Of a stretch of 64,000 nt of DNA, positions 1-64,000 are shown in pieces. Below the pieces are notes generated by a model that did not search any database, was not told the origin of the DNA, and saw nothing but the letters and a program-made list of their open reading frames with translations. Both the position numbers and the translations under genes were made by a program. Each line of letters begins with the position of its first letter. The stretch's first letter is position 1. This DNA comes from Chthonomonas calidirosea T49 (GTDB lineage Bacteria > Armatimonadota > Chthonomonadetes > Chthonomonadales > Chthonomonadaceae): NCBI RefSeq assembly GCF_000427095.1, contig NC_021487.1, forward strand, positions 2,253,325 to 2,317,324, given 5' to 3'.

Positions 1-385
1 AATCGAGAATGCAGTCTCCAAAGGCCACTACGAAAGGCTGCGCACCAACCCACTCCGCAGCATATAGCAGCGCATCCCCCGAACCTTTTGGCTCCTCCTG
101 AACAGCAAAGGCAAAATGCAAACCAGTGCTAGCTCCCACAATCTCCTCGAGATAGGTACGTATTTGCGGCTTGCGCGGGGAGATAACAAACAGGGCCTCG
201 CGAATACCCGCTGCATGCAGCTCCTCCATCACATAATCTAACACGAGTTTGCGACCTACCGGCAGCAGCTCTTTAGGTAGTAGATGGGTTAGGGGGCGCA
301 GACGGCTGCCTTGGCCAGCGACCGGCACAACCGCGCGGGTTATACTCGATGACACTGCTTCTGAAGTTTCAGTTGGAGCGATCAT
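1..385 (-). CDS. Sugar nucleotidyltransferase (GalU/RmlA-like), 3' part missing
   Basis: The gene runs off the left edge of the window and only about 128 N-terminal residues are visible. Translating from ATG at 385 gives a short leader, then VVPVAGQGSRLRPLTHLLPK with ELLPVG following. This is the nucleotide-binding loop and lysine motif of the NTP_transferase family (UTP-glucose-1-phosphate uridylyltransferase or glucose-1-phosphate thymidylyltransferase). Further on, VQEEPKGSGDALL and AFGDCILD match the sugar-nucleotide and metal-binding GD motif of GalU-like enzymes. It overlaps the 3' end of the upstream oxidoreductase by 17 bp, so the two are probably co-transcribed and translationally coupled. 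The GalU assignment is favoured by the E-E-P-x-G-x-G-D-A pattern, but the substrate cannot be decided from this fragment. Confidence 0.88.
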   Translation of the reverse strand, partial: MIAPTETSEAVSSSITRAVVPVAGQGSRLRPLTHLLPKELLPVGRKLVLDYVMEELHAAGIREALFVISPRKPQIRTYLEEIVGASTGLHFAFAVQEEPKGSGDALLYAAEWVGAQPFVVAFGDCILD

Positions 386-1322
386 GAAGCGCCTCCTCTA
401 AAACCCGCAGAGCGCATACTCCATCCTCACCACGTACTTCTAACCTCCGTAGGCCGAATACGGCTTCAGAAAAGTGGGAAAGAGCATGCTCTAACCGGTC
501 GCGCCCTTCTTCATGACGGCTATACCAAAGCGGATGATCAGCGGTTGTGAAATGGAGTACCCCCTCTTCATAATCGAGCACTGCAGCCCCCGCAGAACCG
601 TAGACCTCGAACGCACTTTTGCCAGCAGGCGGTGCAACCATAATCTCAACAGTACCTAAAGCTAACTCCGATTCCAACAGGAGCACAAGTATCGCATAAG
701 GGCTACCGGGTTTGTCGCGCCATCGGCCAACCCCTCTTCTTATCTCTCCACAGAACGTGCGAAAAAGATCGATGGCGTGTAGGGCCGCATTGACATAGGA
801 AGCACACCCATCATTGGGCGATCCAACGACACCGAGTTCAGATAGTTCTCCCATGGAGCTGCCAAATCGGCATCGAAACATCAAGGGACGACCAAGATCG
901 TCATTCTCGATCAAATCTTGCAGAAAAAGACAGGGTGGATGAAAACGCTGTGTAAAGAGGGGCATGAGAAGGCGTTCTTGCAATTCAGCCATACGGATGA
1001 GCTCGGTCGCCTGTGCTACGCTAGCGGTGAATGGAACTTCGCATACAACGTGCGCGCGCGCCTTTAAGGCCGCCAAAACCGCCTCGAACTGGGCAGGTGC
1101 CGGCAGGCAAACATCCACAATATCGTAGGTGGCGTCTCGCAACGTATCGTCTAGGCTTGTGAAGGCCGCACAGTTCGGAATTTGCTCTGCCAACGGAGCG
1201 ACTTTGGCAACATCTCTGTCGCATAAAGCCACCACCTCCACACCGGCGAGGGCTAGCCAGCGCTCCAGATGCGCTTTCCCAGCGGCACCACACCCCAGAA
1301 TCGCCACCCTCTGGGCCTGCAT
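369..1322 (-). CDS. Gfo/Idh/MocA-family NAD(P)-dependent oxidoreductase
   Basis: The 317-aa protein has an N-terminal Rossmann fold (VAILGCGAAGKAH, residues 6-18) and the family's second domain, with ALHAIDLFRTFCG in place of the HxxD helix. Relatives oxidise or reduce sugars, inositols or sugar nucleotides in the cytoplasm. The usual EKP motif, whose lysine is part of the active site, reads CEVPF at residues 94-98, so the lysine is valine here. It may bind a cofactor and a sugar without normal catalysis, or use another residue. It lies 6 bp downstream of the Doc/Fic-like gene and overlaps the nucleotidyltransferase gene, suggesting a sugar-nucleotide or glycan context. Family assignment is confident; substrate is unknown. 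Confidence 0.85.
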   Translation of the reverse strand: MQAQRVAILGCGAAGKAHLERWLALAGVEVVALCDRDVAKVAPLAEQIPNCAAFTSLDDTLRDATYDIVDVCLPAPAQFEAVLAALKARAHVVCEVPFTASVAQATELIRMAELQERLLMPLFTQRFHPPCLFLQDLIENDDLGRPLMFRCRFGSSMGELSELGVVGSPNDGCASYVNAALHAIDLFRTFCGEIRRGVGRWRDKPGSPYAILVLLLESELALGTVEIMVAPPAGKSAFEVYGSAGAAVLDYEEGVLHFTTADHPLWYSRHEEGRDRLEHALSHFSEAVFGLRRLEVRGEDGVCALRVLEEALHDRSN

Positions 1323-1328
1323 AAACCT

Positions 1329-1769
1329 CTAGTCCCCCGGTAAAGCCAATTGAAGTGCCTTAGTATGCTGCAAGCATTGGTGTTGAACAAAGATGCGCAA
1401 ATCCTCCTGGATCTGCGTTTCGGCAGGCACCACCATCTGCTCAATGGCCTGATGAGCGTCAATAACACCACGCTCTAGATCGCGTAGAATCCGCACCAAC
1501 TCCTCATCGGAGACAGCCGTGCGATAGCCATTGCGATTCAAGAAAGTTAGGGTGGCAATGAGGGCCGTACGACGGTTCCCTTTGGCGAAAGGCGGAGAAA
1601 AGAGCAGCCGACGTAGAAAGGTAGCCGCCTGAGCCAGCACTTCCTGACTATTACCGTAGCGGTACTGGCCGGCCATTGCCGATTCAAGGGCGATATAGTT
1701 GAACGGCTGCATCTCACCGGTGACTACCGTGTTGATCCAAGCTATGTCATGTGTTGTTAGATACTCCAT
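1329..1769 (-). CDS. Doc/Fic-like protein with degenerate Fic motif
   Basis: The 146-aa protein resembles Doc (death-on-curing), the small single-domain branch of the Fic family. Fic enzymes transfer AMP or phosphate to target proteins. The core reads PPFAKGNRRTALIATLTFL, aligning with the family's HPFxDGNKRT loop. The catalytic histidine is proline and the acidic residue is lysine, while the Gly-Asn-Arg-Arg anion-binding part is kept. No Phd-like antitoxin gene lies next to it: the neighbour upstream (22 bp) is the NIF3-like gene and downstream (6 bp) is the oxidoreductase. A housekeeping or regulatory role is therefore more likely than an active toxin. Enzymatic activity is doubtful. Confidence 0.72.
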   Translation of the reverse strand: MEYLTTHDIAWINTVVTGEMQPFNYIALESAMAGQYRYGNSQEVLAQAATFLRRLLFSPPFAKGNRRTALIATLTFLNRNGYRTAVSDEELVRILRDLERGVIDAHQAIEQMVVPAETQIQEDLRIFVQHQCLQHTKALQLALPGD

Positions 1770-1791
1770 AAGGCTAACCTTTCATCGCTCT

Positions 1792-2934
1792 TTAGGGAGC
1801 GTACTCTATTGTTACGCCTCTGCCGCCGAAAACCTGCCGTAGTCTTTCGGTCAGTCGCTTTAGCCCTGGTGCTACGGCAGGCAGAAAGCCGATGTCTACA
1901 AGTAGAGGAGGGGGTACCCCTATCCAGTCGCTGGGCGAAGTTCCGCCAGCGATATAAACTTCTACCTCCTGCTCTCGAGCAGCACCGAGAAGATCACTAT
2001 GAACGCCGGTTCCTACCCCGATGGCCACATGTCTTACCTCGGCATTAGCTATCTGTGGATCAGGAGGAGTGTATCTTAAGCGGTATGCCGTCCCTAAATC
2101 CAAAGCGTGTTCGAGGGTAGAAAGAAGCTCATCGAATGCCACCGGCTTCTCCAGGTGAACCTTGCGCCCTCGTCCACAGGGCACTCCGCAATGGTATAGC
2201 GGGTAGACATCGTAGGCAACCTCCTCATAGGGATGGACTGCTTTAACGGCCTCTACCACCGCAAATAGTGCATGCTGCGGCACGACCATCTCCAAACGCA
2301 CCTCTTCGACCTCTTCGAGGTTTCCCCTCTGGCCAATGGCCGGGTTCGCCCGTTCTGAAGGGAGAAAGGTGCCCTTGCCAAGCAGCTGGAAAGAGCAGTA
2401 GGTGTACTCTCCGATGGTTCCAGCTCCGGCCTCGGACGCCGCCTGATGCACCTTACATACGGCCTGTGGTGGCACAAAAACGACTAATTTGCACTGCTGT
2501 TCTGTACCCGCTCTACATAGAGGCTGCGACTCAGGAAATCCAACCGCCTCTGCCAAACACACATCGTAACCTTCTGACGCAGCAGCGTAGCTTAAGGGTA
2601 ATACGTAGAGAGCGATCCGCCTCTCAAGAAGCTTTAGCAGCAGCCGATTAGCCGGTGTCCTCCAATTGAACACAATAGGAGGCGTCTCAAAAAGCGGTGT
2701 CGCAGAGATGAGGAGAACCCTTTTGTCTGAAGGAAGCGTGGCGAGAAGAGAATCCGAGGGTTGAGGCACCACATATATCTGATCCACAAGGTCTGCGGGT
2801 GTCCCAACCTGTAAGTTCGAGATAGATCTCAAGAGTGCAGCAGAAGGGTCGAGAGAGGGACACAGGCTTTCCAAAAACGAGACAATCTCTTGTATGGACG
2901 GAGCCACAACGCTATGGCGCACTGGTCGAGTCAT
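1792..2934 (-). CDS. NIF3/DUF34-family protein with inserted CutA-like domain, metal ligands lost
   Basis: The 380-aa protein has the layout of the longer NIF3 (DUF34, YqfO-type) proteins. An N-terminal half is followed by an inserted PII/CutA-like domain (about residues 150-250, with HPYEEVAYDVYPL) and a C-terminal half ending in a GTG..VDIGF segment. Family members normally bind two metals. The conserved ISHHPL is ISATPL here, the AHTNLD motif is LPLSYA, the GD..HH segment is GGTSPSD, and the final GHYxxE is GFLPAV. All expected ligands are therefore gone although the fold signature is retained. The family's function is poorly defined and the GTP cyclohydrolase label is doubtful. It is probably the first gene of the minus-strand cluster. 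Start is ATG at 2934 with only a weak GA-rich ribosome site. Confidence 0.8.
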   Translation of the reverse strand: MTRPVRHSVVAPSIQEIVSFLESLCPSLDPSAALLRSISNLQVGTPADLVDQIYVVPQPSDSLLATLPSDKRVLLISATPLFETPPIVFNWRTPANRLLLKLLERRIALYVLPLSYAAASEGYDVCLAEAVGFPESQPLCRAGTEQQCKLVVFVPPQAVCKVHQAASEAGAGTIGEYTYCSFQLLGKGTFLPSERANPAIGQRGNLEEVEEVRLEMVVPQHALFAVVEAVKAVHPYEEVAYDVYPLYHCGVPCGRGRKVHLEKPVAFDELLSTLEHALDLGTAYRLRYTPPDPQIANAEVRHVAIGVGTGVHSDLLGAAREQEVEVYIAGGTSPSDWIGVPPPLLVDIGFLPAVAPGLKRLTERLRQVFGGRGVTIEYAP

Positions 2935-2964
2935 CGTTCTTTCAATGGAAGTTTGTGTCGTTCC

Positions 2965-3396
2965 CTACCCCTCTTCCTTGCTCTCCTCCTGAGGCGGTTG
3001 TGATGCCTGAGTCTCCTCCGGTGTTGAAGAGGTCACTTCCGTGCTCGCCTGAGCCTCTTGTGCGACCGAAGCCATCTCCTTTGGCTTTTCCGATGCTTTT
3101 TTCCGGGGTCGTGAGGCCCGAGCGGTGGATGCCTTTTCTGTCGGGGTTTCCGCAACCGCCGAAGAGGGCGTTGCTACGGCCGCCTCAGAGGCCTTAGGTC
3201 GCTCACGCTCGCGTCGCTCTGGAGCTGTCGGTCGAGGTCTCGGCCGTGCCGTGGTGGTTGGGGCAGCAGTAGCGGTTCGTCCTGATGTTCGTGCAGAGGA
3301 CTTACTGCTGGCCGCTTTCGCCGCCTTTATACGCGCCTTTATCCGTTCTTCCTGGCGCTTCCGCATGCGGCGAATCTCTTTTGCTCGAATACGCAC
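2965..3396 (-). CDS. Low-complexity Lys/Arg/Pro/Ala-rich protein, possibly nucleic-acid binding
   Basis: The 143-aa protein starts with GTG at 3396, preceded by a good AGGAGG site five bases upstream. The first 28 residues (MRIRAKEIRRMRKRQEERIK and on) should form a very basic helix. The rest is disordered, rich in Ala, Pro, Thr, Ser, Arg and Glu, with RPRPRP and RASRPRKKASEKPKE stretches reminiscent of AT-hook or histone-H1-like tails, and ends in an acidic Glu-rich tail. I recognise no domain. A strong promoter-like sequence (3486-3515) precedes it. A role in nucleoid or RNA binding is only a guess from composition. Confidence 0.6.
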   Translation of the reverse strand: MRIRAKEIRRMRKRQEERIKARIKAAKAASSKSSARTSGRTATAAPTTTARPRPRPTAPERRERERPKASEAAVATPSSAVAETPTEKASTARASRPRKKASEKPKEMASVAQEAQASTEVTSSTPEETQASQPPQEESKEEG

Positions 3397-3485
3397 TCCT
3401 TCCTCCTAAAACAGGTATTAGCCCAATAGAGGGCAAAAACCGTAGAAGCAAATTTTAAACAAACAGCTGTTGAAACCGGCTTGAA

Positions 3486-3515
3486 AGTATACCGCCTTTT
3501 GGAATACGCTGTCAA
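3486..3515 (-). promoter_or_regulatory. Sigma70-type promoter for the Lys/Arg-rich gene
   Basis: On the minus strand, TTGACA (3515-3510), an 18-bp spacer and TATACT (3491-3486) form a near-perfect housekeeping promoter. The start would be near 3479, giving a leader of about 83 nt before the GTG at 3396. The leader contains AACAGCTGTT, a 10-bp palindrome. Confidence 0.65.
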
Positions 3516-3592
3516 AATCTCGTTAGTTTGCCACCCCTCTGTAGGGAGGTTAGACTCCCCCCTCTCCGAAAGGGCGATATGGCCGTCTAATG

Positions 3593-4318
3593 CTAGTCCA
3601 CATCCTTGCCAGCAACGCCATCGTGGGTGAGGTTGATGTCGGGGCAATCGTCGGCTGAAGGATGTATCTGGCGCGACTTCAAAAACTTCACGTGTCCGTC
3701 GGCCATAGCAAAGATACGACCGCCATCCCAGCAGTCAGGCCCTGGAAAGGGATAACTGCCCCACAGCCCTACTGGTGCACCAGTATGATCGTGGCTGTTG
3801 TACCACTCGGTTATCAACACTTTCTGTGCAGGATAGACGACGGCCGCTTCCGTTTGCGTCACACACGTAAGCCAAGAAGGATTGTTGAGCAGATCGCTAA
3901 AGTGCATCTGGTTAATCTGGTCTGGAGTATGGTAGAAGCTGGCGGAATAGTCGTAAGAGGTGCCGTTAAACTGACTTAACGAGAGCGTGTCGGAAGGGCA
4001 CAACAAGATAGATGGGGAACCGTTAGCAGCATTGAAGCTTCCGCTCTGTTGCTTCTGGCCGATGCCGAGATAGGGCATAATAGGCCATCGCCAGTGCCGT
4101 CCCGCGAAAAGATAGGGATCGGCCGTGTTCGGGTAGCCTTCGTCGTAATCTTGGGTGTAAAGCTTAAAGGCTAGAGCGATCTGTCGCTGATTGGAAGCAC
4201 AGGTGGCTTTGCGAGCCATCTCGCGGGCTTGAGCGAACACAGGAAACAGAATAGCTGCAAGAATAGCTATAATGGCAATAACAACTAGTAATTCGATAAG
4301 AGTAAAAGCTCGTTTCAA
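3593..4318 (-). CDS. Type II secretion-like pseudopilin (DUF1559-type, H-X9-DG)
   Basis: The 241-aa protein opens with [20 protein letters not shown], a class III prepilin signal. The prepilin peptidase would cut before Phe5 and leave a hydrophobic N-terminal helix as membrane anchor. The C-terminal part contains [11 protein letters not shown], the H-X9-DG type motif of the large pseudopilin-like families that are expanded in Planctomycetes and Armatimonadota. The head domain with paired Cys ([12 protein letters not shown]) is probably extracellular or periplasmic. Start is TTG at 4318 with AGGAGG six bases upstream, and a promoter-like pair lies at 4385-4414. No secretion machinery genes are adjacent, so its partner machine is elsewhere. 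Function beyond a pilin-like surface protein is unknown. Confidence 0.88.
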
Positions 4319-4384
4319 AATCTACCTCCTTGAGGATGAAATATGGATGATTTCTTCGTACAAGGGTCGAACATACGCGGAGGG

Positions 4385-4414
4385 ATTGTACCCTACTTCT
4401 AGCTGAATGCGCAA
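4385..4414 (-). promoter_or_regulatory. Candidate promoter for the pseudopilin gene
   Basis: Minus strand: TTGCGC (4414-4409), an 18-bp spacer, and TACAAT (4390-4385). The predicted start is near 4378, about 60 nt before the TTG codon. The -35 element matches the consensus only partly. Confidence 0.4.
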
Positions 4415-4562
4415 GCTCGCACAACCGCCCATTTCATCTCTTCTCTTAGAAAACTCTAAGTTGCTTTTTAGGCCTCTTTAAGGATAGGAGTACTATACTG
4501 TTGGCATCTGAAGAGATGAGGAGCTTCAACATCACGCTCTAACCGTCCTTGAGGAGGGTCTC

Positions 4563-5807
4563 TTGCGAGTCTATCTACGAACCGCCGTCTTTCTTTTAGT
4601 AGAATGCTGCTTGTTGCCCTGCCTTAGCTGGGCGCAAGAACCAATGCGTCTCTCCTTGCAGGAGGCTATTCAGCAGGCACTCACACATAATCCCCAAGCA
4701 CTGGCTGCCACAGCCCGTGTCGCGAAAGCCCGCGCCACCCTCTCCGGGGTTACCTCTTTTGACGACCCTATGCTGAGCCTTGTGCATCATGAAGGCAGGA
4801 ATACAGGAGGGCTCGATGAGGACGTGCTGCTGACACAGACGATTCCACTAGGGGATAAACGACGCCAAGCGATTCATGTGGCGCGCAGTGAGCTTGAGGC
4901 AGCACTTGCCGACCAGGCAGCCGTTCGCCGAGACCTCATCTATAACGTAACGACGGCCTACTATCAAGCGCTTCGCGCCGATGCCGACAGCAATATCGCT
5001 GCCGAAGGGCTTCAATTAGCGCAGGAGTTCCTTAAAACCGCACAAACCCAGTTCCAGGCTGGCGATGTCGCCCACAGCAACGTGATTCGAAGCCAGATCG
5101 CCCTGGCAAGTGCCCAACAAACGCTCTCCGTGGCGCAAACCGAGAAGGCGAACGCCTATGCGGCTCTGGCTAACGTGATTGGCCTTCCGGCCAATACCCC
5201 TCTATTGCTGACCGATAAACTGGTGGCGCCCGCTCCTATTCAGGCTCGCCTAGCGGATCTGGAAACAATGGCTTTACAAAACCGACCGGAGATTCGTTCG
5301 GCTCAGGCGCTCCTGCAGGCCCGGCTTGCCGCACTGCATGGGGCACGTATAGAAACCCAGCCCGATCTCTTCGTGGAGTTTCGGCACAACCCGCTCGGTG
5401 GCCCCGACCCAGAAGGCGACTCGGTGCGCGTTGGCGTCACCTTTCCCCTAGTGGATTGGGGCAAAAACCGGGCCGATCGTCAAAGCGCTTTAGCGGCCTA
5501 TAATGAACAGGCAGCGCTGCTGGCCGATGAAGAGCGTGGCGTGCGGCTGGAAGTCGAAACGGCCTACCGAAATCTGCAAGAGGCTTTTACCGTGCTGGCC
5601 TCGTTTCAAACAGGCCGTCTACAGCGGGCGCAGGAGCTTTTAGACATGGAACGTACGGGATATGCCAATCGAGCCGTCTCTTACCTCGAGCTTTTAGATG
5701 CGCAGCAAACCTACCTTACAGAGGAAGAGAACTTCGCACACGCTTTGGCCGACTGTAATTTGGCCGTTGCCGCTTTACAACACGCCGTAGGAGGCGATAT
5801 AAGATGA
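4563..5807 (+). CDS. TolC-like outer-membrane efflux protein
   Basis: The 414-aa protein has a signal peptide (about residues 1-24, ending SWAQ) and two repeats of long amphipathic helices with beta segments, as in the OEP/TolC family. SLQEAIQQALTHNPQALAA near the N-terminus and RPEIRSAQALLQARLAAL in the second half are typical of the two OEP repeats. It would form the outer-membrane channel for the RND pump encoded next to it. Start is TTG at 4563 behind GAGGAGGG. The stop codon overlaps the start of the adaptor gene (ATGA), so translation is coupled. It is closest in style to CusC/CzcC-type heavy-metal channels, but substrate is not decided by sequence alone. Confidence 0.92.
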   Translation: MRVYLRTAVFLLVECCLLPCLSWAQEPMRLSLQEAIQQALTHNPQALAATARVAKARATLSGVTSFDDPMLSLVHHEGRNTGGLDEDVLLTQTIPLGDKRRQAIHVARSELEAALADQAAVRRDLIYNVTTAYYQALRADADSNIAAEGLQLAQEFLKTAQTQFQAGDVAHSNVIRSQIALASAQQTLSVAQTEKANAYAALANVIGLPANTPLLLTDKLVAPAPIQARLADLETMALQNRPEIRSAQALLQARLAALHGARIETQPDLFVEFRHNPLGGPDPEGDSVRVGVTFPLVDWGKNRADRQSALAAYNEQAALLADEERGVRLEVETAYRNLQEAFTVLASFQTGRLQRAQELLDMERTGYANRAVSYLELLDAQQTYLTEEENFAHALADCNLAVAALQHAVGGDIR

Positions 5808-7378
5808 AGATCCGCGACTTTGCTTTCCTAGGCATGGCACTCCTCATCGGCTTGGCCGGCTGCTCGCACAACAGCACGGACGAGAGCGACTCAAGCCCTC
5901 CACTTGAAGCCGTTGCTGTTCAAACCACCTTGGCGACCATCCATCCTATGGCCTCTGTCGTTCATGCCCACGGACGGCTTGAGCCGGCTCCAGGGGCCGA
6001 CGCGAAAATAGCCTCTCCTATCGCCGGAAGACTGCGAGCCGTGCTTGTTCGCGAGGGCGACTTGGTGCAAGCCGGGGAGGTCGTTGCTATCGTAGATGAG
6101 CGGCCCCAACAAGCCCAATCGCTCAGCGCCGCCGCTGCACTGCGTGCGGCAGAAGCTCAGGCCCAGCAGGCCAATTTCGCCCTGAAAGCTGCAGAGGCCG
6201 ATCAGGCCAACGCTGTTCAGCTAGCGCAACTCGCCCTTAAATCCGCTGAACTCGATAGAGAGAACGCAGTGCAGCAAGCAAAGATTGACCTAGAAACCGC
6301 GCAAACAGAGTTGAAGAAGCTGCTAGCCGGCGCCCGTCCACAAGAGATCGCCCAAGCCGATCAGGCCGTTGTTCAGGCGAAAGCCACTCGCGATCGAGAT
6401 GCCGCAGAGCTAGAACGGGTTCGCTTCCTCTATGAGCACGGCATCGACTCCAAGCGCGACCTCGACGATGCACAAACTGCGCTGCAAGTGGCTGAGGCCA
6501 ATTTAGAGAGCGCTCAGCAGCAGGATAGCCTCATCCGCGCAGGAGCACGGCCAGAGGACATCCAGGCCGCGCGTTTGCGCGTTCAGCAAGCGCAACAGGC
6601 TTTGCAGCGCGCCCAAGCGGATGGAGATGCGAAAGTTCAAGAGGCCAAGACCGCCCTACGTCAAGCGGAACAAGGGGCACTTCAGGTGCTTGCGAAAAAA
6701 CAGGAAGCCCTCGCCATGCAGCGAACCGTTCAACAGAAACAGGCCGACCTTCTAGCCGCCGAGGCCACAGCGGACTATGCCGTGCTTCGCGCTCCACTCA
6801 GCGGAGTAGTAACCGCTCGAAATCTCAATCCCGGCGATATGGCCGATCCGAGCACGCCTGTATTGGAGATAACCGACCCTAATCGCCTTATCTTAGTGGC
6901 CCAACTGCCAGCGGAAGATGGGGCGCGTGTGCGTAAGGGTATGGAGGCTAAAGTCACTTCCGAAGTGTTATCTGCACGCACGCTTGCCGGTCGAGTGATC
7001 AGCGTGGGACAGGTGAATCCACAAACCAACCTTCAAGAGGTACAGATCGCTGTATCTAACCCGAAAGGGCTTCTGAAGGTGGGGGATTTTGCCTCTGCCG
7101 ACATCATTCTTGCTGTTACCCCACACGCTGTGGTGGTTCCCAAGCAGGCCGTTCTTACTCAAGAGAACAAGTCCGTGGTCTTTGTGGTAGGCAACGATGG
7201 GGAAGCACATCAGCGAGATGTTCTTCTGGGCTCAGAACAGGGCAACCTCGTAGAGGTGCGTCGGGGGATAGCTCCTGGCGATCAGGTGATCTTGCTCGGC
7301 CAGTATGAGCTTTCTGATGGACAAAAGGTGAAGGTGATCTCACAAGGGCAAGACGAATCGGGAGGGAACAACTCGTGA
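5804..7378 (+). CDS. RND periplasmic adaptor (HlyD/membrane fusion protein), lipoprotein
   Basis: The 524-aa protein starts with a lipoprotein signal peptide with lipobox LAGC (Cys20), so it is probably anchored in the inner membrane by lipid. A split biotinyl-lipoyl domain (SPIAGRLRAVLVREGDLVQA near residue 70 and RAPLSGVVTARNLNPGD near 330) flanks an unusually long Ala/Gln-rich coiled coil of about 220 residues. Beta-barrel and membrane-proximal domains follow. It links the RND pump to the TolC-like channel. Its start overlaps the channel gene (ATGA) and its stop overlaps the pump gene (GTGA). The coiled coil is longer than in typical AcrA-like proteins (about 400 aa in total), suggesting an extended periplasmic bridge. 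Confidence 0.92.
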   Translation: MKIRDFAFLGMALLIGLAGCSHNSTDESDSSPPLEAVAVQTTLATIHPMASVVHAHGRLEPAPGADAKIASPIAGRLRAVLVREGDLVQAGEVVAIVDERPQQAQSLSAAAALRAAEAQAQQANFALKAAEADQANAVQLAQLALKSAELDRENAVQQAKIDLETAQTELKKLLAGARPQEIAQADQAVVQAKATRDRDAAELERVRFLYEHGIDSKRDLDDAQTALQVAEANLESAQQQDSLIRAGARPEDIQAARLRVQQAQQALQRAQADGDAKVQEAKTALRQAEQGALQVLAKKQEALAMQRTVQQKQADLLAAEATADYAVLRAPLSGVVTARNLNPGDMADPSTPVLEITDPNRLILVAQLPAEDGARVRKGMEAKVTSEVLSARTLAGRVISVGQVNPQTNLQEVQIAVSNPKGLLKVGDFASADIILAVTPHAVVVPKQAVLTQENKSVVFVVGNDGEAHQRDVLLGSEQGNLVEVRRGIAPGDQVILLGQYELSDGQKVKVISQGQDESGGNNS

Positions 7379-10300
7379 ACCTTAGTCGCTTTGTCTCACA
7401 GAACCTCAAAGCCATTCTTTTCGTTACCATAGCGCTCTGCGTTATCGGGGTGGGCGTTGTGGGGTCGTTTCCCGTTGCCATTCTGCCCGAAGTCACCTTT
7501 CCGCGCCTCGTTGTGATCGCCCATGCAGGAGAACGCCCCATTCGCATGACCGAGGTCGCCCTGACACGCCCTATCGAACAGGCCATCGCTACCGTTCCAG
7601 GGGTCATTCGTATTCGTTCCAAAACACAACGTGGAGACACAGAGATATCGGTGGATTTTGCTTGGGGTACCGATATGCTCACCGCTCTTGAACTCGTTAA
7701 TACTCAAATCAACCAGATTCGCTCCTCTTTGCCGCCGGAAACCGATGTCGAGGTCGAGCGCATGAACCCCACGGTTTTTCCCATCCTCGGCCTCTCCCTC
7801 CAATCCAAGAACCTCTCCCAAGCCCAGCTCTGGACTCTGGCGACCTATACGCTGCGCCCCGCCCTCAGTCGTGTGCCAGGTGTTGCCTTGGTAGAGGTAC
7901 AGGGGGGACGGATTCCGGAGATCGCCGTGGACATCTCTCCGCAGCGTCTTATGGCCTATCATCTCTCCTTACCAGAGGTTGAGCAGGCCATTGCTAACAC
8001 AAACGTCTTCAAATCGGTTGGCCTACTCAACCGTCAGTTTCAGCAGTATCAGGCCATCGTCTCCGCCGAAGCCACCGATACCGACCAACTTGGCCGCGTG
8101 GTGGTGGCTCAAAGGCAAGGAGTGCCCATTCTGCTGCGGCAGATAGCCCACATCTATCCCTCTGTTCAAGATCGCACGACCATTGTAACCGCCAACGGAG
8201 CTGAATCGGTGCTTATCAACATTGTACGTCAGCCGGGCGCCAACACGGTGACGGTGGTGAACGACGTAGAACAGGCCATTCAGCAGCTAAAACCCACACT
8301 GCCGCCAGGTACTCAACTTCATGTGTTTTATGATCAGTCCCAGCTGATTAAAGAGGCCGTAGGCAGCGTGCGTGACGCGGTGATCATTGGCTCCATTCTC
8401 GCCGTGGTTGTGCTTATGCTCTTTCTAGGCAATCTACGGGCCACGCTCGTTACGGCAGTTATCATCCCGGCCACCGTACTCATCACGTTCCTGCTTATGC
8501 GCCTTTCAGGCCTCACGCTCAACCTAATGACTTTGGGCGCTCTCGCGGTTGGCATCGGTCTAGTGATAGACGATGCGATTGTCGTTGTAGAAAATGTGTT
8601 TCGACACCTTACAGAGGGAGCGACTCGTTTCGATTCGATCCGGCTAGCCTCCTCTGAGATCGCGCTTCCCATGATCTCGTCTACACTCACGACCGTCGTT
8701 GTGTTTTTACCCCTTGTGTTGCTACAGGGCGTGGCCGGGGCTTTCTTTACCGCTCTGGCCGTCACGCTTACCATCGCGCTGATGGTCTCTCTAGCGCTGG
8801 CGCTTTTCGTAAGCCCAAGTCTCTGCGCCGCCTTTCTCAAAGTGCGTCCGGGCACTCCAGAGCACGGCCGGTTGTTTGAGAAACTCATCGAAGGCTATAA
8901 AAAAGGCCTTCAGTTCTGCGTAAGACATCCGCGTTGGTTAGCTGTGGCCGCCGGCTTGCTGGTTGTGGCTACCATCTTCTTTGCGACCCATCTCGGCTCC
9001 GATTTTATGCCCTCTATAGACGAGGGCGCCTTCGTCCTCGACTATCGCACACCTCCTGGCACCTCTTTGGAAGAGACCAACCGCTTACTGATGCAGATCG
9101 AACATATCTTAGAAACAACACCGGAGGTGAAGTCTTTCTCGCGACGTACAGGAACCGAGCTAGGTTTTGCCATTACCGAGCCAAACCGCGGTGATTTCGC
9201 CGTCATGCTGCATTCGCATCGCCATCGCAGCATTGACGAGGTGATCGCCGATGTACGTGATCGGATAGAACGCCAAGTTCCCGGCGTGAATATCGACTTT
9301 TCCCAAGTGTTACAAGACCTTATCGGCGATCTGTCGGGTGCACCGGCTCCTATTGAAGTGAAGCTGTTTGGTGAAGACCAAAATCAGTTGGACAGTGTTG
9401 CGCGTTCGGTGGCCGACAAGCTTGCCAAGATTCCGGGCGTGGTGGATGTTCAAAACGGCGTGATCGAATTGGGGCCGGAGCTCACCGTGCGGGTAGACCC
9501 GGTAAAGGCCGGCGTCGTGGGGCTGACACCCGAAGATGTGGCCAACCAGGTGAATGCCGCCATGTTCGGAGACGTTGCTACTCAGATACTGCAGGGTGAA
9601 CGCCAAATTGGGGTGAGGGTGCGCCTTCCAGAGGCCTATCGCTCCGACAAAAGCGCCATCGAGATGTTGCCCATCCATACCCCAGATGGTTACAATGTGC
9701 CTCTGGCTACTTTGGGGACTATTCAAAGGGTAGCGGGCACTGTGGAGATAACCCATGAGAACCAGCGACGCATGGTCTCCATTGAAGCGCGTCTTTCCGG
9801 AAGAGACCTCGGCAGCGTTATGAAGGATGTACAAGCGCTTATGCGACGTACGCCGCTGCCGGCCGGAATTACCTATGAACTTGGGGGGCAATATCAGAGC
9901 CAACAACAATCGTTCCGCAATCTTCTTGAAGTGCTCGTGCTTGCTGTGGTGCTGGTCTATGCCGTCATGCTGTTCCAATTCGGGTCGTTTACCTCACCCA
10001 CCGTGCTTCTACTTATCATGCCGCTTGCACTCTTCGGGGTAAGCTTTGGGCTTTGGGCCACGGGCACCACGCTCAACGTCTCTTCGTTCATGGGCGCCAT
10101 TATGTTGGTGGGCATTGTGGTAAAAAACGGCATCCTTCTGCTCGACCAAGCGCAACGTGCTGAGCGAGAGGGCTTAACGCCAGAAGAGGCGGTGGCGCAG
10201 GCCGGCGTCATTCGTATCCGTCCCATTCTTATGACCACGCTCACCGCCTTACTTGGCCTGGTGCCGCTTGCTTTCGGCATTGGAGCTGGCGCTCAGATGC

Positions 10301-10470
10301 AGCAGCCCTTGGCCATCGCCGTTATCGGGGGCCTTAGCTTCTCTACCATCTTCACCCTTGTCTTTGCCCCAACGCTCTATGTCGTGTTTCGGCGTTACCA
10401 GTTGCGCTTACAAGCCAACCATGAAGCGCCTCCACCAGCAGAGCTCATCGAGCCGATCGTGGAAGGGTAG
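7375..10470 (+). CDS. RND efflux transporter, inner-membrane pump (HAE1/CusA-like)
   Basis: The 1031-aa protein has the full RND layout: an N-terminal membrane helix (NLKAILFVTIALCVIGVG), a porter loop, helices 2-6, a second helix 7 and loop, and helices 8-12. The proton-relay pair appears in GLVIDDAIVVVENV. The family's typical ending (AGVIRIRPILMTTLTALLGL) is also present. It would use the proton gradient to export drugs or metals through the adaptor and TolC-like channel encoded directly upstream. Start is GTG at 7375, overlapping the adaptor stop. No metal-specific Met cluster was noticed, so a hydrophobe/amphiphile (HAE) pump is slightly favoured over a metal pump. It ends 8 bp from a convergent gene. 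Confidence 0.95.
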   Translation: MNLSRFVSQNLKAILFVTIALCVIGVGVVGSFPVAILPEVTFPRLVVIAHAGERPIRMTEVALTRPIEQAIATVPGVIRIRSKTQRGDTEISVDFAWGTDMLTALELVNTQINQIRSSLPPETDVEVERMNPTVFPILGLSLQSKNLSQAQLWTLATYTLRPALSRVPGVALVEVQGGRIPEIAVDISPQRLMAYHLSLPEVEQAIANTNVFKSVGLLNRQFQQYQAIVSAEATDTDQLGRVVVAQRQGVPILLRQIAHIYPSVQDRTTIVTANGAESVLINIVRQPGANTVTVVNDVEQAIQQLKPTLPPGTQLHVFYDQSQLIKEAVGSVRDAVIIGSILAVVVLMLFLGNLRATLVTAVIIPATVLITFLLMRLSGLTLNLMTLGALAVGIGLVIDDAIVVVENVFRHLTEGATRFDSIRLASSEIALPMISSTLTTVVVFLPLVLLQGVAGAFFTALAVTLTIALMVSLALALFVSPSLCAAFLKVRPGTPEHGRLFEKLIEGYKKGLQFCVRHPRWLAVAAGLLVVATIFFATHLGSDFMPSIDEGAFVLDYRTPPGTSLEETNRLLMQIEHILETTPEVKSFSRRTGTELGFAITEPNRGDFAVMLHSHRHRSIDEVIADVRDRIERQVPGVNIDFSQVLQDLIGDLSGAPAPIEVKLFGEDQNQLDSVARSVADKLAKIPGVVDVQNGVIELGPELTVRVDPVKAGVVGLTPEDVANQVNAAMFGDVATQILQGERQIGVRVRLPEAYRSDKSAIEMLPIHTPDGYNVPLATLGTIQRVAGTVEITHENQRRMVSIEARLSGRDLGSVMKDVQALMRRTPLPAGITYELGGQYQSQQQSFRNLLEVLVLAVVLVYAVMLFQFGSFTSPTVLLLIMPLALFGVSFGLWATGTTLNVSSFMGAIMLVGIVVKNGILLLDQAQRAEREGLTPEEAVAQAGVIRIRPILMTTLTALLGLVPLAFGIGAGAQMQQPLAIAVIGGLSFSTIFTLVFAPTLYVVFRRYQLRLQANHEAPPPAELIEPIVEG

Positions 10471-10478
10471 GCTCCCAC

Positions 10479-11342
10479 TTAGGCAACCACGGTCTGCAAA
10501 AGCGCCCAAGCATGGCGTACCGACTCTAAACAGCTCTGTATGGAGGGCACGGGGTCGCTCTCATGCAGCTCATATTCGAGCGCTACAAGCCGATTATAGC
10601 GAAGCCGCAGCAGGATATCAAGAAAGCCGATGGTGTCGAGCAAGCTGTCCGGATCGCCGATATCGGCGAACTCGCGCCCCCCATTAGGCGACACCTTTGC
10701 GGCCTTGAGATGCACATCGAGCAGGCGTTTGCCATAGCGTACCTCCGCAGCAACAGGGTCTTCTTGAGCCATGATCATATGGCCGGTATCCTCACAAGCT
10801 CCTACGAGTGGGTTACGTCCCTCCACCGCCTTTAGAACCTGGTCGGGATGGCCATAAAGCGTGTCGCCAGGCCCATGATTGTGGATGGCGATGGCGATGC
10901 GGTATTCGCGGGTCAGCCGGTCGAGCAGAGGCAGGGAGTCCGGCGCCGGATAGGCAGACAAAACCGGGATTTCCATGGCCTTAGCAAACTCGAAAATGCG
11001 TCGTGCCTCCGCCTCGTTGTTGTTAAAGCCCACCACACCGTAGGCCAGCATGCGGACATTATGGGCGGCCAGTTTTTGCTTAAAGGAGGCGATCTGCTGC
11101 GAGTCGTTTGTCAGAGGGATGTGCGACATGAAGCCCTCCCAGTAGTGCAAGCCGAGCTGCTGTGTGATGTCGAGGGCCTCATCGAGGTTAAAGTGCCTCA
11201 AAGAGTACGATTGAATGCCCATCTTGAAGGGACCGTAAGGGGAGTTGGCGCTCTGCGCCGCCTCGCTTTTGGAAGCGCCCAAGGCGAGGGTCGCTGCGCC
11301 ACCAAGGGCGCCTTGCAATAGAGTGCGACGTGAAACCGACAT
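10479..11342 (-). CDS. Xylose-isomerase-like TIM-barrel protein with Tat signal
   Basis: The 287-aa protein begins MSVSRRTLLQGALGGAATLA, a twin-arginine signal with the SRRTLLQ motif, so the folded protein is probably exported. The mature part is an AP-endonuclease-2/sugar phosphate isomerase-epimerase TIM barrel: metal-binding candidates lie in AIHNHGPGD, GACEDTGHM, DVHLKAAK and VALEYEL. Such exported proteins are common beside sugar dehydrogenases, but no such partner is adjacent here. AGGAGA lies upstream of the ATG. It converges with the RND pump gene with only 8 bp between the stops. Substrate is unknown. Confidence 0.85.
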   Translation of the reverse strand: MSVSRRTLLQGALGGAATLALGASKSEAAQSANSPYGPFKMGIQSYSLRHFNLDEALDITQQLGLHYWEGFMSHIPLTNDSQQIASFKQKLAAHNVRMLAYGVVGFNNNEAEARRIFEFAKAMEIPVLSAYPAPDSLPLLDRLTREYRIAIAIHNHGPGDTLYGHPDQVLKAVEGRNPLVGACEDTGHMIMAQEDPVAAEVRYGKRLLDVHLKAAKVSPNGGREFADIGDPDSLLDTIGFLDILLRLRYNRLVALEYELHESDPVPSIQSCLESVRHAWALLQTVVA

Positions 11343-11479
11343 ATCCGAATCTCCTCTGCGGTTTGAGATTACGGTGGAGAGTTTCCTCTTTGCCTCCTCT
11401 ATTTCCTGCCAATCGCTCTCCCAAAATTTTGAGCCTTTTCAGGAACAACACAACGACAAAAGCAGTAAACTTAACTGCT

Positions 11480-12601
11480 ATGAGTAAGGGAGTTGTAGTG
11501 GCCGCCATGAGCGGCGGAGTGGATAGTGCGGTGGCAGCAGCCCTCCTAAAGCAGGAGGGATATGAGGTCATCGGCATTACACTGCAGATATGGCAAGAGC
11601 ATAGCGAGCAGGGCAAGTACGGAGGTTGTTGCTCGCTTGGCGCGGTAGAGGACGCACGTCGTGCCGCTGCCAAGATCGGCATTCCGCACTATGTCCTCAA
11701 TTTTCGCGACTATTTTGCCAACAAGGTGATCGATCGCTTCATCGCGGAGTATCAGCAGGGTAGGACCCCAAACCCCTGTGTGGAGTGCAATCGGAGCGTG
11801 AAGTTTGAGGAGCTCCTGCGCCAAGCGGAGCAGCTCGGCGCCGACTATTTGGCCACCGGCCATTATGCGCGCGTCCGATTCAACGAGCGCACTGGGCGTT
11901 ACGAGCTCCTACGTGCACGCGATGAGAGTAAAGACCAATCCTATGCTCTCTACACCATGCGTCAAGAGGCGTTGGCCAAAACCCTTTTGCCTTTAGGCCA
12001 TATTGTAAGCAAGCAAGAGACGAGGCGTATTGCAAGAGAGCTTGGTTTGCCGCTTGCTAATAAGCCCGACTCACAGGAGATCTGTTTTGTTCCCAAAGAG
12101 GGCTACATCGCTTTTCTGAAGGAAAAGGCTCCTTCAGTTCTACGTCCCGGCCCCATCGTAGATACGTCGGGGCGCAAGATCGGCGAGCATCCCGGAGTCG
12201 CCTTTTACACCATTGGGCAGCGTAAGCGCCTGCCGGCAGGGCAAAAGGAGCCGCTTTTTGTGGTGGCGCTTGACGCCGATACCAACACCGTTATTGTTGG
12301 GCGCGATTCGGAGCTCTATGCAGAAGGCCTGCTTGTGGAAGAGTGCTGCTGGATCGCTCTGGCGGAGCCGCCACAAAAGCCTCTTGTCACTCAGGTAAAA
12401 ATCCGCTATAATGGGCATGCGGTACCAGCCTCTATTGTGGCCGGTAGGGAGGAAGGAACGGTCGAAGGCTGGTTTGAGCAAGCTCAGCGCGCCGTCACAC
12501 CGGGACAGTCTGCCGTGTTTTACGGCGGGGAAGGAGAGGATGCGGGTCAGGTAGTTTTGGGAGGAGGCATTATCCGATGCGCACGATATCAGAGGCCATG
12601 A
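11480..12601 (+). CDS. mnmA: tRNA-specific 2-thiouridylase MnmA
   Basis: This cytoplasmic enzyme makes the 2-thio group of the wobble uridine in tRNA-Glu, -Gln and -Lys, using sulfur relayed to an active-site cysteine. From ATG at 11480 the protein is 373 aa. The PP-loop ATP site is AAMSGGVDSAVAA (residues 8-20), the first catalytic cysteine is in NPCVECNR (Cys100) and the second in SQEICFVP (Cys202). The reading frame is open up to 11330, but the 50 extra residues are not MnmA-like. No Shine-Dalgarno sequence precedes this ATG; instead TAAACT lies 8 bases upstream (see the leaderless finding). The 3' end overlaps cdd. Confidence 0.95.
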   Translation: MSKGVVVAAMSGGVDSAVAAALLKQEGYEVIGITLQIWQEHSEQGKYGGCCSLGAVEDARRAAAKIGIPHYVLNFRDYFANKVIDRFIAEYQQGRTPNPCVECNRSVKFEELLRQAEQLGADYLATGHYARVRFNERTGRYELLRARDESKDQSYALYTMRQEALAKTLLPLGHIVSKQETRRIARELGLPLANKPDSQEICFVPKEGYIAFLKEKAPSVLRPGPIVDTSGRKIGEHPGVAFYTIGQRKRLPAGQKEPLFVVALDADTNTVIVGRDSELYAEGLLVEECCWIALAEPPQKPLVTQVKIRYNGHAVPASIVAGREEGTVEGWFEQAQRAVTPGQSAVFYGGEGEDAGQVVLGGGIIRCARYQRP

Positions 12602-13005
12602 ACGTCGCCGGTCTTTTCTCGGAAGAGGAGCTGTCGCTTCTCGCGGCGGCACGCCAAGCGGCAAAACGCGCTCACTGTCCCTACTCGCACTTTGCTGTGG
12701 GTGCCGCCCTAGAAACCGATATCGGCATTGTGCTTGGATGCAATGTAGAGAACGCAAGCTATGGTCTCTCATGCTGTGCCGAGCGTGTGGCTCTCTTCAC
12801 CGCGGTTGCTCAGGGAGCTACCCGCTTCCTACGCCTGGCCCTCTCCTGCCCAGCAACCGCTCCCGACGCTCCTGTGGAATCGCGCATGCCGTGCGGTGCC
12901 TGTCTTCAGGTGCTTTCCGAATTCCTTCCTTTAGAGACACCGCTGCTGATTGATGGAGTGGGCAAAAAGCAGCTGAAGGAGCTGCTTCCATACCCATTTC
13001 GTTAA
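12577..13005 (+). CDS. cdd: Cytidine deaminase
   Basis: The 142-aa protein is the small homotetrameric type of cytidine deaminase, which converts (deoxy)cytidine to (deoxy)uridine in pyrimidine salvage. The zinc site is complete: CAE at 67-69 with the proton-shuttling Glu69, and PCGAC with Cys106 and Cys109. NVENASYGLSC is the substrate-binding segment. The ATG at 12577 lies within the end of mnmA (25-bp overlap) and has GGAGG nine bases upstream. An alternative ATG at 12598 would make an ATGA overlap but lacks a good ribosome site. Confidence 0.93.
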   Translation: MRTISEAMNVAGLFSEEELSLLAAARQAAKRAHCPYSHFAVGAALETDIGIVLGCNVENASYGLSCCAERVALFTAVAQGATRFLRLALSCPATAPDAPVESRMPCGACLQVLSEFLPLETPLLIDGVGKKQLKELLPYPFR

Positions 13006-13044
13006 CCATTTAGAGCGATCACTTTTCCCACAGAGAAATGCACG

Positions 13045-13497
13045 ATGACACAAGCGATACAGATAGTCGCCTTTTTGTTGCTCCTTGCTCTGCTCTTCGT
13101 GGCCTATCGTCTCTGGGACCTTCTAGGCACCCTTAAGAGGACGATTCAGGGCCTTGAGGAGACGCGACAGCAGATAACGGTGGTAGTAGAGAGGGCTAAC
13201 GGCGTCGTAGATCAGGTAGATGCCATGCTGAAGGAACGCATCGAGCCCGCCTTGCACACAGCTCAGGAGGCCGTAGAGCATGTGCAATCGGCGACACGCT
13301 CGGTGGCCGAGAGCGCTGCCTCTTTACGTCTCATGGTGGCTCGGGCCGAGGCCTCGGCCAGCGTGGGGCGCCTCTTGGCCGCGGGGGGAACCCTAGCAGG
13401 TGCCCTGCTTCAGCGCAGGCGTCAGGCAGCTGAAAAAACGAAGCCTGAAGAGGAGAAAAGCCGTAAACCAAAATGGCGATGGTTCTTAGGCAAATAG
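13045..13497 (+). CDS. DUF948-like membrane-anchored coiled-coil protein
   Basis: The 150-aa protein has one N-terminal membrane helix (about residues 5-27), a long amphipathic helical region like DUF948 or methyl-accepting-type linkers, an Ala/Gly-rich second hydrophobic stretch around 110-125 (AAGGTLAGALLQ), and a basic tail (KPEEEKSRKPKWRWFLGK). Such proteins often sit beside YtxH-type genes in Gram-positive stress operons, and the next gene here is YtxH-like, which supports the call. Function is not established. Start ATG 13045. Confidence 0.7.
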   Translation: MTQAIQIVAFLLLLALLFVAYRLWDLLGTLKRTIQGLEETRQQITVVVERANGVVDQVDAMLKERIEPALHTAQEAVEHVQSATRSVAESAASLRLMVARAEASASVGRLLAAGGTLAGALLQRRRQAAEKTKPEEEKSRKPKWRWFLGK

Positions 13498-13530
13498 AAA
13501 GCCTAAAGCACGCTTGGGTTCGGGAACCGT

Positions 13531-13559
13531 TTGGTTCATTAGTCCATCTCAAGTAAAAT
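13531..13559 (+). promoter_or_regulatory. Candidate promoter for the YtxH-AI-2E transporter-tdh genes
   Basis: TTGGTT (13531-13536), a 17-bp spacer, and TAAAAT (13554-13559). The predicted start is near 13566, just before the AGGAGG ribosome site of the YtxH-like gene. Confidence 0.5.
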
Positions 13560-13583
13560 AGAGATACAGGAGGAATAGAGTGA

Positions 13584-13865
13584 ATGGCAAACAATAGCGA
13601 TGATCGCGGTGTGCTTGTGAGCGTTCTTGCCGGCATCGGCATGGGCGTGCTTATTGGCGCTGCAGTGGGGCTGCTACTCGCGCCCAAATCGGGTGAAGAG
13701 ACCCGCGACGATCTCTCGCGCGCGGTGAAAGACCTTAATGACAAAATCAGCGACTTAGGACGCACCTTGAGTCAAAAAGTGGCCGCTGCCAGCGATAAAC
13801 TGCGCTCCCAAATGGCGCAAAAAATTGACGAGGTCGTTAAAGAGGAAGAAGAGGCTGCCGGCTAA
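13584..13865 (+). CDS. YtxH domain-containing small protein
   Basis: The 93-aa protein has a Gly/Ala-rich hydrophobic N-terminal segment (GIGMGVLIGAAVGLLLAPKS) followed by GEETRDDLSRAVKDL, the signature of the YtxH/gas-vesicle-GvpP-like family. The rest is amphipathic helix with a Glu-rich end. Family members are stress-associated membrane-linked proteins without known enzymatic activity. An AGGAGG site lies about ten bases upstream. The next gene begins 3 bp after the stop, so the two are probably one transcript. Confidence 0.8.
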   Translation: MANNSDDRGVLVSVLAGIGMGVLIGAAVGLLLAPKSGEETRDDLSRAVKDLNDKISDLGRTLSQKVAAASDKLRSQMAQKIDEVVKEEEEAAG

Positions 13866-13868
13866 GTT

Positions 13869-15248
13869 ATGAACGAGCCTGTGCCTGAGTTCCCTGAGAA
13901 CGAGCCCCCTGTTCCGCCCAACCCCACTTTCCCCGCGCCGGCGGAAACAGGGGCTCTTGAGGGAGGGTCGTTTTTGCCTTCCTATGCTACCTACCCTTTT
14001 GGATGGTCAAGAAAAAGCCTGCGACGTTTTATTAGTCTGTTACTTCTTTTTGCTGTCGTCCTTGCTTTTCTGTACGCCGTGCGTGCCATTCTACCGCCCT
14101 TTCTTATTGCCTTCTTCTTGGCCGCTCTGCTTGAACCCTCTATCCGCCACCAAGAACAGCACGGACACCTCTTTCGCTCACGAACACAAATCATCCTCGC
14201 CTACTATCTGTTTGCCGCAGCGGTTTTGATCGTTCTTGCAATAAAGGTGTTTCCTTTGGCGAGCGATCAATTCACCTCTATCAGCCATAACCTAAGCCAA
14301 TACTATGCCAACATTCAGAGTAGCGTTAACACGTTTCTTGTCCATCATGAGAAACTCCTCCGCTATTTCGGGGTTAAACAGACCAATCTGCAAAGCCTGC
14401 TCAACGATCGTTCTGGGCCGGCTCAAAAAGCCATTACTGCCTTTTTAAAAGGGGTTCGTGATATCATTCAGGCGCTTCTCGACAAGATCACATGGCTTAT
14501 CATCATACCCGTCGCTACCTTCTTCATCATGCGTGACTATCCCAAGCTACGCGCCAAGTTCATCTGGTTTTTCCCAGAATCTCTCCAAGAACAGGTGGAT
14601 CGCATCTCACGCGAGGTCGTAGATGTGTTCAGCGCCTACCTACGTGGGTTGGTCAAAATCTGCATCCTTCTCAGCATCTGCGCTACGCTTCTCTTCGCCG
14701 CTCTCGACGTGCAGTATGCTCTGTTCCTTGGCTTGCTAGCTGGGCTTTTCTATGCAGTTCCCTATATCGGCAACATTATTACGGCGCTCAGCGCTGCTGT
14801 TGTCGCTTTTCTAAGCCCTCACAACGTGCTCGGCATTCTCCACATACACGCCAATTCGTTTCCGTTCGCTCTCATCGTAGGAGGAAGCTTCGGGCTTCTT
14901 GCTGGGGTTATTTTCGATCAACTCGTCTACCCACGGGTTGTTGGAGGCTCGGTGGGGCTGCATCCTGTGCTAAGCCTGTTTGCCCTAACAGCAGGGGCAA
15001 CGCTTTTTGGAATATGGGGCATGTTGCTGGCAACGCCGGTGGCCGCCTCTATCCAAATCGTTTTTAGCTACCTCTTCCCTCGCCTCGCACAGGCCCCTCC
15101 CTATCACCTCTATGAAGATATCCCCCCCAAATCTGCCGTCACAGTGCACTCGTTGCTGCCTCCTAGGCTGATGCGGGCGTTCAAAGCCGCAGTAGCACAG
15201 ATGACGGGTATGTGGAAAAGTTTTCGTGAACGGAGACAGGGCGAATGA
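13869..15248 (+). CDS. AI-2E/PerM-family inner-membrane transporter
   Basis: The 459-aa protein has about eight membrane segments. The family pattern is a pair of N-terminal helices (LLLFAVVLAFLYAVRAILPP, then an IAFFLAALLEPSI helix), a cytoplasmic loop, and a C-terminal membrane core including GLLAGLFYAVPYIGNIITAL and LFALTAGATLFGIWGMLLATP. Members have been linked to autoinducer-2 export or Na+/H+ antiport, and the substrate cannot be read from sequence. The N-terminal 40 residues are Pro-rich and probably disordered. Its stop overlaps the tdh start (ATGA). Confidence 0.9.
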   Translation: MNEPVPEFPENEPPVPPNPTFPAPAETGALEGGSFLPSYATYPFGWSRKSLRRFISLLLLFAVVLAFLYAVRAILPPFLIAFFLAALLEPSIRHQEQHGHLFRSRTQIILAYYLFAAAVLIVLAIKVFPLASDQFTSISHNLSQYYANIQSSVNTFLVHHEKLLRYFGVKQTNLQSLLNDRSGPAQKAITAFLKGVRDIIQALLDKITWLIIIPVATFFIMRDYPKLRAKFIWFFPESLQEQVDRISREVVDVFSAYLRGLVKICILLSICATLLFAALDVQYALFLGLLAGLFYAVPYIGNIITALSAAVVAFLSPHNVLGILHIHANSFPFALIVGGSFGLLAGVIFDQLVYPRVVGGSVGLHPVLSLFALTAGATLFGIWGMLLATPVAASIQIVFSYLFPRLAQAPPYHLYEDIPPKSAVTVHSLLPPRLMRAFKAAVAQMTGMWKSFRERRQGE

Positions 15249-16279
15249 AGGCCATCGTAAAGGCAACTGCGGGGCCTGGAGCGAGTCTTGTGGAGGTGCC
15301 AGAGCCGCAGCTGACAGCTCCTAATCAGGTAAAAATTCGCGTGCTGGCCACTTCCATCTGCGGAACCGACTATCATATCTACAGTTGGGACGCCTGGTCG
15401 GCCCATCGCGTGAGACCACCACGTATTATGGGGCATGAGTTTGCCGGTGAGGTGATCGAAGTCGGGAGCGAAGTGACCGAGCTGAAGGTTGGAGACTACG
15501 TGAGCGGCGAAAGCCATCTTGTTTGCGGCAAGTGTCTACAATGCCGCCTTAACCAGCGCCATGTGTGCACCAACACACGCATCCTTGGTGTGGATGTGGA
15601 TGGCTGTTTTGCCCCTTATGTGGTTGTACCAGAAGGCAATCTGTGGAAAACCGATACCTCTGTGCCGCCTCACCTCGCTTGCGTGCAAGACCCGCTTGGG
15701 AACGCCGTTCATGCTACCCTTGTAGAGGAGGTTGTCGGGCGTACCGTCGCCGTTTTAGGCTGCGGCCCCATCGGTATCTTTGCCGTGGCGGTGGCACGAG
15801 CGGCGGGTGCGGCGACCATCTACGCCACCGATACCCATGACTATCGCCTCGAACTGGCCAAAACGCTAGGCGCCGACGCGGTTATGAATGTGACGCGAAC
15901 AAATGTAGAAGACTTCATAAACCGACAGACAGATGGACAGGGTGTTGACGTGGCCCTAGAGATGTCGGGAGCGCCCTCCGCTATTCAACAAGCCTTTCGC
16001 ATTTGTCGTCGTGGAGGGCGTGTTTCACTAATGGGCATTCCCACCAAACCCGTGGAACTCGATCTGGCCGAAGAGATGATCTTTAAGGGCCTTACCGTTT
16101 ATGGCATTGTGGGGCGGCGCCTCTACGAGACCTGGAACACTATGCAGTCGCTGCTGGCGTCGGGACGTCTTAATATTGAGCCGGCCATCACTCACCAGCT
16201 ATCTATTACAGAGTTCGATAAGGGCATGGCCCTCATGCGCGAGGGGCTTTGCGGAAAGGTTGTATTCCTCATGGAATAG
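15245..16279 (+). CDS. tdh: L-threonine 3-dehydrogenase (zinc medium-chain dehydrogenase)
   Basis: The 344-aa cytoplasmic enzyme would oxidise L-threonine to 2-amino-3-ketobutyrate with NAD+, the first step of threonine breakdown to glycine. The catalytic zinc site is in SICGTDYHIYSWD (Cys39) and GHEFAGEV. The structural zinc has four cysteines in CGKCLQCRLNQRHVC, and the Rossmann loop is VLGCGPIGIF. The TDYHIYxWDxW stretch is characteristic of Tdh rather than of other alcohol or sorbitol dehydrogenases. No kbl gene is adjacent. Its start overlaps the stop of the membrane transporter by 4 bp. Confidence 0.9.
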   Translation: MKAIVKATAGPGASLVEVPEPQLTAPNQVKIRVLATSICGTDYHIYSWDAWSAHRVRPPRIMGHEFAGEVIEVGSEVTELKVGDYVSGESHLVCGKCLQCRLNQRHVCTNTRILGVDVDGCFAPYVVVPEGNLWKTDTSVPPHLACVQDPLGNAVHATLVEEVVGRTVAVLGCGPIGIFAVAVARAAGAATIYATDTHDYRLELAKTLGADAVMNVTRTNVEDFINRQTDGQGVDVALEMSGAPSAIQQAFRICRRGGRVSLMGIPTKPVELDLAEEMIFKGLTVYGIVGRRLYETWNTMQSLLASGRLNIEPAITHQLSITEFDKGMALMREGLCGKVVFLME

Positions 16280-16358
16280 ATTTCCTCAAGAGGAGGCTTT
16301 GTGTGCATTCTGCGCCTATGTTTGCCTCGAAATGTTCGTATTTATAGATAATGCAAAA

Positions 16359-16387
16359 TTGACTTGAATGCGCAATAAAGGTACAGC
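16359..16387 (+). promoter_or_regulatory. Candidate promoter upstream of RNase J
   Basis: TTGACT (16359-16364), a 17-bp spacer, and TACAGC (16382-16387). The -35 is good but the -10 is weak. A second -10-like TATAGT at 16418-16423 lies 9 bases from the ATG and would give an almost leaderless message. Confidence 0.35.
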
Positions 16388-16432
16388 AGACTCCAAATAG
16401 AGAAACAAGGAAGAAACTATAGTAAAGAGACT

Positions 16433-18115
16433 ATGCCGTCAAAACTAAAGATCATCTCTCTTGGTGGCAGCGGTGAGGTCGGGAAAAACATGCTGGTTTT
16501 TCACTACACCGCAGACGAAGCCGGCCTAGAGGATGCCATCGTCGTGGTGGATTCGGGGGTGATGTTCCCCACAGAAGAGCATCCCGGCGTTGATCTCATT
16601 ATCCCCGACATCACCTATCTCCTAGAGCATCGCGACCTAGTGAAGGCTATCTGCCTCACGCATGGTCATGAAGACCATATCGGTGCGCTTCCCTTCGTGC
16701 TTCGTCAGCTGCCCGTGCCCATCTACGGAACCCCGCTCACCCTTGGCATGGTACGCGAAAAACTTACCGAACACGGTCTCGCCGCAGCAACGGAGCTTCA
16801 CAACTATCCCGATCGAGAGCCGGTAACCTTCGGGCCTATCTCTGTGGAGGCCATCCACGTGACCCATACCCTGCCCGACACGGTCAGCCTCGTGTTGCGC
16901 ACCCCAGTCGGCACGGTGGTGCATACCGGCGATTTCAAAATTGATCAGACCCCAGTGGATAACCGCATCTGTGATCTCGCGCGCTTTTCTGAGGTGGGAG
17001 AGCAGGGCGTCACCTTGCTGATCTCCGACAGTGTAAACGCAGAACGCAAAGGCTGGTGCCCTTCGGAGCGTACGCTTCGCCCCACTTTCGAGCAGTTCAT
17101 GCGTGAGGCCGAAGGCCGCTTTATCCTGGCCACCTTTGGCTCAAATCTCCATCGGGTACAGATGGTGTGCGATGTGGCCGCAAACTTGGGAAGGAAAGTG
17201 GCCATCTACGGGCGCAGCATGAAGCAAAATGTGGCCACAGCGCGCGCACTTGGCTACCTCAAAATTGAAGACTCGCTGCTGGTTCGCGTGGAAGACCTCT
17301 CGAACTACGCCCCCAATGAGATCGTCATTCTTACCACCGGAAGCCAAGGAGAGCCTTTAGCCGGGCTAACCCGTATGAGTCGCGATGAGCACTCCCCACT
17401 TCGCATTCAACCCTCCGACACCGTCATCCTCTCCTCCACCCCGATTCCCGGCAACGAGGATAGTGTGTGGCGCGTGGTCAATCGCATCTGTCGTATCGGT
17501 GCCCGTATGATCTACGACCACATTCACAACGTGCACGTCTCCGGTCATGCCTACCAAGAAGAGCTGAAGATGATGATCACGCTCACGCGCCCCGAGTTCG
17601 TGGTGCCCTATCACGGGGAGCCGCGACATTATGCCGCCTATGTTCGTTTAGCGCGTGAAATGGGCTATCCGGAGGATCAGATTCTTACCTTTGAAACCGG
17701 TCAGGCGCTAGAAATGGATGCGGAGGGGGTGCGACACTGTAAGGAGACCATTCCGCATGGCAGCGTGCTGGTAGATGGCATCTCTACAGGGGGTGTGAGC
17801 GATGTGGTGCTGCGCGACCGCAAGCACCTCTCTCAAGGTGGTACGGTTATCGTGACCCTTGGTCTAGAACGCGACACCGGTGAGATCGTCTCCGGCCCCG
17901 ACCTCCTTTCGCGCGGCTTTCTGCACCCAGAAGATAGCAGCGAGCTGTTCGAGGAGGCCGCCGAGCGCGTACGCCAAGCTATCGAAGAGCTTGACGAAGA
18001 CGAGTTTTTCGATCTCGATACGCTCCGTGTCACCATTCACGATACGGTCGCCCGATTCTTACGTAAGCGCACCAATCGGCATCCCGTGGTCATCCCTGTG
18101 GTGATGGAGGTCTGA
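16433..18115 (+). CDS. rnj: Ribonuclease J
   Basis: The 560-aa protein is a metallo-beta-lactamase/beta-CASP ribonuclease that matures and degrades RNA with endonuclease and 5'-exonuclease activity. The zinc ligands are in LTHGHEDHIGALPF. The beta-CASP segment includes SDSVNAERKG and TFGSNLHRVQ. The later motif VHVSGHAYQEELKMM is also typical, and the C-terminal oligomerisation domain runs from about residue 450. There is no clear Shine-Dalgarno sequence near the ATG. The gene converges on the FAH-family gene with about 60 bp between the stops. Confidence 0.95.
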   Translation: MPSKLKIISLGGSGEVGKNMLVFHYTADEAGLEDAIVVVDSGVMFPTEEHPGVDLIIPDITYLLEHRDLVKAICLTHGHEDHIGALPFVLRQLPVPIYGTPLTLGMVREKLTEHGLAAATELHNYPDREPVTFGPISVEAIHVTHTLPDTVSLVLRTPVGTVVHTGDFKIDQTPVDNRICDLARFSEVGEQGVTLLISDSVNAERKGWCPSERTLRPTFEQFMREAEGRFILATFGSNLHRVQMVCDVAANLGRKVAIYGRSMKQNVATARALGYLKIEDSLLVRVEDLSNYAPNEIVILTTGSQGEPLAGLTRMSRDEHSPLRIQPSDTVILSSTPIPGNEDSVWRVVNRICRIGARMIYDHIHNVHVSGHAYQEELKMMITLTRPEFVVPYHGEPRHYAAYVRLAREMGYPEDQILTFETGQALEMDAEGVRHCKETIPHGSVLVDGISTGGVSDVVLRDRKHLSQGGTVIVTLGLERDTGEIVSGPDLLSRGFLHPEDSSELFEEAAERVRQAIEELDEDEFFDLDTLRVTIHDTVARFLRKRTNRHPVVIPVVMEV

Positions 18116-18174
18116 GTTTACAGTGACGGGCAATTCATCTCGGTGAACAAGCCGCGGAGGTTTTGCTGGCTGGC

Positions 18175-19026
18175 CTACATTGGGGATGGATTGCGCACGA
18201 CATTTCTCAGTGTGCCTAGGCCTTGGATGGTGACCTCCACAACATCGCCCTCCTTTAAAAAAACCGGTGGTTTTCGGAAAACCCCGACGCCCCCAGGCGT
18301 GCCCGTGGAGAGAATATCGCCAGGCTGTAAGGTAATAGTGCGCGAGAAGTAGGAGATAAGGTAAGGAATGCGAAAGATGAGATTGGATGTGTTGGAACTT
18401 TGCATGGTCTGCCCGTTAAGGGTAAGAGAAATAGGCAGGTCATGCGGGTCCGGTATCTCATCGGCAGTAACCAGATAGGGCCCGATAGGGAAAAACCCAT
18501 CGGGTGTTTTGCCTCGTACCCACTGTTTGTCGCCATACTGAATATCGCGTGCCGTAACATCGTTGGCGCAGAGGTAGCCAGCTACATAGTCCATCGCAGC
18601 CGCTTCGGGGATGTTACGTCCCTGTCTTCCGATAACCACGGCTAGCTCGGCCTCATAGTCTATCTGGTTCGAAACGCCGGGAAGTAGGGGAATAATGCCT
18701 TCGGGGTCGTTAATGGCCGTGGCATATTTGCTGAAGAGAATGGGTCGTTCGGGAATAGGTTGATTCTGCTCTTCGCAATGATCTCTATAGTTCTGTCCTA
18801 CGCAGAGAATCTTTGGAGGGTCGGCAATGGGGGCCAGCAGTTGCACTTCTGAAAGCGGTACGGTTTCGGGCTCAAGGGCCTGCTGCGCGTATTGCCACAC
18901 GGGCGTTCCCTTTGCAAGGAAGGCTGCCATACTCGCCCCCTCCACGGAGAGCGGTATCACGGTGGCCTCATCTCGCAAGACGCCCAGCCGAACCGCATTT
19001 TGATAGCGAAAACGCACGAGTTTCAT
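18175..19026 (-). CDS. Fumarylacetoacetate hydrolase-family protein
   Basis: The 283-aa protein belongs to the FAH superfamily, whose members hydrolyse or decarboxylate beta-keto acids such as acylpyruvates, with a divalent metal. ILCVGQNYRDHCEE starts the catalytic domain. The metal ligands are in DYEAELAVVIG and in NDVTARDIQ, and LSTGTPGGVG is the family's closing motif. The first 60 residues form the small N-terminal domain found in the FahA-like and acylpyruvase-type proteins. Neighbours (zinc ribbon and sugar kinase genes on the same strand) do not reveal a pathway. Substrate is undetermined. Confidence 0.92.
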   Translation of the reverse strand: MKLVRFRYQNAVRLGVLRDEATVIPLSVEGASMAAFLAKGTPVWQYAQQALEPETVPLSEVQLLAPIADPPKILCVGQNYRDHCEEQNQPIPERPILFSKYATAINDPEGIIPLLPGVSNQIDYEAELAVVIGRQGRNIPEAAAMDYVAGYLCANDVTARDIQYGDKQWVRGKTPDGFFPIGPYLVTADEIPDPHDLPISLTLNGQTMQSSNTSNLIFRIPYLISYFSRTITLQPGDILSTGTPGGVGVFRKPPVFLKEGDVVEVTIQGLGTLRNVVRNPSPM

Positions 19027-19063
19027 CGGTTATCTCCCACAGAAAAAGGTAAAAAATGCCCGA

Positions 19064-19339
19064 CTAACGCCAGGGATGTAGAAGAAAAAGAACGATCAGC
19101 ACGATCACCAGAAGGGCAACGATGAGAAAAAGGGTCGGTAGAGCCGACGAGCGTTGTTTTTGAGCCTTCCGAAGCGCAACGCGCTCCTCCAGGGTAAGCT
19201 TTACCGGCATCTCCTTTTGGGGTGGCGAAGCACCCTCCTCAGGAGGGTCCCCTAAAGTTTTGCCGCACTGCCAGCAGGGATCTTGAGGGGTTGCATCTTG
19301 ATTGACCGCCCCGCAATGGGGACAGCGAATACGTTCCAT
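19064..19339 (-). CDS. Small zinc-ribbon membrane protein
   Basis: The 91-aa protein has an N-terminal zinc ribbon with RCPHCGAVNQ and PCWQCGKTLG (two CxxC knuckles). A charged linker follows, then one C-terminal membrane helix (LPTLFLIVALLVIVLIVLFLL) and a short basic end. The ribbon would face the cytoplasm if the helix is a tail anchor. No function is known for this arrangement. It lies between the FGGY kinase gene and the FAH-family gene on the same strand and may be co-transcribed with them. Confidence 0.8.
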   Translation of the reverse strand: MERIRCPHCGAVNQDATPQDPCWQCGKTLGDPPEEGASPPQKEMPVKLTLEERVALRKAQKQRSSALPTLFLIVALLVIVLIVLFLLHPWR

Positions 19340-19413
19340 GCATGCTCCTTTTAGACGAATTGAAAGAATCTCTTCTATTCTACCTGCACACCATCATCGT
19401 GACCGACCACAAT

Positions 19414-20907
19414 TTAGAGAAGTTGCTCACGTGCTGCTCGCATGCGCGCTCTCATACGAAGGAAGGTCTCATGATAAGCCGCACGAGGTTCAAAAGTTCG
19501 CTCTACAGGCACCGTGGGATGAGGGAGCTGGAGCAGTTTTATCGTCTCCAAAGCCAAAAGCGCCGCTCCACGACTACTGGCCTCGGCCTCCTTCGACAGA
19601 CCAATGGGACGCCCTATCGCATCCGCCATCATCTGCGCCCACAACGGCGAACGCCCAAGCGCTCCGCCAGAAGCCACGATGTGGCTTGCCTTTGGAAAGA
19701 GGGGGCTCAAGCGTTCGACCGCCTCGGCAAACTGCATGGCTACCGCTTCCATCCCAGCCGCAAGAATGTCTAAGGGAGTGGTGTCGAGCTGTAGCCCTAG
19801 CAAAGAGGCCTTAGCGGATAGGCTCCAACCAAAGCTCCGCTCTCCGGCAAGAAAGGGGAGAAACAGCAGGCCATGGTCGCCGGGTGCTCTCTCCAAAAGC
19901 AGGTTTTCTGCATTTTCGGGAAGGCGTAAGGTGCGCTGCATCCAGTCGTACACAAGCCCACCATCGCTGAAAGCCGCCCCGATAAGCGGCCTATACCTAT
20001 CCACCCGATAGCGCCAGAGCCCTGCGGGCGGGTCGGGATCCAAAGCCTCCTGACGGATATCCCATAAAACACGTAACGCGCCCGAAGTGCCCAAATTGAG
20101 GGCCATACGCGTGCTATCCATGCACCCACTTCCCACATTGCTGCAGGCACCATCGCCATAGGGCAAACAGAAGGGCTTATTCGCCAACGCTGGCCACCGC
20201 GCAGCATAGGTAGACGGTAACCCTTCCAGCCGTTCGCCATCAGCGGCAATCGAGGCGAAATGCTTCACGGAAAGGCCCAACTGGTTCAACAACTCCTCAT
20301 CCCAAACACAGCGTTTTTGGTTGAAGAGCCCTGTAGCCGAAGCCATCGAGATGGAGATCGGCACGTCGCCCCGGCCAAACCAACGCCGGTAAAGAAACTC
20401 TCCTGGCGAGATCCATTGAGCCACTTTCGAAAACGTATCGGGGAAGCTCTCTCGAAGCCAGGCTAGGCGCGCCGGATAGTAGGAGGGATGAAGAGGGCAG
20501 CCGGTACGCGCGTGAATGCTCTGTGCATCCAGCTGTTCACGCAGACGGTGGGCCGCGGCGGCGGCTCGCATATCGGCCCAGTTATAAAGCGGCGTTACAG
20601 GGCGTCCTCGCGCATCCACGCCCAAACAGGAGTGCCAAAAGGTAGATACGCCCACCACCGCCACCTGCTGGGCCTTCTCCCCTGCGTTGGACAGGGCGGC
20701 GTCGAGGCAGCGTTCTACATAAGTGGCAAGCTCCTCCATGTCCATCTCAACACCGCCCTCTGAGGTCATCTTCATGCGATAGGCCACCTGCGCATGGACG
20801 TTCTCAACGGCACGCCCTTGGAGGTCCCACAGCATCACACGGGCGGAGGAGGTCCCGACATCTATGGAAAGGGCCAAGGGGTCACTACCGCCAGTTGGGG
20901 GGCACAT
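19414..20907 (-). CDS. FGGY-family carbohydrate kinase (gluconokinase/xylulokinase type)
   Basis: From ATG at 20907 the protein is 497 aa, the normal FGGY length. The frame is open further upstream, but those 58 residues lie inside the DinB gene and do not look like a kinase. LALSIDVGTSSARVMLWD is the N-terminal phosphate loop, NLGTSGALRV the second ATP motif, FLAGERSFGW the FGGY gluconate/xylulose-kinase pattern, and VASGGALGRSPLWAQMMAD the C-terminal signature. It would phosphorylate a sugar or sugar acid in the cytoplasm. The GERS-x-GW pattern slightly favours gluconate. It overlaps the DinB-like gene by 23 bp. Confidence 0.88.
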   Translation of the reverse strand: MCPPTGGSDPLALSIDVGTSSARVMLWDLQGRAVENVHAQVAYRMKMTSEGGVEMDMEELATYVERCLDAALSNAGEKAQQVAVVGVSTFWHSCLGVDARGRPVTPLYNWADMRAAAAAHRLREQLDAQSIHARTGCPLHPSYYPARLAWLRESFPDTFSKVAQWISPGEFLYRRWFGRGDVPISISMASATGLFNQKRCVWDEELLNQLGLSVKHFASIAADGERLEGLPSTYAARWPALANKPFCLPYGDGACSNVGSGCMDSTRMALNLGTSGALRVLWDIRQEALDPDPPAGLWRYRVDRYRPLIGAAFSDGGLVYDWMQRTLRLPENAENLLLERAPGDHGLLFLPFLAGERSFGWSLSAKASLLGLQLDTTPLDILAAGMEAVAMQFAEAVERLSPLFPKASHIVASGGALGRSPLWAQMMADAIGRPIGLSKEAEASSRGAALLALETIKLLQLPHPTVPVERTFEPRAAYHETFLRMRARMRAAREQLL

Positions 20908-21349
20908 GAAACTCGGTATCTCCGTACAGCGTTTGAATGAAGTTGACCTGCCCAGCATGGTAGGCCATGTTGCGATAGCCCATAAGGATGAAACGATGCC
21001 CAGGGATGCGCGCGTTGCGACGTTCATACTCCCGTTCGAGGTCGGCATCCGACAGGCTCTCGATCGATTTTGCCAAGGCATCAGCGCTTTCTAGCAGCGC
21101 CTGGAGGGCGGGCTCCGCCTCCTGAAACACAGGGGGCTCCATATCGTGCGGCTCGCCGTGAAGATAGGATGCAAACGAGTAGTTTACAGCCACGCACTCA
21201 GCGACTAGGTCGAGCACGGAGCGTGTTGTGACGCCATCAGAAACCGGCACGCGCCAATTGAGCTTATCGGGGGCTGTGGTTCTTACAAAATGCGCAAGCG
21301 ATTCGGCGATGGCACGAGTATGCTCCGCAACATAATCCTGAACACGCAT
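20885..21349 (-). CDS. DinB-like four-helix protein
   Basis: The 154-aa protein matches the DinB/DfsB-like superfamily of small four-helix-bundle proteins, often metal-dependent thiol transferases. AYHAGQVNFIQTLYG is the typical last helix with HxGQ. The first metal-ligand histidine expected in helix 2 is not evident (LVAECVAVNYSFASYLHG instead), so the metal site may be incomplete. It overlaps the start of the downstream kinase gene. Activity is unknown. Confidence 0.75.
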   Translation of the reverse strand: MRVQDYVAEHTRAIAESLAHFVRTTAPDKLNWRVPVSDGVTTRSVLDLVAECVAVNYSFASYLHGEPHDMEPPVFQEAEPALQALLESADALAKSIESLSDADLEREYERRNARIPGHRFILMGYRNMAYHAGQVNFIQTLYGDTEFHVPPNWR

Positions 21350-21610
21350 GATCTTTCCACTCCTTTGACAATCTCAGCAGAACAACCCTATTTTACCGAA
21401 TCGTCCTGAGCTTACCGCGCACACATTTCGGCGAGCTAGGCAGCCAATAGAGAGTAGCAAATGGAGTGGAGCTGCATGGGGACTTTCCAGCCCGCTAGTC
21501 ACGGCCCACGATTCACCGGCCACTAGATGGCAAATGGAGCGCGTAAGAGAAGATGAGGTGTTACCCTAGCGGGCTGAGCACCCAAAAACGCCCTTCGGCA
21601 TCGAGCCCGT

Positions 21611-22327
21611 CTAATTCCCTGCCTCGCAGGGGATGTTGTGGCGCCGACACACCCCCGAAAGCAGGTTCCACAGGGCTTCGAGCGCCTGCTGAGCTGCGTC
21701 TAGCGCCTCTTCAGCCATCGCTTCATCGCAAACCGTTTGCGCAAGCAGCTGTTTCTCCTGTGCTCGATGGGCTCTATCTGCCTCGACATGCACGGCAAAA
21801 TAGCGCAAGGTCTCCACATCGCGAATGCCGTAGTGCTGCTTTAGACCCTCTATTTTCGTCTCGGATACCTCTGGAATCTGGCTCTCATAGGCGTAGAGCG
21901 CTGCAAGCCCACGAGTGAAATGACCACGGCCACATAGCGCCTGAAAAGTTGCCACACACGCGGCGGTCTCCCTTTGAACGGCCGTGTTGAGCACTTGGCT
22001 CTTCGTTAGGCCAAGCCCCTCAGCGAATCGAAGCCACAGTTCGGGATGGTTCGGAGAACCGCCCTCTTCTTCCATAAGGTTCTGCAAGATCGGCTTGCGC
22101 AGCTCCGGGTCGGCGATGCGAGAATGGAGGGCGGAGAGATAGGTGGGGAAGGCTGCTACATGACGATAGTATTGGCAGGCGTAATCTTGTAGCGCTTCCA
22201 ACGACAGCGTTCCCTGGTTCCATGCCTGATAGAAGGGATGGGTAAGCACGTGTTTGGCGGCGATGGCCGCATCGAGACGGCGGAGGAACAACTCGGCTGT
22301 GTAGGGCCGTTGGGCACTAGACGTCAT
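21611..22327 (-). CDS. CADD-like iron oxygenase, probable self-sacrificing p-aminobenzoate synthase
   Basis: The 238-aa protein has the TenA/PqqC-like all-helical fold of the CADD family. CADD of Chlamydia makes p-aminobenzoate for folate from its own tyrosine and lysine side chains, using iron and oxygen. With a constant offset of +6 from the CADD numbering as I remember it, the metal ligands are Glu87, His94, Glu148, His180, Asp184 and His187. The tyrosines fall at 33, 49, 147 and 176, the amino-donor lysine at 158, and Trp at 98. All are present. folB lies about 290 bp away on the opposite strand, fitting a role in folate synthesis. A simple TenA/thiaminase role is the alternative. Confidence 0.82.
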   Translation of the reverse strand: MTSSAQRPYTAELFLRRLDAAIAAKHVLTHPFYQAWNQGTLSLEALQDYACQYYRHVAAFPTYLSALHSRIADPELRKPILQNLMEEEGGSPNHPELWLRFAEGLGLTKSQVLNTAVQRETAACVATFQALCGRGHFTRGLAALYAYESQIPEVSETKIEGLKQHYGIRDVETLRYFAVHVEADRAHRAQEKQLLAQTVCDEAMAEEALDAAQQALEALWNLLSGVCRRHNIPCEAGN

Positions 22328-22475
22328 ATCTGAAAGTCTCCTTTAGCAGTGAGAGGATAACGTTTGGGCGAGCATCCATGCATAGACCTCGATGCTATCG
22401 AAGGATGGCTCGCGGCACTAGAAACCGACCCTGTTGGGCGAAACAGGGTACATCGAGGGGCAAGAGGAGATGAAA

Positions 22476-22548
22476 TGGAGCTGGGGGGATTCGAACCCCC
22501 GACCTCTTCGATGCGAACGAAGCGCTCTCCCAGCTGAGCCACAGCCCC
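22476..22548 (-). tRNA. tRNA-Ala (anticodon CGC)
   Basis: The minus strand reads GGGGCTG (acceptor), a D-arm with AGCTGGGAGA, and the anticodon stem-loop CTTCG-TTCGCAT-CGAAG with anticodon CGC. The variable loop AGGTC, T-arm GGGGG-TTCGAAT-CCCCC, and acceptor 3' strand CAGCTCC with discriminator A complete it. It decodes the alanine codon GCG. The CCA end is not encoded. Confidence 0.97.
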
Positions 22549-22563
22549 TTGTCAACTTTATGT

Positions 22564-22592
22564 AGTATACACAGCGTGTAGGAAATTGTCAA
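22564..22592 (-). promoter_or_regulatory. Promoter of the tRNA-Ala gene
   Basis: Minus strand: consensus TTGACA (22592-22587), a 17-bp spacer, and TATACT (22569-22564), ending 15 bp before the mature tRNA 5' end. Confidence 0.8.
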
Positions 22593-22617
22593 GCTTCACC
22601 TGTTAGCTGCATCGGTA

Positions 22618-23034
22618 ATGAGGGGTACAATCTCAGTGACACGCTCAGCAGGAAACACTTGCACATTGAACGAGGACACCATTTTCATCGAAGGGTTGGA
22701 GCTCTATGCCTATCACGGTGTGCCGGAGGCGGAGCGCGAAATTGGACATCGGTATCGCATAGATGCACGGCTTCGGCTCGACCTTCGCGAGGCAGGAAAA
22801 ACCGATAGCATTCGAAGCACGGTGGACTATGCCTCGGTAGCACAAACGATTGTAGAGACCGCCACAAAGGAGCGCTTTTTGCTCGTAGAGGCGCTTGCCG
22901 AAACTCTTTGCAACAGACTTCTGGAAGGCTTCCCAACTGTGGAAGAGGTGACGCTGACCGTCCGAAAGGTGCTGCCGCCCTTTCCCTGCGTCGTTGCATC
23001 TGTCGGGGTGGAGATAACGCGCCGACGCACCTAG
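22618..23034 (+). CDS. folB: Dihydroneopterin aldolase
   Basis: This folate-pathway enzyme cleaves 7,8-dihydroneopterin to 6-hydroxymethyl-dihydropterin and glycolaldehyde. The core reads DTIFIEGLELYAYHGVPEAE, the FolB N-terminal motif with the conserved Tyr-His-Gly. STVDYASVAQ and VEALAETLCNRLL contain the substrate-binding and catalytic regions, and VRKVLPPFP is the catalytic-lysine segment. From ATG at 22618 it is 138 aa, about 15 longer than usual, and no clear ribosome site precedes this ATG. An in-frame TTG at 22666 would give the usual length. The 3' end overlaps the nurA gene on the other strand by 4 bp. Confidence 0.9.
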   Translation: MRGTISVTRSAGNTCTLNEDTIFIEGLELYAYHGVPEAEREIGHRYRIDARLRLDLREAGKTDSIRSTVDYASVAQTIVETATKERFLLVEALAETLCNRLLEGFPTVEEVTLTVRKVLPPFPCVVASVGVEITRRRT

Positions 23035-24239
23035 ATACGCCGCATGCGTTTACTCATCGCTTTGCGACTCGATTCCACGGGAACATGTTTGGCAACGAGC
23101 TGGGCCTCCAGCAACCTAAAGAAGACCTCTCTCTCTGGGGCGCGTACAATGGCCTGCTCATGCGCCTCTGCGAGCGCCACCGGATAGCCCGATCCTTTTC
23201 GTGCCTGATCGTAGCAGAGGGCATGCACCCTCTCGAGAAGCGCCTCTTCTTCCGCCACCCAAGCCGGCAGCTCGATGCGAGCGATCTCCGCCCCTGTATG
23301 CAAGTAGAAGAAGTAAATGCGCTGTTGCTTTCCATAGAACTGCAAAACCTTCGAGCGCGAGCCGAAAAGAGCAGAGCGCTCGCCAGGACGTAACCGTGCG
23401 GCAAAGAGGTCGGCATCGGTAAGCACCTCCACGCCGGCGCAAGCTGGCTCTTCATACTGCGGGGCCGTGCGCAACCTCTTGGGGCAGAAACGGTCGCAGT
23501 CGGTTTTGGGATGAGGGCACCGAGCAACACGCAACATGTTGACAACTTCGCGGCTTTGAGGCGCGCTGATGTAGCCCACTATCGGTGCGCGCCTGGCCTG
23601 CATCCGCTCGAGTGCTTCCATGAAGCGATGTAAGGCGTTTTCTCGAAAGTGAGGAGCCTCCGACTCGATGGGCCAAAGTATGAGGCTACCGTCCGCCATC
23701 AGAAACGGCGGTTCCGTTTCCTGCTCGGCAAGGGTCGCAAGTTGCTCGATCTCGTTTAAAAACCGATAGACGGCGAAACGGCGCGGTAGAATCGCACCCT
23801 GTTCAGCACCAAGAAACGCTTCGAGTTCGTCGGTCTGCATCTCTTCATTGCCTTCGAATAAGGAGAGAGAAGGACAGGAGCGAAGCTCTACATGAGGGTT
23901 GGGGCGATAGCGAATAATGGCCGAACCGATGTTAAGCAGGTAGCAGGGTAGGATGTCATGCCGTTCGGGCAAGATCTGCGAGCCATCCACAGCGACCGCG
24001 GTATAGACAGACGGCGTAGTGGATAGAGCGAAGCTCTTGTGCGGCACATCGAGTAGAGTCGGCAACAGCCAGGAGGTTCGGCTCGACTGCAGGCGTTGAT
24101 CCAATCTCTGCCACTCGGCCGCCGCACTCTCCATGCGTCGCAGAGCCTCTTCCAAAGCGGTTAGGCGTTTAGGCCGCAGTTCAGACACCTCTAGGGTGAA
24201 GTTCTGCAACTGTGCGGCCACTTGCCGAAAATCGAGCAT
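23031..24239 (-). CDS. NurA-domain nuclease-like protein
   Basis: The protein is 402 aa from ATG at 24239, which has GGAG eight bases upstream. The frame also opens at a TTG at 24257. NurA nucleases resect DNA ends together with the HerA helicase in archaea and some bacteria. The RNase-H-like NurA core shows AVAVDGSQILPE and a second acidic strand, MADGSLILW. It ends with GYPVALAEAHEQAIV, the conserved C-terminal segment. An inserted cysteine cluster (CPHPKTDCDRFCP plus a Cys about 20 residues later) could bind zinc or an Fe-S cluster. No herA is adjacent. Confidence 0.82.
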   Translation of the reverse strand: MLDFRQVAAQLQNFTLEVSELRPKRLTALEEALRRMESAAAEWQRLDQRLQSSRTSWLLPTLLDVPHKSFALSTTPSVYTAVAVDGSQILPERHDILPCYLLNIGSAIIRYRPNPHVELRSCPSLSLFEGNEEMQTDELEAFLGAEQGAILPRRFAVYRFLNEIEQLATLAEQETEPPFLMADGSLILWPIESEAPHFRENALHRFMEALERMQARRAPIVGYISAPQSREVVNMLRVARCPHPKTDCDRFCPKRLRTAPQYEEPACAGVEVLTDADLFAARLRPGERSALFGSRSKVLQFYGKQQRIYFFYLHTGAEIARIELPAWVAEEEALLERVHALCYDQARKGSGYPVALAEAHEQAIVRAPEREVFFRLLEAQLVAKHVPVESSRKAMSKRMRRI

Positions 24240-24257
24240 AAGCGGGCTCCATGCCAA

Positions 24258-24593
24258 AACGAGCGTTCACGCTTATTCTACCGCTTTCCAGCCAAACCTG
24301 CGCTTGACTTTTACCCACACCACGCAGAGCTAGCGATGGCTTCGTTGTTTTCTCTTTCTGCAGAGACTCACCCGTCGGCAGCACAGCCCAGGCCATTGGC
24401 AAATAGCTCTCTGTGCCAGAGCGGTTAAACGCTTCAGGGTTTATCGGCCAATTCAGTTCCGGAAGATAGAGTCTGCAAAAAAGTGCCAACCTAGAGAGAC
24501 CATCCCACAAGAAGGTAAAATAGAGAATGGGTACAGAATCGCTGTTTCTGCTAAGGATGGGGGGAAACCCCTAGAAGAAAGGACGAACTGGCT
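24258..24593. other. Intergenic region between nurA and zwf
   Basis: These 336 bp separate two divergent genes and should hold both promoters, but no convincing -35/-10 pair was found; TAAAAT near 24516 is the best -10 candidate for zwf. A minus-strand ORF crosses the region but overlaps the nurA start and has no ribosome site or recognisable domain, so I do not call it. Confidence 0.4.
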
Positions 24594-26285
24594 ATGGACA
24601 GACCTGCCGCCCAGGTGCCCTCTCCACAAGATGGCTTCAATGGCAACGTTGTCAATGCGCGCTCCATTATGAAGCGGCCTGAAGAGCCTTGCAGCTTCAT
24701 TATCTTCGGCGCCTCCGGAGATCTCACCCATCGCAAACTTATTCCTGCCCTCTATAACCTCGCTTGCGACAACCTGCTTCCGCCCGAATTCCAGGTCTAT
24801 GGCTTCGCCATCACCCCTATGAACGACGAGTCGTTCCGGAAGGATATGGAAGAGGCCGTGCGCAACAGCAACGAGGCAAGTCCATTTGACCTAAGGGTTT
24901 GGCACGGCTTTGCCAAGAGATTGCACTATATCACCGCCGATTTCGAGGCGCCGGAGGGATATAAGCAGCTTCAAGAGAAGATAACGGCTTATGTCAAAGA
25001 GAAGAACGTCCCCGATAACCGCCTCTACTATCTCGCCACCTCGCCCTCCTTTTACGAGCTGATCGTCAGCAAACTGGGCGAGCACGGCCTTGTGACTCCA
25101 GACTATGCCAGTGGAACCCAGTGGACGCGCATTGTGGTGGAAAAACCTTTTGGACATGATCTGCATTCCGCTCAAGCGCTCAACGCCAGCATTCATAAGG
25201 TGTTCAAGGAGGAGCAGGTCTACCGCATTGACCACTACCTTGGCAAAGAGACGGTACAGAACATTTTGGCGTTTCGCTTTGCCAACTCCATCATCGAGCC
25301 GATCTGGAACCGGCGCTACATTGACCACGTGCAGATTACCGCTGCGGAGACCTTGGGCGTTGAGCATCGCGGCGCCTACTATGAAAAGGCGGGCTGCCTA
25401 CGCGATATGGTGCAAAACCATCTTTTCCAACTGCTCTCCGTGATCTGCATGGAGCCGCCGGTGCGTTACGAGGGCACAAGCCTGCGCGATAGGAAGGCCG
25501 ATGTGCTGCGTGCGGTAGTGCCCATCAACCCAGAGAACCTGGCCGATATCGCCGTACGAGGGCAGTATGGGCCGGGATTCATCAATGGGCAGCCGGTAGT
25601 GGGCTATCGCCAGGAGCCTAACGTAAACCCCCAATCTAACGTAGAAACCTATGTTGCCCTTAAGCTCTTCGTGGATAACTGGCGCTGGGCCGATGTGCCT
25701 TTCTACCTTCGCTCCGGAAAACGTCTCGCCGCCAAATGCACCGAAGTGGTCATTCAGTTCAAACGCGTTCCCCACCTTTTCTTCCAACTCTCTACAGAAG
25801 ACCAGATAGAGCCGAATCTGCTGATCATCCGCATCGCTCCGGATGAGGGCATCGCCCTGCGTTTTGAGGCCAAAGTGCCCGGCCCTGACATGGTACTGCG
25901 CTCCGTTCAGATGAACTTTAGCTATTCCGAGACCTTCAAAGTAAGCCCGGCCACAGCTTATGAAACGCTTCTTCTAGATGCCATGATCGGCGATACCACC
26001 CTGTTCAACCGTGCCGATCAGGTGGAGCTATCCTGGGCCATCATCGAGCCCTTGCTGGAGGTCTGGTCGGCCACGCGCCCCTTCCAGCCGTTTCCCAACT
26101 ACGCGGCAGGCACTTGGGGTCCGGCAGCAGCTGACGCCCTTATTGCGCGCGACGGCAGAGCCTGGCATAATGTGCCAGTCTCCACCGCCCCGCAAAAAGC
26201 GCCTCAGGTCTCGGTGGAGCTAACGGGAGAACCCATTGGAGTGCGCCGCGCACAGACGCCGCAAAAGGGGCAGAAAGAGGAGTAA
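24594..26285 (+). CDS. zwf: Glucose-6-phosphate 1-dehydrogenase
   Basis: The first enzyme of the oxidative pentose phosphate pathway oxidises glucose 6-phosphate to the lactone with NADP+. The 563-aa protein has the NADP loop FGASGDLTHRKLIPALYNL near residue 38, VVEKPFGHDL, and the active-site motif RIDHYLGKE. The N-terminal 30 residues and the Ala/Gln-rich C-terminal tail extend beyond the common length of about 490-510. AAAGGA lies upstream of ATG 24594; the in-frame ATG at 24669 is a possible alternative. No opcA, pgl or gnd is adjacent. The RDD gene follows after 8 bp. Confidence 0.95.
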   Translation: MDRPAAQVPSPQDGFNGNVVNARSIMKRPEEPCSFIIFGASGDLTHRKLIPALYNLACDNLLPPEFQVYGFAITPMNDESFRKDMEEAVRNSNEASPFDLRVWHGFAKRLHYITADFEAPEGYKQLQEKITAYVKEKNVPDNRLYYLATSPSFYELIVSKLGEHGLVTPDYASGTQWTRIVVEKPFGHDLHSAQALNASIHKVFKEEQVYRIDHYLGKETVQNILAFRFANSIIEPIWNRRYIDHVQITAAETLGVEHRGAYYEKAGCLRDMVQNHLFQLLSVICMEPPVRYEGTSLRDRKADVLRAVVPINPENLADIAVRGQYGPGFINGQPVVGYRQEPNVNPQSNVETYVALKLFVDNWRWADVPFYLRSGKRLAAKCTEVVIQFKRVPHLFFQLSTEDQIEPNLLIIRIAPDEGIALRFEAKVPGPDMVLRSVQMNFSYSETFKVSPATAYETLLLDAMIGDTTLFNRADQVELSWAIIEPLLEVWSATRPFQPFPNYAAGTWGPAAADALIARDGRAWHNVPVSTAPQKAPQVSVELTGEPIGVRRAQTPQKGQKEE

Positions 26286-26293
26286 AAGAGACT

Positions 26294-27082
26294 ATGCAGC
26301 GTGAGGTCGCGCTGTTAACTCCAGAGAACATCTACGTGCGCTATCGCGTGGCAGGTCTAGCCTCTCGATTTCTTGCACGGCTCATAGATGTCCTCATTCA
26401 GTTTCTCCTTCTCGTGGTTGTCTACGGTCTTTTGTTACTTGTACAAAAACGGCTCAACGTGTTGCACCTGGGGCTTGCCGATATTTCCGACGCGATTGCC
26501 GCCCTCCTCATGTTCGCCATCGTGTTTGTCTATGCCGTTTTCTTCGAAATGCTGTGGGGCGGCCGAACTCCCGGAAAACGCCTTCTGGGGCTGCGGGTCG
26601 TGCGCGATGGAGGACGCCCTATCACGCTCTTAGCTAGCGTCATCCGTAATGCCCTGCTCTTTGTGGATCTCGGCATTCTTCCTCCCATCTACGTTGTGGG
26701 GTTTCCGGCTTTCCTTTTTCTCTTTCTTAGCCCCTCCTGCAAAAGGATCGGGGACTACGCCGCTGGCACCCTCGTGATCGTTGAAGAAGACCTTACCCTG
26801 ACCGCCAACACTCAGCCTACCGTCTCGAAGGAGGTTGAACGGTTTATGGGCGTCGTTAAAAACCTAGATCGGCTTACTCCCGAAGAGTACCAGCTTATTC
26901 GCCGATTCCTCGCGCGGCGCGAAACGATGTCGCTAGCGGCGTTTGCGGGCACCGCGGATGGGCTCGCACGTCCGCTCCTCGCCAAGCTAGAGATAGATAC
27001 CCCCATCTACTATCAATTGCAGTTTGCTCACCTTCTCGAAGCCATTGTGAGACGCTATGCCGACGAACGCGGACTGCTTTAA
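26294..27082 (+). CDS. RDD-family membrane protein
   Basis: The 262-aa protein begins with ENIYVRYRVAGLASRFLARLIDVLIQF, containing the Arg-Asp pattern that names the RDD family. Membrane helices lie at about 30-50, 65-90 and 120-150, and LWGGRTPGKRLLGLRVVRDGG is the conserved central loop. A cytoplasmic C-terminal helix-rich domain of about 90 residues follows (EVERFMGVVKNLDRLTPEEY onward). Some RDD proteins act as Na+/H+ antiporters, but most are uncharacterised. It starts 8 bp after zwf and is probably co-transcribed with it. Confidence 0.85.
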   Translation: MQREVALLTPENIYVRYRVAGLASRFLARLIDVLIQFLLLVVVYGLLLLVQKRLNVLHLGLADISDAIAALLMFAIVFVYAVFFEMLWGGRTPGKRLLGLRVVRDGGRPITLLASVIRNALLFVDLGILPPIYVVGFPAFLFLFLSPSCKRIGDYAAGTLVIVEEDLTLTANTQPTVSKEVERFMGVVKNLDRLTPEEYQLIRRFLARRETMSLAAFAGTADGLARPLLAKLEIDTPIYYQLQFAHLLEAIVRRYADERGLL

Positions 27083-27217
27083 CAGTTGGCCGAATTGCGT
27101 GAGAGCGAGTTGAAGTGGTACAACAAGAAGGCGCCACATAGGACACATATGGGAAGTTCTCAATAGGGCGCGAACCTATCGTCAGAAAGGAGGTGCGGTG
27201 TTCTCGCCGTCTTTTCC

Positions 27218-29401
27218 ATGGAAATAGACCCAGCCCGTGATAAGGTGGAATCCAGCCTAGAGATCGAAGAAGCTGCCGTTGAATCAACGGCGGCCGAACC
27301 CATTGCTTCCCCCTCCTGCGATAGATTACGACTACGAGATGGGCTGCTTATACTGCTCCTGCCACTGATTGGGTTGCTCGTCGGGTTACGCACGGTCGCC
27401 GTTGCCACTCTCCCTCACATCCTTACCCCCGACCCCGGCATCAACTATCAAGAGGTCACGGATAGGCTCCCCATCCCAGCACTGCTCAACTGGAACCTCA
27501 CAATCGTTCAAAACCTCCTGGATCTACGGGACATGCCGTTCCCTCTCCTCATTCTTCTCGGCGTGGTCGGTGGCATCCTCCTTCTCTGTATCGCGCTTTG
27601 CCTCTTCAACCCAATCTACCGTCCGCTTGTGCTTGAACCTGCCACCAACCCTTCTCTTGCCGGTGCAAACCATCTGTCGGGCACGCTGCGTCTTCAGCAG
27701 CCAAAAAGGTTTTGGTACGTCGCTCTGTTGTGCGGGGTTCCGTTGCTTGGATTTTGGCTTCTCATCGGAGTGCTCATGCCGCCAGCGACTCCCGTCAGTA
27801 AATATATGCTAGTGGCTGCACCTTGGTCACCCCTATGGGCACTGCGTCTTATGGCGCTTGGAATGGCGCTGTGGGTTGGTCTGCATCCAGACGGGCTTCT
27901 TTGGAACGATTCTCTCACGGAGAAGAAACGCCTATTCTCTTACCAAAAACTGCTTGTGCGTGGGGCGCTCTGGGGGATCATCACCTGGGTTTTTACGCGC
28001 CTTACCGTGCCAAGTGGTCTTGAGCCGCTGCTCACCCGTCTACAGGCATTGGGAACCTTTAACACAGCGGAATGGCGTTGGGTGGTTTCGCACTACCTCT
28101 TCTCTGTTGGTGCTGCGTGGTTTGCCGCGGGGCTGTTTTTGCTGATTCTGGGTCGGCTTGGCCTCGCAACAAAAGCTCGCTTTGGGCTAACGGCGCTGGC
28201 CGTCGTCGCTTTCTGCATCTCCTTCTGGATTCAAAGACCCTTCTCCGCCTCCGCGTTGGCCCGGCGCTTTGACCTTCAGCCCGATGTTCTCAATGCCATT
28301 TCAGTTCCCTACAGCCCTCGTCGCCCCGGCTCCGGCGTGCCGGACGGGTTGGCTGCCGCGCAGGCTTTAGCCAGACGGCTCTATCTTCCGATGGGGCAAA
28401 ACTCGGCCCGGCCGATGCGAAGTGTGCTGTTGTTTCAGCCCAGCGGGAACGTTATCAACGTGACACAGATGGGCTATACGATCAACGGCCTCAGCGCCAC
28501 GCGCGAATCGGCTTTAAAAGCGAGAGACTTCCTCCTGAAGAGGCGCTATCATTCGGCACTTTCGTGGATCGCCACAGAACATCTCTGCGACTGCAGCACC
28601 TTACGGTTTGATACCACCAGCGCTCTCGACGTGCTGTTGAGCGACCTCTCCAATGGGCCTCATCTCAGCCGAGTGGGGTCGGTGGTGACAACGCTCTTTT
28701 TTATCTGCGCGGCGACACCTCAGAATCACGCCCTGCTCGATAAGTGGGCAAACCCGCAGAGTTTCGCCTGCCCCGACCGTTTCAGCAAACGTCTTATTGG
28801 CGACCTCTACCGAAGGTTTGGGGACGTTAAGAACGCTTTGAAATGGTATCGTGCCGCCGACATGCCCTCCACCTTCATGGCGCGTATTCGGGCCGAACGC
28901 CCGTTGTTTCATACCGGAACGGTCTACGGCATCCTCCGGCTTAATGGGCGGCCTTTGGCGGGAGTACGGGTAGGCATCATGCCTTGGCGGCTCAACGGTC
29001 TACCGCCTCTGCAAGAGGTTTTGTTGGCCAACGCCTTCCACGAGGTACTCGCCCCCAGCGGCAATGGGCCACTGTTCCCACCTTTCCACCCCATTCCCTT
29101 TGCCTTCCGATGGATCAGCGGCTCGGATGTAACGGACAGCAACGGCGCTTTTCGCATCCAAAATCTCACGGAAGGGCAGTATCGTGTGGTTGTGGAGCTG
29201 CCCCCTTCCATCCAACTCAATCCCCCCTTCGACCCCCGCATCCGGGTGATGAACCCGCCATTGCCCTTCTCCCTACACTATGCGAACCAGACCGTGAATC
29301 TCGGGATCATAGATATCTTTTACAGAGGGCCTGTTGCTACTCCTCGCTCGGCGACTCAATCGTTACCTTCAACATCCGGTCGCCCTGGCGCAGAGCCATG
29401 A
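27218..29401 (+). CDS. Large uncharacterised membrane protein with C-terminal carboxypeptidase-regulatory-like domain
   Basis: I do not recognise the full-length 727-aa protein. About seven membrane helices are predicted between residues 43 and 340. A soluble region then includes helix-rich segments ([20 protein letters not shown] and [23 protein letters not shown]-like in style). A C-terminal beta-sandwich at about 566-690 carries [20 protein letters not shown] and [19 protein letters not shown], the carboxypeptidase-regulatory/CNA-B-like pattern found in surface and sensor proteins. It may be a membrane sensor or an assembly protein with an external domain. Its last 65 bp overlap the cyclophilin gene on the opposite strand. 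Confidence 0.75.
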
Positions 29402-29786
29402 CATTTTCCAAACCCTCTATCACCTCTCCAAAAATAGCATATTTCATGTCGAGATGGGAGGCCGGTGCCAACGTAATGTAGAATTGACAGGAAGCGCTAT
29501 TGGGGTCCTGGGCGCGTGCCATAGCCACCATTCCCACTTTGTTGTGCTTTAACTCTGGCGTGACCTCTAAGGGGATGGTGTGTCCAGCGTCCCCCGTCCC
29601 CGTGCCAAGTGGACAACCTCCCTGAATGACGAACCCTGGCACATACCGATGAAAAGTTAGCCCGTTGTAGAAACCCTTTTCGGCCAGCTCGATAAAGTTC
29701 TTGGTCGTAATAGGCGCCAGGCTTTCGTAAAGTCGAAAGCGAATGGTGCCTTTAGTTGTCTCTAAAACCGCAATGCGATCCGGCAT
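29337..29786 (-). CDS. Cyclophilin-type peptidyl-prolyl cis-trans isomerase
   Basis: The 149-aa protein is a compact bacterial cyclophilin that catalyses proline isomerisation during folding. [41 protein letters not shown] and the ASCQFYITL / [10 protein letters not shown] segments cover the active-site arginine, Phe-Gln region and C-terminal strand. There is no signal peptide, so it is cytoplasmic. The 3' end overlaps that of the 727-aa membrane protein gene by 65 bp, tail to tail. Confidence 0.95.
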
Positions 29787-29849
29787 CTCCGTTTTCCTTC
29801 CTCTTGTTCGTAGTAACAGTGTACCTGCTTTGCAAAGAAGAGGAAGATC

Positions 29850-30305
29850 GTGCCACGACGCGAGTTTGTTTGTGAAGTCTATGCACCTTTAGAGCGCGTT
29901 TGGGAGTTTCACAACAAGATTGACTCCCTTCTCTTACTAACTCCACCACAACTGCGGGCGCGCATTCTAGGCGAACGTCCTCCCATGCAAGAGGGCGCAC
30001 TCTACGTGATCCGCGTGCTCCTCTTCGGTTTTATCCCTGTTATCATGAAAACACGCATTGTGGTGTACGAGCCGCCCTATGGCTTTACCGATCGGCAGGA
30101 GGCAGGGCCGTTTCGCCGATGGCAGCATAGGCATCGCTTTGAGGCGCTTGACCCGAATAAAACGCGCCTAAGCGATTCCGTGGAATATGAGGTGCCTATG
30201 GGATGGCTTGGAACGATAGCGGATCGCGCTTTTGTAAGGCGCAATGTGGAGGCGTTATTTGCCTATCGGCATCGGCGCACGAAGGAGATCTTAGAGCAAA
30301 CATAA
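29850..30305 (+). CDS. SRPBCC (START-like) family protein
   Basis: The 151-aa protein starts with GTG at 29850. It shows the polyketide cyclase/START-like pattern: an N-terminal strand and helix ([20 protein letters not shown]), central beta strands, [20 protein letters not shown] near the end, and a long C-terminal helix ([20 protein letters not shown]). Such proteins bind hydrophobic ligands. This subtype resembles the SRPBCC/YfiT-like proteins of actinobacteria and cyanobacteria. Ligand is unknown. Its stop codon lies beside the terminator of the minus-strand RNA. Confidence 0.85.
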
Positions 30306-30449
30306 AAGCAGGGCAGCAATCCCCCCAATTGCTGCCCTGCACTGCGGCTCCAGCTCCGCATTAAGAACCGGTCTCCCTTTCCGGTCTGCGGAAGCGAGGC
30401 CTCCCAGACCACACGGGCGTCCCCCCAACGCACCGTGCGGCCGATGTAC
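30304..30449 (-). ncRNA. Orphan small structured RNA with G-rich hairpin loops
   Basis: About 146 nt are bounded by a strong promoter (30451-30485) and a 13-bp terminator (30308-30340), with no coding frame that makes sense. On the minus strand, hairpin 1 (30408-30441) has a stem GCGT/ACGC closing a loop of T plus six G. A second stem, GGTCTG/CAGACC (30410-30405/30388-30383), competes with ACCGG/CCGGT (30385-30381/30371-30367, loop AAAGGGAGA). A stem TGCGG/CCGCA (30360-30343) has loop AGCTGGAG. The terminator loop again is T plus six G. Most loops thus show GGA or G-tracts, as in CsrA/RsmA-sponge RNAs. It lacks the SRP-RNA GGAA-tetraloop consensus and is too short for tmRNA or RNase P. Function is unassigned. 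Confidence 0.72.
30308..30340 (-). terminator. Rho-independent terminator of the small RNA
   Basis: A perfect 13-bp stem, GCAGGGCAGCAAT (30308-30320) with ATTGCTGCCCTGC (30328-30340), has a 7-nt loop of six G and one T on the minus strand and is followed by TTTT on that strand. It also sits right at the end of the plus-strand SRPBCC gene, but no T-run follows in that direction. Confidence 0.85.
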
Positions 30450-30450
30450 A

Positions 30451-30485
30451 ATTATATTATAACACAGGTTAGCCAGATTTGACAA
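30451..30485 (-). promoter_or_regulatory. Strong promoter of the small RNA
   Basis: Minus strand: TTGTCA (30485-30480), an 18-bp spacer, and consensus TATAAT (30461-30456), with a second overlapping TATAAT at 30456-30451. The start should fall close to 30449. There is no ribosome site or gene directly downstream. Confidence 0.75.
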
Positions 30486-30525
30486 GTGTTTTGGGAAACT
30501 TTTTCAAAAATTTTTTTCGCCCTGT

Positions 30526-32553
30526 CTAGGTAGCTCCTTTTTCGGGAACAAGGCGCACTCCAAAGAGGTTGACAGCCCTCCAATGGGCGGCATCGGCAGC
30601 GCGGACGGTAAGCTCATAATCCCCAGCGTGGGGAACGGTAAGCGTTCCTACAGGCACATCCTTGGCATCGCCCCAGCCACCGGTGGCAGGCACCTGCAGC
30701 GTAAAGCGTTTATCGGCCATCTCTAGCGTGATAGCCGAGGGCGCCACCGCCGAAACGCGCGCCTCTATGCGATAAACGCCTGCCGGCAGATGCACCTTCC
30801 AAGACACCCAATCAGTGGGATCGTTCCAATAGCCTACATCCGACTTGCCGTAGTTATCTTCCACCTGTATCTGATTTCCATGAAGTTGGGCGTGATCGGC
30901 ATCGAGCATGAGGCCGTTGGCGGTAATGGGCGGCTGGGAAGCTGGCCGGAGACCGGTTATTTTCAGCGTGTAGGCGTAGTCGCAAGGCTTTTGAGGGGGA
31001 AGCTGAACTACGAGAGCATCTGGAGTCTGTTCCCAATGCAACCGAGCCGAGCTACCGAGCAGTTGCACCGAGTGGACGCTTCCTGTGGCGAAGTGTGCAT
31101 TGGCGCCAAGAGAGCGAATGCGTACTTCGCCATCCTGTGGCCAAGCCATGACAATGGCATAGAGCGTGTTGCCCTTTGTTGTAAAGCGAATATCCTCTGG
31201 CGTGTAGGCACCGTGGCTGGTATCGCTAAAAGCACCTCCTTTGATCTTGGTCGGGCCTTCGCCATAGATCACCCACGGACGCGTGCCATAGATCGCCTCA
31301 CCGTTTATTCGTAGCCATTTGCCCATGTCTAGCAGAACGTCCACCTCTTCCTGCGGGATGGTGCCATCTGACTTCGGCCCGATATTCAGCAGCAGGCAGC
31401 CGTTTTTGCTCACAATGTCCACGAGCTCGTGCACAACCTGCTCGGGGGTTTTGAAATTCTGCTGAGTCACATAGCCCCATGAGTTATTTGAAATAGAGGT
31501 ATCGGTCTGCCAAAACTGAGGGCGAATGCCTCCCATCTCCCCTCTCTCCAGGTCGAGAACGGCGGCTTGCGAGGGGAAAGCAGCGTATTTGTAGTTGATG
31601 ACCACCCCTTTATGCCACTGCGCTGCGCGGTCGTAGTAATAGGCTGCAAAGCGCTGTAGGTAAGGACGAAAAGCCGGCGTGTTGATCCACCAGTCGAACC
31701 AAACAATCTGTGGGTGATACTTATCAACCAACTCACAATCCCGTGCGAGCCAGTCGTCTAAAAAGGCTTTGGTGGGCGGCACGTTCTCCGGAGCTGCAGG
31801 GCCGTAGAAAGAGTAGTACTCAGGGTCTCTCACGTCTGAGTCGAACTGCATCCCCCCATTGTAAAACCACCAGTGCTCCTCCCGGTGTGTAGAAAGCCCA
31901 AAAACAAGCCCTTCTTTACGCACAGCCTGTGCCAACTCGCCGATGATGTCACGCTTGGGCCCCATCTTAGCGGCGCACCAGGTGGTGAGATCGGAGTTGT
32001 ACATGGCGAAGCCGTCATGATGCTCTGCAACAGGAACGACATACTTGGCCCCGGCCGCCTTGAAGAGCTTTGCCCAGGCCATTGGGTCGAACTTTTCTGC
32101 TTTAAACATCGGGATGAAGTCTTTATAGCCAAACCTATTTTGTGGCCCGTAGGTTGCCACATGATGCTTAAAGGTGGCGCTGTTTTGGAGATACATCTCT
32201 CGTGGATACCACTCGCTACCAAAAGCGGGGACGGAGTAGACTCCCCAGTGAATAAAAATTCCCAGCTTGGCGTCCAAATACCATTTGGGAATCTGATAGC
32301 GGACTAGGGAGGCCCAGTTTGCTTGAAACGGGCCACGAGCAATTACCGCATCGGCCTTCTGCAGAATGGCCTCAACACGGCTGGGGTACATGCTCTTCCA
32401 CTGAAGCCAATAGGGCTGCGATGGATTGATGAGTTGGTTTTGCGTGGACCCCTCTCCCTGTCCCCAGGCGAGGCAGGGCAGGAGAAGGAAGAGAGCGGCG
32501 GCGCCGATCTCGCGCCATCTCCAACGAGGAGACAAACGTCGTCTAGATGACAT
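30526..32553 (-). CDS. GH29-family alpha-L-fucosidase, secreted
   Basis: The 675-aa protein has a signal peptide (about 1-31, basic start then LFLLLPCLAWGQG). A GH29 catalytic barrel follows: KLGIFIHWGVYSVPAFGSEW, AEHHDGFAMYNS and the nucleophile strand IVWFDWWINTP. A C-terminal region has beta-sandwich domains, the last (about 545-670) with VYRIEARVSAVAPSAITLEM and VPHAGDYELTVR, like a carbohydrate-binding or DUF5077-like module. It would release alpha-linked fucose from glycans outside the cytoplasm. It lies 44 bp downstream of the large hydrolase gene on the same strand and is very probably in one operon with it. Confidence 0.9.
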   Translation of the reverse strand: MSSRRRLSPRWRWREIGAAALFLLLPCLAWGQGEGSTQNQLINPSQPYWLQWKSMYPSRVEAILQKADAVIARGPFQANWASLVRYQIPKWYLDAKLGIFIHWGVYSVPAFGSEWYPREMYLQNSATFKHHVATYGPQNRFGYKDFIPMFKAEKFDPMAWAKLFKAAGAKYVVPVAEHHDGFAMYNSDLTTWCAAKMGPKRDIIGELAQAVRKEGLVFGLSTHREEHWWFYNGGMQFDSDVRDPEYYSFYGPAAPENVPPTKAFLDDWLARDCELVDKYHPQIVWFDWWINTPAFRPYLQRFAAYYYDRAAQWHKGVVINYKYAAFPSQAAVLDLERGEMGGIRPQFWQTDTSISNNSWGYVTQQNFKTPEQVVHELVDIVSKNGCLLLNIGPKSDGTIPQEEVDVLLDMGKWLRINGEAIYGTRPWVIYGEGPTKIKGGAFSDTSHGAYTPEDIRFTTKGNTLYAIVMAWPQDGEVRIRSLGANAHFATGSVHSVQLLGSSARLHWEQTPDALVVQLPPQKPCDYAYTLKITGLRPASQPPITANGLMLDADHAQLHGNQIQVEDNYGKSDVGYWNDPTDWVSWKVHLPAGVYRIEARVSAVAPSAITLEMADKRFTLQVPATGGWGDAKDVPVGTLTVPHAGDYELTVRAADAAHWRAVNLFGVRLVPEKGAT

Positions 32554-32597
32554 GATCGTTCTCCCTAGCTCATTAGCTTTTGCTTTAACAGCAGCGT

Positions 32598-35500
32598 TTA
32601 GTTTAACGGGCTGGTTTGAAGGGCAAAGGTGTAGCCAGCAACATCTGGGTCGTTAGAGAGCAGAACAAAATCGGCCCGCACGGCTAAATTGGAAGGAGCC
32701 GTAAGGGTCAGCGTATGGACTCCTGCCGTTAGATTGACCGTTCCTGCCAATCGTGTTTGGCCGTGGAGGCTATCGTCACCCACGACGGGCTGGCCATCTA
32801 TCTGGATTTGGGCGGTGGCGAGTTGCTCTCCATGGAGGACACGATAGAACACCTTGTAGTTTCCCGGCACCTCAATGCGGAATCGCGTGCCGATGCTCTT
32901 CCCAGCAGCCACAAAGAGGCAGGTGGGGCCGGTGCCAGGGCTGCAATCAGGTGAAGAGCGCGGTTTCATGCCGTTCGGCTGCGTGAATCCCTCGCACTCG
33001 TAGAGAAGCTCCTGAGGCGGCGTGCCAAAATAGATGGCACCGATGCTATGCGGAGGAAGGTGCAGCGTCCACTCGTTTTGCTGCGGAACCATCACCTGGT
33101 CTTTCCACATAGCAAAATCCTCGGCGGGGATGACGACATGCTCTGTCTTCTCCTCATCGGTGGAGTTGTAGTAGAGAATTTTGTCGGGGAAGAGAGTCGC
33201 ATAGACGCCGTCTTCAGTATCGTCTATGGGCAGAGCATCTTTTCGCCCAGGGTCGATCTGACTTAGGTGATAGATGGCAAAACAGACGACTTGAAGATAG
33301 CCCTTAAGGAGATCGCGGGTTGCAGGGAAGTAGATGGTTAGCCCCTTGCCATAGCGTCGCACCCAGCTCTGGGATGAGGTAGGTGAAGTAAGGTGACTAA
33401 GGTTAATATAGGAGCGAATGCGTCCAGGGGGTACTGGCGCTTTCTCTATGGCATCCTCTGGGCTCTCCGTCTCGGTACCCTCCAGCGCCATTACGCCCAC
33501 CGATTCCACATGGATACCTAGAGGGCCTGGCCCGGCAGTACCCGCCGCACCCTTTGCTGGTAGAAAGGTCTGCGAGCGAAAGGTGAGACTGGCCAGAGCG
33601 ATGCGATCCTGTAGGTTGTCGTCGAAAAGGTCGCTAGGCAGCAGAAAGCGATAGCGCACGTCGCCCACGGTGTCGAGGTCGCCTAGCTTCCGACCGTTCA
33701 CGAAAAGCTCATGTTTAAGATCGGCGGCTTCTGGTGGAACGCTGGCATGAACCACCAACACATAGCGTTTCTGTACGTCGAGCGGTAGACGCACGGTGGC
33801 TGTTTCGCCTGTCCACCTTCGCACGATACCATCGGCGGTGTCCGGCTCGGCCCACTGCCCTTCTAAAAATCCGGCCATCTCCGGGTCTCCCACCGGAATG
33901 CGATAGGTACTGGGCAAATCGCCCAAGTAGCGCTCTCGCATATAGGCGGGCTGTAGGTCTTGAACATACCCAAACAGATCTTTAAACCAGGAGATATCGC
34001 CGTTGAAATCGGTCACTTTGCCGAAATCGTAGGCAATAAGTACTCCGCCGTTGTTTACCCACTCCTTGATCTTTTGGAGGGTCTGCGGCTGGCAGATCGT
34101 CCCTTCCCACAGGACAAGAATGCGGTAGTTGCTAAGGCAGCCGTCATCCACCATTCGATCATCCACGATATCGAAGTCGGCATAGTCTCTTAGCTCGGCG
34201 CAGGCCCGTGCGAAGGTCTCGTTGTAGCCCTCCTGAGGCCTTATCTCCTGAGCCCTGGCCGGATAAAACATCGCCACGTCAACGATGGGCCGGTCAATCT
34301 GCAGGAAGCGACCGTAGCGGTAGTAGACGTTTCGGTTGGCGTCGGAGAGCACGTTGCTTGCCCAGTCGAAGTAACCGGCGGCCCCTTGCGACGCGGCCTC
34401 ATAGATGCGCTCCACCGTTTGATCGGGTGTAAGGCTTCCTGGCGTGGCCACCCACAGCGGGGCTCCGTAGAAGCGGCATGCGCTCCCTAAGCGCCCCAAC
34501 TCCGTGGCCGCATTTTGCGCAAAGGGCTTTGCCCCGCCATGGTACGAAAGCACGGCGGCATTGTAGCGCGCCGCCAGTTTTGGGATGAGGCTGTTATCGT
34601 TTCCACCTCGTAGGTCCTCATCAGCAAAGCCGGCAGGCAGCAGCAGGAGGGTGTTAGGAAAGTTCTTTCGGGCGGCCTCTAGGTTCCATCGAATGGCTCG
34701 CCCCACGCTATCTCGATACCACTCGATAAAATCGAGATAGTGCTGGCGATCGAGAAAATCGGGTGGGTCGTAGAGGTCAGGAGGATAGGCGATGTCGTTG
34801 ACGCTCTGGTAGTGGGTATGCCATGCCGCATTTAGAGCGCTCAGCGTATGGTACTTCTCCAGCATAGCCTTACGGAAGTCCGCTTGGGCGAGAGGATCGG
34901 CGCACCAAAAACCGAGGTGATCGTGGGCATTTCCGAAACGCTTTATCCAGTCTTCCCGCTGTTCCGGAACGCGCACTCTGCCGCCCGTAAGCAGGCCCGC
35001 CTGCCCATAATCGCCGTGGATGCCTACGCAGAGCACGTTGAGGGCGCCTGAGTTGGCTCCGGCTTCCTGAGGCTTGTTTGCCCCCCCAAACTCCTTAGCC
35101 AAAGCGGCATAGCCCTGCTCAATAAACGTCTTCCAAGAGGGGTCCCACGGCGAAAAGGCCTGCACGGGCAGGTGATGCTCCATGCACTCTATGCGAGTAA
35201 AAGGCACCTTCTCTCGATACCACGGGGGCGGAAAGGCTTCGTGCTCGAAGTAGCTCCAGTCCAAGCCAAGCCGATGGGCCGTTGTGCAGGCCTGTGCAGG
35301 CACCGTCCAGTTCCATTTGCCAGGCGCTTCCTCCTCTGTTGAGAGGTTATCCGAATTGGATTGGAACAGCGTGAAGCCGGCGTTGGCCACAAGCTTCATG
35401 TCGTCTACACCCGCCATGCTGGACATCATGGGCATACGCGCCCCAAGAGGACGTGGCGCCTGGTAGAGATCGGCCCCCTGAGGAAGCCCCTGCGTGAGAT

Positions 35501-36089
35501 CCCAGATGCGCACGATGCGAGAGTAATCGAAAGAGAGCGCACCGTGCAGTGGCCCCCACACCCCTCCCCCCTCCGGGGCGATGACCAGAGCATGCTGCCA
35601 ATTCGCGTCGTTTAACTTTAAGGAGTTCCAGGCGACCGGCGGGTGTCGGCTTACCCGCACGTTACCGTCGGAGACCAGCGTCAGCACGTTGTTGGGGCCC
35701 ATCGTCACGACCAGCTTGAAAAGCAGCCCGCCCGGACCACGCTGATTTTGGCACTCTACCGCCAGCAGATTTAGTCCGGCGCGTAGGTAAGAGGTCACAT
35801 CGAAGCTCCGCACGGTGGTCCAGTCATCGCCCGTGGCCACCGGCTTGCGGCTCTGATTGATGTAGGCCTCGAAGGCATCGTCCGCCGTTATGTAAAGCAC
35901 CGCGGAGGAAGGTCGGCGCGGAAGACGAAAACGAAGCCGGAAAAAGAGCGTTTCCGGTGGGTGGTTGCCATCCGGACTCCATATCCAGCTCCACCCACTG
36001 GGGTTCGATTGGCCTGCAACCGGCCAGAATGTGAGAAAGAGGCCGAGCAGGAAGAGCATGGGAAAAAGGGCTCTACGAGTGCAAAACAT
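32598..36089 (-). CDS. Large secreted multidomain glycoside-hydrolase-like protein
   Basis: The 1163-aa protein has a signal peptide (to about residue 27, VAGQ). A lectin-like jelly-roll domain of the alpha-L-rhamnosidase/GH2 type follows (RFRLPRRPSSAVLYITADDA, FDVTSYLRAGLNLLAVECQN). A TIM-barrel region resembles GH42-type enzymes (FTLFQSNSDNLSTEEEAPGK, VGIHGDYGQAGLLTGG, WYRDSVGRAIRWNL). Next come a glutamine-amidotransferase-like trimerisation domain (DGCLSNYRILVLWEGT) and C-terminal galactose-binding modules, ending in LTAGVHTLTLTAPSNLAV. I cannot assign a GH family with certainty because the expected NE acid/base motif was not found. Role in polysaccharide breakdown is inferred from domains and from the adjacent fucosidase. 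Confidence 0.8.
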   Translation of the reverse strand: MFCTRRALFPMLFLLGLFLTFWPVAGQSNPSGWSWIWSPDGNHPPETLFFRLRFRLPRRPSSAVLYITADDAFEAYINQSRKPVATGDDWTTVRSFDVTSYLRAGLNLLAVECQNQRGPGGLLFKLVVTMGPNNVLTLVSDGNVRVSRHPPVAWNSLKLNDANWQHALVIAPEGGGVWGPLHGALSFDYSRIVRIWDLTQGLPQGADLYQAPRPLGARMPMMSSMAGVDDMKLVANAGFTLFQSNSDNLSTEEEAPGKWNWTVPAQACTTAHRLGLDWSYFEHEAFPPPWYREKVPFTRIECMEHHLPVQAFSPWDPSWKTFIEQGYAALAKEFGGANKPQEAGANSGALNVLCVGIHGDYGQAGLLTGGRVRVPEQREDWIKRFGNAHDHLGFWCADPLAQADFRKAMLEKYHTLSALNAAWHTHYQSVNDIAYPPDLYDPPDFLDRQHYLDFIEWYRDSVGRAIRWNLEAARKNFPNTLLLLPAGFADEDLRGGNDNSLIPKLAARYNAAVLSYHGGAKPFAQNAATELGRLGSACRFYGAPLWVATPGSLTPDQTVERIYEAASQGAAGYFDWASNVLSDANRNVYYRYGRFLQIDRPIVDVAMFYPARAQEIRPQEGYNETFARACAELRDYADFDIVDDRMVDDGCLSNYRILVLWEGTICQPQTLQKIKEWVNNGGVLIAYDFGKVTDFNGDISWFKDLFGYVQDLQPAYMRERYLGDLPSTYRIPVGDPEMAGFLEGQWAEPDTADGIVRRWTGETATVRLPLDVQKRYVLVVHASVPPEAADLKHELFVNGRKLGDLDTVGDVRYRFLLPSDLFDDNLQDRIALASLTFRSQTFLPAKGAAGTAGPGPLGIHVESVGVMALEGTETESPEDAIEKAPVPPGRIRSYINLSHLTSPTSSQSWVRRYGKGLTIYFPATRDLLKGYLQVVCFAIYHLSQIDPGRKDALPIDDTEDGVYATLFPDKILYYNSTDEEKTEHVVIPAEDFAMWKDQVMVPQQNEWTLHLPPHSIGAIYFGTPPQELLYECEGFTQPNGMKPRSSPDCSPGTGPTCLFVAAGKSIGTRFRIEVPGNYKVFYRVLHGEQLATAQIQIDGQPVVGDDSLHGQTRLAGTVNLTAGVHTLTLTAPSNLAVRADFVLLSNDPDVAGYTFALQTSPLN

Positions 36090-36340
36090 AGCTTGGTGTT
36101 CGCCTTTCCCGCGGCAGAATCCTGCATTGAGGCGCTTTACGCCCGATCATAATCATCATCGTCCTAAAACCCAGCACTTTCGCCATAGAGATTACGGAAA
36201 AAAGCTATGGGGAGGCGCCCAAAGGCGGTTTCTAAGTATGCCTTGGGAGGGGTGAAGAGGCGTGTTCCAACGTCCGATAATAGAGTTATGGGACAGGACT
36301 CTGGGCGAACGAAAGTTTTACTCTCATTTTTAACTGAATA
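36090..36340. other. Intergenic DNA between hydrolase gene and origin region
   Basis: No gene, RNA or strong promoter was recognised here. It should contain the promoter of the leftward hydrolase operon. Base composition changes to AT-rich at about 36300, where the origin begins. Confidence 0.4.
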
Positions 36341-36835
36341 ACAAAACTATCCACCAAAACCCAGGCAGTTTTCCACCAAAATTGGCGAGTTTTCCACCAA
36401 ACTAGCAAAACTATCCACCAATAACCAGTAAACCAAAATAGGGCATAATTACCCAAAAATGAGAGAAGGATAAAAAACCGAAGTTAACAAAACGTCGTTG
36501 TACAACAAAACTATCCACCAAAACCTCAAAAAAACGTTTTCCACCAAGATTTTGAGGCCGAAGTTTTCCACCAAAAAACGGCAGTTTTCCACCAAAATCG
36601 GCAGTTTTCCACCAAGTTTTCCACCAAAAATCGGGCCTCTTGGTGGAAAACTGGGATGGAAGTGAGTTTAACTCTGTCTACATTTTTGAAGTTGAAGTAG
36701 TGTATGTTAAGATGAAATAAGTGTAAATAACGAAATTTTGAGAATACAAAGGAACAGTTTATTACAAAGTTTTCCACCAAAATGGGGCGCTATAATAATA
36801 ACAATAAGATTCTTTTTATATATAATAATAGTGCC
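36341..36835 (+). other. Probable chromosomal replication origin (oriC)
   Basis: Twelve DnaA-box-like sites occur in an AT-rich, gene-free segment. Core TATCCACCA starts at 36348, 36412 and 36512. TTTCCACCA starts at 36370, 36391, 36538, 36565, 36586, 36606, 36618 and 36771, and one inverted copy lies at 36641-36649. As 9-mers they read CTATCCACC or TTTTCCACC, each 7/9 matches to the E. coli box TTATCCACA. Several neighbouring boxes are spaced 20-22 bp, two helical turns, so they lie on one face. An AT-rich element follows the last box. recF and a DciA-like gene start directly to the right, a common origin neighbourhood. dnaA and dnaN themselves are not in this window. Confidence 0.85.
36784..36832 (+). 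other. DNA unwinding element with DnaA-trio-like run
   Basis: Directly after the last box (36771-36779) come a GC block GGGGCGC (36784-36790) and then TAA-TAA-TAA-CAA-TAA-GAT (36793-36810), a 3-nt periodic run. Uninterrupted A/T with TATATAATAATA follows to about 36830. Box, GC block and trinucleotide run in this order match the basal unwinding system described for Bacillus-type origins. Confidence 0.6.
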
Positions 36836-36902
36836 TGTTCTATAAGAGCGCGGTCGGACGATAAAAAACGGTACAAAAAAACCCTTCGCCCCAGCATTCT
36901 GC

Positions 36903-36908
36903 TACAAT
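36903..36908 (+). promoter_or_regulatory. -10 box directly upstream of recF (possible leaderless start)
   Basis: TACAAT lies 10 bases before the recF ATG, and no Shine-Dalgarno sequence is present. Transcription would begin within a few bases of the start codon. The -35 region is poor. Confidence 0.4.
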
Positions 36909-36918
36909 TACAGTTGCA

Positions 36919-38238
36919 ATGCACATTCGCCGCCTGTACCTAACCGACTTTCGCAACTATGCTGAACTTGTGCTCGAGCCGACAGAGGGCATGAACATCC
37001 TCTACGGCAAGAACGCGCAAGGCAAAACCAATGTGCTCGAAGCCATCGTGCTGCTTGCCACGACGCGCTCCATGCGTGCTGGGCGCGACTCGCAGATGAT
37101 ACGCGCCGGCGCCGAGCGGGCCCAAATCCATGCCGAGATCGTTCGTGAGCGCGAAGGAGAGGTGGACCTGTTCCTGACCATCCTTCCAACCGACCGCAAA
37201 AGCGTTCAGATCAACCATCTCAAGCGCGAACGTGTGCTCGACCTTCTCGGTCAGTTTAACGCCGTTTTCTTTGGAGCATCGGAACTTGCCATCATTTCCG
37301 GCGAGCCCGCCGATAGGCGCCACTTTCTCAACATGGAGATATCGCAGATCAGCCCGCGCTATGTATACGATCTCGCTCACTATCGCCGGGTGTTGGAGCA
37401 GCGTAACCGTCTGCTGCGCGATCTGCGAGAGATGCGCCTGCCGCGAAAGGATTCTGGGTTGGAGGTATGGAATGAACAGCTGGTTCGCTATGGAACCTCG
37501 CTGATCCGGAGGCGGCTGTTTTACATCGAGCGCCTGACCCCCTTAGCCGCCCAGATCCACGCAGAGCTAACCGACGGCAAAGAGAAGCTCGAGCTGCGCT
37601 ACCAGCCCGGAATTGACCTTACTTCCGAGGAGTTGCCGCGAACGCAAGAGTCAGGAGCCTCAACTCTAATGGCGGCTGAGGGAAAGGACGCTGGGGGTGA
37701 GGTCTCCACAGGGACGGTTTCCCCCTTTACCGTCGTGTACGATGCGGAGGAGAGCCAGCTAAGGAGCCTTTTTGAGCGCCATTTGCAGCGGGTACTCGAT
37801 GAGGAGCTACGAAGAGGCACAACCCTTATCGGCCCGCAGCGCGACGATCTCGTCTTTCTGATCAACGCCGTAGATGCCCGTATCTATGCCTCGCAGGGGC
37901 AGCAGCGCACCGTGGCGCTCTCCCTAAAGCTGGCAGAGTTCTGCCTTATGGAGCGTTTCATAGGGGAGCCTCCCGTGATGCTGCTTGATGACGTGATGAG
38001 CGACCTCGACGATGTTCGGCGCCGAAGGCTCTTGAAATGGGTGCAGGGGCGATGTCAGACTTTTCTTACCTGCACCAACCTACGCAGCTTTCCAAAAGAG
38101 ATTCTGCGAGAGGCCGCCGTCTTTCACGTGAGGGCGGGAACCGTCTGTTTTGAGGGATTCGGGACGCATTTCTCGAAAGAGGCGCCAGAACAACCGATAC
38201 CGGAAGACGCGGCCGTCTTAAAAAAAGAGCCGCGGTAG
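36919..38238 (+). CDS. recF: DNA replication and repair protein RecF
   Basis: RecF is an SMC-like ATPase that helps load RecA at single-strand gaps. The 439-aa protein has LYLTDFRNYAEL at its start, Walker A GKNAQGKT (about 31-38), the signature SQGQQRTVALSLKLAE, and Walker B PVMLLDDVMSDLD. It is longer than the usual 360-370 aa because of a low-conservation insertion around residues 235-265 (TQESGASTLMAAEGKDAGGE) and a C-terminal tail after about 400. It is the first gene to the right of the origin. The ATG at 36919 has no ribosome site and may be read from a leaderless message. Confidence 0.96.
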   Translation: MHIRRLYLTDFRNYAELVLEPTEGMNILYGKNAQGKTNVLEAIVLLATTRSMRAGRDSQMIRAGAERAQIHAEIVREREGEVDLFLTILPTDRKSVQINHLKRERVLDLLGQFNAVFFGASELAIISGEPADRRHFLNMEISQISPRYVYDLAHYRRVLEQRNRLLRDLREMRLPRKDSGLEVWNEQLVRYGTSLIRRRLFYIERLTPLAAQIHAELTDGKEKLELRYQPGIDLTSEELPRTQESGASTLMAAEGKDAGGEVSTGTVSPFTVVYDAEESQLRSLFERHLQRVLDEELRRGTTLIGPQRDDLVFLINAVDARIYASQGQQRTVALSLKLAEFCLMERFIGEPPVMLLDDVMSDLDDVRRRRLLKWVQGRCQTFLTCTNLRSFPKEILREAAVFHVRAGTVCFEGFGTHFSKEAPEQPIPEDAAVLKKEPR

Positions 38239-38326
38239 GCAGCTTGGCACCGTTTCTAGCATAAGAAGACACTGTAGAGAAAGGAGAGGCGCGACCCCTT
38301 TGTGCGGTTAAGGCCGGTGGTTTCGC

Positions 38327-38956
38327 GTGAATTTTGCTATGAGGCGACCTGATAAGCCAGACGATCCGCTCATCCCTTTACTGAAAGGGGGCCCTTTGGC
38401 CGAGGCGCTTATGCAGGCCATCGCCCCTCTAGAAAGCGCGCCGCTCATTCGGCAGAGCCTCGCTTTGGTCTGTTGGCCACGCGTCGCGGGAGAGCAGGCG
38501 GCCAAAGCCTCCCGCGCAGAGATGATCCGTAACGGCGTGCTTTTTGTGCGTACGCGCAGCTCCACCTGGTCACAAGAGTTGGCTCTGCACAAACACAAGC
38601 TGCTTCAAAAGCTGGCCCGACTTCTCGGCCCTGGAGTCGTCACGGATATCGTGTTCCGCGCTCAGGGAGTAGATGGAGAAGACCCCTCCTTCCCTGAGGA
38701 AGAGGAGCCGACCGCGGAGGAGCTGCGCAAAGTCGTTTTAACCGATGAGGAACAGGAGCTTCTCAAAGCGCGCCTCGCTTCCCTAGCGAGCATCTCGAAT
38801 GCGCGCGTTCGCCAGGCGATAGCGCACCGGCTCGAAATGGAAGCGCGGCTCTACCACTGGCGTTTAGAGCGCGGTTGGAAAGCCTGCAAAAAGTGCCAAG
38901 TGCTCCATAAAACGCCCTACGCGCTCTGCCCCCTTTGTAGATTGGAGGAGTCGTGA
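38327..38956 (+). CDS. DUF721/DciA-like protein with C-terminal zinc ribbon
   Basis: The N-terminal part (about 15-115) is the DUF721 KH-like domain: LALVCWPRVAGEQAAKASRA and GVLFVRTRSSTWSQELALHK. DciA proteins of this family load or recruit the replicative helicase DnaB in bacteria without DnaC. The 209-aa protein adds an acidic linker and a C-terminal zinc ribbon with Cys187, Cys190, Cys201 and Cys204. The ribbon is not part of the core DUF721 domain. Position between recF and comEC beside the origin supports a replication role. The start is GTG 38327 or ATG 38339. comEC overlaps its stop by 4 bp. Confidence 0.8.
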   Translation: MNFAMRRPDKPDDPLIPLLKGGPLAEALMQAIAPLESAPLIRQSLALVCWPRVAGEQAAKASRAEMIRNGVLFVRTRSSTWSQELALHKHKLLQKLARLLGPGVVTDIVFRAQGVDGEDPSFPEEEEPTAEELRKVVLTDEEQELLKARLASLASISNARVRQAIAHRLEMEARLYHWRLERGWKACKKCQVLHKTPYALCPLCRLEES

Positions 38957-40533
38957 GGCCACGCCCCATCGGCTGGATTACAGTGGGCTTCGCCGCCGGA
39001 GCGGGAATAGGCCTTCTATGGCCTCTAAATGCCCTTTTCACGGCCTTTATCGCGTTTTTGGTACTTGATTGCTGCCTTTTCTTTTGGCGGCGCTCTGCGG
39101 GCGTTCTAGCGGCTTTTATGGCCCTCGCTTTCCTTCTGGGAGGTCTTCGCGCCCACATTGCCTCAAGGCAAACGCCCTCCCCTTGGCCCGATGGCGGCCT
39201 TGTAACTCTTCAAGGAACGCTCCAAACCGATCCGGAACTGCTGCTCACGGCCAGCCATTTTCGGCTTCTGCGGGCCGACATGCACGTTGAGCGATGGCTG
39301 GATGGCCCGCATAGCTCGATACCTCTCTCTCAAGATATTCGAGTCTATCTGCCGGCCCCTCCGAACATCGCCGCTTCTCCCCTTTACGGCGATCGCATCG
39401 AGGTGCACGGCAAGATCGCTCCCTCCATGCCGCTGCGCGATCCGGGCAGCCCAGCCTGTTGTTCCGATGAGGGCTCCGACTCGCGTTTGGTGCTCATCGC
39501 GCGAGGCGACTTCGCATGGAGACGGCTTCCCTCGCGCCCTCTTCAAGCGCCTTTTCAACGGGCGGCTCTCTTCCTGCAGAGGCGCGCTCTCGCTGCATTC
39601 AGGGGCTATCTGCCCGGCACTGAGGTGGGGCTGCTCAGCGCGCTACTCTTTGGAAACCGCCAAGGTCTTGCGCCGGAGCTGGCCTCATCTTTCGATCGCA
39701 CAGGCGCTACCTATCTGCTGGCAACAGCGGGGTTGCACGTGGGGATGTTCACGCTGCTGCTTCTTTGGATGGCTCAAAGAGTGGTGGGGATGCCGCGCAA
39801 AATGGCGCTACTGCTCACCGTGTGCGCCCTCGGCCTGTTCGTGGTTATGGCGGGCGGACGCCCCGCGGTGCTTCGTGCCGCCACCATGCTTGGGTTGTAC
39901 CTCATGGCCCCTCTCTTTGAACGGGAGCCGGACTTCACGGGAGCTCTTTGTGCTTCGGCTTTGCTGTTGCTCCTTTGGAACCCCCAGATGCTGCTCACTC
40001 CGGGTTTTCAGCTCTCCTACGCGGTGGTCATCACTATTGCGCTCCTTGCACCCGTCATCGAGTACCCTCTCAGACACCTGCTTCAGAACCGCCTACACAA
40101 AACCTCCATCGAGCGCCTCCTCATCCCCTTAGGGCGTTTCCTTTACACCACTCTCTTCCTCTCGCTCGCAGCCCAGATCGGCGCCGCTCCTCTGGTGGCC
40201 TATCACTTCCATACGCTTTCCGTTACGGCGCCCATGGCCAACTTTTGCCTGCTGCTCGTCGCGCTGCCGCTACTGTTTTTAGGGTATGCGGCCGTTTTGG
40301 TCGCTGCCGTCCACCCGCTGTTGGCTCATCCCCTTCTGCTTTGCATCTCGATCGGGCTGAAAGCCCTCATCGGGTTATCGGCGCTTTTCTCAAAACCCCT
40401 TTGGGCTGAACTCTCCGTAGGCTCACCCCCAATCGGCCTTATCGTGTTGCTCTATGGGCTTCTCTTGATAGGCCTACTTTTCCTCAGGCACACCATGCCC
40501 TTACACCAGTTGCCCATCGAGGAGGAGTTTTAA
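38953..40533 (+). CDS. comEC: ComEC/Rec2-family DNA channel, membrane (Competence) part
   Basis: This 526-aa protein corresponds to the N-terminal two thirds of ComEC, the inner-membrane channel for transforming DNA. It has N-terminal helices, an OB-like soluble region (about 75-180), and the Competence domain with FDRTGATYLLATAGLHVGMF and FQLSYAVVITIALL, about ten helices in total. It ends at 40533, where in most bacteria the protein continues into a metallo-beta-lactamase domain. Here that domain is the next ORF, 1 bp further on and in another frame. Start is GTG, overlapping the DciA-like gene stop. Confidence 0.9.
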   Translation: MRPRPIGWITVGFAAGAGIGLLWPLNALFTAFIAFLVLDCCLFFWRRSAGVLAAFMALAFLLGGLRAHIASRQTPSPWPDGGLVTLQGTLQTDPELLLTASHFRLLRADMHVERWLDGPHSSIPLSQDIRVYLPAPPNIAASPLYGDRIEVHGKIAPSMPLRDPGSPACCSDEGSDSRLVLIARGDFAWRRLPSRPLQAPFQRAALFLQRRALAAFRGYLPGTEVGLLSALLFGNRQGLAPELASSFDRTGATYLLATAGLHVGMFTLLLLWMAQRVVGMPRKMALLLTVCALGLFVVMAGGRPAVLRAATMLGLYLMAPLFEREPDFTGALCASALLLLLWNPQMLLTPGFQLSYAVVITIALLAPVIEYPLRHLLQNRLHKTSIERLLIPLGRFLYTTLFLSLAAQIGAAPLVAYHFHTLSVTAPMANFCLLLVALPLLFLGYAAVLVAAVHPLLAHPLLLCISIGLKALIGLSALFSKPLWAELSVGSPPIGLIVLLYGLLLIGLLFLRHTMPLHQLPIEEEF

Positions 40534-40534
40534 G

Positions 40535-41473
40535 ATGCGCGCCTCCTCTAAGGTAATCATCCGCCGCTTTGCTATCTCTATCGCCATCCGAACCTACCTG
40601 CTCCTGCTGGTTCTCCTGTTGGGCATTAGCCTCATTTTGCTTGGTTGGAGCGCCCTCGCGCGGCAGGGTGAAAAGGGGCTCCGCGTCTATTTTCTGGATG
40701 TAGGGCAGGGCGATGCTGCCGTCCTCGCTACACCCAGCGGCCGAATTTTCGTCGTAGACACCGGCCGAGATAACCAGGAGACCGGTGAGGATATGGGGCG
40801 CGAGGTGGTGATCCCTTTCTTTCACGTCGAAGGGTTTACCCATATAGACGCCCTGATTCTCACGCATCCCCATGCCGACCACATCGGAGGGGCTGCCACG
40901 CTTCTCGAAAACCTTCCTTGCGATGCCCTCGTAGATAACGGGCAAAGCGAAAACTCCGTGGAAGAGGCGGCCTACCTGGCCGCTGCATACCGCCGTCATG
41001 TCCCACGCATAACGCCGCTTCCTGGGGAGCAGATAGATTGCGGCGATGGAGTAACGCTGCATTTTCTAGCGCCAACCTCTGCCGAGCGCTCCGGCCCCCC
41101 AAACAACGCCAGCGTGGTGGTGCGTGTGGACTATGGCCGGACACATTTTCTACTGATGGGCGATGCCGAGGCGCCAGAGGAGGCGACTTTGCTCTCCGAG
41201 GGGCAGAGCCTGGCCTGTGATGTGCTGAAGGTGGGACATCACGGCAGCGACACCTCCACAACTCCCCGTTTTCTACAGGCTGTGCATCCAAAGTTCGCCG
41301 TGATCTCGGTGGGAGCGCACAATCTCTACGGCCATCCTTCCCCGCTCGTAATAGAGAGATTAAGACAGACAGGCGTAAAAATCTATCGAACCGATCGGAA
41401 CGGTGCCATAGAGGCCCTCTCCGATGGAAACGAAGTTCGCATGGTTTTGCTCTGCAGCCGTGCCTCACATTGA
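40535..41473 (+). CDS. ComEC metallo-beta-lactamase part encoded as separate protein
   Basis: The 312-aa protein has an N-terminal membrane helix (about 18-42) and then the ComEC-type MBL domain. [50 protein letters not shown] and VGAHNLYGHPSP are all characteristic. In complete ComEC this domain is thought to degrade the non-transported DNA strand or otherwise act outside the membrane. All expected His/Asp ligands are visible, so it looks functional. It follows the membrane part after one base, with its own ATG and own membrane anchor, which argues for a real split rather than a recent frameshift. Confidence 0.9.
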   Translation: MRASSKVIIRRFAISIAIRTYLLLLVLLLGISLILLGWSALARQGEKGLRVYFLDVGQGDAAVLATPSGRIFVVDTGRDNQETGEDMGREVVIPFFHVEGFTHIDALILTHPHADHIGGAATLLENLPCDALVDNGQSENSVEEAAYLAAAYRRHVPRITPLPGEQIDCGDGVTLHFLAPTSAERSGPPNNASVVVRVDYGRTHFLLMGDAEAPEEATLLSEGQSLACDVLKVGHHGSDTSTTPRFLQAVHPKFAVISVGAHNLYGHPSPLVIERLRQTGVKIYRTDRNGAIEALSDGNEVRMVLLCSRASH

Positions 41474-41498
41474 CACCGGAAAGACAAAAGGGTAGAAT
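41470..41498 (+). promoter_or_regulatory. Consensus promoter at the end of the comEC MBL gene, probably for dxs
   Basis: TTGACA (41470-41475), a 17-bp spacer, and TAGAAT (41493-41498). The start near 41505 leaves a leader of about 195 nt before dxs. A second -10, TATACT at 41622-41627, could give a shorter leader. Confidence 0.65.
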
Positions 41499-41699
41499 CA
41501 TCGTTTGTACTCTAGCATGTTGTCGAAGCTACCTGTTGTCGGTGCCTTCCTCTTGTTGCGTTTTCCAAAGCTCCGCTCGTACAATAAGGGGATAGGTGCA
41601 CGACACGTTGTGTGAATCGTGTATACTTAGAAAAATCTGTCGGTTCTCTAAGGCGAGAGTGTCGGCTCCTAGGTTCGGGGGCCGCGAGGAATAAACACT

Positions 41700-43682
41700 A
41701 TGTACGAGATTCTTTCTCAAATAAAAAGCCCTGATGACCTCAAAACGCTTTCGCGTGACCAACTCAAACAGGTCGCTCGCGAGTTGCGTCAGGCCATTGT
41801 AGATCATCTTTCGCAAACGGGAGGCCACTTTGCTTCCGATCTAGGCGCGGTGGAGCTTATTCTCGCGCTGCACACGGTGTACTCCGTTCCCAAAGATAAG
41901 ATCATTTGGGACACAGGGCACCAGTGCTATGCCCATAAGATGCTGACGGGGCGCCTTGAACGCTTCAGCACGTTGCGCCAATACGGGGGCATTAGCGGCT
42001 TTCTCCGGCGTGAGGAGAGTGAGTACGATCTGTTCGGCGCGGGGCATGCCGGAACCAGCATCTCGGCGGCCTATGGCTTTGCAGTTGCTCGTGATTTTGC
42101 CGGAAAGAGCAACGAAGAGCATGTGCTGGCCGTTATTGGCGACGCGGCCATGACGGCAGGCCTCGCGCTAGAGGGGCTGCATAATGCGGGCCACAGTGGG
42201 CGAAACTTTGTGGTCGTGCTCAACGACAACGAGATGTCCATCGCCGAAAGCGTGGGAGCGCTGGCCAAATACCTAGCTAAACTGCGCGTGACACCGCTCT
42301 ATCAGAGCCTGGAGAGCCGGACACGTGGACTGCTCAAGCGTATTGACAAAACCCCTGGGCAAGTCGTTTTCCGAGCGGCCGGTTCCGTGTTGAAGCACAA
42401 CCTAACCCATCTCGTCTCCACCGAGAACTCCGGTGTTCTGTTCGAACAGCTAGGCTATCAGTACATCGGCCCGGTGGATGGTCACGACCTCGATCTGCTG
42501 ATAGACCTCTTCACGGCCATTAAGAGCATCAAAGGGCCCGTGTTTGTGCATCTGCTCACCGTGAAGGGCAAGGGATACGAAAAGGCCGAAGAGGATGCCC
42601 GCAAATGGCACGCCGTAACTCCACCTATGTTTAAGGAGACGGCAGAAGGCACCGCAGCAAGCAGCAAATCGAGCGGCCAATCGTGGACGAGCTACTTTAG
42701 CAAAACGATTCTTGAGCTGGCCGCTGAAGACCCCAAGATCGTCGCGATAACCGCCGCCATGCCGGATGGCACGGGGCTAACGCCGTTCAGCAAACAGTTC
42801 CCCGATCGCTATTTCGACACGGCCATCGCGGAGCAGCATGCGGTCTGTTTTGCGGCTGGGCTGGCTGCCGAAGGCATGAAGCCTATCACGGCCATCTACT
42901 CCACCTTCCTTCAACGCGCCTACGATATGATCCTTCACGATGTCGCCATCCAGAACCTGCCCGTTCTCTTCTGCCTCGATCGCGCTGGGCTGGTGGGCGA
43001 CGACGGCCCAACCCATCATGGTGTCTTCGACATCGCCTACATGCGCCCCATTCCCAACATGGCGCTCTTGGCGCCGAAAGATGGGCCGGAGCTGGTGCAG
43101 ATGCTGCGGTATATGGTGCAGGAGCATGTGGTGGGGCCTCATGCGGGGCCTATCGCTGTGCGCTATCCGCGCGGGAATGCGCCCTCCGTGGAATGGCCCG
43201 TGGAAAGCGCACCCATCGAATACGGAAAGTCCGAGGTGTTGCTTGACGGCGGCGACATCGCCCTGTTTGCCTACGGCAATATGGTGGTGCCGGCCTTCGA
43301 GGCCGCAAAGACGCTGCGAGCGGAGGGAATAGACGCGGCGCTTATTAATCTACGATGGGCAAAGCCGCTGGATGCGGAGACCATCCTAACCTACGCGAAG
43401 AAGACGCGGTGCATGCTCGTGATGGAGGAAGGGGTGGTACATGGTGGCGTTGGATCGGCCATCCTGGAGCTGTTGGCGGAAGCCGGCGTAACGGATGTGA
43501 GGGTAAAGCTTTTCGGGGTACCCGATAAGTTTATTGAACACGGCGCCATACCTATCCTCCATCAGCTCTGCATGCTAACCGCCCACGACTTTGCCGCAGC
43601 TGCCCGCGATCTATTGGGCAAACCGCAGCCTGAACCTGTGGCCGTCGCTCGAGAGGCCCGCCACGAGTCGCTCACGGCCTAA
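41700..43682 (+). CDS. dxs: 1-deoxy-D-xylulose-5-phosphate synthase
   Basis: This thiamine-diphosphate enzyme condenses pyruvate with glyceraldehyde 3-phosphate, the first step of the non-mevalonate isoprenoid pathway. The 660-aa protein shows GGHFASDLGAVELILALH and DTGHQCYAHKMLTGR. The ThDP-binding motif GDAAMTAGLALEGLHNAG follows, with its VVLNDNEMSI ending. The transketolase-like centre has FDTAIAEQHAVCFAAGLA and DRAGLVGDDGPTHHGVFD. About 30 extra residues at the C-terminus lack a recognised motif. GAGGAA lies upstream of the ATG. Confidence 0.97.
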   Translation: MYEILSQIKSPDDLKTLSRDQLKQVARELRQAIVDHLSQTGGHFASDLGAVELILALHTVYSVPKDKIIWDTGHQCYAHKMLTGRLERFSTLRQYGGISGFLRREESEYDLFGAGHAGTSISAAYGFAVARDFAGKSNEEHVLAVIGDAAMTAGLALEGLHNAGHSGRNFVVVLNDNEMSIAESVGALAKYLAKLRVTPLYQSLESRTRGLLKRIDKTPGQVVFRAAGSVLKHNLTHLVSTENSGVLFEQLGYQYIGPVDGHDLDLLIDLFTAIKSIKGPVFVHLLTVKGKGYEKAEEDARKWHAVTPPMFKETAEGTAASSKSSGQSWTSYFSKTILELAAEDPKIVAITAAMPDGTGLTPFSKQFPDRYFDTAIAEQHAVCFAAGLAAEGMKPITAIYSTFLQRAYDMILHDVAIQNLPVLFCLDRAGLVGDDGPTHHGVFDIAYMRPIPNMALLAPKDGPELVQMLRYMVQEHVVGPHAGPIAVRYPRGNAPSVEWPVESAPIEYGKSEVLLDGGDIALFAYGNMVVPAFEAAKTLRAEGIDAALINLRWAKPLDAETILTYAKKTRCMLVMEEGVVHGGVGSAILELLAEAGVTDVRVKLFGVPDKFIEHGAIPILHQLCMLTAHDFAAAARDLLGKPQPEPVAVAREARHESLTA

Positions 43683-43826
43683 AGGCTGTCTTGGCAAATT
43701 CGGGGGTAGGCGCTAGCGCCCTACCAAAAGAGGGCAAAAGAAGGGAGTGGCCCATGTCCGCAAAAGGCTTTGCGCTGAAGGAAAGCGGGCAAGGAACGAG
43801 GTGTTTGCAGGGGAGGAAGGGGCGGA

Positions 43827-45149
43827 TTGAACAACGAGAACGCGGCCTACTATCGTTACAACCTGTTGCTTGCTGCCACCTCACCCCTTCTAACCCTCTT
43901 CTTGGCGCAGCGTTTCCTCTCCGGGAAATCGCGCCCTGGCTGGTCTGAACGTTGGGGGCACCTGCCCTCTTTCGACTCTCTCTCTCCAAACCGCATCTGG
44001 GTTCACGCGGTATCGGCCGGCGAGGTGGTGGCGAGTCTACCGATTCTGCGCGCGTTAAAATCGAGCTTTCCCGACCACGCTCTGTTTCTCAGCGTTATCA
44101 CGCCGGCTGGCCATGAGGTGGCCGTAAAGCAGGCTGCGGCGTGGCTTGAAGGGCTCTTCTATGCCCCCTTCGATCTGCCCTGGGTGGTAAAACGCGTCGT
44201 CCGAACGCTGCGTCCCCAGCTCTACGTCAGCTTGGAGAGCGAGCTCTGGCCCAATCTCCTTCATATGCTAAAGCGCCACGGGGTCAACACCGCCCTCGTC
44301 AACGGCCGGATAACCCCACGAAGCTTTGAACGCGCGCGCCGCTTCGCTCCCGGCCTTTTTCGGTGGATGCTTGGCAATGTAGACCTTCTCCTCATGCAAT
44401 CTCAAGCCGATGCGGAGAGGGTCGCTGTCTTGGGCGGAGCGCCGGTCGAAGGACGTATACACGTGGTGGGCAACACGAAGTTCGACCAAGAGCTGCACCC
44501 TCTGGACAGGGCGCGACGGGAACAGATGAAGGCCGAATTGCGATTACCGTTAGAGGCCCCGGTTTTGGTGGCTGGCAGCACGCGAAGCGCGAATGAAGAG
44601 AGAATCGTTGTGCAGGCTTTTCTCCAGATGAGACGGCGCCTGCCCTCCCTCTGTCTAATCGTAGCGCCACGCCAGCTGAGCCGCGTGGAGGAGACCTTGC
44701 AGATTCTCCGCCAGGCAAACCTAAACCCCGCACGACGCACATCCCCTCAAGCCTCTGTAACCGACTGTCTCGTGCTCGATACGATGGGCGAACTGGCGGA
44801 TGTCTACGCGGTCGCGGATGTGACCTTCCTGGGCAACACATTTCCTCCAGTCGTTCAGGGTGGGGGGCAGAACATTTTGCAGCCGCTGGCGCACGGCAAG
44901 CCGGTTCTCCATGGGCCTCACTACGCCACTATCCGAGCCGAGGTGACATTGGCGCAAGAGGCCGGTGTGGCTTTTCCTGTGGCAAATGCTGAGGAGCTGG
45001 CCGCTAAGGCGCTGCAGCTTTTAGGAGACAAGTGTCTCCTTGAAAAGCTCGCTCACCGCGCCCAATCGCTGATCCAAGCCAATCGTGGGGCCTCCCAAAG
45101 ATGTATCGAAGCCCTTGCCCCTCTGTTAAAAGCGGGAGCCTTGCGATGA
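43827..45149 (+). CDS. waaA: 3-deoxy-D-manno-octulosonic acid (Kdo) transferase
   Basis: WaaA (KdtA) adds Kdo to lipid A precursor on the inner face of the inner membrane, the first step of LPS core synthesis. The 440-aa protein has an N-terminal membrane anchor (YNLLLAATSPLLTLFLAQRF). GT30 motifs are IWVHAVSAGEVVASLPILRAL, SLESELWPNLLHML, NGRITPRSFERA and GQNILQPLAHGKPVLHGPH. Start is TTG at 43827 with GGAGGAAGG upstream. It overlaps lpxK (ATGA) and opens a tightly packed LPS gene run to 50472. Confidence 0.95.
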   Translation: MNNENAAYYRYNLLLAATSPLLTLFLAQRFLSGKSRPGWSERWGHLPSFDSLSPNRIWVHAVSAGEVVASLPILRALKSSFPDHALFLSVITPAGHEVAVKQAAAWLEGLFYAPFDLPWVVKRVVRTLRPQLYVSLESELWPNLLHMLKRHGVNTALVNGRITPRSFERARRFAPGLFRWMLGNVDLLLMQSQADAERVAVLGGAPVEGRIHVVGNTKFDQELHPLDRARREQMKAELRLPLEAPVLVAGSTRSANEERIVVQAFLQMRRRLPSLCLIVAPRQLSRVEETLQILRQANLNPARRTSPQASVTDCLVLDTMGELADVYAVADVTFLGNTFPPVVQGGGQNILQPLAHGKPVLHGPHYATIRAEVTLAQEAGVAFPVANAEELAAKALQLLGDKCLLEKLAHRAQSLIQANRGASQRCIEALAPLLKAGALR

Positions 45150-46294
45150 CAAAAGAGAAACGACCCACAGCCACAAAGTCTCTCGAAGCCTATATGCTCT
45201 CCGTTATACGGGGGCGGCGTGGGGTTGTGCCGCTTCTTTTGAGGGGCTTTCTGCTTTTGCTGGCGCTGCTCCATCGGGTAGGCCTCGAGCTGTATCTCCT
45301 TATCTACCAAGTAGGCCTGCGGCGGCGCACCCGCCTGCCACGGCCGGTGATCAGCGTCGGCAACATCACCGCGGGTGGCACGGGAAAAACGCCCACCGTC
45401 CACACGCTCTGCCGTCTGTTGAAGGAGGAGGGGCTGCAGCCCGCCGTGCTCAGCAGAGGCTATCGAGGGAGATTCGAGCACGGCAGCGCCATCGTTTCGG
45501 ATGGACAAAAGATTCGTCTGAGCGTTCAAGAGGCCGGCGATGAAGCCTATCTACTCGCCCGTAATCTCCCCGGCGTGCCGGTGGTTGTGGGCAAAGATCG
45601 GCGTGTGACGGGAGCATTATCCATCGGCCAGTTTCAACCCGACGTTTTGGTGCTTGACGATGGAATGCAGTTTTGGCAGCTTCATCGTGACGTCGAAATT
45701 GTGCTGGTAAATGCGCTCAACCCCTTTGACAACGGCTGGATCTTCCCCCGCGGCCTGTTAAGGGAGCCGCCTTCTCACCTCCGCCGTGCCCACATCATTT
45801 TGCTAACCAATGCCGGGCGCCTGACGGTCGCGGCTTTGGAAGCCCTTCGAGCCCGCATCCGCCGCCTCGCGCCGGGAAAGCCCATCTTCACCGCAGACCC
45901 TGTTCCCGGCCAACTGCGTTTTCTTGCCGACCAGGTCTACGTGCCGGCGCAGTGGCTCGCTGGGCGGCGTGTGGTGGCCGTTTCCGCTATCGCCGACCCA
46001 ACGCTTTTTGAAAGCATGATCGGCGAGCTTGGCGGTATACTGGCAGCTAGCTTTCGTTTTCGCGATCATCATGTGTATACTCCTAAGGAGATCGAACAGG
46101 TGATGGAGAAGGCATGTACCGTGAATGCCGAGGCCGTTATTACCACGGAGAAAGACGCGGTGAAGCTGATGCCCCTGCGCTCTGCACGGCCTTTGGCCGC
46201 TTTGCAGGTAAGCATGCACATTGATGCAGAGCACGAGTTTATGACGGAAGTCCTCAAAGCTGTGGAGGAGGCACAGGCGGATAGGCGATGGTGA
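45146..46294 (+). CDS. lpxK: Tetraacyldisaccharide 4'-kinase
   Basis: LpxK phosphorylates the 4' position of the lipid A precursor at the inner membrane. From ATG at 45146, which overlaps the waaA stop, the protein is 382 aa. The frame also opens at 45101, inside waaA, but that start is unlikely. A hydrophobic N-terminal stretch (LLLRGFLLLLALLHRVGLEL) precedes the P-loop SVGNITAGGTGKTPTVHTL. VLSRGYRGRF and VLDDGMQFWQLHRDVEIVL are the other kinase motifs. It overlaps the acyltransferase gene by 7 bp. Confidence 0.95.
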   Translation: MTKEKRPTATKSLEAYMLSVIRGRRGVVPLLLRGFLLLLALLHRVGLELYLLIYQVGLRRRTRLPRPVISVGNITAGGTGKTPTVHTLCRLLKEEGLQPAVLSRGYRGRFEHGSAIVSDGQKIRLSVQEAGDEAYLLARNLPGVPVVVGKDRRVTGALSIGQFQPDVLVLDDGMQFWQLHRDVEIVLVNALNPFDNGWIFPRGLLREPPSHLRRAHIILLTNAGRLTVAALEALRARIRRLAPGKPIFTADPVPGQLRFLADQVYVPAQWLAGRRVVAVSAIADPTLFESMIGELGGILAASFRFRDHHVYTPKEIEQVMEKACTVNAEAVITTEKDAVKLMPLRSARPLAALQVSMHIDAEHEFMTEVLKAVEEAQADRRW

Positions 46295-47280
46295 ACCCCG
46301 AGGCCGTTCTCTCTCCACTGCCCCTGAAGAAGCGCCTTACTCGCCTGGCAGGACGTGTGGGGTTGCCAACGGTTGTGGGCCTTTTTCGCCTGCTTCCCTT
46401 GCCGGCTGCTAGATGGGTAGGACGTAGCATAGGGCTCCTTCTCTACGGCGTTTTGAAGCGCTATCGGAACACCGCGCACAAGAACCTGGCGCTCGTCTAC
46501 CCTGACCTGCCCAAACGAGAGCGGCATCGCATGGCGCGCGCCGTTTTTCTGCATTTCGGCATGGCCGTGGCCGAGTTCGTAAAGTTGCCTCAGCTTGACC
46601 GCTCCACCGTAGACCAGATGGCTGTTGTTGAGGGAGAGGAGCATCTACAACAAGCCTTGGCAAAGCAGCGCGGCGCCTTCATCATTACCGGGCACTTCGG
46701 TAATTGGGAGTTTTTAGCGCGATGGCTGGCCACCCATAACTACCCCCTCAACGTCATCGCACGGCGATCGGAAGACCCTGAAACGGAGAAGCTGCTTACC
46801 AACACACGGCTTCAAAACGGGGCACACGTGTTTCAACGCGGAGAGGCTGTACGACCGGTGTTGCAGTCGCTGCGAAAAAATGAGCTAGTGGGCATTCTTC
46901 CCGACCAGAATGCGGGCGACATTGTGGTGCCCTTTTTCGGGCTGCCCACAGGCACAACGGACGGCCCGGCCGTCCTCCACCTCCACACCAAAGCGCCTCT
47001 TGTCTTTAGCTGGTGTACGCGACGTGAAGATGGGCGTTTTCATATTCTGTTTGAGCCCCCGGTGGCCTACGAGCCAACCGGCGATCGCGCTGCCGACGTC
47101 TTGGCCATCATGACCCTAGTAAACCGGCACTTGGAAGGCCAGATCCGCAAGAACCCCACACAGTGGCTCTGGCTGCACGATCGGTGGCGTGCCTCTCCGT
47201 GGGTTTTTGAACGGCAGGAGGGAGCGCTTCAACAGGCCGATTCCACGGCTGCAGAACACCTTGCAGAGGGGAAGAGGTGA
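46288..47280 (+). CDS. LpxL/HtrB-family lipid A acyltransferase
   Basis: The 330-aa protein is of the lysophospholipid/lipid A late acyltransferase family, which adds secondary acyl chains to Kdo-lipid A. The catalytic H-X4-E motif lies in TGHFGNWEFLARWL. VGILPDQNAGDIVVPFFGLP and NRHLEGQIRKNPTQWLWLHD are the conserved later segments. A short hydrophobic N-terminal region could anchor it to the inner membrane. It lies within the lpxK-glycosyltransferase run with overlaps at both ends. Which acyl position it serves cannot be told. Confidence 0.92.
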   Translation: MVNPEAVLSPLPLKKRLTRLAGRVGLPTVVGLFRLLPLPAARWVGRSIGLLLYGVLKRYRNTAHKNLALVYPDLPKRERHRMARAVFLHFGMAVAEFVKLPQLDRSTVDQMAVVEGEEHLQQALAKQRGAFIITGHFGNWEFLARWLATHNYPLNVIARRSEDPETEKLLTNTRLQNGAHVFQRGEAVRPVLQSLRKNELVGILPDQNAGDIVVPFFGLPTGTTDGPAVLHLHTKAPLVFSWCTRREDGRFHILFEPPVAYEPTGDRAADVLAIMTLVNRHLEGQIRKNPTQWLWLHDRWRASPWVFERQEGALQQADSTAAEHLAEGKR

Positions 47281-48317
47281 TGTCGGTCTCTCCGGTGGTA
47301 GATATGCAGAGCGTGGAGCGCCTGCTGGTCATTAAAATGAGCGCCCTCGGCGACGTGGCAAGAACGGTGCCAACGGTAGATGCCATTCGCAGAGCGTACC
47401 CGCATGTGAAGATAGGTTGGGTGGTGCGCAACGGGTTGGCCGATCTCCTCATGGGCAATCCCTCCATAGATGAGCTGTTCATCGCCCCTCGCGGAATAAA
47501 GGCCATTATGGCCATGTGGCAGCCCATTAGGCGGTTTCGACCGGATGTCACCTTGGATATGCAGGGGCTCTTCATCAGCGGCTGTTTGGCGCGTCTTTCG
47601 GGGGCTCCTCGGCGATTTACTTGGGAGAGCGGGCGCGAGTTCAGCGGCCTCTTAACGGGGAACCCCATCGTTGCCGCACCCGACCACCTCAATGCGGTGG
47701 AATGCCTTTTCAACTTCGCGCGGCTTTTAGGTGTGGAGCGTCTGCCGGAAGAGCCACCGGCCTACCTCACCCGCGATCCGGCCCTTGTGGCGAGGGCGGA
47801 AGAGCTTTTGGAGGGAGCGCCCCCTCCACGAATCGGCATGCATATAGGCGCCTCGGTGCCCAATAAAACATGGCCACCCTCCCACTGGGCAAGCCTGGCC
47901 GATCGGTTTCTAGAGGCCGGCTTCAGCGTGATCCTCTTTGGAGGCAGGGCCGAAGAGGCCGCCGATAAGGAGATCCGAGGTCAGATGAAGGGGCGGCCTC
48001 TCTCTCTGGTAGGGTGCACCACACCGCGCGAACTGGCCGCCACCATCAGCCGCTGCAACCTGTTTCTCGGAGGCGATACCGGTGCCACCCATATCGCTAG
48101 CCTAGTAGGGACGCCGATCGTCGCCCTCATGGGGCCTACCGACCCAAAGCGCTTCGGGCCTTACGGCGCCCAAAATATCACTCTGCATCTAGGCCTCTCT
48201 TGTAGCCCGTGCTATCGTCACCCTACGTGTAAAGGACGCTACTACTGTATGCGCAACATGGAACCGGATTGGGTCTATCGGGTTTGTAGAGAACGTTTGA
48301 AGCTTTTTGGGTACTAG
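47277..48317 (+). CDS. Glycosyltransferase family 9 (heptosyltransferase-like)
   Basis: The 346-aa protein has the GT9 pattern of ADP-heptose:LPS heptosyltransferases: LLVIKMSALGDVARTVPTVDAI at the start, MHIGASVPNKTWPPSHWASLAD in the linker to the second domain, and FLGGDTGATHIASLVGTPIVALMGPT for donor binding. The C-terminal CSPCYRHPTCKGRYYCM contains four cysteines, as in many GT9 proteins. It probably extends the LPS core. Start is GTG at 47277, overlapping the acyltransferase stop. Confidence 0.92.
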   Translation: MMSVSPVVDMQSVERLLVIKMSALGDVARTVPTVDAIRRAYPHVKIGWVVRNGLADLLMGNPSIDELFIAPRGIKAIMAMWQPIRRFRPDVTLDMQGLFISGCLARLSGAPRRFTWESGREFSGLLTGNPIVAAPDHLNAVECLFNFARLLGVERLPEEPPAYLTRDPALVARAEELLEGAPPPRIGMHIGASVPNKTWPPSHWASLADRFLEAGFSVILFGGRAEEAADKEIRGQMKGRPLSLVGCTTPRELAATISRCNLFLGGDTGATHIASLVGTPIVALMGPTDPKRFGPYGAQNITLHLGLSCSPCYRHPTCKGRYYCMRNMEPDWVYRVCRERLKLFGY

Positions 48318-48325
48318 GGATAGCT

Positions 48326-49390
48326 ATGCGCGTTCTTCATCTTATTACGCCCTCACATGTAGGGGGCGCGGAGCTGTTGGTGCTTGGCATTGCGCGCGCT
48401 CAGATGCAACAAGGGCATGTTGTTCGTGTGCTGACGAAACCTCATGCTGCTTATGAGAGCCGGGCGCGTAAAGAGGGGGTGGACTGTGCCGCCGTGCCGA
48501 TTTCCGGCAAGTTCAATGTGCGTGCGTTGCAGGTTTTACGAGAGGCCATTCTGCAGTTCAAGCCGGATCTGGTGTGTACCCACCTCTCCAGTGCCACACT
48601 GTGGGGCGCTTTGGCTGCACGGTGGTGCCATATTCCCTGCGTTGCGATGGTTCATGGTTTCAACACAGCCCTATGCTACCGATTTGCCCCCTTGCTCGTC
48701 TGTGTTTCGGAGGCCGTAGCCATGCATATGGAGCGTCAAGGGCTGCCACGGGCGCGCCTACGTGTGGTGCATAACGGCATAGACCCTGTTCCTTTCGAAG
48801 AAGGGCCGGTTGCCGAGCTTGCCAATGTTCCCTCGGAGGCGTTTTGTGTTGGGGCGGCAGCGCATCTTTCCCCAAAGAAGGGCTTTGCCGAGTTGGTGGA
48901 GGTGGCCCTACGGTTGGAGGGCGCTCACTTTGTGATCGCAGGGGAGGGCCGAATGCGCCCCTGGCTTGAGGAGATGGCCCAAGGCCCTCTCAAAGGACGT
49001 CTGCATCTGCTAGGGTTTTGGGAAGACATGCCGGCCCTCATGCGGCGCTTCACGGTGTTCTGTTTGCCCTCCCTCCGCGAGCCGTTCGGGCTTGTGGTGT
49101 TGGAGGCGATGGCGGCAGGGAAGCCCGTGGTGGCCTTTCGAGCCGGCGGGGTTCCGGAGATCGTAGTAGAGGGGGAGACGGGGCTGTTGGCTCCTGCAGG
49201 CGACGTGCAAGCGATGGCCGCTTGTTTGCGCCGCCTCCAACAAGATGCGACTCTCTGCAAGCGGCTTGGCGCTGCCGGTAGGGAGCGAGTGAGGCGTTGC
49301 TTTACCATGGAACGCGCTTTTGCGAACCTCCAGCGGGTTTTTGATGAGGCAGTGGCCTGCCATAAGTCTGGGACGGCCGTATGCGAATAA
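48326..49390 (+). CDS. Glycosyltransferase family 4
   Basis: The 354-aa protein is a GT-B-fold retaining glycosyltransferase: ITPSHVGGAELLVLGIARAQ at the start, VVHNGIDPVPFEEG at the domain boundary, and FCLPSLREPFGLVVLEAMAA with GKPVVAFRAGGVPEIV as the donor-sugar E-x7-E region. It probably adds a sugar to the LPS core or another surface glycan. It follows the GT9 gene after 8 bp and overlaps the next glycosyltransferase by 10 bp. Sugar and acceptor are unknown. Confidence 0.92.
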   Translation: MRVLHLITPSHVGGAELLVLGIARAQMQQGHVVRVLTKPHAAYESRARKEGVDCAAVPISGKFNVRALQVLREAILQFKPDLVCTHLSSATLWGALAARWCHIPCVAMVHGFNTALCYRFAPLLVCVSEAVAMHMERQGLPRARLRVVHNGIDPVPFEEGPVAELANVPSEAFCVGAAAHLSPKKGFAELVEVALRLEGAHFVIAGEGRMRPWLEEMAQGPLKGRLHLLGFWEDMPALMRRFTVFCLPSLREPFGLVVLEAMAAGKPVVAFRAGGVPEIVVEGETGLLAPAGDVQAMAACLRRLQQDATLCKRLGAAGRERVRRCFTMERAFANLQRVFDEAVACHKSGTAVCE

Positions 49391-50472
49391 TGGAGATCAT
49401 CTCCGGGGTGGGGGTTAACGGGGCCGTCGTTCACTGTTTGCTGCTCACGCAGGAGCTGGCCCGTCGGGGCAATGAGGTGGTGTTGGTGTGCCGGCACAAC
49501 GCGTGGATCGGTCAGCAGTTGGCCCATACCGCCAACGTAACGGTCGTTGAAAGCGACATGCGCCGTTGGCCTCTCGACGAGTTGCGTCGCATGGCCGCCC
49601 TAGCGCGGGAGCGCCAGATCGAGGTCATCAACACGCACATGTCGCGGGCCCATAACTTTGGGGTTTTTTTGCAGCGCTTCAGCGGCATTCCCTGTGTCAC
49701 CACGGCGCACTCTCACAAAATCCACCCACACTGGTGGTTTGCCCATCACATCATCGCCGTTTCCGAACAGACTCGCCGCTACCATCTCCGGTTCAACCGG
49801 GTTCGTGCAAGCCGCATAGATACCGTCCACGGCTTTGTGGACGTAACCCGCTTCCGTGGGCTCGACGCTCACACGCGCCTGCAGACCCGAGCCGACCTCG
49901 GTGTAGACGAAGAGACCTTTTTGGTGGGCGCCATTGGCGATTTTCTGCCGCGCAAAGGGCAGCTCTATCTTGTTCGGGCTTTGCCCCAGCTTCTAGAGAG
50001 AATACCCCGTCTGCGGTTAGCGCTTGCCGGCAGCGTTCGCACGGAGAGCTACTATCAAAAAGTGCGTCGAGAAGCGAGCCGGTTGGGGGTTCAAGAGGCG
50101 ATACTATGGTTAGGCTACCGGCAGGATGTACCCCAGCTGCTGGCCTCCTTTGATGTTTACACGTTGGTATCGCTGGACGAAATGTTTCCGGTGGCCATCC
50201 TCGAGGCGATGGCCGCACAAAAGCCCATTGTGGCCACAGCGGTGGGAGGCACGCCGGAGTGCGCCGCCGAGGTGGATTCGATCTATCTCATTCCCCCGGC
50301 CGACCCTCAGGCCATTGTAAAGGCGCTGGTGGAGCTGTACGAAGATCCCCAAAAAAGGGCTCAGCTCGGTCAGCGGGCCTATGAAACGGTGTGCGCCCAC
50401 TTCACCGTGGAGCAACAGGTCCCTAAAATTGAGGCCGTTTTTCGTAAAGCCATTGCAGCAGCGCGGCGCTGA
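49381..50472 (+). CDS. Glycosyltransferase family 4
   Basis: The 363-aa protein is a second GT4 enzyme: IISGVGVNGAVVHCLLLTQE at the N-terminus, VDVTRFRGLDAHTR at the interdomain region, and VSLDEMFPVAILEAMAAQKP with IVATAVGGTPECA as donor motif. It ends the overlapping LPS gene run that began with waaA. The overlap with the preceding GT4 gene points to coupled translation and a shared pathway. Sugar specificity is not decidable. Confidence 0.92.
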   Translation: MRIMEIISGVGVNGAVVHCLLLTQELARRGNEVVLVCRHNAWIGQQLAHTANVTVVESDMRRWPLDELRRMAALARERQIEVINTHMSRAHNFGVFLQRFSGIPCVTTAHSHKIHPHWWFAHHIIAVSEQTRRYHLRFNRVRASRIDTVHGFVDVTRFRGLDAHTRLQTRADLGVDEETFLVGAIGDFLPRKGQLYLVRALPQLLERIPRLRLALAGSVRTESYYQKVRREASRLGVQEAILWLGYRQDVPQLLASFDVYTLVSLDEMFPVAILEAMAAQKPIVATAVGGTPECAAEVDSIYLIPPADPQAIVKALVELYEDPQKRAQLGQRAYETVCAHFTVEQQVPKIEAVFRKAIAAARR

Positions 50473-50501
50473 TCACAGGTTTTGGGCAGCCTTTAGGTAG
50501 A

Positions 50502-51242
50502 ATGTGCATTATGGAGGCTCAGAAAAACCCTTTGACGTCTACAGAAACACGCATTCGCGAGATCGTGCGTCGTCTGGAAGCGTGCTATGGTGTGCCCGAA
50601 TGGCAACCGCGGATGTCTCCGTTGGATGAACTGATCTCCTGCATCCTCTCACAACACACCTCAGATGCCAACTCGTTTCGCGCCTTTGGCCAGTTAAAGG
50701 AGCGTTTTTGTTCTTGGGAGGCAGTAGAGCAAGCGCCCACAAAAGAGCTTGCCGACACCATTCGTAGCGGCGGTTTGGCAGACAGCAAAGCGGCGCGCAT
50801 ACAGGCCGTTTTGCGCACCATACGGGAAAAGGTAGGCGCCTACGATCTCGACTTTTTGCGACAGATGCCCGATGACGAGGCGCGCCGGTGGCTTATGGCC
50901 CTTCCCGGCGTGGGGCCAAAGACAGCGGCCATCGTGCTCTGCTTTGCCTTAGGGCGACCCGTTATTCCTGTGGATACCCATGTGTTTCGCGTAGCTTGGC
51001 GCCTAGGGCTTATTGAAAAGCGTGTTGGCGAGTCCAAAGCCCACGATCTCCTGCAAGCGTTGGTGCCTCCTGAACTCATCTATCGTTTTCATGTGGCCCT
51101 CATCGAGCACGGGCGCCGTGTGTGTAAGGCCTTGCGCCCGCGCTGTGAGGTCTGTCCCCTCACCGATCTGTGCGTCTATTACCAAGAGAACTCCGTTTCG
51201 ATGTCGAATCGAGGAGAGAAGAGGAAAGATGCTGCTTCGTGA
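50502..51242 (+). CDS. nth: Endonuclease III (DNA glycosylase/AP lyase)
   Basis: Nth removes oxidised pyrimidines and cleaves the abasic site. The 246-aa protein has the helix-hairpin-helix LPGVGPKTAAIVL with catalytic Lys140, and Asp158 in PVDTHVFRV. The 4Fe-4S cluster loop is Cys208-x6-Cys215-x2-Cys218-x5-Cys224. It is slightly longer than E. coli Nth (211 aa) at both ends. Two starts are possible, ATG 50502 and ATG 50511. A TAGAAT box at 50498-50503 would make 50511 a leaderless start. Its end overlaps the acyl-CoA ligase start by 14 bp. Confidence 0.95.
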   Translation: MCIMEAQKNPLTSTETRIREIVRRLEACYGVPEWQPRMSPLDELISCILSQHTSDANSFRAFGQLKERFCSWEAVEQAPTKELADTIRSGGLADSKAARIQAVLRTIREKVGAYDLDFLRQMPDDEARRWLMALPGVGPKTAAIVLCFALGRPVIPVDTHVFRVAWRLGLIEKRVGESKAHDLLQALVPPELIYRFHVALIEHGRRVCKALRPRCEVCPLTDLCVYYQENSVSMSNRGEKRKDAAS

Positions 51243-52812
51243 CCTGTTAGAAAACAGTGCCCAACGTCTGCCCCATCAGACAGCTCTTATTTTTCGCGAT
51301 CAACCCATCACCTTTGCGCAGCTCTCCGAACAGACACGCCGATTGGCCGCCGGCTATGCCGCGCTCGGAGTGGAGGCCGGGGATAGGGTGGCCCTCCTTC
51401 TGCCCAACAGCCCCGTCTTTATTATGGGCTACTACGCCGCCGCCTATTTGGGGGCGGTATCCGTGCCCGCCAACCCGATGCTCAAACCGCCCGAGCTTGC
51501 CTACATTTGGGGCGACGCCGGAGTAAAGCTCGTGCTCACCGCGGAACCCCTGCTGCCAAATGTGCTTGAAGCCCGCAAGCAGCTTCCAGAGCTGCGCCAT
51601 ATCGTATGCCTTGCTGCAGGAGCGACCGCTTCAGCACCAACCTCCCCATCGCTCTCGCCACAGGCCATTCCCGGCCTGACCCTCCTCTCCGATCTGCTCA
51701 CTCACGAGCCGCTATCCTCGGCAGCGCTGCCCTCCATACAGGAAGAAGATTGTGCGGTCATTCTCTACACATCGGGAACGACGGGGCATCCCAAGGGGGC
51801 CATGCTTTCGCACCGCAACCTTACCCGCAACATCGAGCAGGTGCTAGGGCGTCTACAGTTTACTCACGAGGATAGGCTCCTCACGGTGCTACCCCTGTTT
51901 CACGCCTTTGCCGGAACGGTCTGCATGAACCTGCCGATGATGGTGGGGGCGAGCAGCGTGCTTTTAGACAGCTTTTCGCCGGGAAAGGTGCTGGAGTCGG
52001 TGGCGCGTCATTGGGTTACCGTGTTGCCGGCCGTGCCGGCCATGTTCTATGCGCTGCTGCAGCTTCCCCCCGATCCCTCCCTCGATCTTTCGAGCCTGCG
52101 GTTTTTGGTTTCCGGCGGTGCACCGCTGCCGGTGGCGATGCTGGAAGCGCTTGAGAAGCGTTTTGGGGTGCCCGTTATCGAGGGCGACGGCCCCACAGAG
52201 TGTAGCCCCGTTACCAGCGCCAACCCACTGGAGGGCCCGCGCAAGCCGGGCAGCGTAGGGCCTCCGCTTCCCGGCGTGGAGATCGCCATTGTGGACGACG
52301 AAGATAGGCCCTTACCCACCGGCGAGGTGGGCGAGATCGTGGTGCGTGGCGACAATGTGATGATGGGCTATCTCAACCAACCGGAGGCCACGCGAGAGGC
52401 GATGCGCAATGGGTGGTACCACACGGGCGATCTCGGCCGCTTAGACGAGGATGGCTACCTCTATATTGTGGATAGAAAAAAGGACATGGTGATTACCGCG
52501 GGGCTAAACGTCTACCCACGCGAGGTGGAGGAGGTGCTTATAACGCATCCTGCCGTGGCGGATGTGGCCGTCATTGGGCTACCGGACGCTCTACGTGGTG
52601 AGGAGGTCGTGGCCGTGGTGGTGTGCAAAGAGGGGGTTAGCCAAGAGGGTCTCGATCGAGAGCTCATTCGTTACTGTCGGGCCCGGCTAGCCGACTACAA
52701 GGTGCCGCGCAAGGTGTTCTTCCGTGACAGCTTGCCACGCAGCAGCACCGGCAAGGTGCTGAAACGCCTTCTGAAAAAAGAGATGGAGATGCAGGTAGGA
52801 GAACAGACTTGA
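51229..52812 (+). CDS. Long-chain-fatty-acid-CoA ligase (AMP-forming)
   Basis: From ATG at 51229 (AGAGGAAAG upstream) the protein is 527 aa; the longer open frame inside nth is not ligase-like. The adenylation motifs are complete: YTSGTTGHPKGAMLSHRNL, a DGPTECSPVTSANPLEG segment, GWYHTGDLGRLDEDGYLYI, and the C-terminal catalytic lysine region RSSTGKVLKRLLKKE. It activates a carboxylate with ATP and CoA. Length and motifs fit medium/long-chain acyl-CoA synthetases, for beta-oxidation or lipid recycling. The PsiE-like gene overlaps its stop by 4 bp (TTGA). Confidence 0.92.
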   Translation: MLLRDLLENSAQRLPHQTALIFRDQPITFAQLSEQTRRLAAGYAALGVEAGDRVALLLPNSPVFIMGYYAAAYLGAVSVPANPMLKPPELAYIWGDAGVKLVLTAEPLLPNVLEARKQLPELRHIVCLAAGATASAPTSPSLSPQAIPGLTLLSDLLTHEPLSSAALPSIQEEDCAVILYTSGTTGHPKGAMLSHRNLTRNIEQVLGRLQFTHEDRLLTVLPLFHAFAGTVCMNLPMMVGASSVLLDSFSPGKVLESVARHWVTVLPAVPAMFYALLQLPPDPSLDLSSLRFLVSGGAPLPVAMLEALEKRFGVPVIEGDGPTECSPVTSANPLEGPRKPGSVGPPLPGVEIAIVDDEDRPLPTGEVGEIVVRGDNVMMGYLNQPEATREAMRNGWYHTGDLGRLDEDGYLYIVDRKKDMVITAGLNVYPREVEEVLITHPAVADVAVIGLPDALRGEEVVAVVVCKEGVSQEGLDRELIRYCRARLADYKVPRKVFFRDSLPRSSTGKVLKRLLKKEMEMQVGEQT

Positions 52813-53327
52813 CCCAGGACGAGCCACCCCCTCAAAACACGTTAAAGGCCGTGGCCTCTCTTGAAGGGCTCGATAATCTCGCCCATATCGGTGTGGCCGT
52901 GTTGTTCATTTTGGCGGCAGCGTCGGTGCTGCTCTACAGCTTTGGCCTCTTCCTGTTGCAAGTTGTGCACATTGCAAACGGCATTCACGCGGCGGGAACA
53001 GAGGCGCCCCATGAGAACAGCTTCCTCCAGATCAGCCTAGAGCTGCTAAGCGGGCTGCTCTTCGCGGTCATTCTATTGGAGCTGCTGCGCACCATCCTAA
53101 CCTACCTTATCGCCCGTTCGATCGAGGCCACGCTGAAGGAGTTTCTCCTCGTAGGCATCATCTCGCTTGTTCGGAAGATCCTGTTAGTAGGCGCGCAGGC
53201 CTCCCTTTCCTCCGAGGGGCAACATGCCTTCCTGCAGGAGGCCTTGGGCACCTTGGTAAGCGTGCTGGCTGTGCTGCTGCTCATCGGAGGGCTTATTCTG
53301 CTAAAACGGTTCTACGAGCGCGCCTAG
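52809..53327 (+). CDS. PsiE-like four-helix membrane protein
   Basis: The 172-aa protein has four predicted membrane helices (about 26-52, 75-100, 110-130 and 140-165). LSGLLFAVILLELLRTILTYL and LKEFLLVGIISLVRKILLV resemble the phosphate-starvation-inducible PsiE family. Start is TTG at 52809, overlapping the acyl-CoA ligase stop. Function of PsiE-like proteins is not known, and no PHO-type regulatory site was recognised here. Confidence 0.78.
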   Translation: MTQDEPPPQNTLKAVASLEGLDNLAHIGVAVLFILAAASVLLYSFGLFLLQVVHIANGIHAAGTEAPHENSFLQISLELLSGLLFAVILLELLRTILTYLIARSIEATLKEFLLVGIISLVRKILLVGAQASLSSEGQHAFLQEALGTLVSVLAVLLLIGGLILLKRFYERA

Positions 53328-53342
53328 TGGGGGGCATCCGTC

Positions 53343-53386
53343 AAAAAAAGTGGCCGAAAGTCCCGAGCTATAAAGACTTTCGGCCA
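53343..53386 (-). terminator. Rho-independent terminator, minus strand
   Basis: A perfect 12-bp stem, TGGCCGAAAGTC (53351-53362) with GACTTTCGGCCA (53375-53386), has a 12-nt loop and is followed on the minus strand by C and seven T (53349-53343). On the plus strand it could end the PsiE-like transcript only weakly, as no T-run follows. Confidence 0.7.
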
Positions 53387-53505
53387 AACCTCTCCGATGT
53401 TTGAGAAAGGAGAGCATAAGGGGTTATCCCCTAACGAGCTGCTAGCATCTTAGACAACGAAAAGTGAAAAAAGTTTACGGTTTTTAGGGAAGATGCCCAG
53501 CTCGT
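53343..53505 (-). ncRNA. Candidate structured RNA ending in a strong terminator
   Basis: Successive inverted repeats fill this gene-free segment. They are: CGAGCTG...GCATCTT (53435-53451) with AAGATGC...CAGCTCG (53490-53504), 14 bp in total; AGGGG/CCCCT (53419-53432); CTCTCC/GGAGAG (53390-53414); and the terminator hairpin 53351-53386. Only on the minus strand does the last hairpin precede a U-run, so a leftward RNA is favoured. No clear promoter was found, so this remains a candidate. Confidence 0.38.
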
Positions 53506-53597
53506 GTGGGGTTCAACGCTGCTGCAAACCTCATTTGCGCGCTCTTTGCGTGGGAACCTTTCCGCTTTGCAGAAGGTATATGTATGGATGGAACAAC

Positions 53598-53946
53598 GGG
53601 GGTGATTGGTGTCGACCTAGTCGATGCCGTCTTTGGTTGCGAGCCGAGGCGCCGCAGGCCTCGTAAAAAAGCGGCAAAAAAATAAACGCGAACACTCAAA
53701 ACTACGCGCTCGCGGCTTAATTAGCCGCCCGTCCATCTTGCCCCTGCCGGCCGGGCGAGAATGGGCGTCACCATGCCGGCTTGGCGTGTGAGGGCGGAAC
53801 GCCCCCTCCACGTAACCTCTTAGGCGTTCTAGCGTTCTGCTAGCCCGGCCTCCGGGGCGGGCAGACGCGAACTTAAAACGGAGGCTACGCTCGTAGACGC
53901 CAGAGGCGAATCCCTAGGGACGAGAGTTCGAGTCTCTCCACCTCCA
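53598..53946 (+). ncRNA. ssrA: tmRNA (transfer-messenger RNA)
   Basis: tmRNA rescues stalled ribosomes and tags the incomplete protein for degradation. The 5' end GGGGGTG followed by ATTGGTGTCGACC matches the conserved tmRNA start. It pairs with CACCTCC at 53939-53945 before discriminator A53946, and the T-arm is GAGAG-TTCGAGT-CTCTC. The tag frame reads GKKINANTQNYALAA followed by TAA, with the typical YALAA end. The length of 349 nt is normal for a one-piece tmRNA. CCA is not encoded. Confidence 0.95.
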
Positions 53947-53961
53947 CTTAGATCAGGCGAG

Positions 53962-53992
53962 GGCGCGCAGAGAGAAGCTCTGCGCGCCTTTC
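53962..53992 (+). terminator. Terminator downstream of ssrA
   Basis: An 11-bp GC-rich stem, GGCGCGCAGAG (53962-53972) with CTCTGCGCGCC (53978-53988), and loop AGAAG, then TTTCGCTT. The T-run is short and interrupted. Confidence 0.65.
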
Positions 53993-54002
53993 GCTTCCTT
54001 AG

Positions 54003-55376
<1,374 letters not shown>

Positions 55377-55379
55377 ACT

Positions 55380-56552
55380 CTAGGGCTTTGGCGGGGTCAG
55401 CGGGAAGAAGTAGAGCCCCGACGTGTTAGGGGTGGAGAGCTCCGTAAGCACCAGAAGCCCTGGCGTTGTTGGTTCGAAGGGGCTTTCGCGAGCGACATCG
55501 TAGACCTTACCGGCCAGAGGAGGAGTGTAGTAGGCGTCGTTGGCGTTCGTCGCGTTCAGCAAGCCCACGCACCACGTTTGGCTCTTCAGCACAAACTTGT
55601 TTTGGCCCGGATGGTCGGGGTCGGGAACCGTATCAAGGTCCTGGTTTAGCTTGGGGAGGTAAAGAAAGAGCTGGTGTTGCGTGGGCAGATTCCATACCCC
55701 TATCAACCCGCCCAGGCTAAGCGCTGTAGGCATCCCTATTTTTTCCAGTAGTTTCGGGTCGCCATGCATCTCGGCCCACTGCACTTCATGGCTTTGGGGG
55801 GGCGATTGGGGGTCGGCAAGCCATGCGCTGCCGGCCTTTGAAAGGTCAACCCGATAAGCTTGAAGGTCGCCGCCGTTCATCGTCCCCAGCAGGCGTTCGG
55901 TACCATCCAGAAGCCGCACCGCTCCGATGAGCTGAAAGCCGTTAGGAGCCGGTAGAAAAGCAAACTGTTTTCCATTCCACCATCGCACTCCATCGCCGGT
56001 AACGATCAGCACGGGCTGGTCGTTGCCGGCAAAGTGCCCAACCTGCAGCATATCGGCGTTCGCCGCGATGGGGAGGGCGCTCTCTTTAACAAACGTCTTA
56101 CCGTTCCAGCTCCACAGGGCAAGCTCGCTCTGATGGGCGCCGCTGGGCGAGAGGGTAATCAGCAGAGGGTGTTGATCTCCTTTCACATCGGCAACCACCA
56201 CGCGTTGGGCGGCGGTGGGCAGTTTCACCGCCCATCCAAAGCGGAAGGGGCCGGTGAGTGCTCTGGGGTTAATTTGGGGCGTCTCCACATAGCCGGCGAA
56301 GGAGTGGTTGTGCGTTTCGTAGTAGAAGCCGCGTTCATTGCAGGCCACGGTGTTCACTTTGCCGGTAGTGGGGTCTAAAACGCCGGGAGCGGCGCTCACA
56401 TGGCAGTAGACGCACGGTTTGTTCTCCTTACGGGCATATTCCACCGTGGCATGTGCTGGGGTTGGCAGAGTATAGGGAAGTAGTGAGAGACTAAAGAGCG
56501 ATAAGGAGAGGGCCACAAGTCCAAAAAAGAGCCCATTCTTTGCCTTTTGCAT
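55380..56552 (-). CDS. Exported propeller-like protein with one CXXCH heme motif
   Basis: From ATG at 56552 (AGGAG six bases upstream) the protein is 390 aa. A signal peptide ends around THAHA (PTPAHATVEYARKENKPC). Just after it comes CVYCH, a single c-type heme attachment motif. The rest is beta-rich, with repeats such as VVVADVKGDQHPLLITLSPS, MLQVGHFAGNDQPVLIVTGD and LIGAVRLLDGTERLLGTMNG, the FG-GAP/VCBS-like pattern of seven-bladed propellers. It may be a periplasmic electron-transfer or sensor protein. I recognise no known enzyme family. Confidence 0.72.
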   Translation of the reverse strand: MQKAKNGLFFGLVALSLSLFSLSLLPYTLPTPAHATVEYARKENKPCVYCHVSAAPGVLDPTTGKVNTVACNERGFYYETHNHSFAGYVETPQINPRALTGPFRFGWAVKLPTAAQRVVVADVKGDQHPLLITLSPSGAHQSELALWSWNGKTFVKESALPIAANADMLQVGHFAGNDQPVLIVTGDGVRWWNGKQFAFLPAPNGFQLIGAVRLLDGTERLLGTMNGGDLQAYRVDLSKAGSAWLADPQSPPQSHEVQWAEMHGDPKLLEKIGMPTALSLGGLIGVWNLPTQHQLFLYLPKLNQDLDTVPDPDHPGQNKFVLKSQTWCVGLLNATNANDAYYTPPLAGKVYDVARESPFEPTTPGLLVLTELSTPNTSGLYFFPLTPPKP

Positions 56553-56628
56553 ACCGTTCTCCTCGAAGTGATACATTCCGTTGAGATTCTACACGAGAGG
56601 GCCGCAAAGTCGTATCGTTAAAACGCCG

Positions 56629-57300
56629 GTAGGGGCGACCCCCCGCGGTCGCCCAATGGAATTCCCCACGATCGTCCCGTTTTAGGCAAATTGTGGGATA
56701 TAGGGGCAGGCGTGCGGTTGTGTGTAGGGGCGACCCCCTGTGGTCGCCCAATGATATCCCCCATGATCGCACCGGTTGCGGCAAATTGCGGAATATAGGG
56801 GCAGGCGTGTGGTTGGTTCTGTAGGGGCGACCCCCTGTGGTCGCCCAATGGAATCCCCATGATCGTCCCGATTGCGGTAAATTGCGGAATTCAATGGGCA
56901 GGCACGGATTTCAAAACGGGCAGGCACGGGGGCAAACGGGCAGGCACGGGGGCCTGCCCCTACAATTGGTATGTTGGTGTTTTTGTAGGGGCGACCCCCC
57001 TGTGGTCGCCCGATGGGATTTTCCACGATCGTCCCGATTGTGGCAAATTGCGGAATTCAATAGGCAAACATGGATTTCCAAACGGGCAGGCACGGGGGCC
57101 TGCCCCTACAATTGGTATGTTGATGTGTTTGTAGGGGCGACCCCCTGTGGTCGCCCAATGGGATTTCCCACGATCGTCGTGGTTTTGGGAAATTATGGGA
57201 TGAAACGGGCAGGCACGGGGGCAAACGGGCAGGCACAGGGGCCTGCCCCTACAAATTGGTATGTTGGTGTTTTTGTAGGGGCGACCCCCCGCGGTCGCCC
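56629..57300. repeat. Array of GC-rich palindromic repeats
   Basis: Six copies of a hairpin unit, GGGCGACC / GGTCGCCC with a 6-7 nt GC-rich loop, preceded by TGTAGG, start at 56633, 56728, 56825, 56989, 57135 and 57279. Between them are at least three copies of a second palindromic unit (GGGCAGGCACGGGGGCCTGC, then CCCTACA) near 56938, 57084 and 57226. A conserved spacer with CACGATCGTCCCGATTG also recurs. The period is about 95 bp on the left and about 145-165 bp on the right. Open frames here on both strands are low-complexity artefacts. It looks like a REP/BIME-type array without a transposase. Confidence 0.8.
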
Positions 57301-57381
57301 GATGAATCGCCCCGATGACGCTCACAATGGCCGGATAACCCCCTCGTCTGGTCGTCTGTACGGCAGGTGATGTCCCCCTAT

Positions 57382-57411
57382 TTGCAGTCTAGGAACGAAG
57401 GTAGGTAGAAT
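57382..57411 (+). promoter_or_regulatory. Candidate promoter of the rlmN-lpt operon
   Basis: TTGCAG (57382-57387), an 18-bp spacer, and TAGAAT (57406-57411), about 46 nt before the rlmN GTG after the predicted start. The -35 is only half consensus. Confidence 0.4.
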
Positions 57412-57463
57412 CTGCTTATATAGGGGAGGGAATCGTAAAAAATTTGCAGAAGGTAGGGCTGTT

Positions 57464-58573
57464 GTGGAACACAAGCTGCCTTGTTTATTGGGTTGCAACA
57501 CTAAAGAGTTAGAACAGATCGCCATTGAGTTGGGGGAACCTGCCTATCGGGGACGGCAGATCGCTCGGTGGATCTACCGCAAACAGGTGGATTCCCTCGA
57601 TGCCATGAGCGACCTGCCCGCCGCTTTTCGAGCTAGGCTGGCGGCCCACTATGTGCTCGGATGGCCCCAGGTGGTTCATCGTGAGGTGGCCGCGGATGGC
57701 ACCATCAAATACCTCCTTCGCCTGGAGGATGGCCAGTCCGTGGAGAGCGTCTACCTGCCCTACCCCGATCGCGTCTCGGCTTGCCTCTCGACACAGGTGG
57801 GGTGCCCGGCCGGATGTCGGTTCTGTGCCACCGCACAGGGAGGGCTGGCCCGCAACCTGACCGCCGGCGAGATCGTCGGCCAATACTTGGTGATGCAGAG
57901 GGAGAGCCCCCGACGCATCTCCCATGTCGTCTATATGGGCATGGGAGAGCCTCTATGGAACTACGAGGCCACGGTGAAAAGCCTGCGCCTTTTAGGAGGT
58001 GAGGTAGGCCTCTCCATGCGCAATCTCACGGTCTCAACGGTAGGGGTGGTGCCGGGAATATTGGCGCTGGCGAAAGAGGATTTGCCAATTACCCTGGCCC
58101 TCTCGTTGCACGCCCCAGACGATGCCCTGCGTGCCCGCCTCATCCCCACCGCGCGCAAGTGGAAGCTCGATGAAATCCTCGCGGCCTGCGCCGAATATGC
58201 CCGCATCACAAAGCGTAACCTCACTTTCGAATATCTGCTGATAGGCGGCGTGAACGATAGCCCCGAACAGGCACGGGCGCTGGCCGCTCTTCTAGAACGA
58301 TGGAAGCTGCCAGGCAACGTGAACCTCATTCCTTTTAACTATGTCGAGACGCCAGAAGGGTTTCGACGCCCAACCCGAGAGGCCATCGCTCGCTTCCGCG
58401 AGGCTTTAGTTGCGGCAGGGAGAGTGACCACACAACGCATGACGCGGGGCGACGCTATCAATGCGGCCTGCGGGCAGCTGCGCCGGCGTATGGCGCTCAG
58501 CGACAACAAGACGCTCCGTGTGGTTTCCTCTGTGCCTCGCGCGACGCTATCGTCTCTGCCTGAACCAACATGA
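57464..58573 (+). CDS. rlmN: 23S rRNA (adenine-2503-C2)-methyltransferase RlmN
   Basis: RlmN is a radical-SAM enzyme that methylates A2503 of 23S rRNA and A37 of some tRNAs. The 369-aa protein has the cluster motif Cys114-x3-Cys118-x2-Cys121 in GCPAGCRFCATAQ. The SAM-binding MGMGEPLWNY and the resolving cysteine Cys336 in GDAINAACGQLR complete the site. Start is GTG at 57464, with AGAAGG about 11 bases upstream. It overlaps lptC by 4 bp, so it opens the Lpt operon. Confidence 0.95.
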   Translation: MEHKLPCLLGCNTKELEQIAIELGEPAYRGRQIARWIYRKQVDSLDAMSDLPAAFRARLAAHYVLGWPQVVHREVAADGTIKYLLRLEDGQSVESVYLPYPDRVSACLSTQVGCPAGCRFCATAQGGLARNLTAGEIVGQYLVMQRESPRRISHVVYMGMGEPLWNYEATVKSLRLLGGEVGLSMRNLTVSTVGVVPGILALAKEDLPITLALSLHAPDDALRARLIPTARKWKLDEILAACAEYARITKRNLTFEYLLIGGVNDSPEQARALAALLERWKLPGNVNLIPFNYVETPEGFRRPTREAIARFREALVAAGRVTTQRMTRGDAINAACGQLRRRMALSDNKTLRVVSSVPRATLSSLPEPT

Positions 58574-59223
58574 ACCGTCATTCCCTCTCTTTCGCCTTGT
58601 CTCTTTTCATCGGCCTCCTTCCAGTGTTGCTTGCCGGCTGCCATGGTGGCCGGATTGCTGCCGCAAACCACCCCCGGCAAAGCGCCACGAGACAAGGGAC
58701 TTCCGCCCAGGCCGCCTCGGCCAACGAGGCTCAACAGAACCTGCGAGGACGAGTGGAGGGCACTGGTTGGCATCTGCGTTGGGAAACCCATAAAACCGCC
58801 AACCTTTACGGGCCCATGGTGCCGCTGTTGGTGGCCAACGCCCAAAAGGGCAGCATCCTCTATAAAGGAGGAGAGACGGATATGACCCTCCTGTTAAAGG
58901 GGGTTTATGCACGTCTCTATGAAGAGGGGCGCTACGTGGCCGACGTGCAGGCCGACACGGTGATCGCCAACCAACAGCAGCACACGCTTCGAGGAGAAGG
59001 GCACGTGCGCGTGCTTTCGAGGGAACGGCCACCGAACACGCTGATTACGGCCGATAGGATGACCTGGGAGAGCGATGCCGACCGCATTGTTGCGGAAGGG
59101 AACGTCCATCTTGTACAATTTCGAGGAAACTCTGCAGGCGGACGTGCGTCAACACCCTATACCACTTCGGCCCCGCGCATGGTTTACCATATCGCAACCG
59201 GGGAGATTGTAGCAACACAGTGA
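58570..59223 (+). CDS. lptC: LptC-like LPS export lipoprotein
   Basis: The 217-aa protein has a lipoprotein signal with lipobox LLAGC, followed by LptC/OstA beta-jelly-roll strands (GSILYKGGETDMTLLLKGVY, ADTVIANQQQHTLRGEGHVR, RMTWESDADRIVAEGNVHLV). LptC passes LPS from the LptBFG transporter to LptA. E. coli LptC is membrane-anchored by a helix; a lipid anchor is an alternative attachment. Position directly before the LptA-like and lptB genes, with 4-bp overlaps on both sides, supports the call. Confidence 0.85.
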   Translation: MNRHSLSFALSLFIGLLPVLLAGCHGGRIAAANHPRQSATRQGTSAQAASANEAQQNLRGRVEGTGWHLRWETHKTANLYGPMVPLLVANAQKGSILYKGGETDMTLLLKGVYARLYEEGRYVADVQADTVIANQQQHTLRGEGHVRVLSRERPPNTLITADRMTWESDADRIVAEGNVHLVQFRGNSAGGRASTPYTTSAPRMVYHIATGEIVATQ

Positions 59224-60881
59224 AATTTGGATGTCTCTATCAAGGGAGGCCCTTGGGCGCCACGCTTTTCGCCTCTTTGCTGATTGGGGGTGCTACTATG
59301 GTGCGGGCGCAGCAACCCTCCACAAGCGCGCAGCTGCCGGTGTCCATTGGCGATATTCGCATCTCTCATTTTTCCGCTTTTCGCACGAATTTGCGCCAGC
59401 TGCGTAACTTTGTAGTGAGCGGAAAAAACATCGTGGTGGCCACCACCGATCCGAATCGCCCCCTACGCTTCTATCTAATCGTGAATGGGGTGGTTGGACA
59501 TGCGATTGGGCCGAAAGGGAGCGAGGTGGAGGTGGAGTTAGAAGGCCCTATTCAGTTTCGCGTGGTTCGTAAGGAGGGGCAGGAGCAGCGCACCTTGGAG
59601 GGAACGGCAGGGCATGCCCGCTACAACGAGCAGACCCAGCAGCTTCTCTTGTCCGCTGGAGTGACCGCGAAGCTGCTGGACCCAAGCCGCCTGGAGGGCC
59701 CGGCAACGATTCAAGTAGATAGCGCCGTGGTGGCGACCGATAAAAGCGGTCGCATCCAACTCAGCGGGCGCGCCAACGCCGATTCCCTTACGTTTGTGCC
59801 GAAAATGGCTGCCCCCAAGGGAGGCGCCGCGCCGCGTCATCGGTTGGGCCCGGTGCAGGTATCGGCGTTTACTCGGGCCGATGTAGACCTCCCTCGCGCC
59901 GTGCAACTGAGCGGCGCTCCCGTGCAAGTTGCCTTCGAGGATGTGGTTACCAAGGCCAAAGGCCTCCTCTCCGCCGATCTTTTGGAGGCCTACTTCGCTC
60001 AGAACCGTCTGGCAGAGATCAGGGGGCAAGGAGAGGTTCATTTTCATGGAACGGAGCCGGACACCCAAAATCGGCTTATGGTTCTGGATGGCCGTGCCGA
60101 TCGAGCCCACTATGAAGCTGCCTCCTCTGAGGTCTCCCTGGAAAACGTGGTGGGAACCCTGCAGATCCCTCAGAAGCTCCAAGGCCCCGCCTCTATCCAA
60201 GCGGCGCGTTTAGTAGCTCACCTCGGCCGCACAACGAGCTATCTTTTCTATGGCGAAGCCGGCAGAGATTCGCTTACTTTCTCTCCGAAACCCTCTGCTC
60301 TGCCGGTAACACAAGGGCAACAGGCGCGTCCAATCTCTTTAGGAACGGTTGAAGTCAACGGGTTTCAACAGGGGGAGTTTGTGCCGGGCAAGCGATTTCA
60401 GGTGGAGGGGAAGGCTCTGGTTCTTCAGACATCGGAGCCTGACACCGGCTTCGAGTCGCGCATCGAGAGCGAAAAGATAGAGGGTACACTTTCCCCCACC
60501 AACGAAGTTGTACAGATGGCCACGCAGGGAGAGGTGCAATGTCGTTTTTCCCGTCCCTATCACCCTCCCAACACGGCATCGAACCCTCCGCAGCCTGGCG
60601 ATGGGAAAGAGATCGTGGAGGCTAAGGCGGCCTCTTTGGTCTATACGAACACAGCTCAGACCTCGGAGGTGGTGTTGCAAGGGCCTGCGCAGATAACGGC
60701 GCAAAGCCCCGCGTTGGCAGGCCCAGTGCGCTACCTTGGGGTGCGGGGCGATACCATTAGCTGGAACCTGCGCAACGACGACTTGGTGATGAATAGCCCC
60801 AACAGCACGGCGCGCCTGGAGGCGGTGGTGCCTTCGCCAACAAGCCCAAAACAAAAGAAAGCACAGGGAAAGCGGCCATGA
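59220..60881 (+). CDS. Long LptA/OstA-family periplasmic LPS transport protein
   Basis: The 553-aa protein has a signal peptide (about 1-30, ending VRAQQ) and at least three OstA/LptA-like repeats of short beta strands. Examples are TLEGTAGHARYNEQTQQLLL, FEDVVTKAKGLLSADLLEAY with LAEIRGQGEVHFHG, and LQTSEPDTGFESRIESEKIE with GEVQCRFSRP. LptA forms the beta-strand bridge carrying LPS across the periplasm. At about 185 aa, E. coli LptA is a third of this length, so one chain here could replace several LptA units. Start is GTG 59220, overlapping lptC. lptB follows with a 4-bp overlap. Confidence 0.82.
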   Translation: MKFGCLYQGRPLGATLFASLLIGGATMVRAQQPSTSAQLPVSIGDIRISHFSAFRTNLRQLRNFVVSGKNIVVATTDPNRPLRFYLIVNGVVGHAIGPKGSEVEVELEGPIQFRVVRKEGQEQRTLEGTAGHARYNEQTQQLLLSAGVTAKLLDPSRLEGPATIQVDSAVVATDKSGRIQLSGRANADSLTFVPKMAAPKGGAAPRHRLGPVQVSAFTRADVDLPRAVQLSGAPVQVAFEDVVTKAKGLLSADLLEAYFAQNRLAEIRGQGEVHFHGTEPDTQNRLMVLDGRADRAHYEAASSEVSLENVVGTLQIPQKLQGPASIQAARLVAHLGRTTSYLFYGEAGRDSLTFSPKPSALPVTQGQQARPISLGTVEVNGFQQGEFVPGKRFQVEGKALVLQTSEPDTGFESRIESEKIEGTLSPTNEVVQMATQGEVQCRFSRPYHPPNTASNPPQPGDGKEIVEAKAASLVYTNTAQTSEVVLQGPAQITAQSPALAGPVRYLGVRGDTISWNLRNDDLVMNSPNSTARLEAVVPSPTSPKQKKAQGKRP

Positions 60882-61738
60882 AGCTACGTGCGGAGAATCT
60901 GGTGAAAGTCTATCGGGGGCGTCGGGTGGTCAATGGCATTAGTTTGGAGGTGGAGCAGGGCGAGGTTGTGGGGTTGTTAGGGCCCAACGGAGCGGGAAAA
61001 ACCACCACCTTCTACATGATCGTGGGGTTGGTGCGTCCCCAAAGCGGCCATGTCTACCTCGATAATCGAGAGATCACACGGTTGCCCATGTATCGGCGTG
61101 CGCGTGAAGGAATCGCCTACCTTCCCCAAGAGCCCTCGGTGTTTCGAAACCTCACGGTGGAGGAGAATTTACTCCTGGTTTTAGAGGCGCAGCCGCTGAC
61201 CAAAGCCCAACGCCGCCAACGTATGGAAGAGCTGCTGGGACAGCTGAATATTGGGCATCTGCGCCGCAGCTTGGGAAGGCTGCTGTCGGGTGGCGAGCGA
61301 AGGAGGGTGGAGATCGCGCGTGCCCTGGCGGCAAAGCCCAAATTTATTCTGCTGGATGAACCGTTCACCGGCGTGGACCCTTTGGCTATCGAGGACATCG
61401 GCAATATCGTGCATGACTTGGCAAAATCCGAAAACCGAATCGGCATCCTCATTACCGACCATAATGTGGAGGCCATGTTGGATATCACAGAGCGCGCCTA
61501 TATCATCGCCGACGGCGTGAAACGTGTGGAAGGCCCTGCCCATACGCTGCTACAAGACCCCGTGGCCATACGCTCTTATTTCGGCGAACGCTACACGTAT
61601 AGCCGTGGGCATGGAGCCCACCAGGGCTTGCGCGCCAGGGCGGAGGCCGAGCTGCGCGAGGCCGGCATCGCCCCTTGGGAGGCCCCCGAAACCGAGACGA
61701 CCCCCAAAGAGAAAGAACCCGATCATGAAGCTCATTGA
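60878..61738 (+). CDS. lptB: LPS export ABC transporter ATPase LptB
   Basis: The 286-aa cytoplasmic ATPase powers LPS extraction from the inner membrane. Walker A GPNGAGKTTTFYMIVGL, Q-loop region YLPQEPSVFRNLTVEENLLL, ABC signature RLLSGGERRRVEIARALA, Walker B FILLDEPFTGVDPLA and H-loop LITDHNV are all present and match LptB closely. It has a C-terminal extension of about 45 residues, rich in Glu, Arg and Pro. ATGA overlap with the LptA-like gene; it overlaps the permease gene by 14 bp. Confidence 0.96.
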   Translation: MKLRAENLVKVYRGRRVVNGISLEVEQGEVVGLLGPNGAGKTTTFYMIVGLVRPQSGHVYLDNREITRLPMYRRAREGIAYLPQEPSVFRNLTVEENLLLVLEAQPLTKAQRRQRMEELLGQLNIGHLRRSLGRLLSGGERRRVEIARALAAKPKFILLDEPFTGVDPLAIEDIGNIVHDLAKSENRIGILITDHNVEAMLDITERAYIIADGVKRVEGPAHTLLQDPVAIRSYFGERYTYSRGHGAHQGLRARAEAELREAGIAPWEAPETETTPKEKEPDHEAH

Positions 61739-62893
61739 TAAGCTCGTTCTGTACGACCTCGTGGGGCCGTTTTTCACCGGCATGTTCATGTTTCTGGTGC
61801 TGGTGTTCACCGCCGGCTTTCTCTTTCAAGCCACCGACATGGTGGTGCAGGGCGTGCCGTTGCATCTCGTGCTGCGATTCGTGCTCTACGCCCTCCCTGG
61901 CATTCTCACACAGACGTTTCCTATGGCGATGCTGCTCGCCTCACTGATGGCGCTAGGACGCCTCTCGGCCGATAGGGAGATCGTGGCGATCTTTACGGCG
62001 GGCATCGGCTTTCCTCGCGTTGTGATGCCCGTGTTTGTGGTAGGATTGCTGGTAAGTATTGTGGCCTTTACATGGAACGAGACCGTTGTGCCGCCGGCCA
62101 CACGTGCGATGTACGACCTCAAACAGGAGGCGCTGCAACATATCGCAAAGTCGGACGAGCCGATCTCCTACGATATTAAACGTCAGGATGGTCGAGGCCT
62201 TCAGGAAAGCGTCTACGTGCAAGGAGGCTACGATGCCCGCACGCAAACACTGCGCAACGTCCGCATTGTGCGTTACAGCGACGATCCGGCAATGCACGGG
62301 GCCGTGGAGCTCATCGTCAACTGCGCTCGCGCTCAAAGCACCGATCGGCGTGGCCTTGACCAAAGCGGTCTGAACTGGACGTATTACGATGGCTCTTGGG
62401 TGCTGCTGGTGCCCGACAAGGCCACAGGGTTGGTAAAGGACACGCTGGTGACCAACTTCAAAACGCTAAAAGTGCTTCCCGATAATGCAAGTATAGGCAA
62501 ATCGTTCAACGAGGTGATGAACGCCCAGGTGAACGATGCCAACCGGCTTAGCTTCAACCAACTCCGTCTAGAGATCGAGCGCGATAGGGCGGAGGGACGC
62601 ATTGAGGAGGCACGTGGGGAAGAGGTGGACCTCTACGGTAAGATTGCTCTGCCCTTGGCAAGCGTTATTTTTGGGGTGGTGGGCGCGGCGCTGGGGCTTA
62701 ATACGCAACGAGGGGAAGCCGCACGGTGGGATTTGGTATGGCGATATTCATCGTATTTCTCTATTGGGTATTCTATCACGCCATGTTTGTTATTGGCAAA
62801 AGTGGCGGGTTGCCTCCGATGCTGGCAAGCTTCTCCGCCGACATGGTCGGTGCCGTAGTGGGAATCTGGCTAACCCTAAGGGCTTCGACCTAG
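61725..62893 (+). CDS. LptF/LptG-family LPS export permease, apparent frameshift near 62728
   Basis: From ATG at 61725 (inside the lptB end) the frame encodes the YjgP/YjgQ permease: YDLVGPFFTGMFMFLVLVFT, LPGILTQTFPMAMLLASLMA, a periplasmic jelly-roll loop, and EVDLYGKIALPLASVIFGVV. After residue 335 the zero frame turns into non-homologous sequence and stops at 62858. The -1 frame, entered at GGG (62728-62730), instead reads GFGMAIFIVFLYWVFYHAMF and continues to a TAG at 62891-62893. That is the expected last two membrane helices. One extra G would restore a 389-aa protein. Only one permease gene is seen here, so its LptF or LptG partner is elsewhere or it works as a homodimer. Confidence 0.85.
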
Positions 62894-62925
62894 GCGTCCC
62901 TTTAGGAAAGGGGAATGGGAGCACG

Positions 62926-64000
62926 ATGATCTGGACAACATTAGCACTGCTCTTACTGGTCGTATTGGGCGGTTTCATTGCCTATTACGGCGATCTGCAG
63001 GGGAGACGATGGGGAAAGCGCCGCGTCTCCTGGTTTGGGTTGCGACCAAAGCATACAGCGATTCTCATTACCAGCTTAACCGGGGCCTTCATCTCCATGA
63101 TTAGCATAGCGGCTCTCCTGCTCATTTCTCCTCCTATTCGGCAGGTGGTCCTCGAAGGCGAGCAGGCCATAGCCGAAAAGGCGCGTCTCGACCGCCAGGT
63201 GCGCATTGCCCGCCAACAGGCCGCCGAAGCCATGGCCCAAGCGAAGCGCGATCAGGAGCTGGCCCAAGAGGCCCATCAGCAGCTGCTCCTCTCGCAAAAA
63301 GCGCTGCAACGGGCCAAACAGCATGTGGTTGTGCTGCGCGCACAAAGCGAACATCTGCGAGCACAGGTGGCGCGTAAGCGCGATGAGCTGGCCCAAAAAA
63401 CGCGGGAGGTAGCGCGGTTGGAGCAGCAGCGAGCTCGCCTGGAGGCGCTGAATCGGCATTTTGTCGCTCAAAATCGTGAGCTGGCCAAGCAGAACCTAGC
63501 TTTGGTACACGAAAACACCAAACTTACCCAAGAGAATAAAACCCTCATAGCCTCCAACAGTGACCTGCAGCGACAGAACGCCGATTTGGGCCGTGCCAAC
63601 GAGGTGTTGGAGCGAACCAACCAACTGCAGTTGGAGGCCAATCAAAGCGAGGAGCAGAAGGCTGCGGAGATACGTAAGCAGCTGCAGGAGGTGCAAGACC
63701 AGCTGGCGGCGGCGCAAAGCCGTTATACCATGGTGAGCCAGCGTTTAGACGAGGTCTATCGCTTCCTCGCCGGTTCCACCAACGATTATCTGGTGTTGCG
63801 GCAAAGCCCCATCGCCGTACGCTACGGCGCCGAGTTGGCGCGTACCGTGATCGCAGCACATTTAGATCGTCAGACCATTCTTACCCAGCTGAAGCAGCTG
63901 CTGCAGCAAGCGAGCGCCACCGCGCTGGGCTATGGCGCTGCTATAGGAGATAACGGCAGCGCTGTGCACCTGCTGTCGCCCATGACATTAACCCTAACCG
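62926..64000 (+). CDS. DUF3084-type membrane coiled-coil protein, 3' end beyond window
   Basis: From ATG at 62926 (GGGAG four bases upstream) 358 residues are visible and the frame runs off the right edge. An N-terminal membrane helix (LALLLLVVLGGFIAYYGDLQ) is followed by GRRWGKRRVSWFGLRPKHTA and a second helix (SMISIAALLLISPPIRQVVL). A long Gln/Ala/Arg-rich coiled coil follows (about residues 80-270). Then comes a globular part beginning EVYRFLAGSTNDYLVLRQSP. This is the DUF3084 layout known from cyanobacteria and related bacteria, of unknown function. It starts 32 bp after the permease gene and probably belongs to the same operon, hinting at an envelope role. Confidence 0.82.
   Translation, partial: MIWTTLALLLLVVLGGFIAYYGDLQGRRWGKRRVSWFGLRPKHTAILITSLTGAFISMISIAALLLISPPIRQVVLEGEQAIAEKARLDRQVRIARQQAAEAMAQAKRDQELAQEAHQQLLLSQKALQRAKQHVVVLRAQSEHLRAQVARKRDELAQKTREVARLEQQRARLEALNRHFVAQNRELAKQNLALVHENTKLTQENKTLIASNSDLQRQNADLGRANEVLERTNQLQLEANQSEEQKAAEIRKQLQEVQDQLAAAQSRYTMVSQRLDEVYRFLAGSTNDYLVLRQSPIAVRYGAELARTVIAAHLDRQTILTQLKQLLQQASATALGYGAAIGDNGSAVHLLSPMTLTLT

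Follow-up and report, generated by a model that had tools for sequence, protein, structure and literature searches.

A candidate DnaA-type chromosomal replication origin with a diverged box next to recF in Chthonomonas calidirosea T49

An array of twelve diverged DnaA boxes next to recF is very probably the chromosomal replication origin (oriC) of Chthonomonas calidirosea T49, and this origin would be of the DnaA type. Its location, uniqueness, box polarity, DNA instability, family-wide layout and box variation were computed here. A preliminary description had read the segment as an origin; this is upheld by a unique box cluster, a skew minimum, unstable DNA 3' of the last box and a layout found across the family.

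The window, by which we mean the whole analysed stretch of 64,000 nucleotides, was searched for exact copies of TWTCCACCA. Twelve lie within 36348–36779, 11 on the forward strand and one on the reverse strand, exactly as first described, and a single stray copy was located outside the array at 25135. Shuffled sequences gave a chance expectation of 0.72 copies per 64 kb window and no more than 4 in any one of 100 shuffles. All 12 array boxes have the CCACC ending and most are spelled AAAACTATCCACCAA or GTTTTCCACCAA; a pattern search for the canonical TTWTNCACA gave no match in 36341–36835. The start-to-start distances of the forward boxes (22, 21, 21, 100, 26, 27, 21, 20, 12, and 153 bp) are uneven and thus define two roughly in-phase groups, so that of the phased array proposed earlier the several 20–22 bp spacings stand and the single array does not. 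The boxes at 36606 and 36618 form a direct pair with a counterpart in relatives. The array stretch is AT-rich and without genes, and adjoins recF and a gene first described as DciA-like, for which PF05258 confirmed homology to DciA. The coordinates of these features are collected in Table 1.

Table 1. Boxes, putative unwinding element and right-hand genes of the candidate origin, in window coordinates.
Feature	Position	Strand	Remarks
Distal (left) box group	36348–36420	+	Four boxes at 36348, 36370, 36391, and 36412, 21–22 bp apart
Proximal (right) box group	36512–36626	+	Six boxes at 36512, 36538, 36565, 36586, 36606, and 36618
Inverted box	36641–36649	−	In several relatives, too, the direct pair is followed at similar distance by an inverted box
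Unwinding-element-proximal box	36771–36779	+	Last box before the AT-rich element
Putative DNA unwinding element	36780–36839		GC-rich spacer GGGGCG, then CTATAATAATAACAATAAG, then TTCTTTTTATATATAATAATAG
recF	36919–38238	+	Conserved right-hand neighbour of the origin in the family
dciA	38327–38956	+	Helicase-loading factor; PF05258, E 2.4e-14

In the origins of E. coli and Bacillus subtilis, the box polarity points to the side of the unwinding element. By nearest-neighbour stability, the window is weakest at 36732–36839 (5.1–5.4 SD off the mean), at and directly 3' of the last box, which is where the box polarity predicts an unwinding element. The earlier proposal that the boxes point toward such an element was thus borne out, the DNA 3' of the last forward box being the least stable in the window. 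On the reverse strand, 36790–36808 reads CTTATTGTTATTATTATAG and comprises overlapping TTATT repeats; when compared by eye, TTATT fits the sequence after the last box better than the DnaA-trio (tandem 3'-[G/A]A[T/A]-5'). From these features we infer a course of DnaA binding, filament direction and strand opening, in which DnaA would bind both groups of (T/C)TWTCCACC boxes and a directional filament would grow toward the box at 36771. The AT-rich element would then be opened by DnaA and the exposed TTATT repeats captured as in E. coli-type origins, and helicase loading would follow, probably with DciA.

The T49 chromosome is one contig of 3,437,861 bases, in which TWTCCACCAA occurs 36 times, with 12 copies in the array and the other 24 scattered singly, a number close to the 18 matches of a reversed-pattern control. 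The array, at chromosomal positions 2,289,672–2,290,104, stands alone as a cluster in the 3.44 Mb, which leaves no other origin candidate with the T49 box; the genome-wide count suggested in the preliminary description thus revealed no second locus. Skew was evaluated from forty 20-kb samples together with two denser stretches of the chromosome. The samples gave a single GC-skew minimum, near 2.3 Mb, and a single maximum, at about 0.45–0.5 Mb, and in a contiguous 318 kb (2.149–2.466 Mb) the cumulative GC-skew minimum was located at 2,294,663, about 4.6 kb from the array, and the keto-skew minimum at 2,290,663, only 0.6 kb from it. The minimum hence falls at the array and not elsewhere, which answers the skew check proposed at the outset, and the skew is locally shallow on both sides. 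Taking the GC-skew maximum at approximately 480,732 gives replichores of about 1.81 and 1.63 Mb. A search for parS gave no site within one mismatch, and the best matches were not above background. These data also bear on the idea that the boxes form a DnaA-titration or regulatory cluster (datA/DARS-like, or for recF autoregulation) lying near the origin rather than at it, which agrees with the presence of boxes just upstream of recF. That idea is very improbable, since the array is the only cluster of the T49 box in the genome, bears the putative unwinding element and sits at the skew minimum.

The same layout was observed in relatives (genomes and loci compared are given G and L codes, and G000 is T49). 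The regions upstream of recF in the family carry box clusters, and the proposed module of boxes, TTATT and AT-rich DNA recurs there. Counted from the last box, a direct pair at −186/−174 and an inverted box at −150 were detected in G002, G008, and G015, and within 1 bp of these positions in G016; in G009 the second direct box lies at −174 and the inverted box at −150, G010 has −167/−155 and −141, and T49 has −165/−153 and −128. The lone inverted box of T49 is probably not noise, because several relatives have one in the corresponding position. Several relatives also have a distal group near −400, which in T49 spans −423 to −359. Behind the last box, most genomes of the family and two from a second family of the order have AATAA-type repeats and a TATA-rich stretch; for G001, G011, G005, and G007, which escaped the automatic layout anchor, the unwinding regions were read by motif. 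Palindromes of the type TTTTGAGTC...GACTCAAAA, or their TTGAGTC variants, occur between the box groups of G002, G006, G015, and G016 (L016, L022, L015, and L011) and were not seen in the T49 genome; they are possibly the site of a second regulator. G020 and G025 (L125 and L127), which belong to a neighbouring family in the order, likewise have the origin flanked by dnaA and recF, with boxes TTTCGCACA/TTTTGCACA, and the G020 DnaA has N433, Q438, and R439.

Beyond recF and dciA lie comEC-type genes and dxs, and glycoside hydrolases are located to the left of the array. As first described, dnaA and dnaN are absent from its vicinity: dnaA is at 1.352 Mb (0.94 Mb away) and dnaN at 2.809 Mb (0.52 Mb away). 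Since five relatives (G005, G006, G009, G010, and G016) have dnaA before the array and recF after it, the most economical interpretation is a relocation of dnaA in T49, with the origin staying beside recF. The sole DnaA found in the T49 genome keeps the DHTT recognition motif and R399. Its gene reads in two frames, GTGGATGAC[AC]ATTCAG, with an apparent 2-bp insertion just past the Walker B motif (G000 C1:1352441-1352925; L006, approximately position 1510, reverse strand). The insertion most likely stems from an error in sequencing or assembly; a frameshift in the essential dnaA would be remarkable if real. The reading of the array as the origin of a former plasmid or integrated element agrees with the spacing of the left group, iterons for a Rep protein being same-orientation repeats approximately 20–22 bp apart, but it is extremely improbable and already largely refuted, as no Rep was found among the seven neighbouring genes searched (recF, dciA, comEC-type, dxs, and glycoside hydrolases), the array lies at the skew minimum, and the family as a whole has homologous arrays next to recF or flanked by dnaA and recF.

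Box spelling was tallied without bias over the five bases that follow TWT. The endings differ by genus within the family (CCACC, TCACC, CAACA/TAACA, and CAGCA), while the spacing to the unwinding box is nearly constant. CCACC led the count in G000 (12) and shared the lead in G004 (4), TCACC led in G010 (7), and CAACA was first or tied first in G016, G015, G002, G005, G006, G008, and G003; TAACA accompanied CAACA in G008 and G009, and a weak CAGCA was obtained for G001 and G011. The box of this species, TTTTCCACC, may be set beside TTATCAACA of a CAACA genus (e.g., G016) and TTATCCACA of E. coli. G009 mixes TTATCAACA and TTATTAACA boxes with a TTATTCACC box at the unwinding element, and may be an intermediate in the change. 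Elsewhere in the phylum, GCACA-type boxes were found in the neighbouring family f3, canonical CCACA arrays in f15 and f29, among other families, and CAACA arrays adjoining dnaA in f6 and, as just one pair, in f8 (G035); many further families that were sampled had origins that were not clearly readable. An origin-like multi-copy CCACC array was seen only in T49 among 291 genomes of the phylum, where the few other CCACC multi-matches look like short repetitive runs. The CCACC-ending box, which had been attributed to the lineage in the form CCACCA, is real in T49 and a few genera of its family and is not lineage-wide. In G033, G060 (L103 and L107) and other f6 genomes the CAACA arrays lie downstream of dnaA, and the f6 DnaA recognition turn shows a one-residue deletion and N433; the change to CAACA in f6 is apparently a separate shift. 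The dnaA locus of an uncultured Clostridiales (RUG098; L166) has six TTWTCAACA against one TTWTCCACA, and its DnaA has N423, S435, and Y439; this could be another box shift or a chance effect of AT-rich DNA.

Elsewhere the DnaA box is nearly fixed. The residues of E. coli DnaA that contact bases are 399, 423, 432–435, and 438–439 (PMC5043019). In the DnaAs compared, R399 and H434 are retained and D433 mostly so, and residues 423, 433, 435, and 439 vary alongside the boxes. R423 occurs in the three CACC genomes (G000, G004, and G010) and T, S, or A423 in the CAACA genomes of the family; P423 was present in 51 of 69 DnaAs from other phyla, a convenience sample among the matches listed. Residue 435 is T or S in the CACC genomes and A in the CAACA genomes, and within the family all genomes with A435 and a readable array have mainly A at box position 6, and all those with T/S435 and a clear array have C. 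A one-residue code (A435 for CAACA, R423 for CACC) seemed perfect inside the family and breaks down outside it: Lachnoclostridium sp. An169 (L161) combines A435 with CCACA, f6 combines S435 with CAACA, and R423 accompanies GCACA-type boxes in G021 and G029. H408 was also tried as a determinant and failed in G009 and G035. These exceptions mean that there is no one-residue code, and the residue–box association is to be taken as a lead. Inside the family, as few as one or two events may lie behind it, as the tree neither supports nor refutes a single clade of the CACC genomes G000, G004, and G010.

We lean slightly toward the view that the box was rewritten several times in this one phylum (CCACA, CCACC, TCACC, CAACA, CAGCA, and GCACA), with most or all sites changed in an origin that is conserved in other respects, and in step with residues 423, 433, 435, and 438–439. 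In the family of T49, the consensus has departed from TTATCCACA on a retained layout, and the specificity of DnaA presumably changed with it through changes in domain IV. The box differences between relatives could instead be drift that a DnaA of constant specificity tolerates. Such drift is in line with the exceptions in L161 and f6, with the possibility that the family shift was one or two events, and with several DnaAs of other phyla that lack P423 and occur with CCACA (box counts in that control were taken over entire loci, which reach about 11 kb, and not over origins alone). It is nevertheless unlikely, as the boxes of an origin change almost all together, at as many as about ten sites, which is not expected of drift, and as position 6 follows residue 435 in the family. 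If the repeated rewriting is true, the phylum offers a natural series for how the specificity of an essential initiator shifts jointly with that of the approximately ten sites it binds.

The oriC of B. subtilis consists of a box, a GC-rich spacer, and a DnaA-trio repeat running into AT-rich DNA. T49 has the same succession, whereas its repeat, read on the strand opposite to the boxes, matches TTATT better than a clear DnaA-trio. The E. coli oriC sequence was also used for comparison: in both origins the CAC side of the boxes faces the AT-rich unwinding element and TTATT lies beside the nearest box, whereas the T49 boxes end in CC instead of CA, are nearly all in one orientation, and adjoin recF–dciA. 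The TTATT motif was named in a study that describes the Thermotoga maritima oriC, whose box ACCTACCAC is asymmetric and non-canonical, whose series includes one inverted box, and whose unwinding element contains TTATT (PMC10316083). T49 shares all three features; however, the 5' half of the box differs and neighbouring boxes are closer in T. maritima; the common CCAC end may be a coincidence. Epsilonproteobacterial origins combine the changed box core TTCAC with an altered recognition helix in DnaA, above all at residues 435 and 438–439 (PMC5043019). A joint change of this kind would be shared by the T49 family, but position 5 changed class-wide in the epsilonproteobacteria, whereas positions 6, 7, and 9 differ between genera of the T49 family. 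As far as can be read from sequence, this would be an ordinary DnaA-type origin, of which the diverged box on a conserved layout is the less ordinary feature.

For Fimbriimonas ginsengisoli, a canonical-box search gave no clear origin (PMC4072686). The T49 array would place an origin in Armatimonadota, the phylum in which that search had given no clear one, and origin finders based on TTATCCACA would miss the group of T49. With box changes at genus level on a conserved layout, this family would allow direct tests of how initiator and origin co-evolve.
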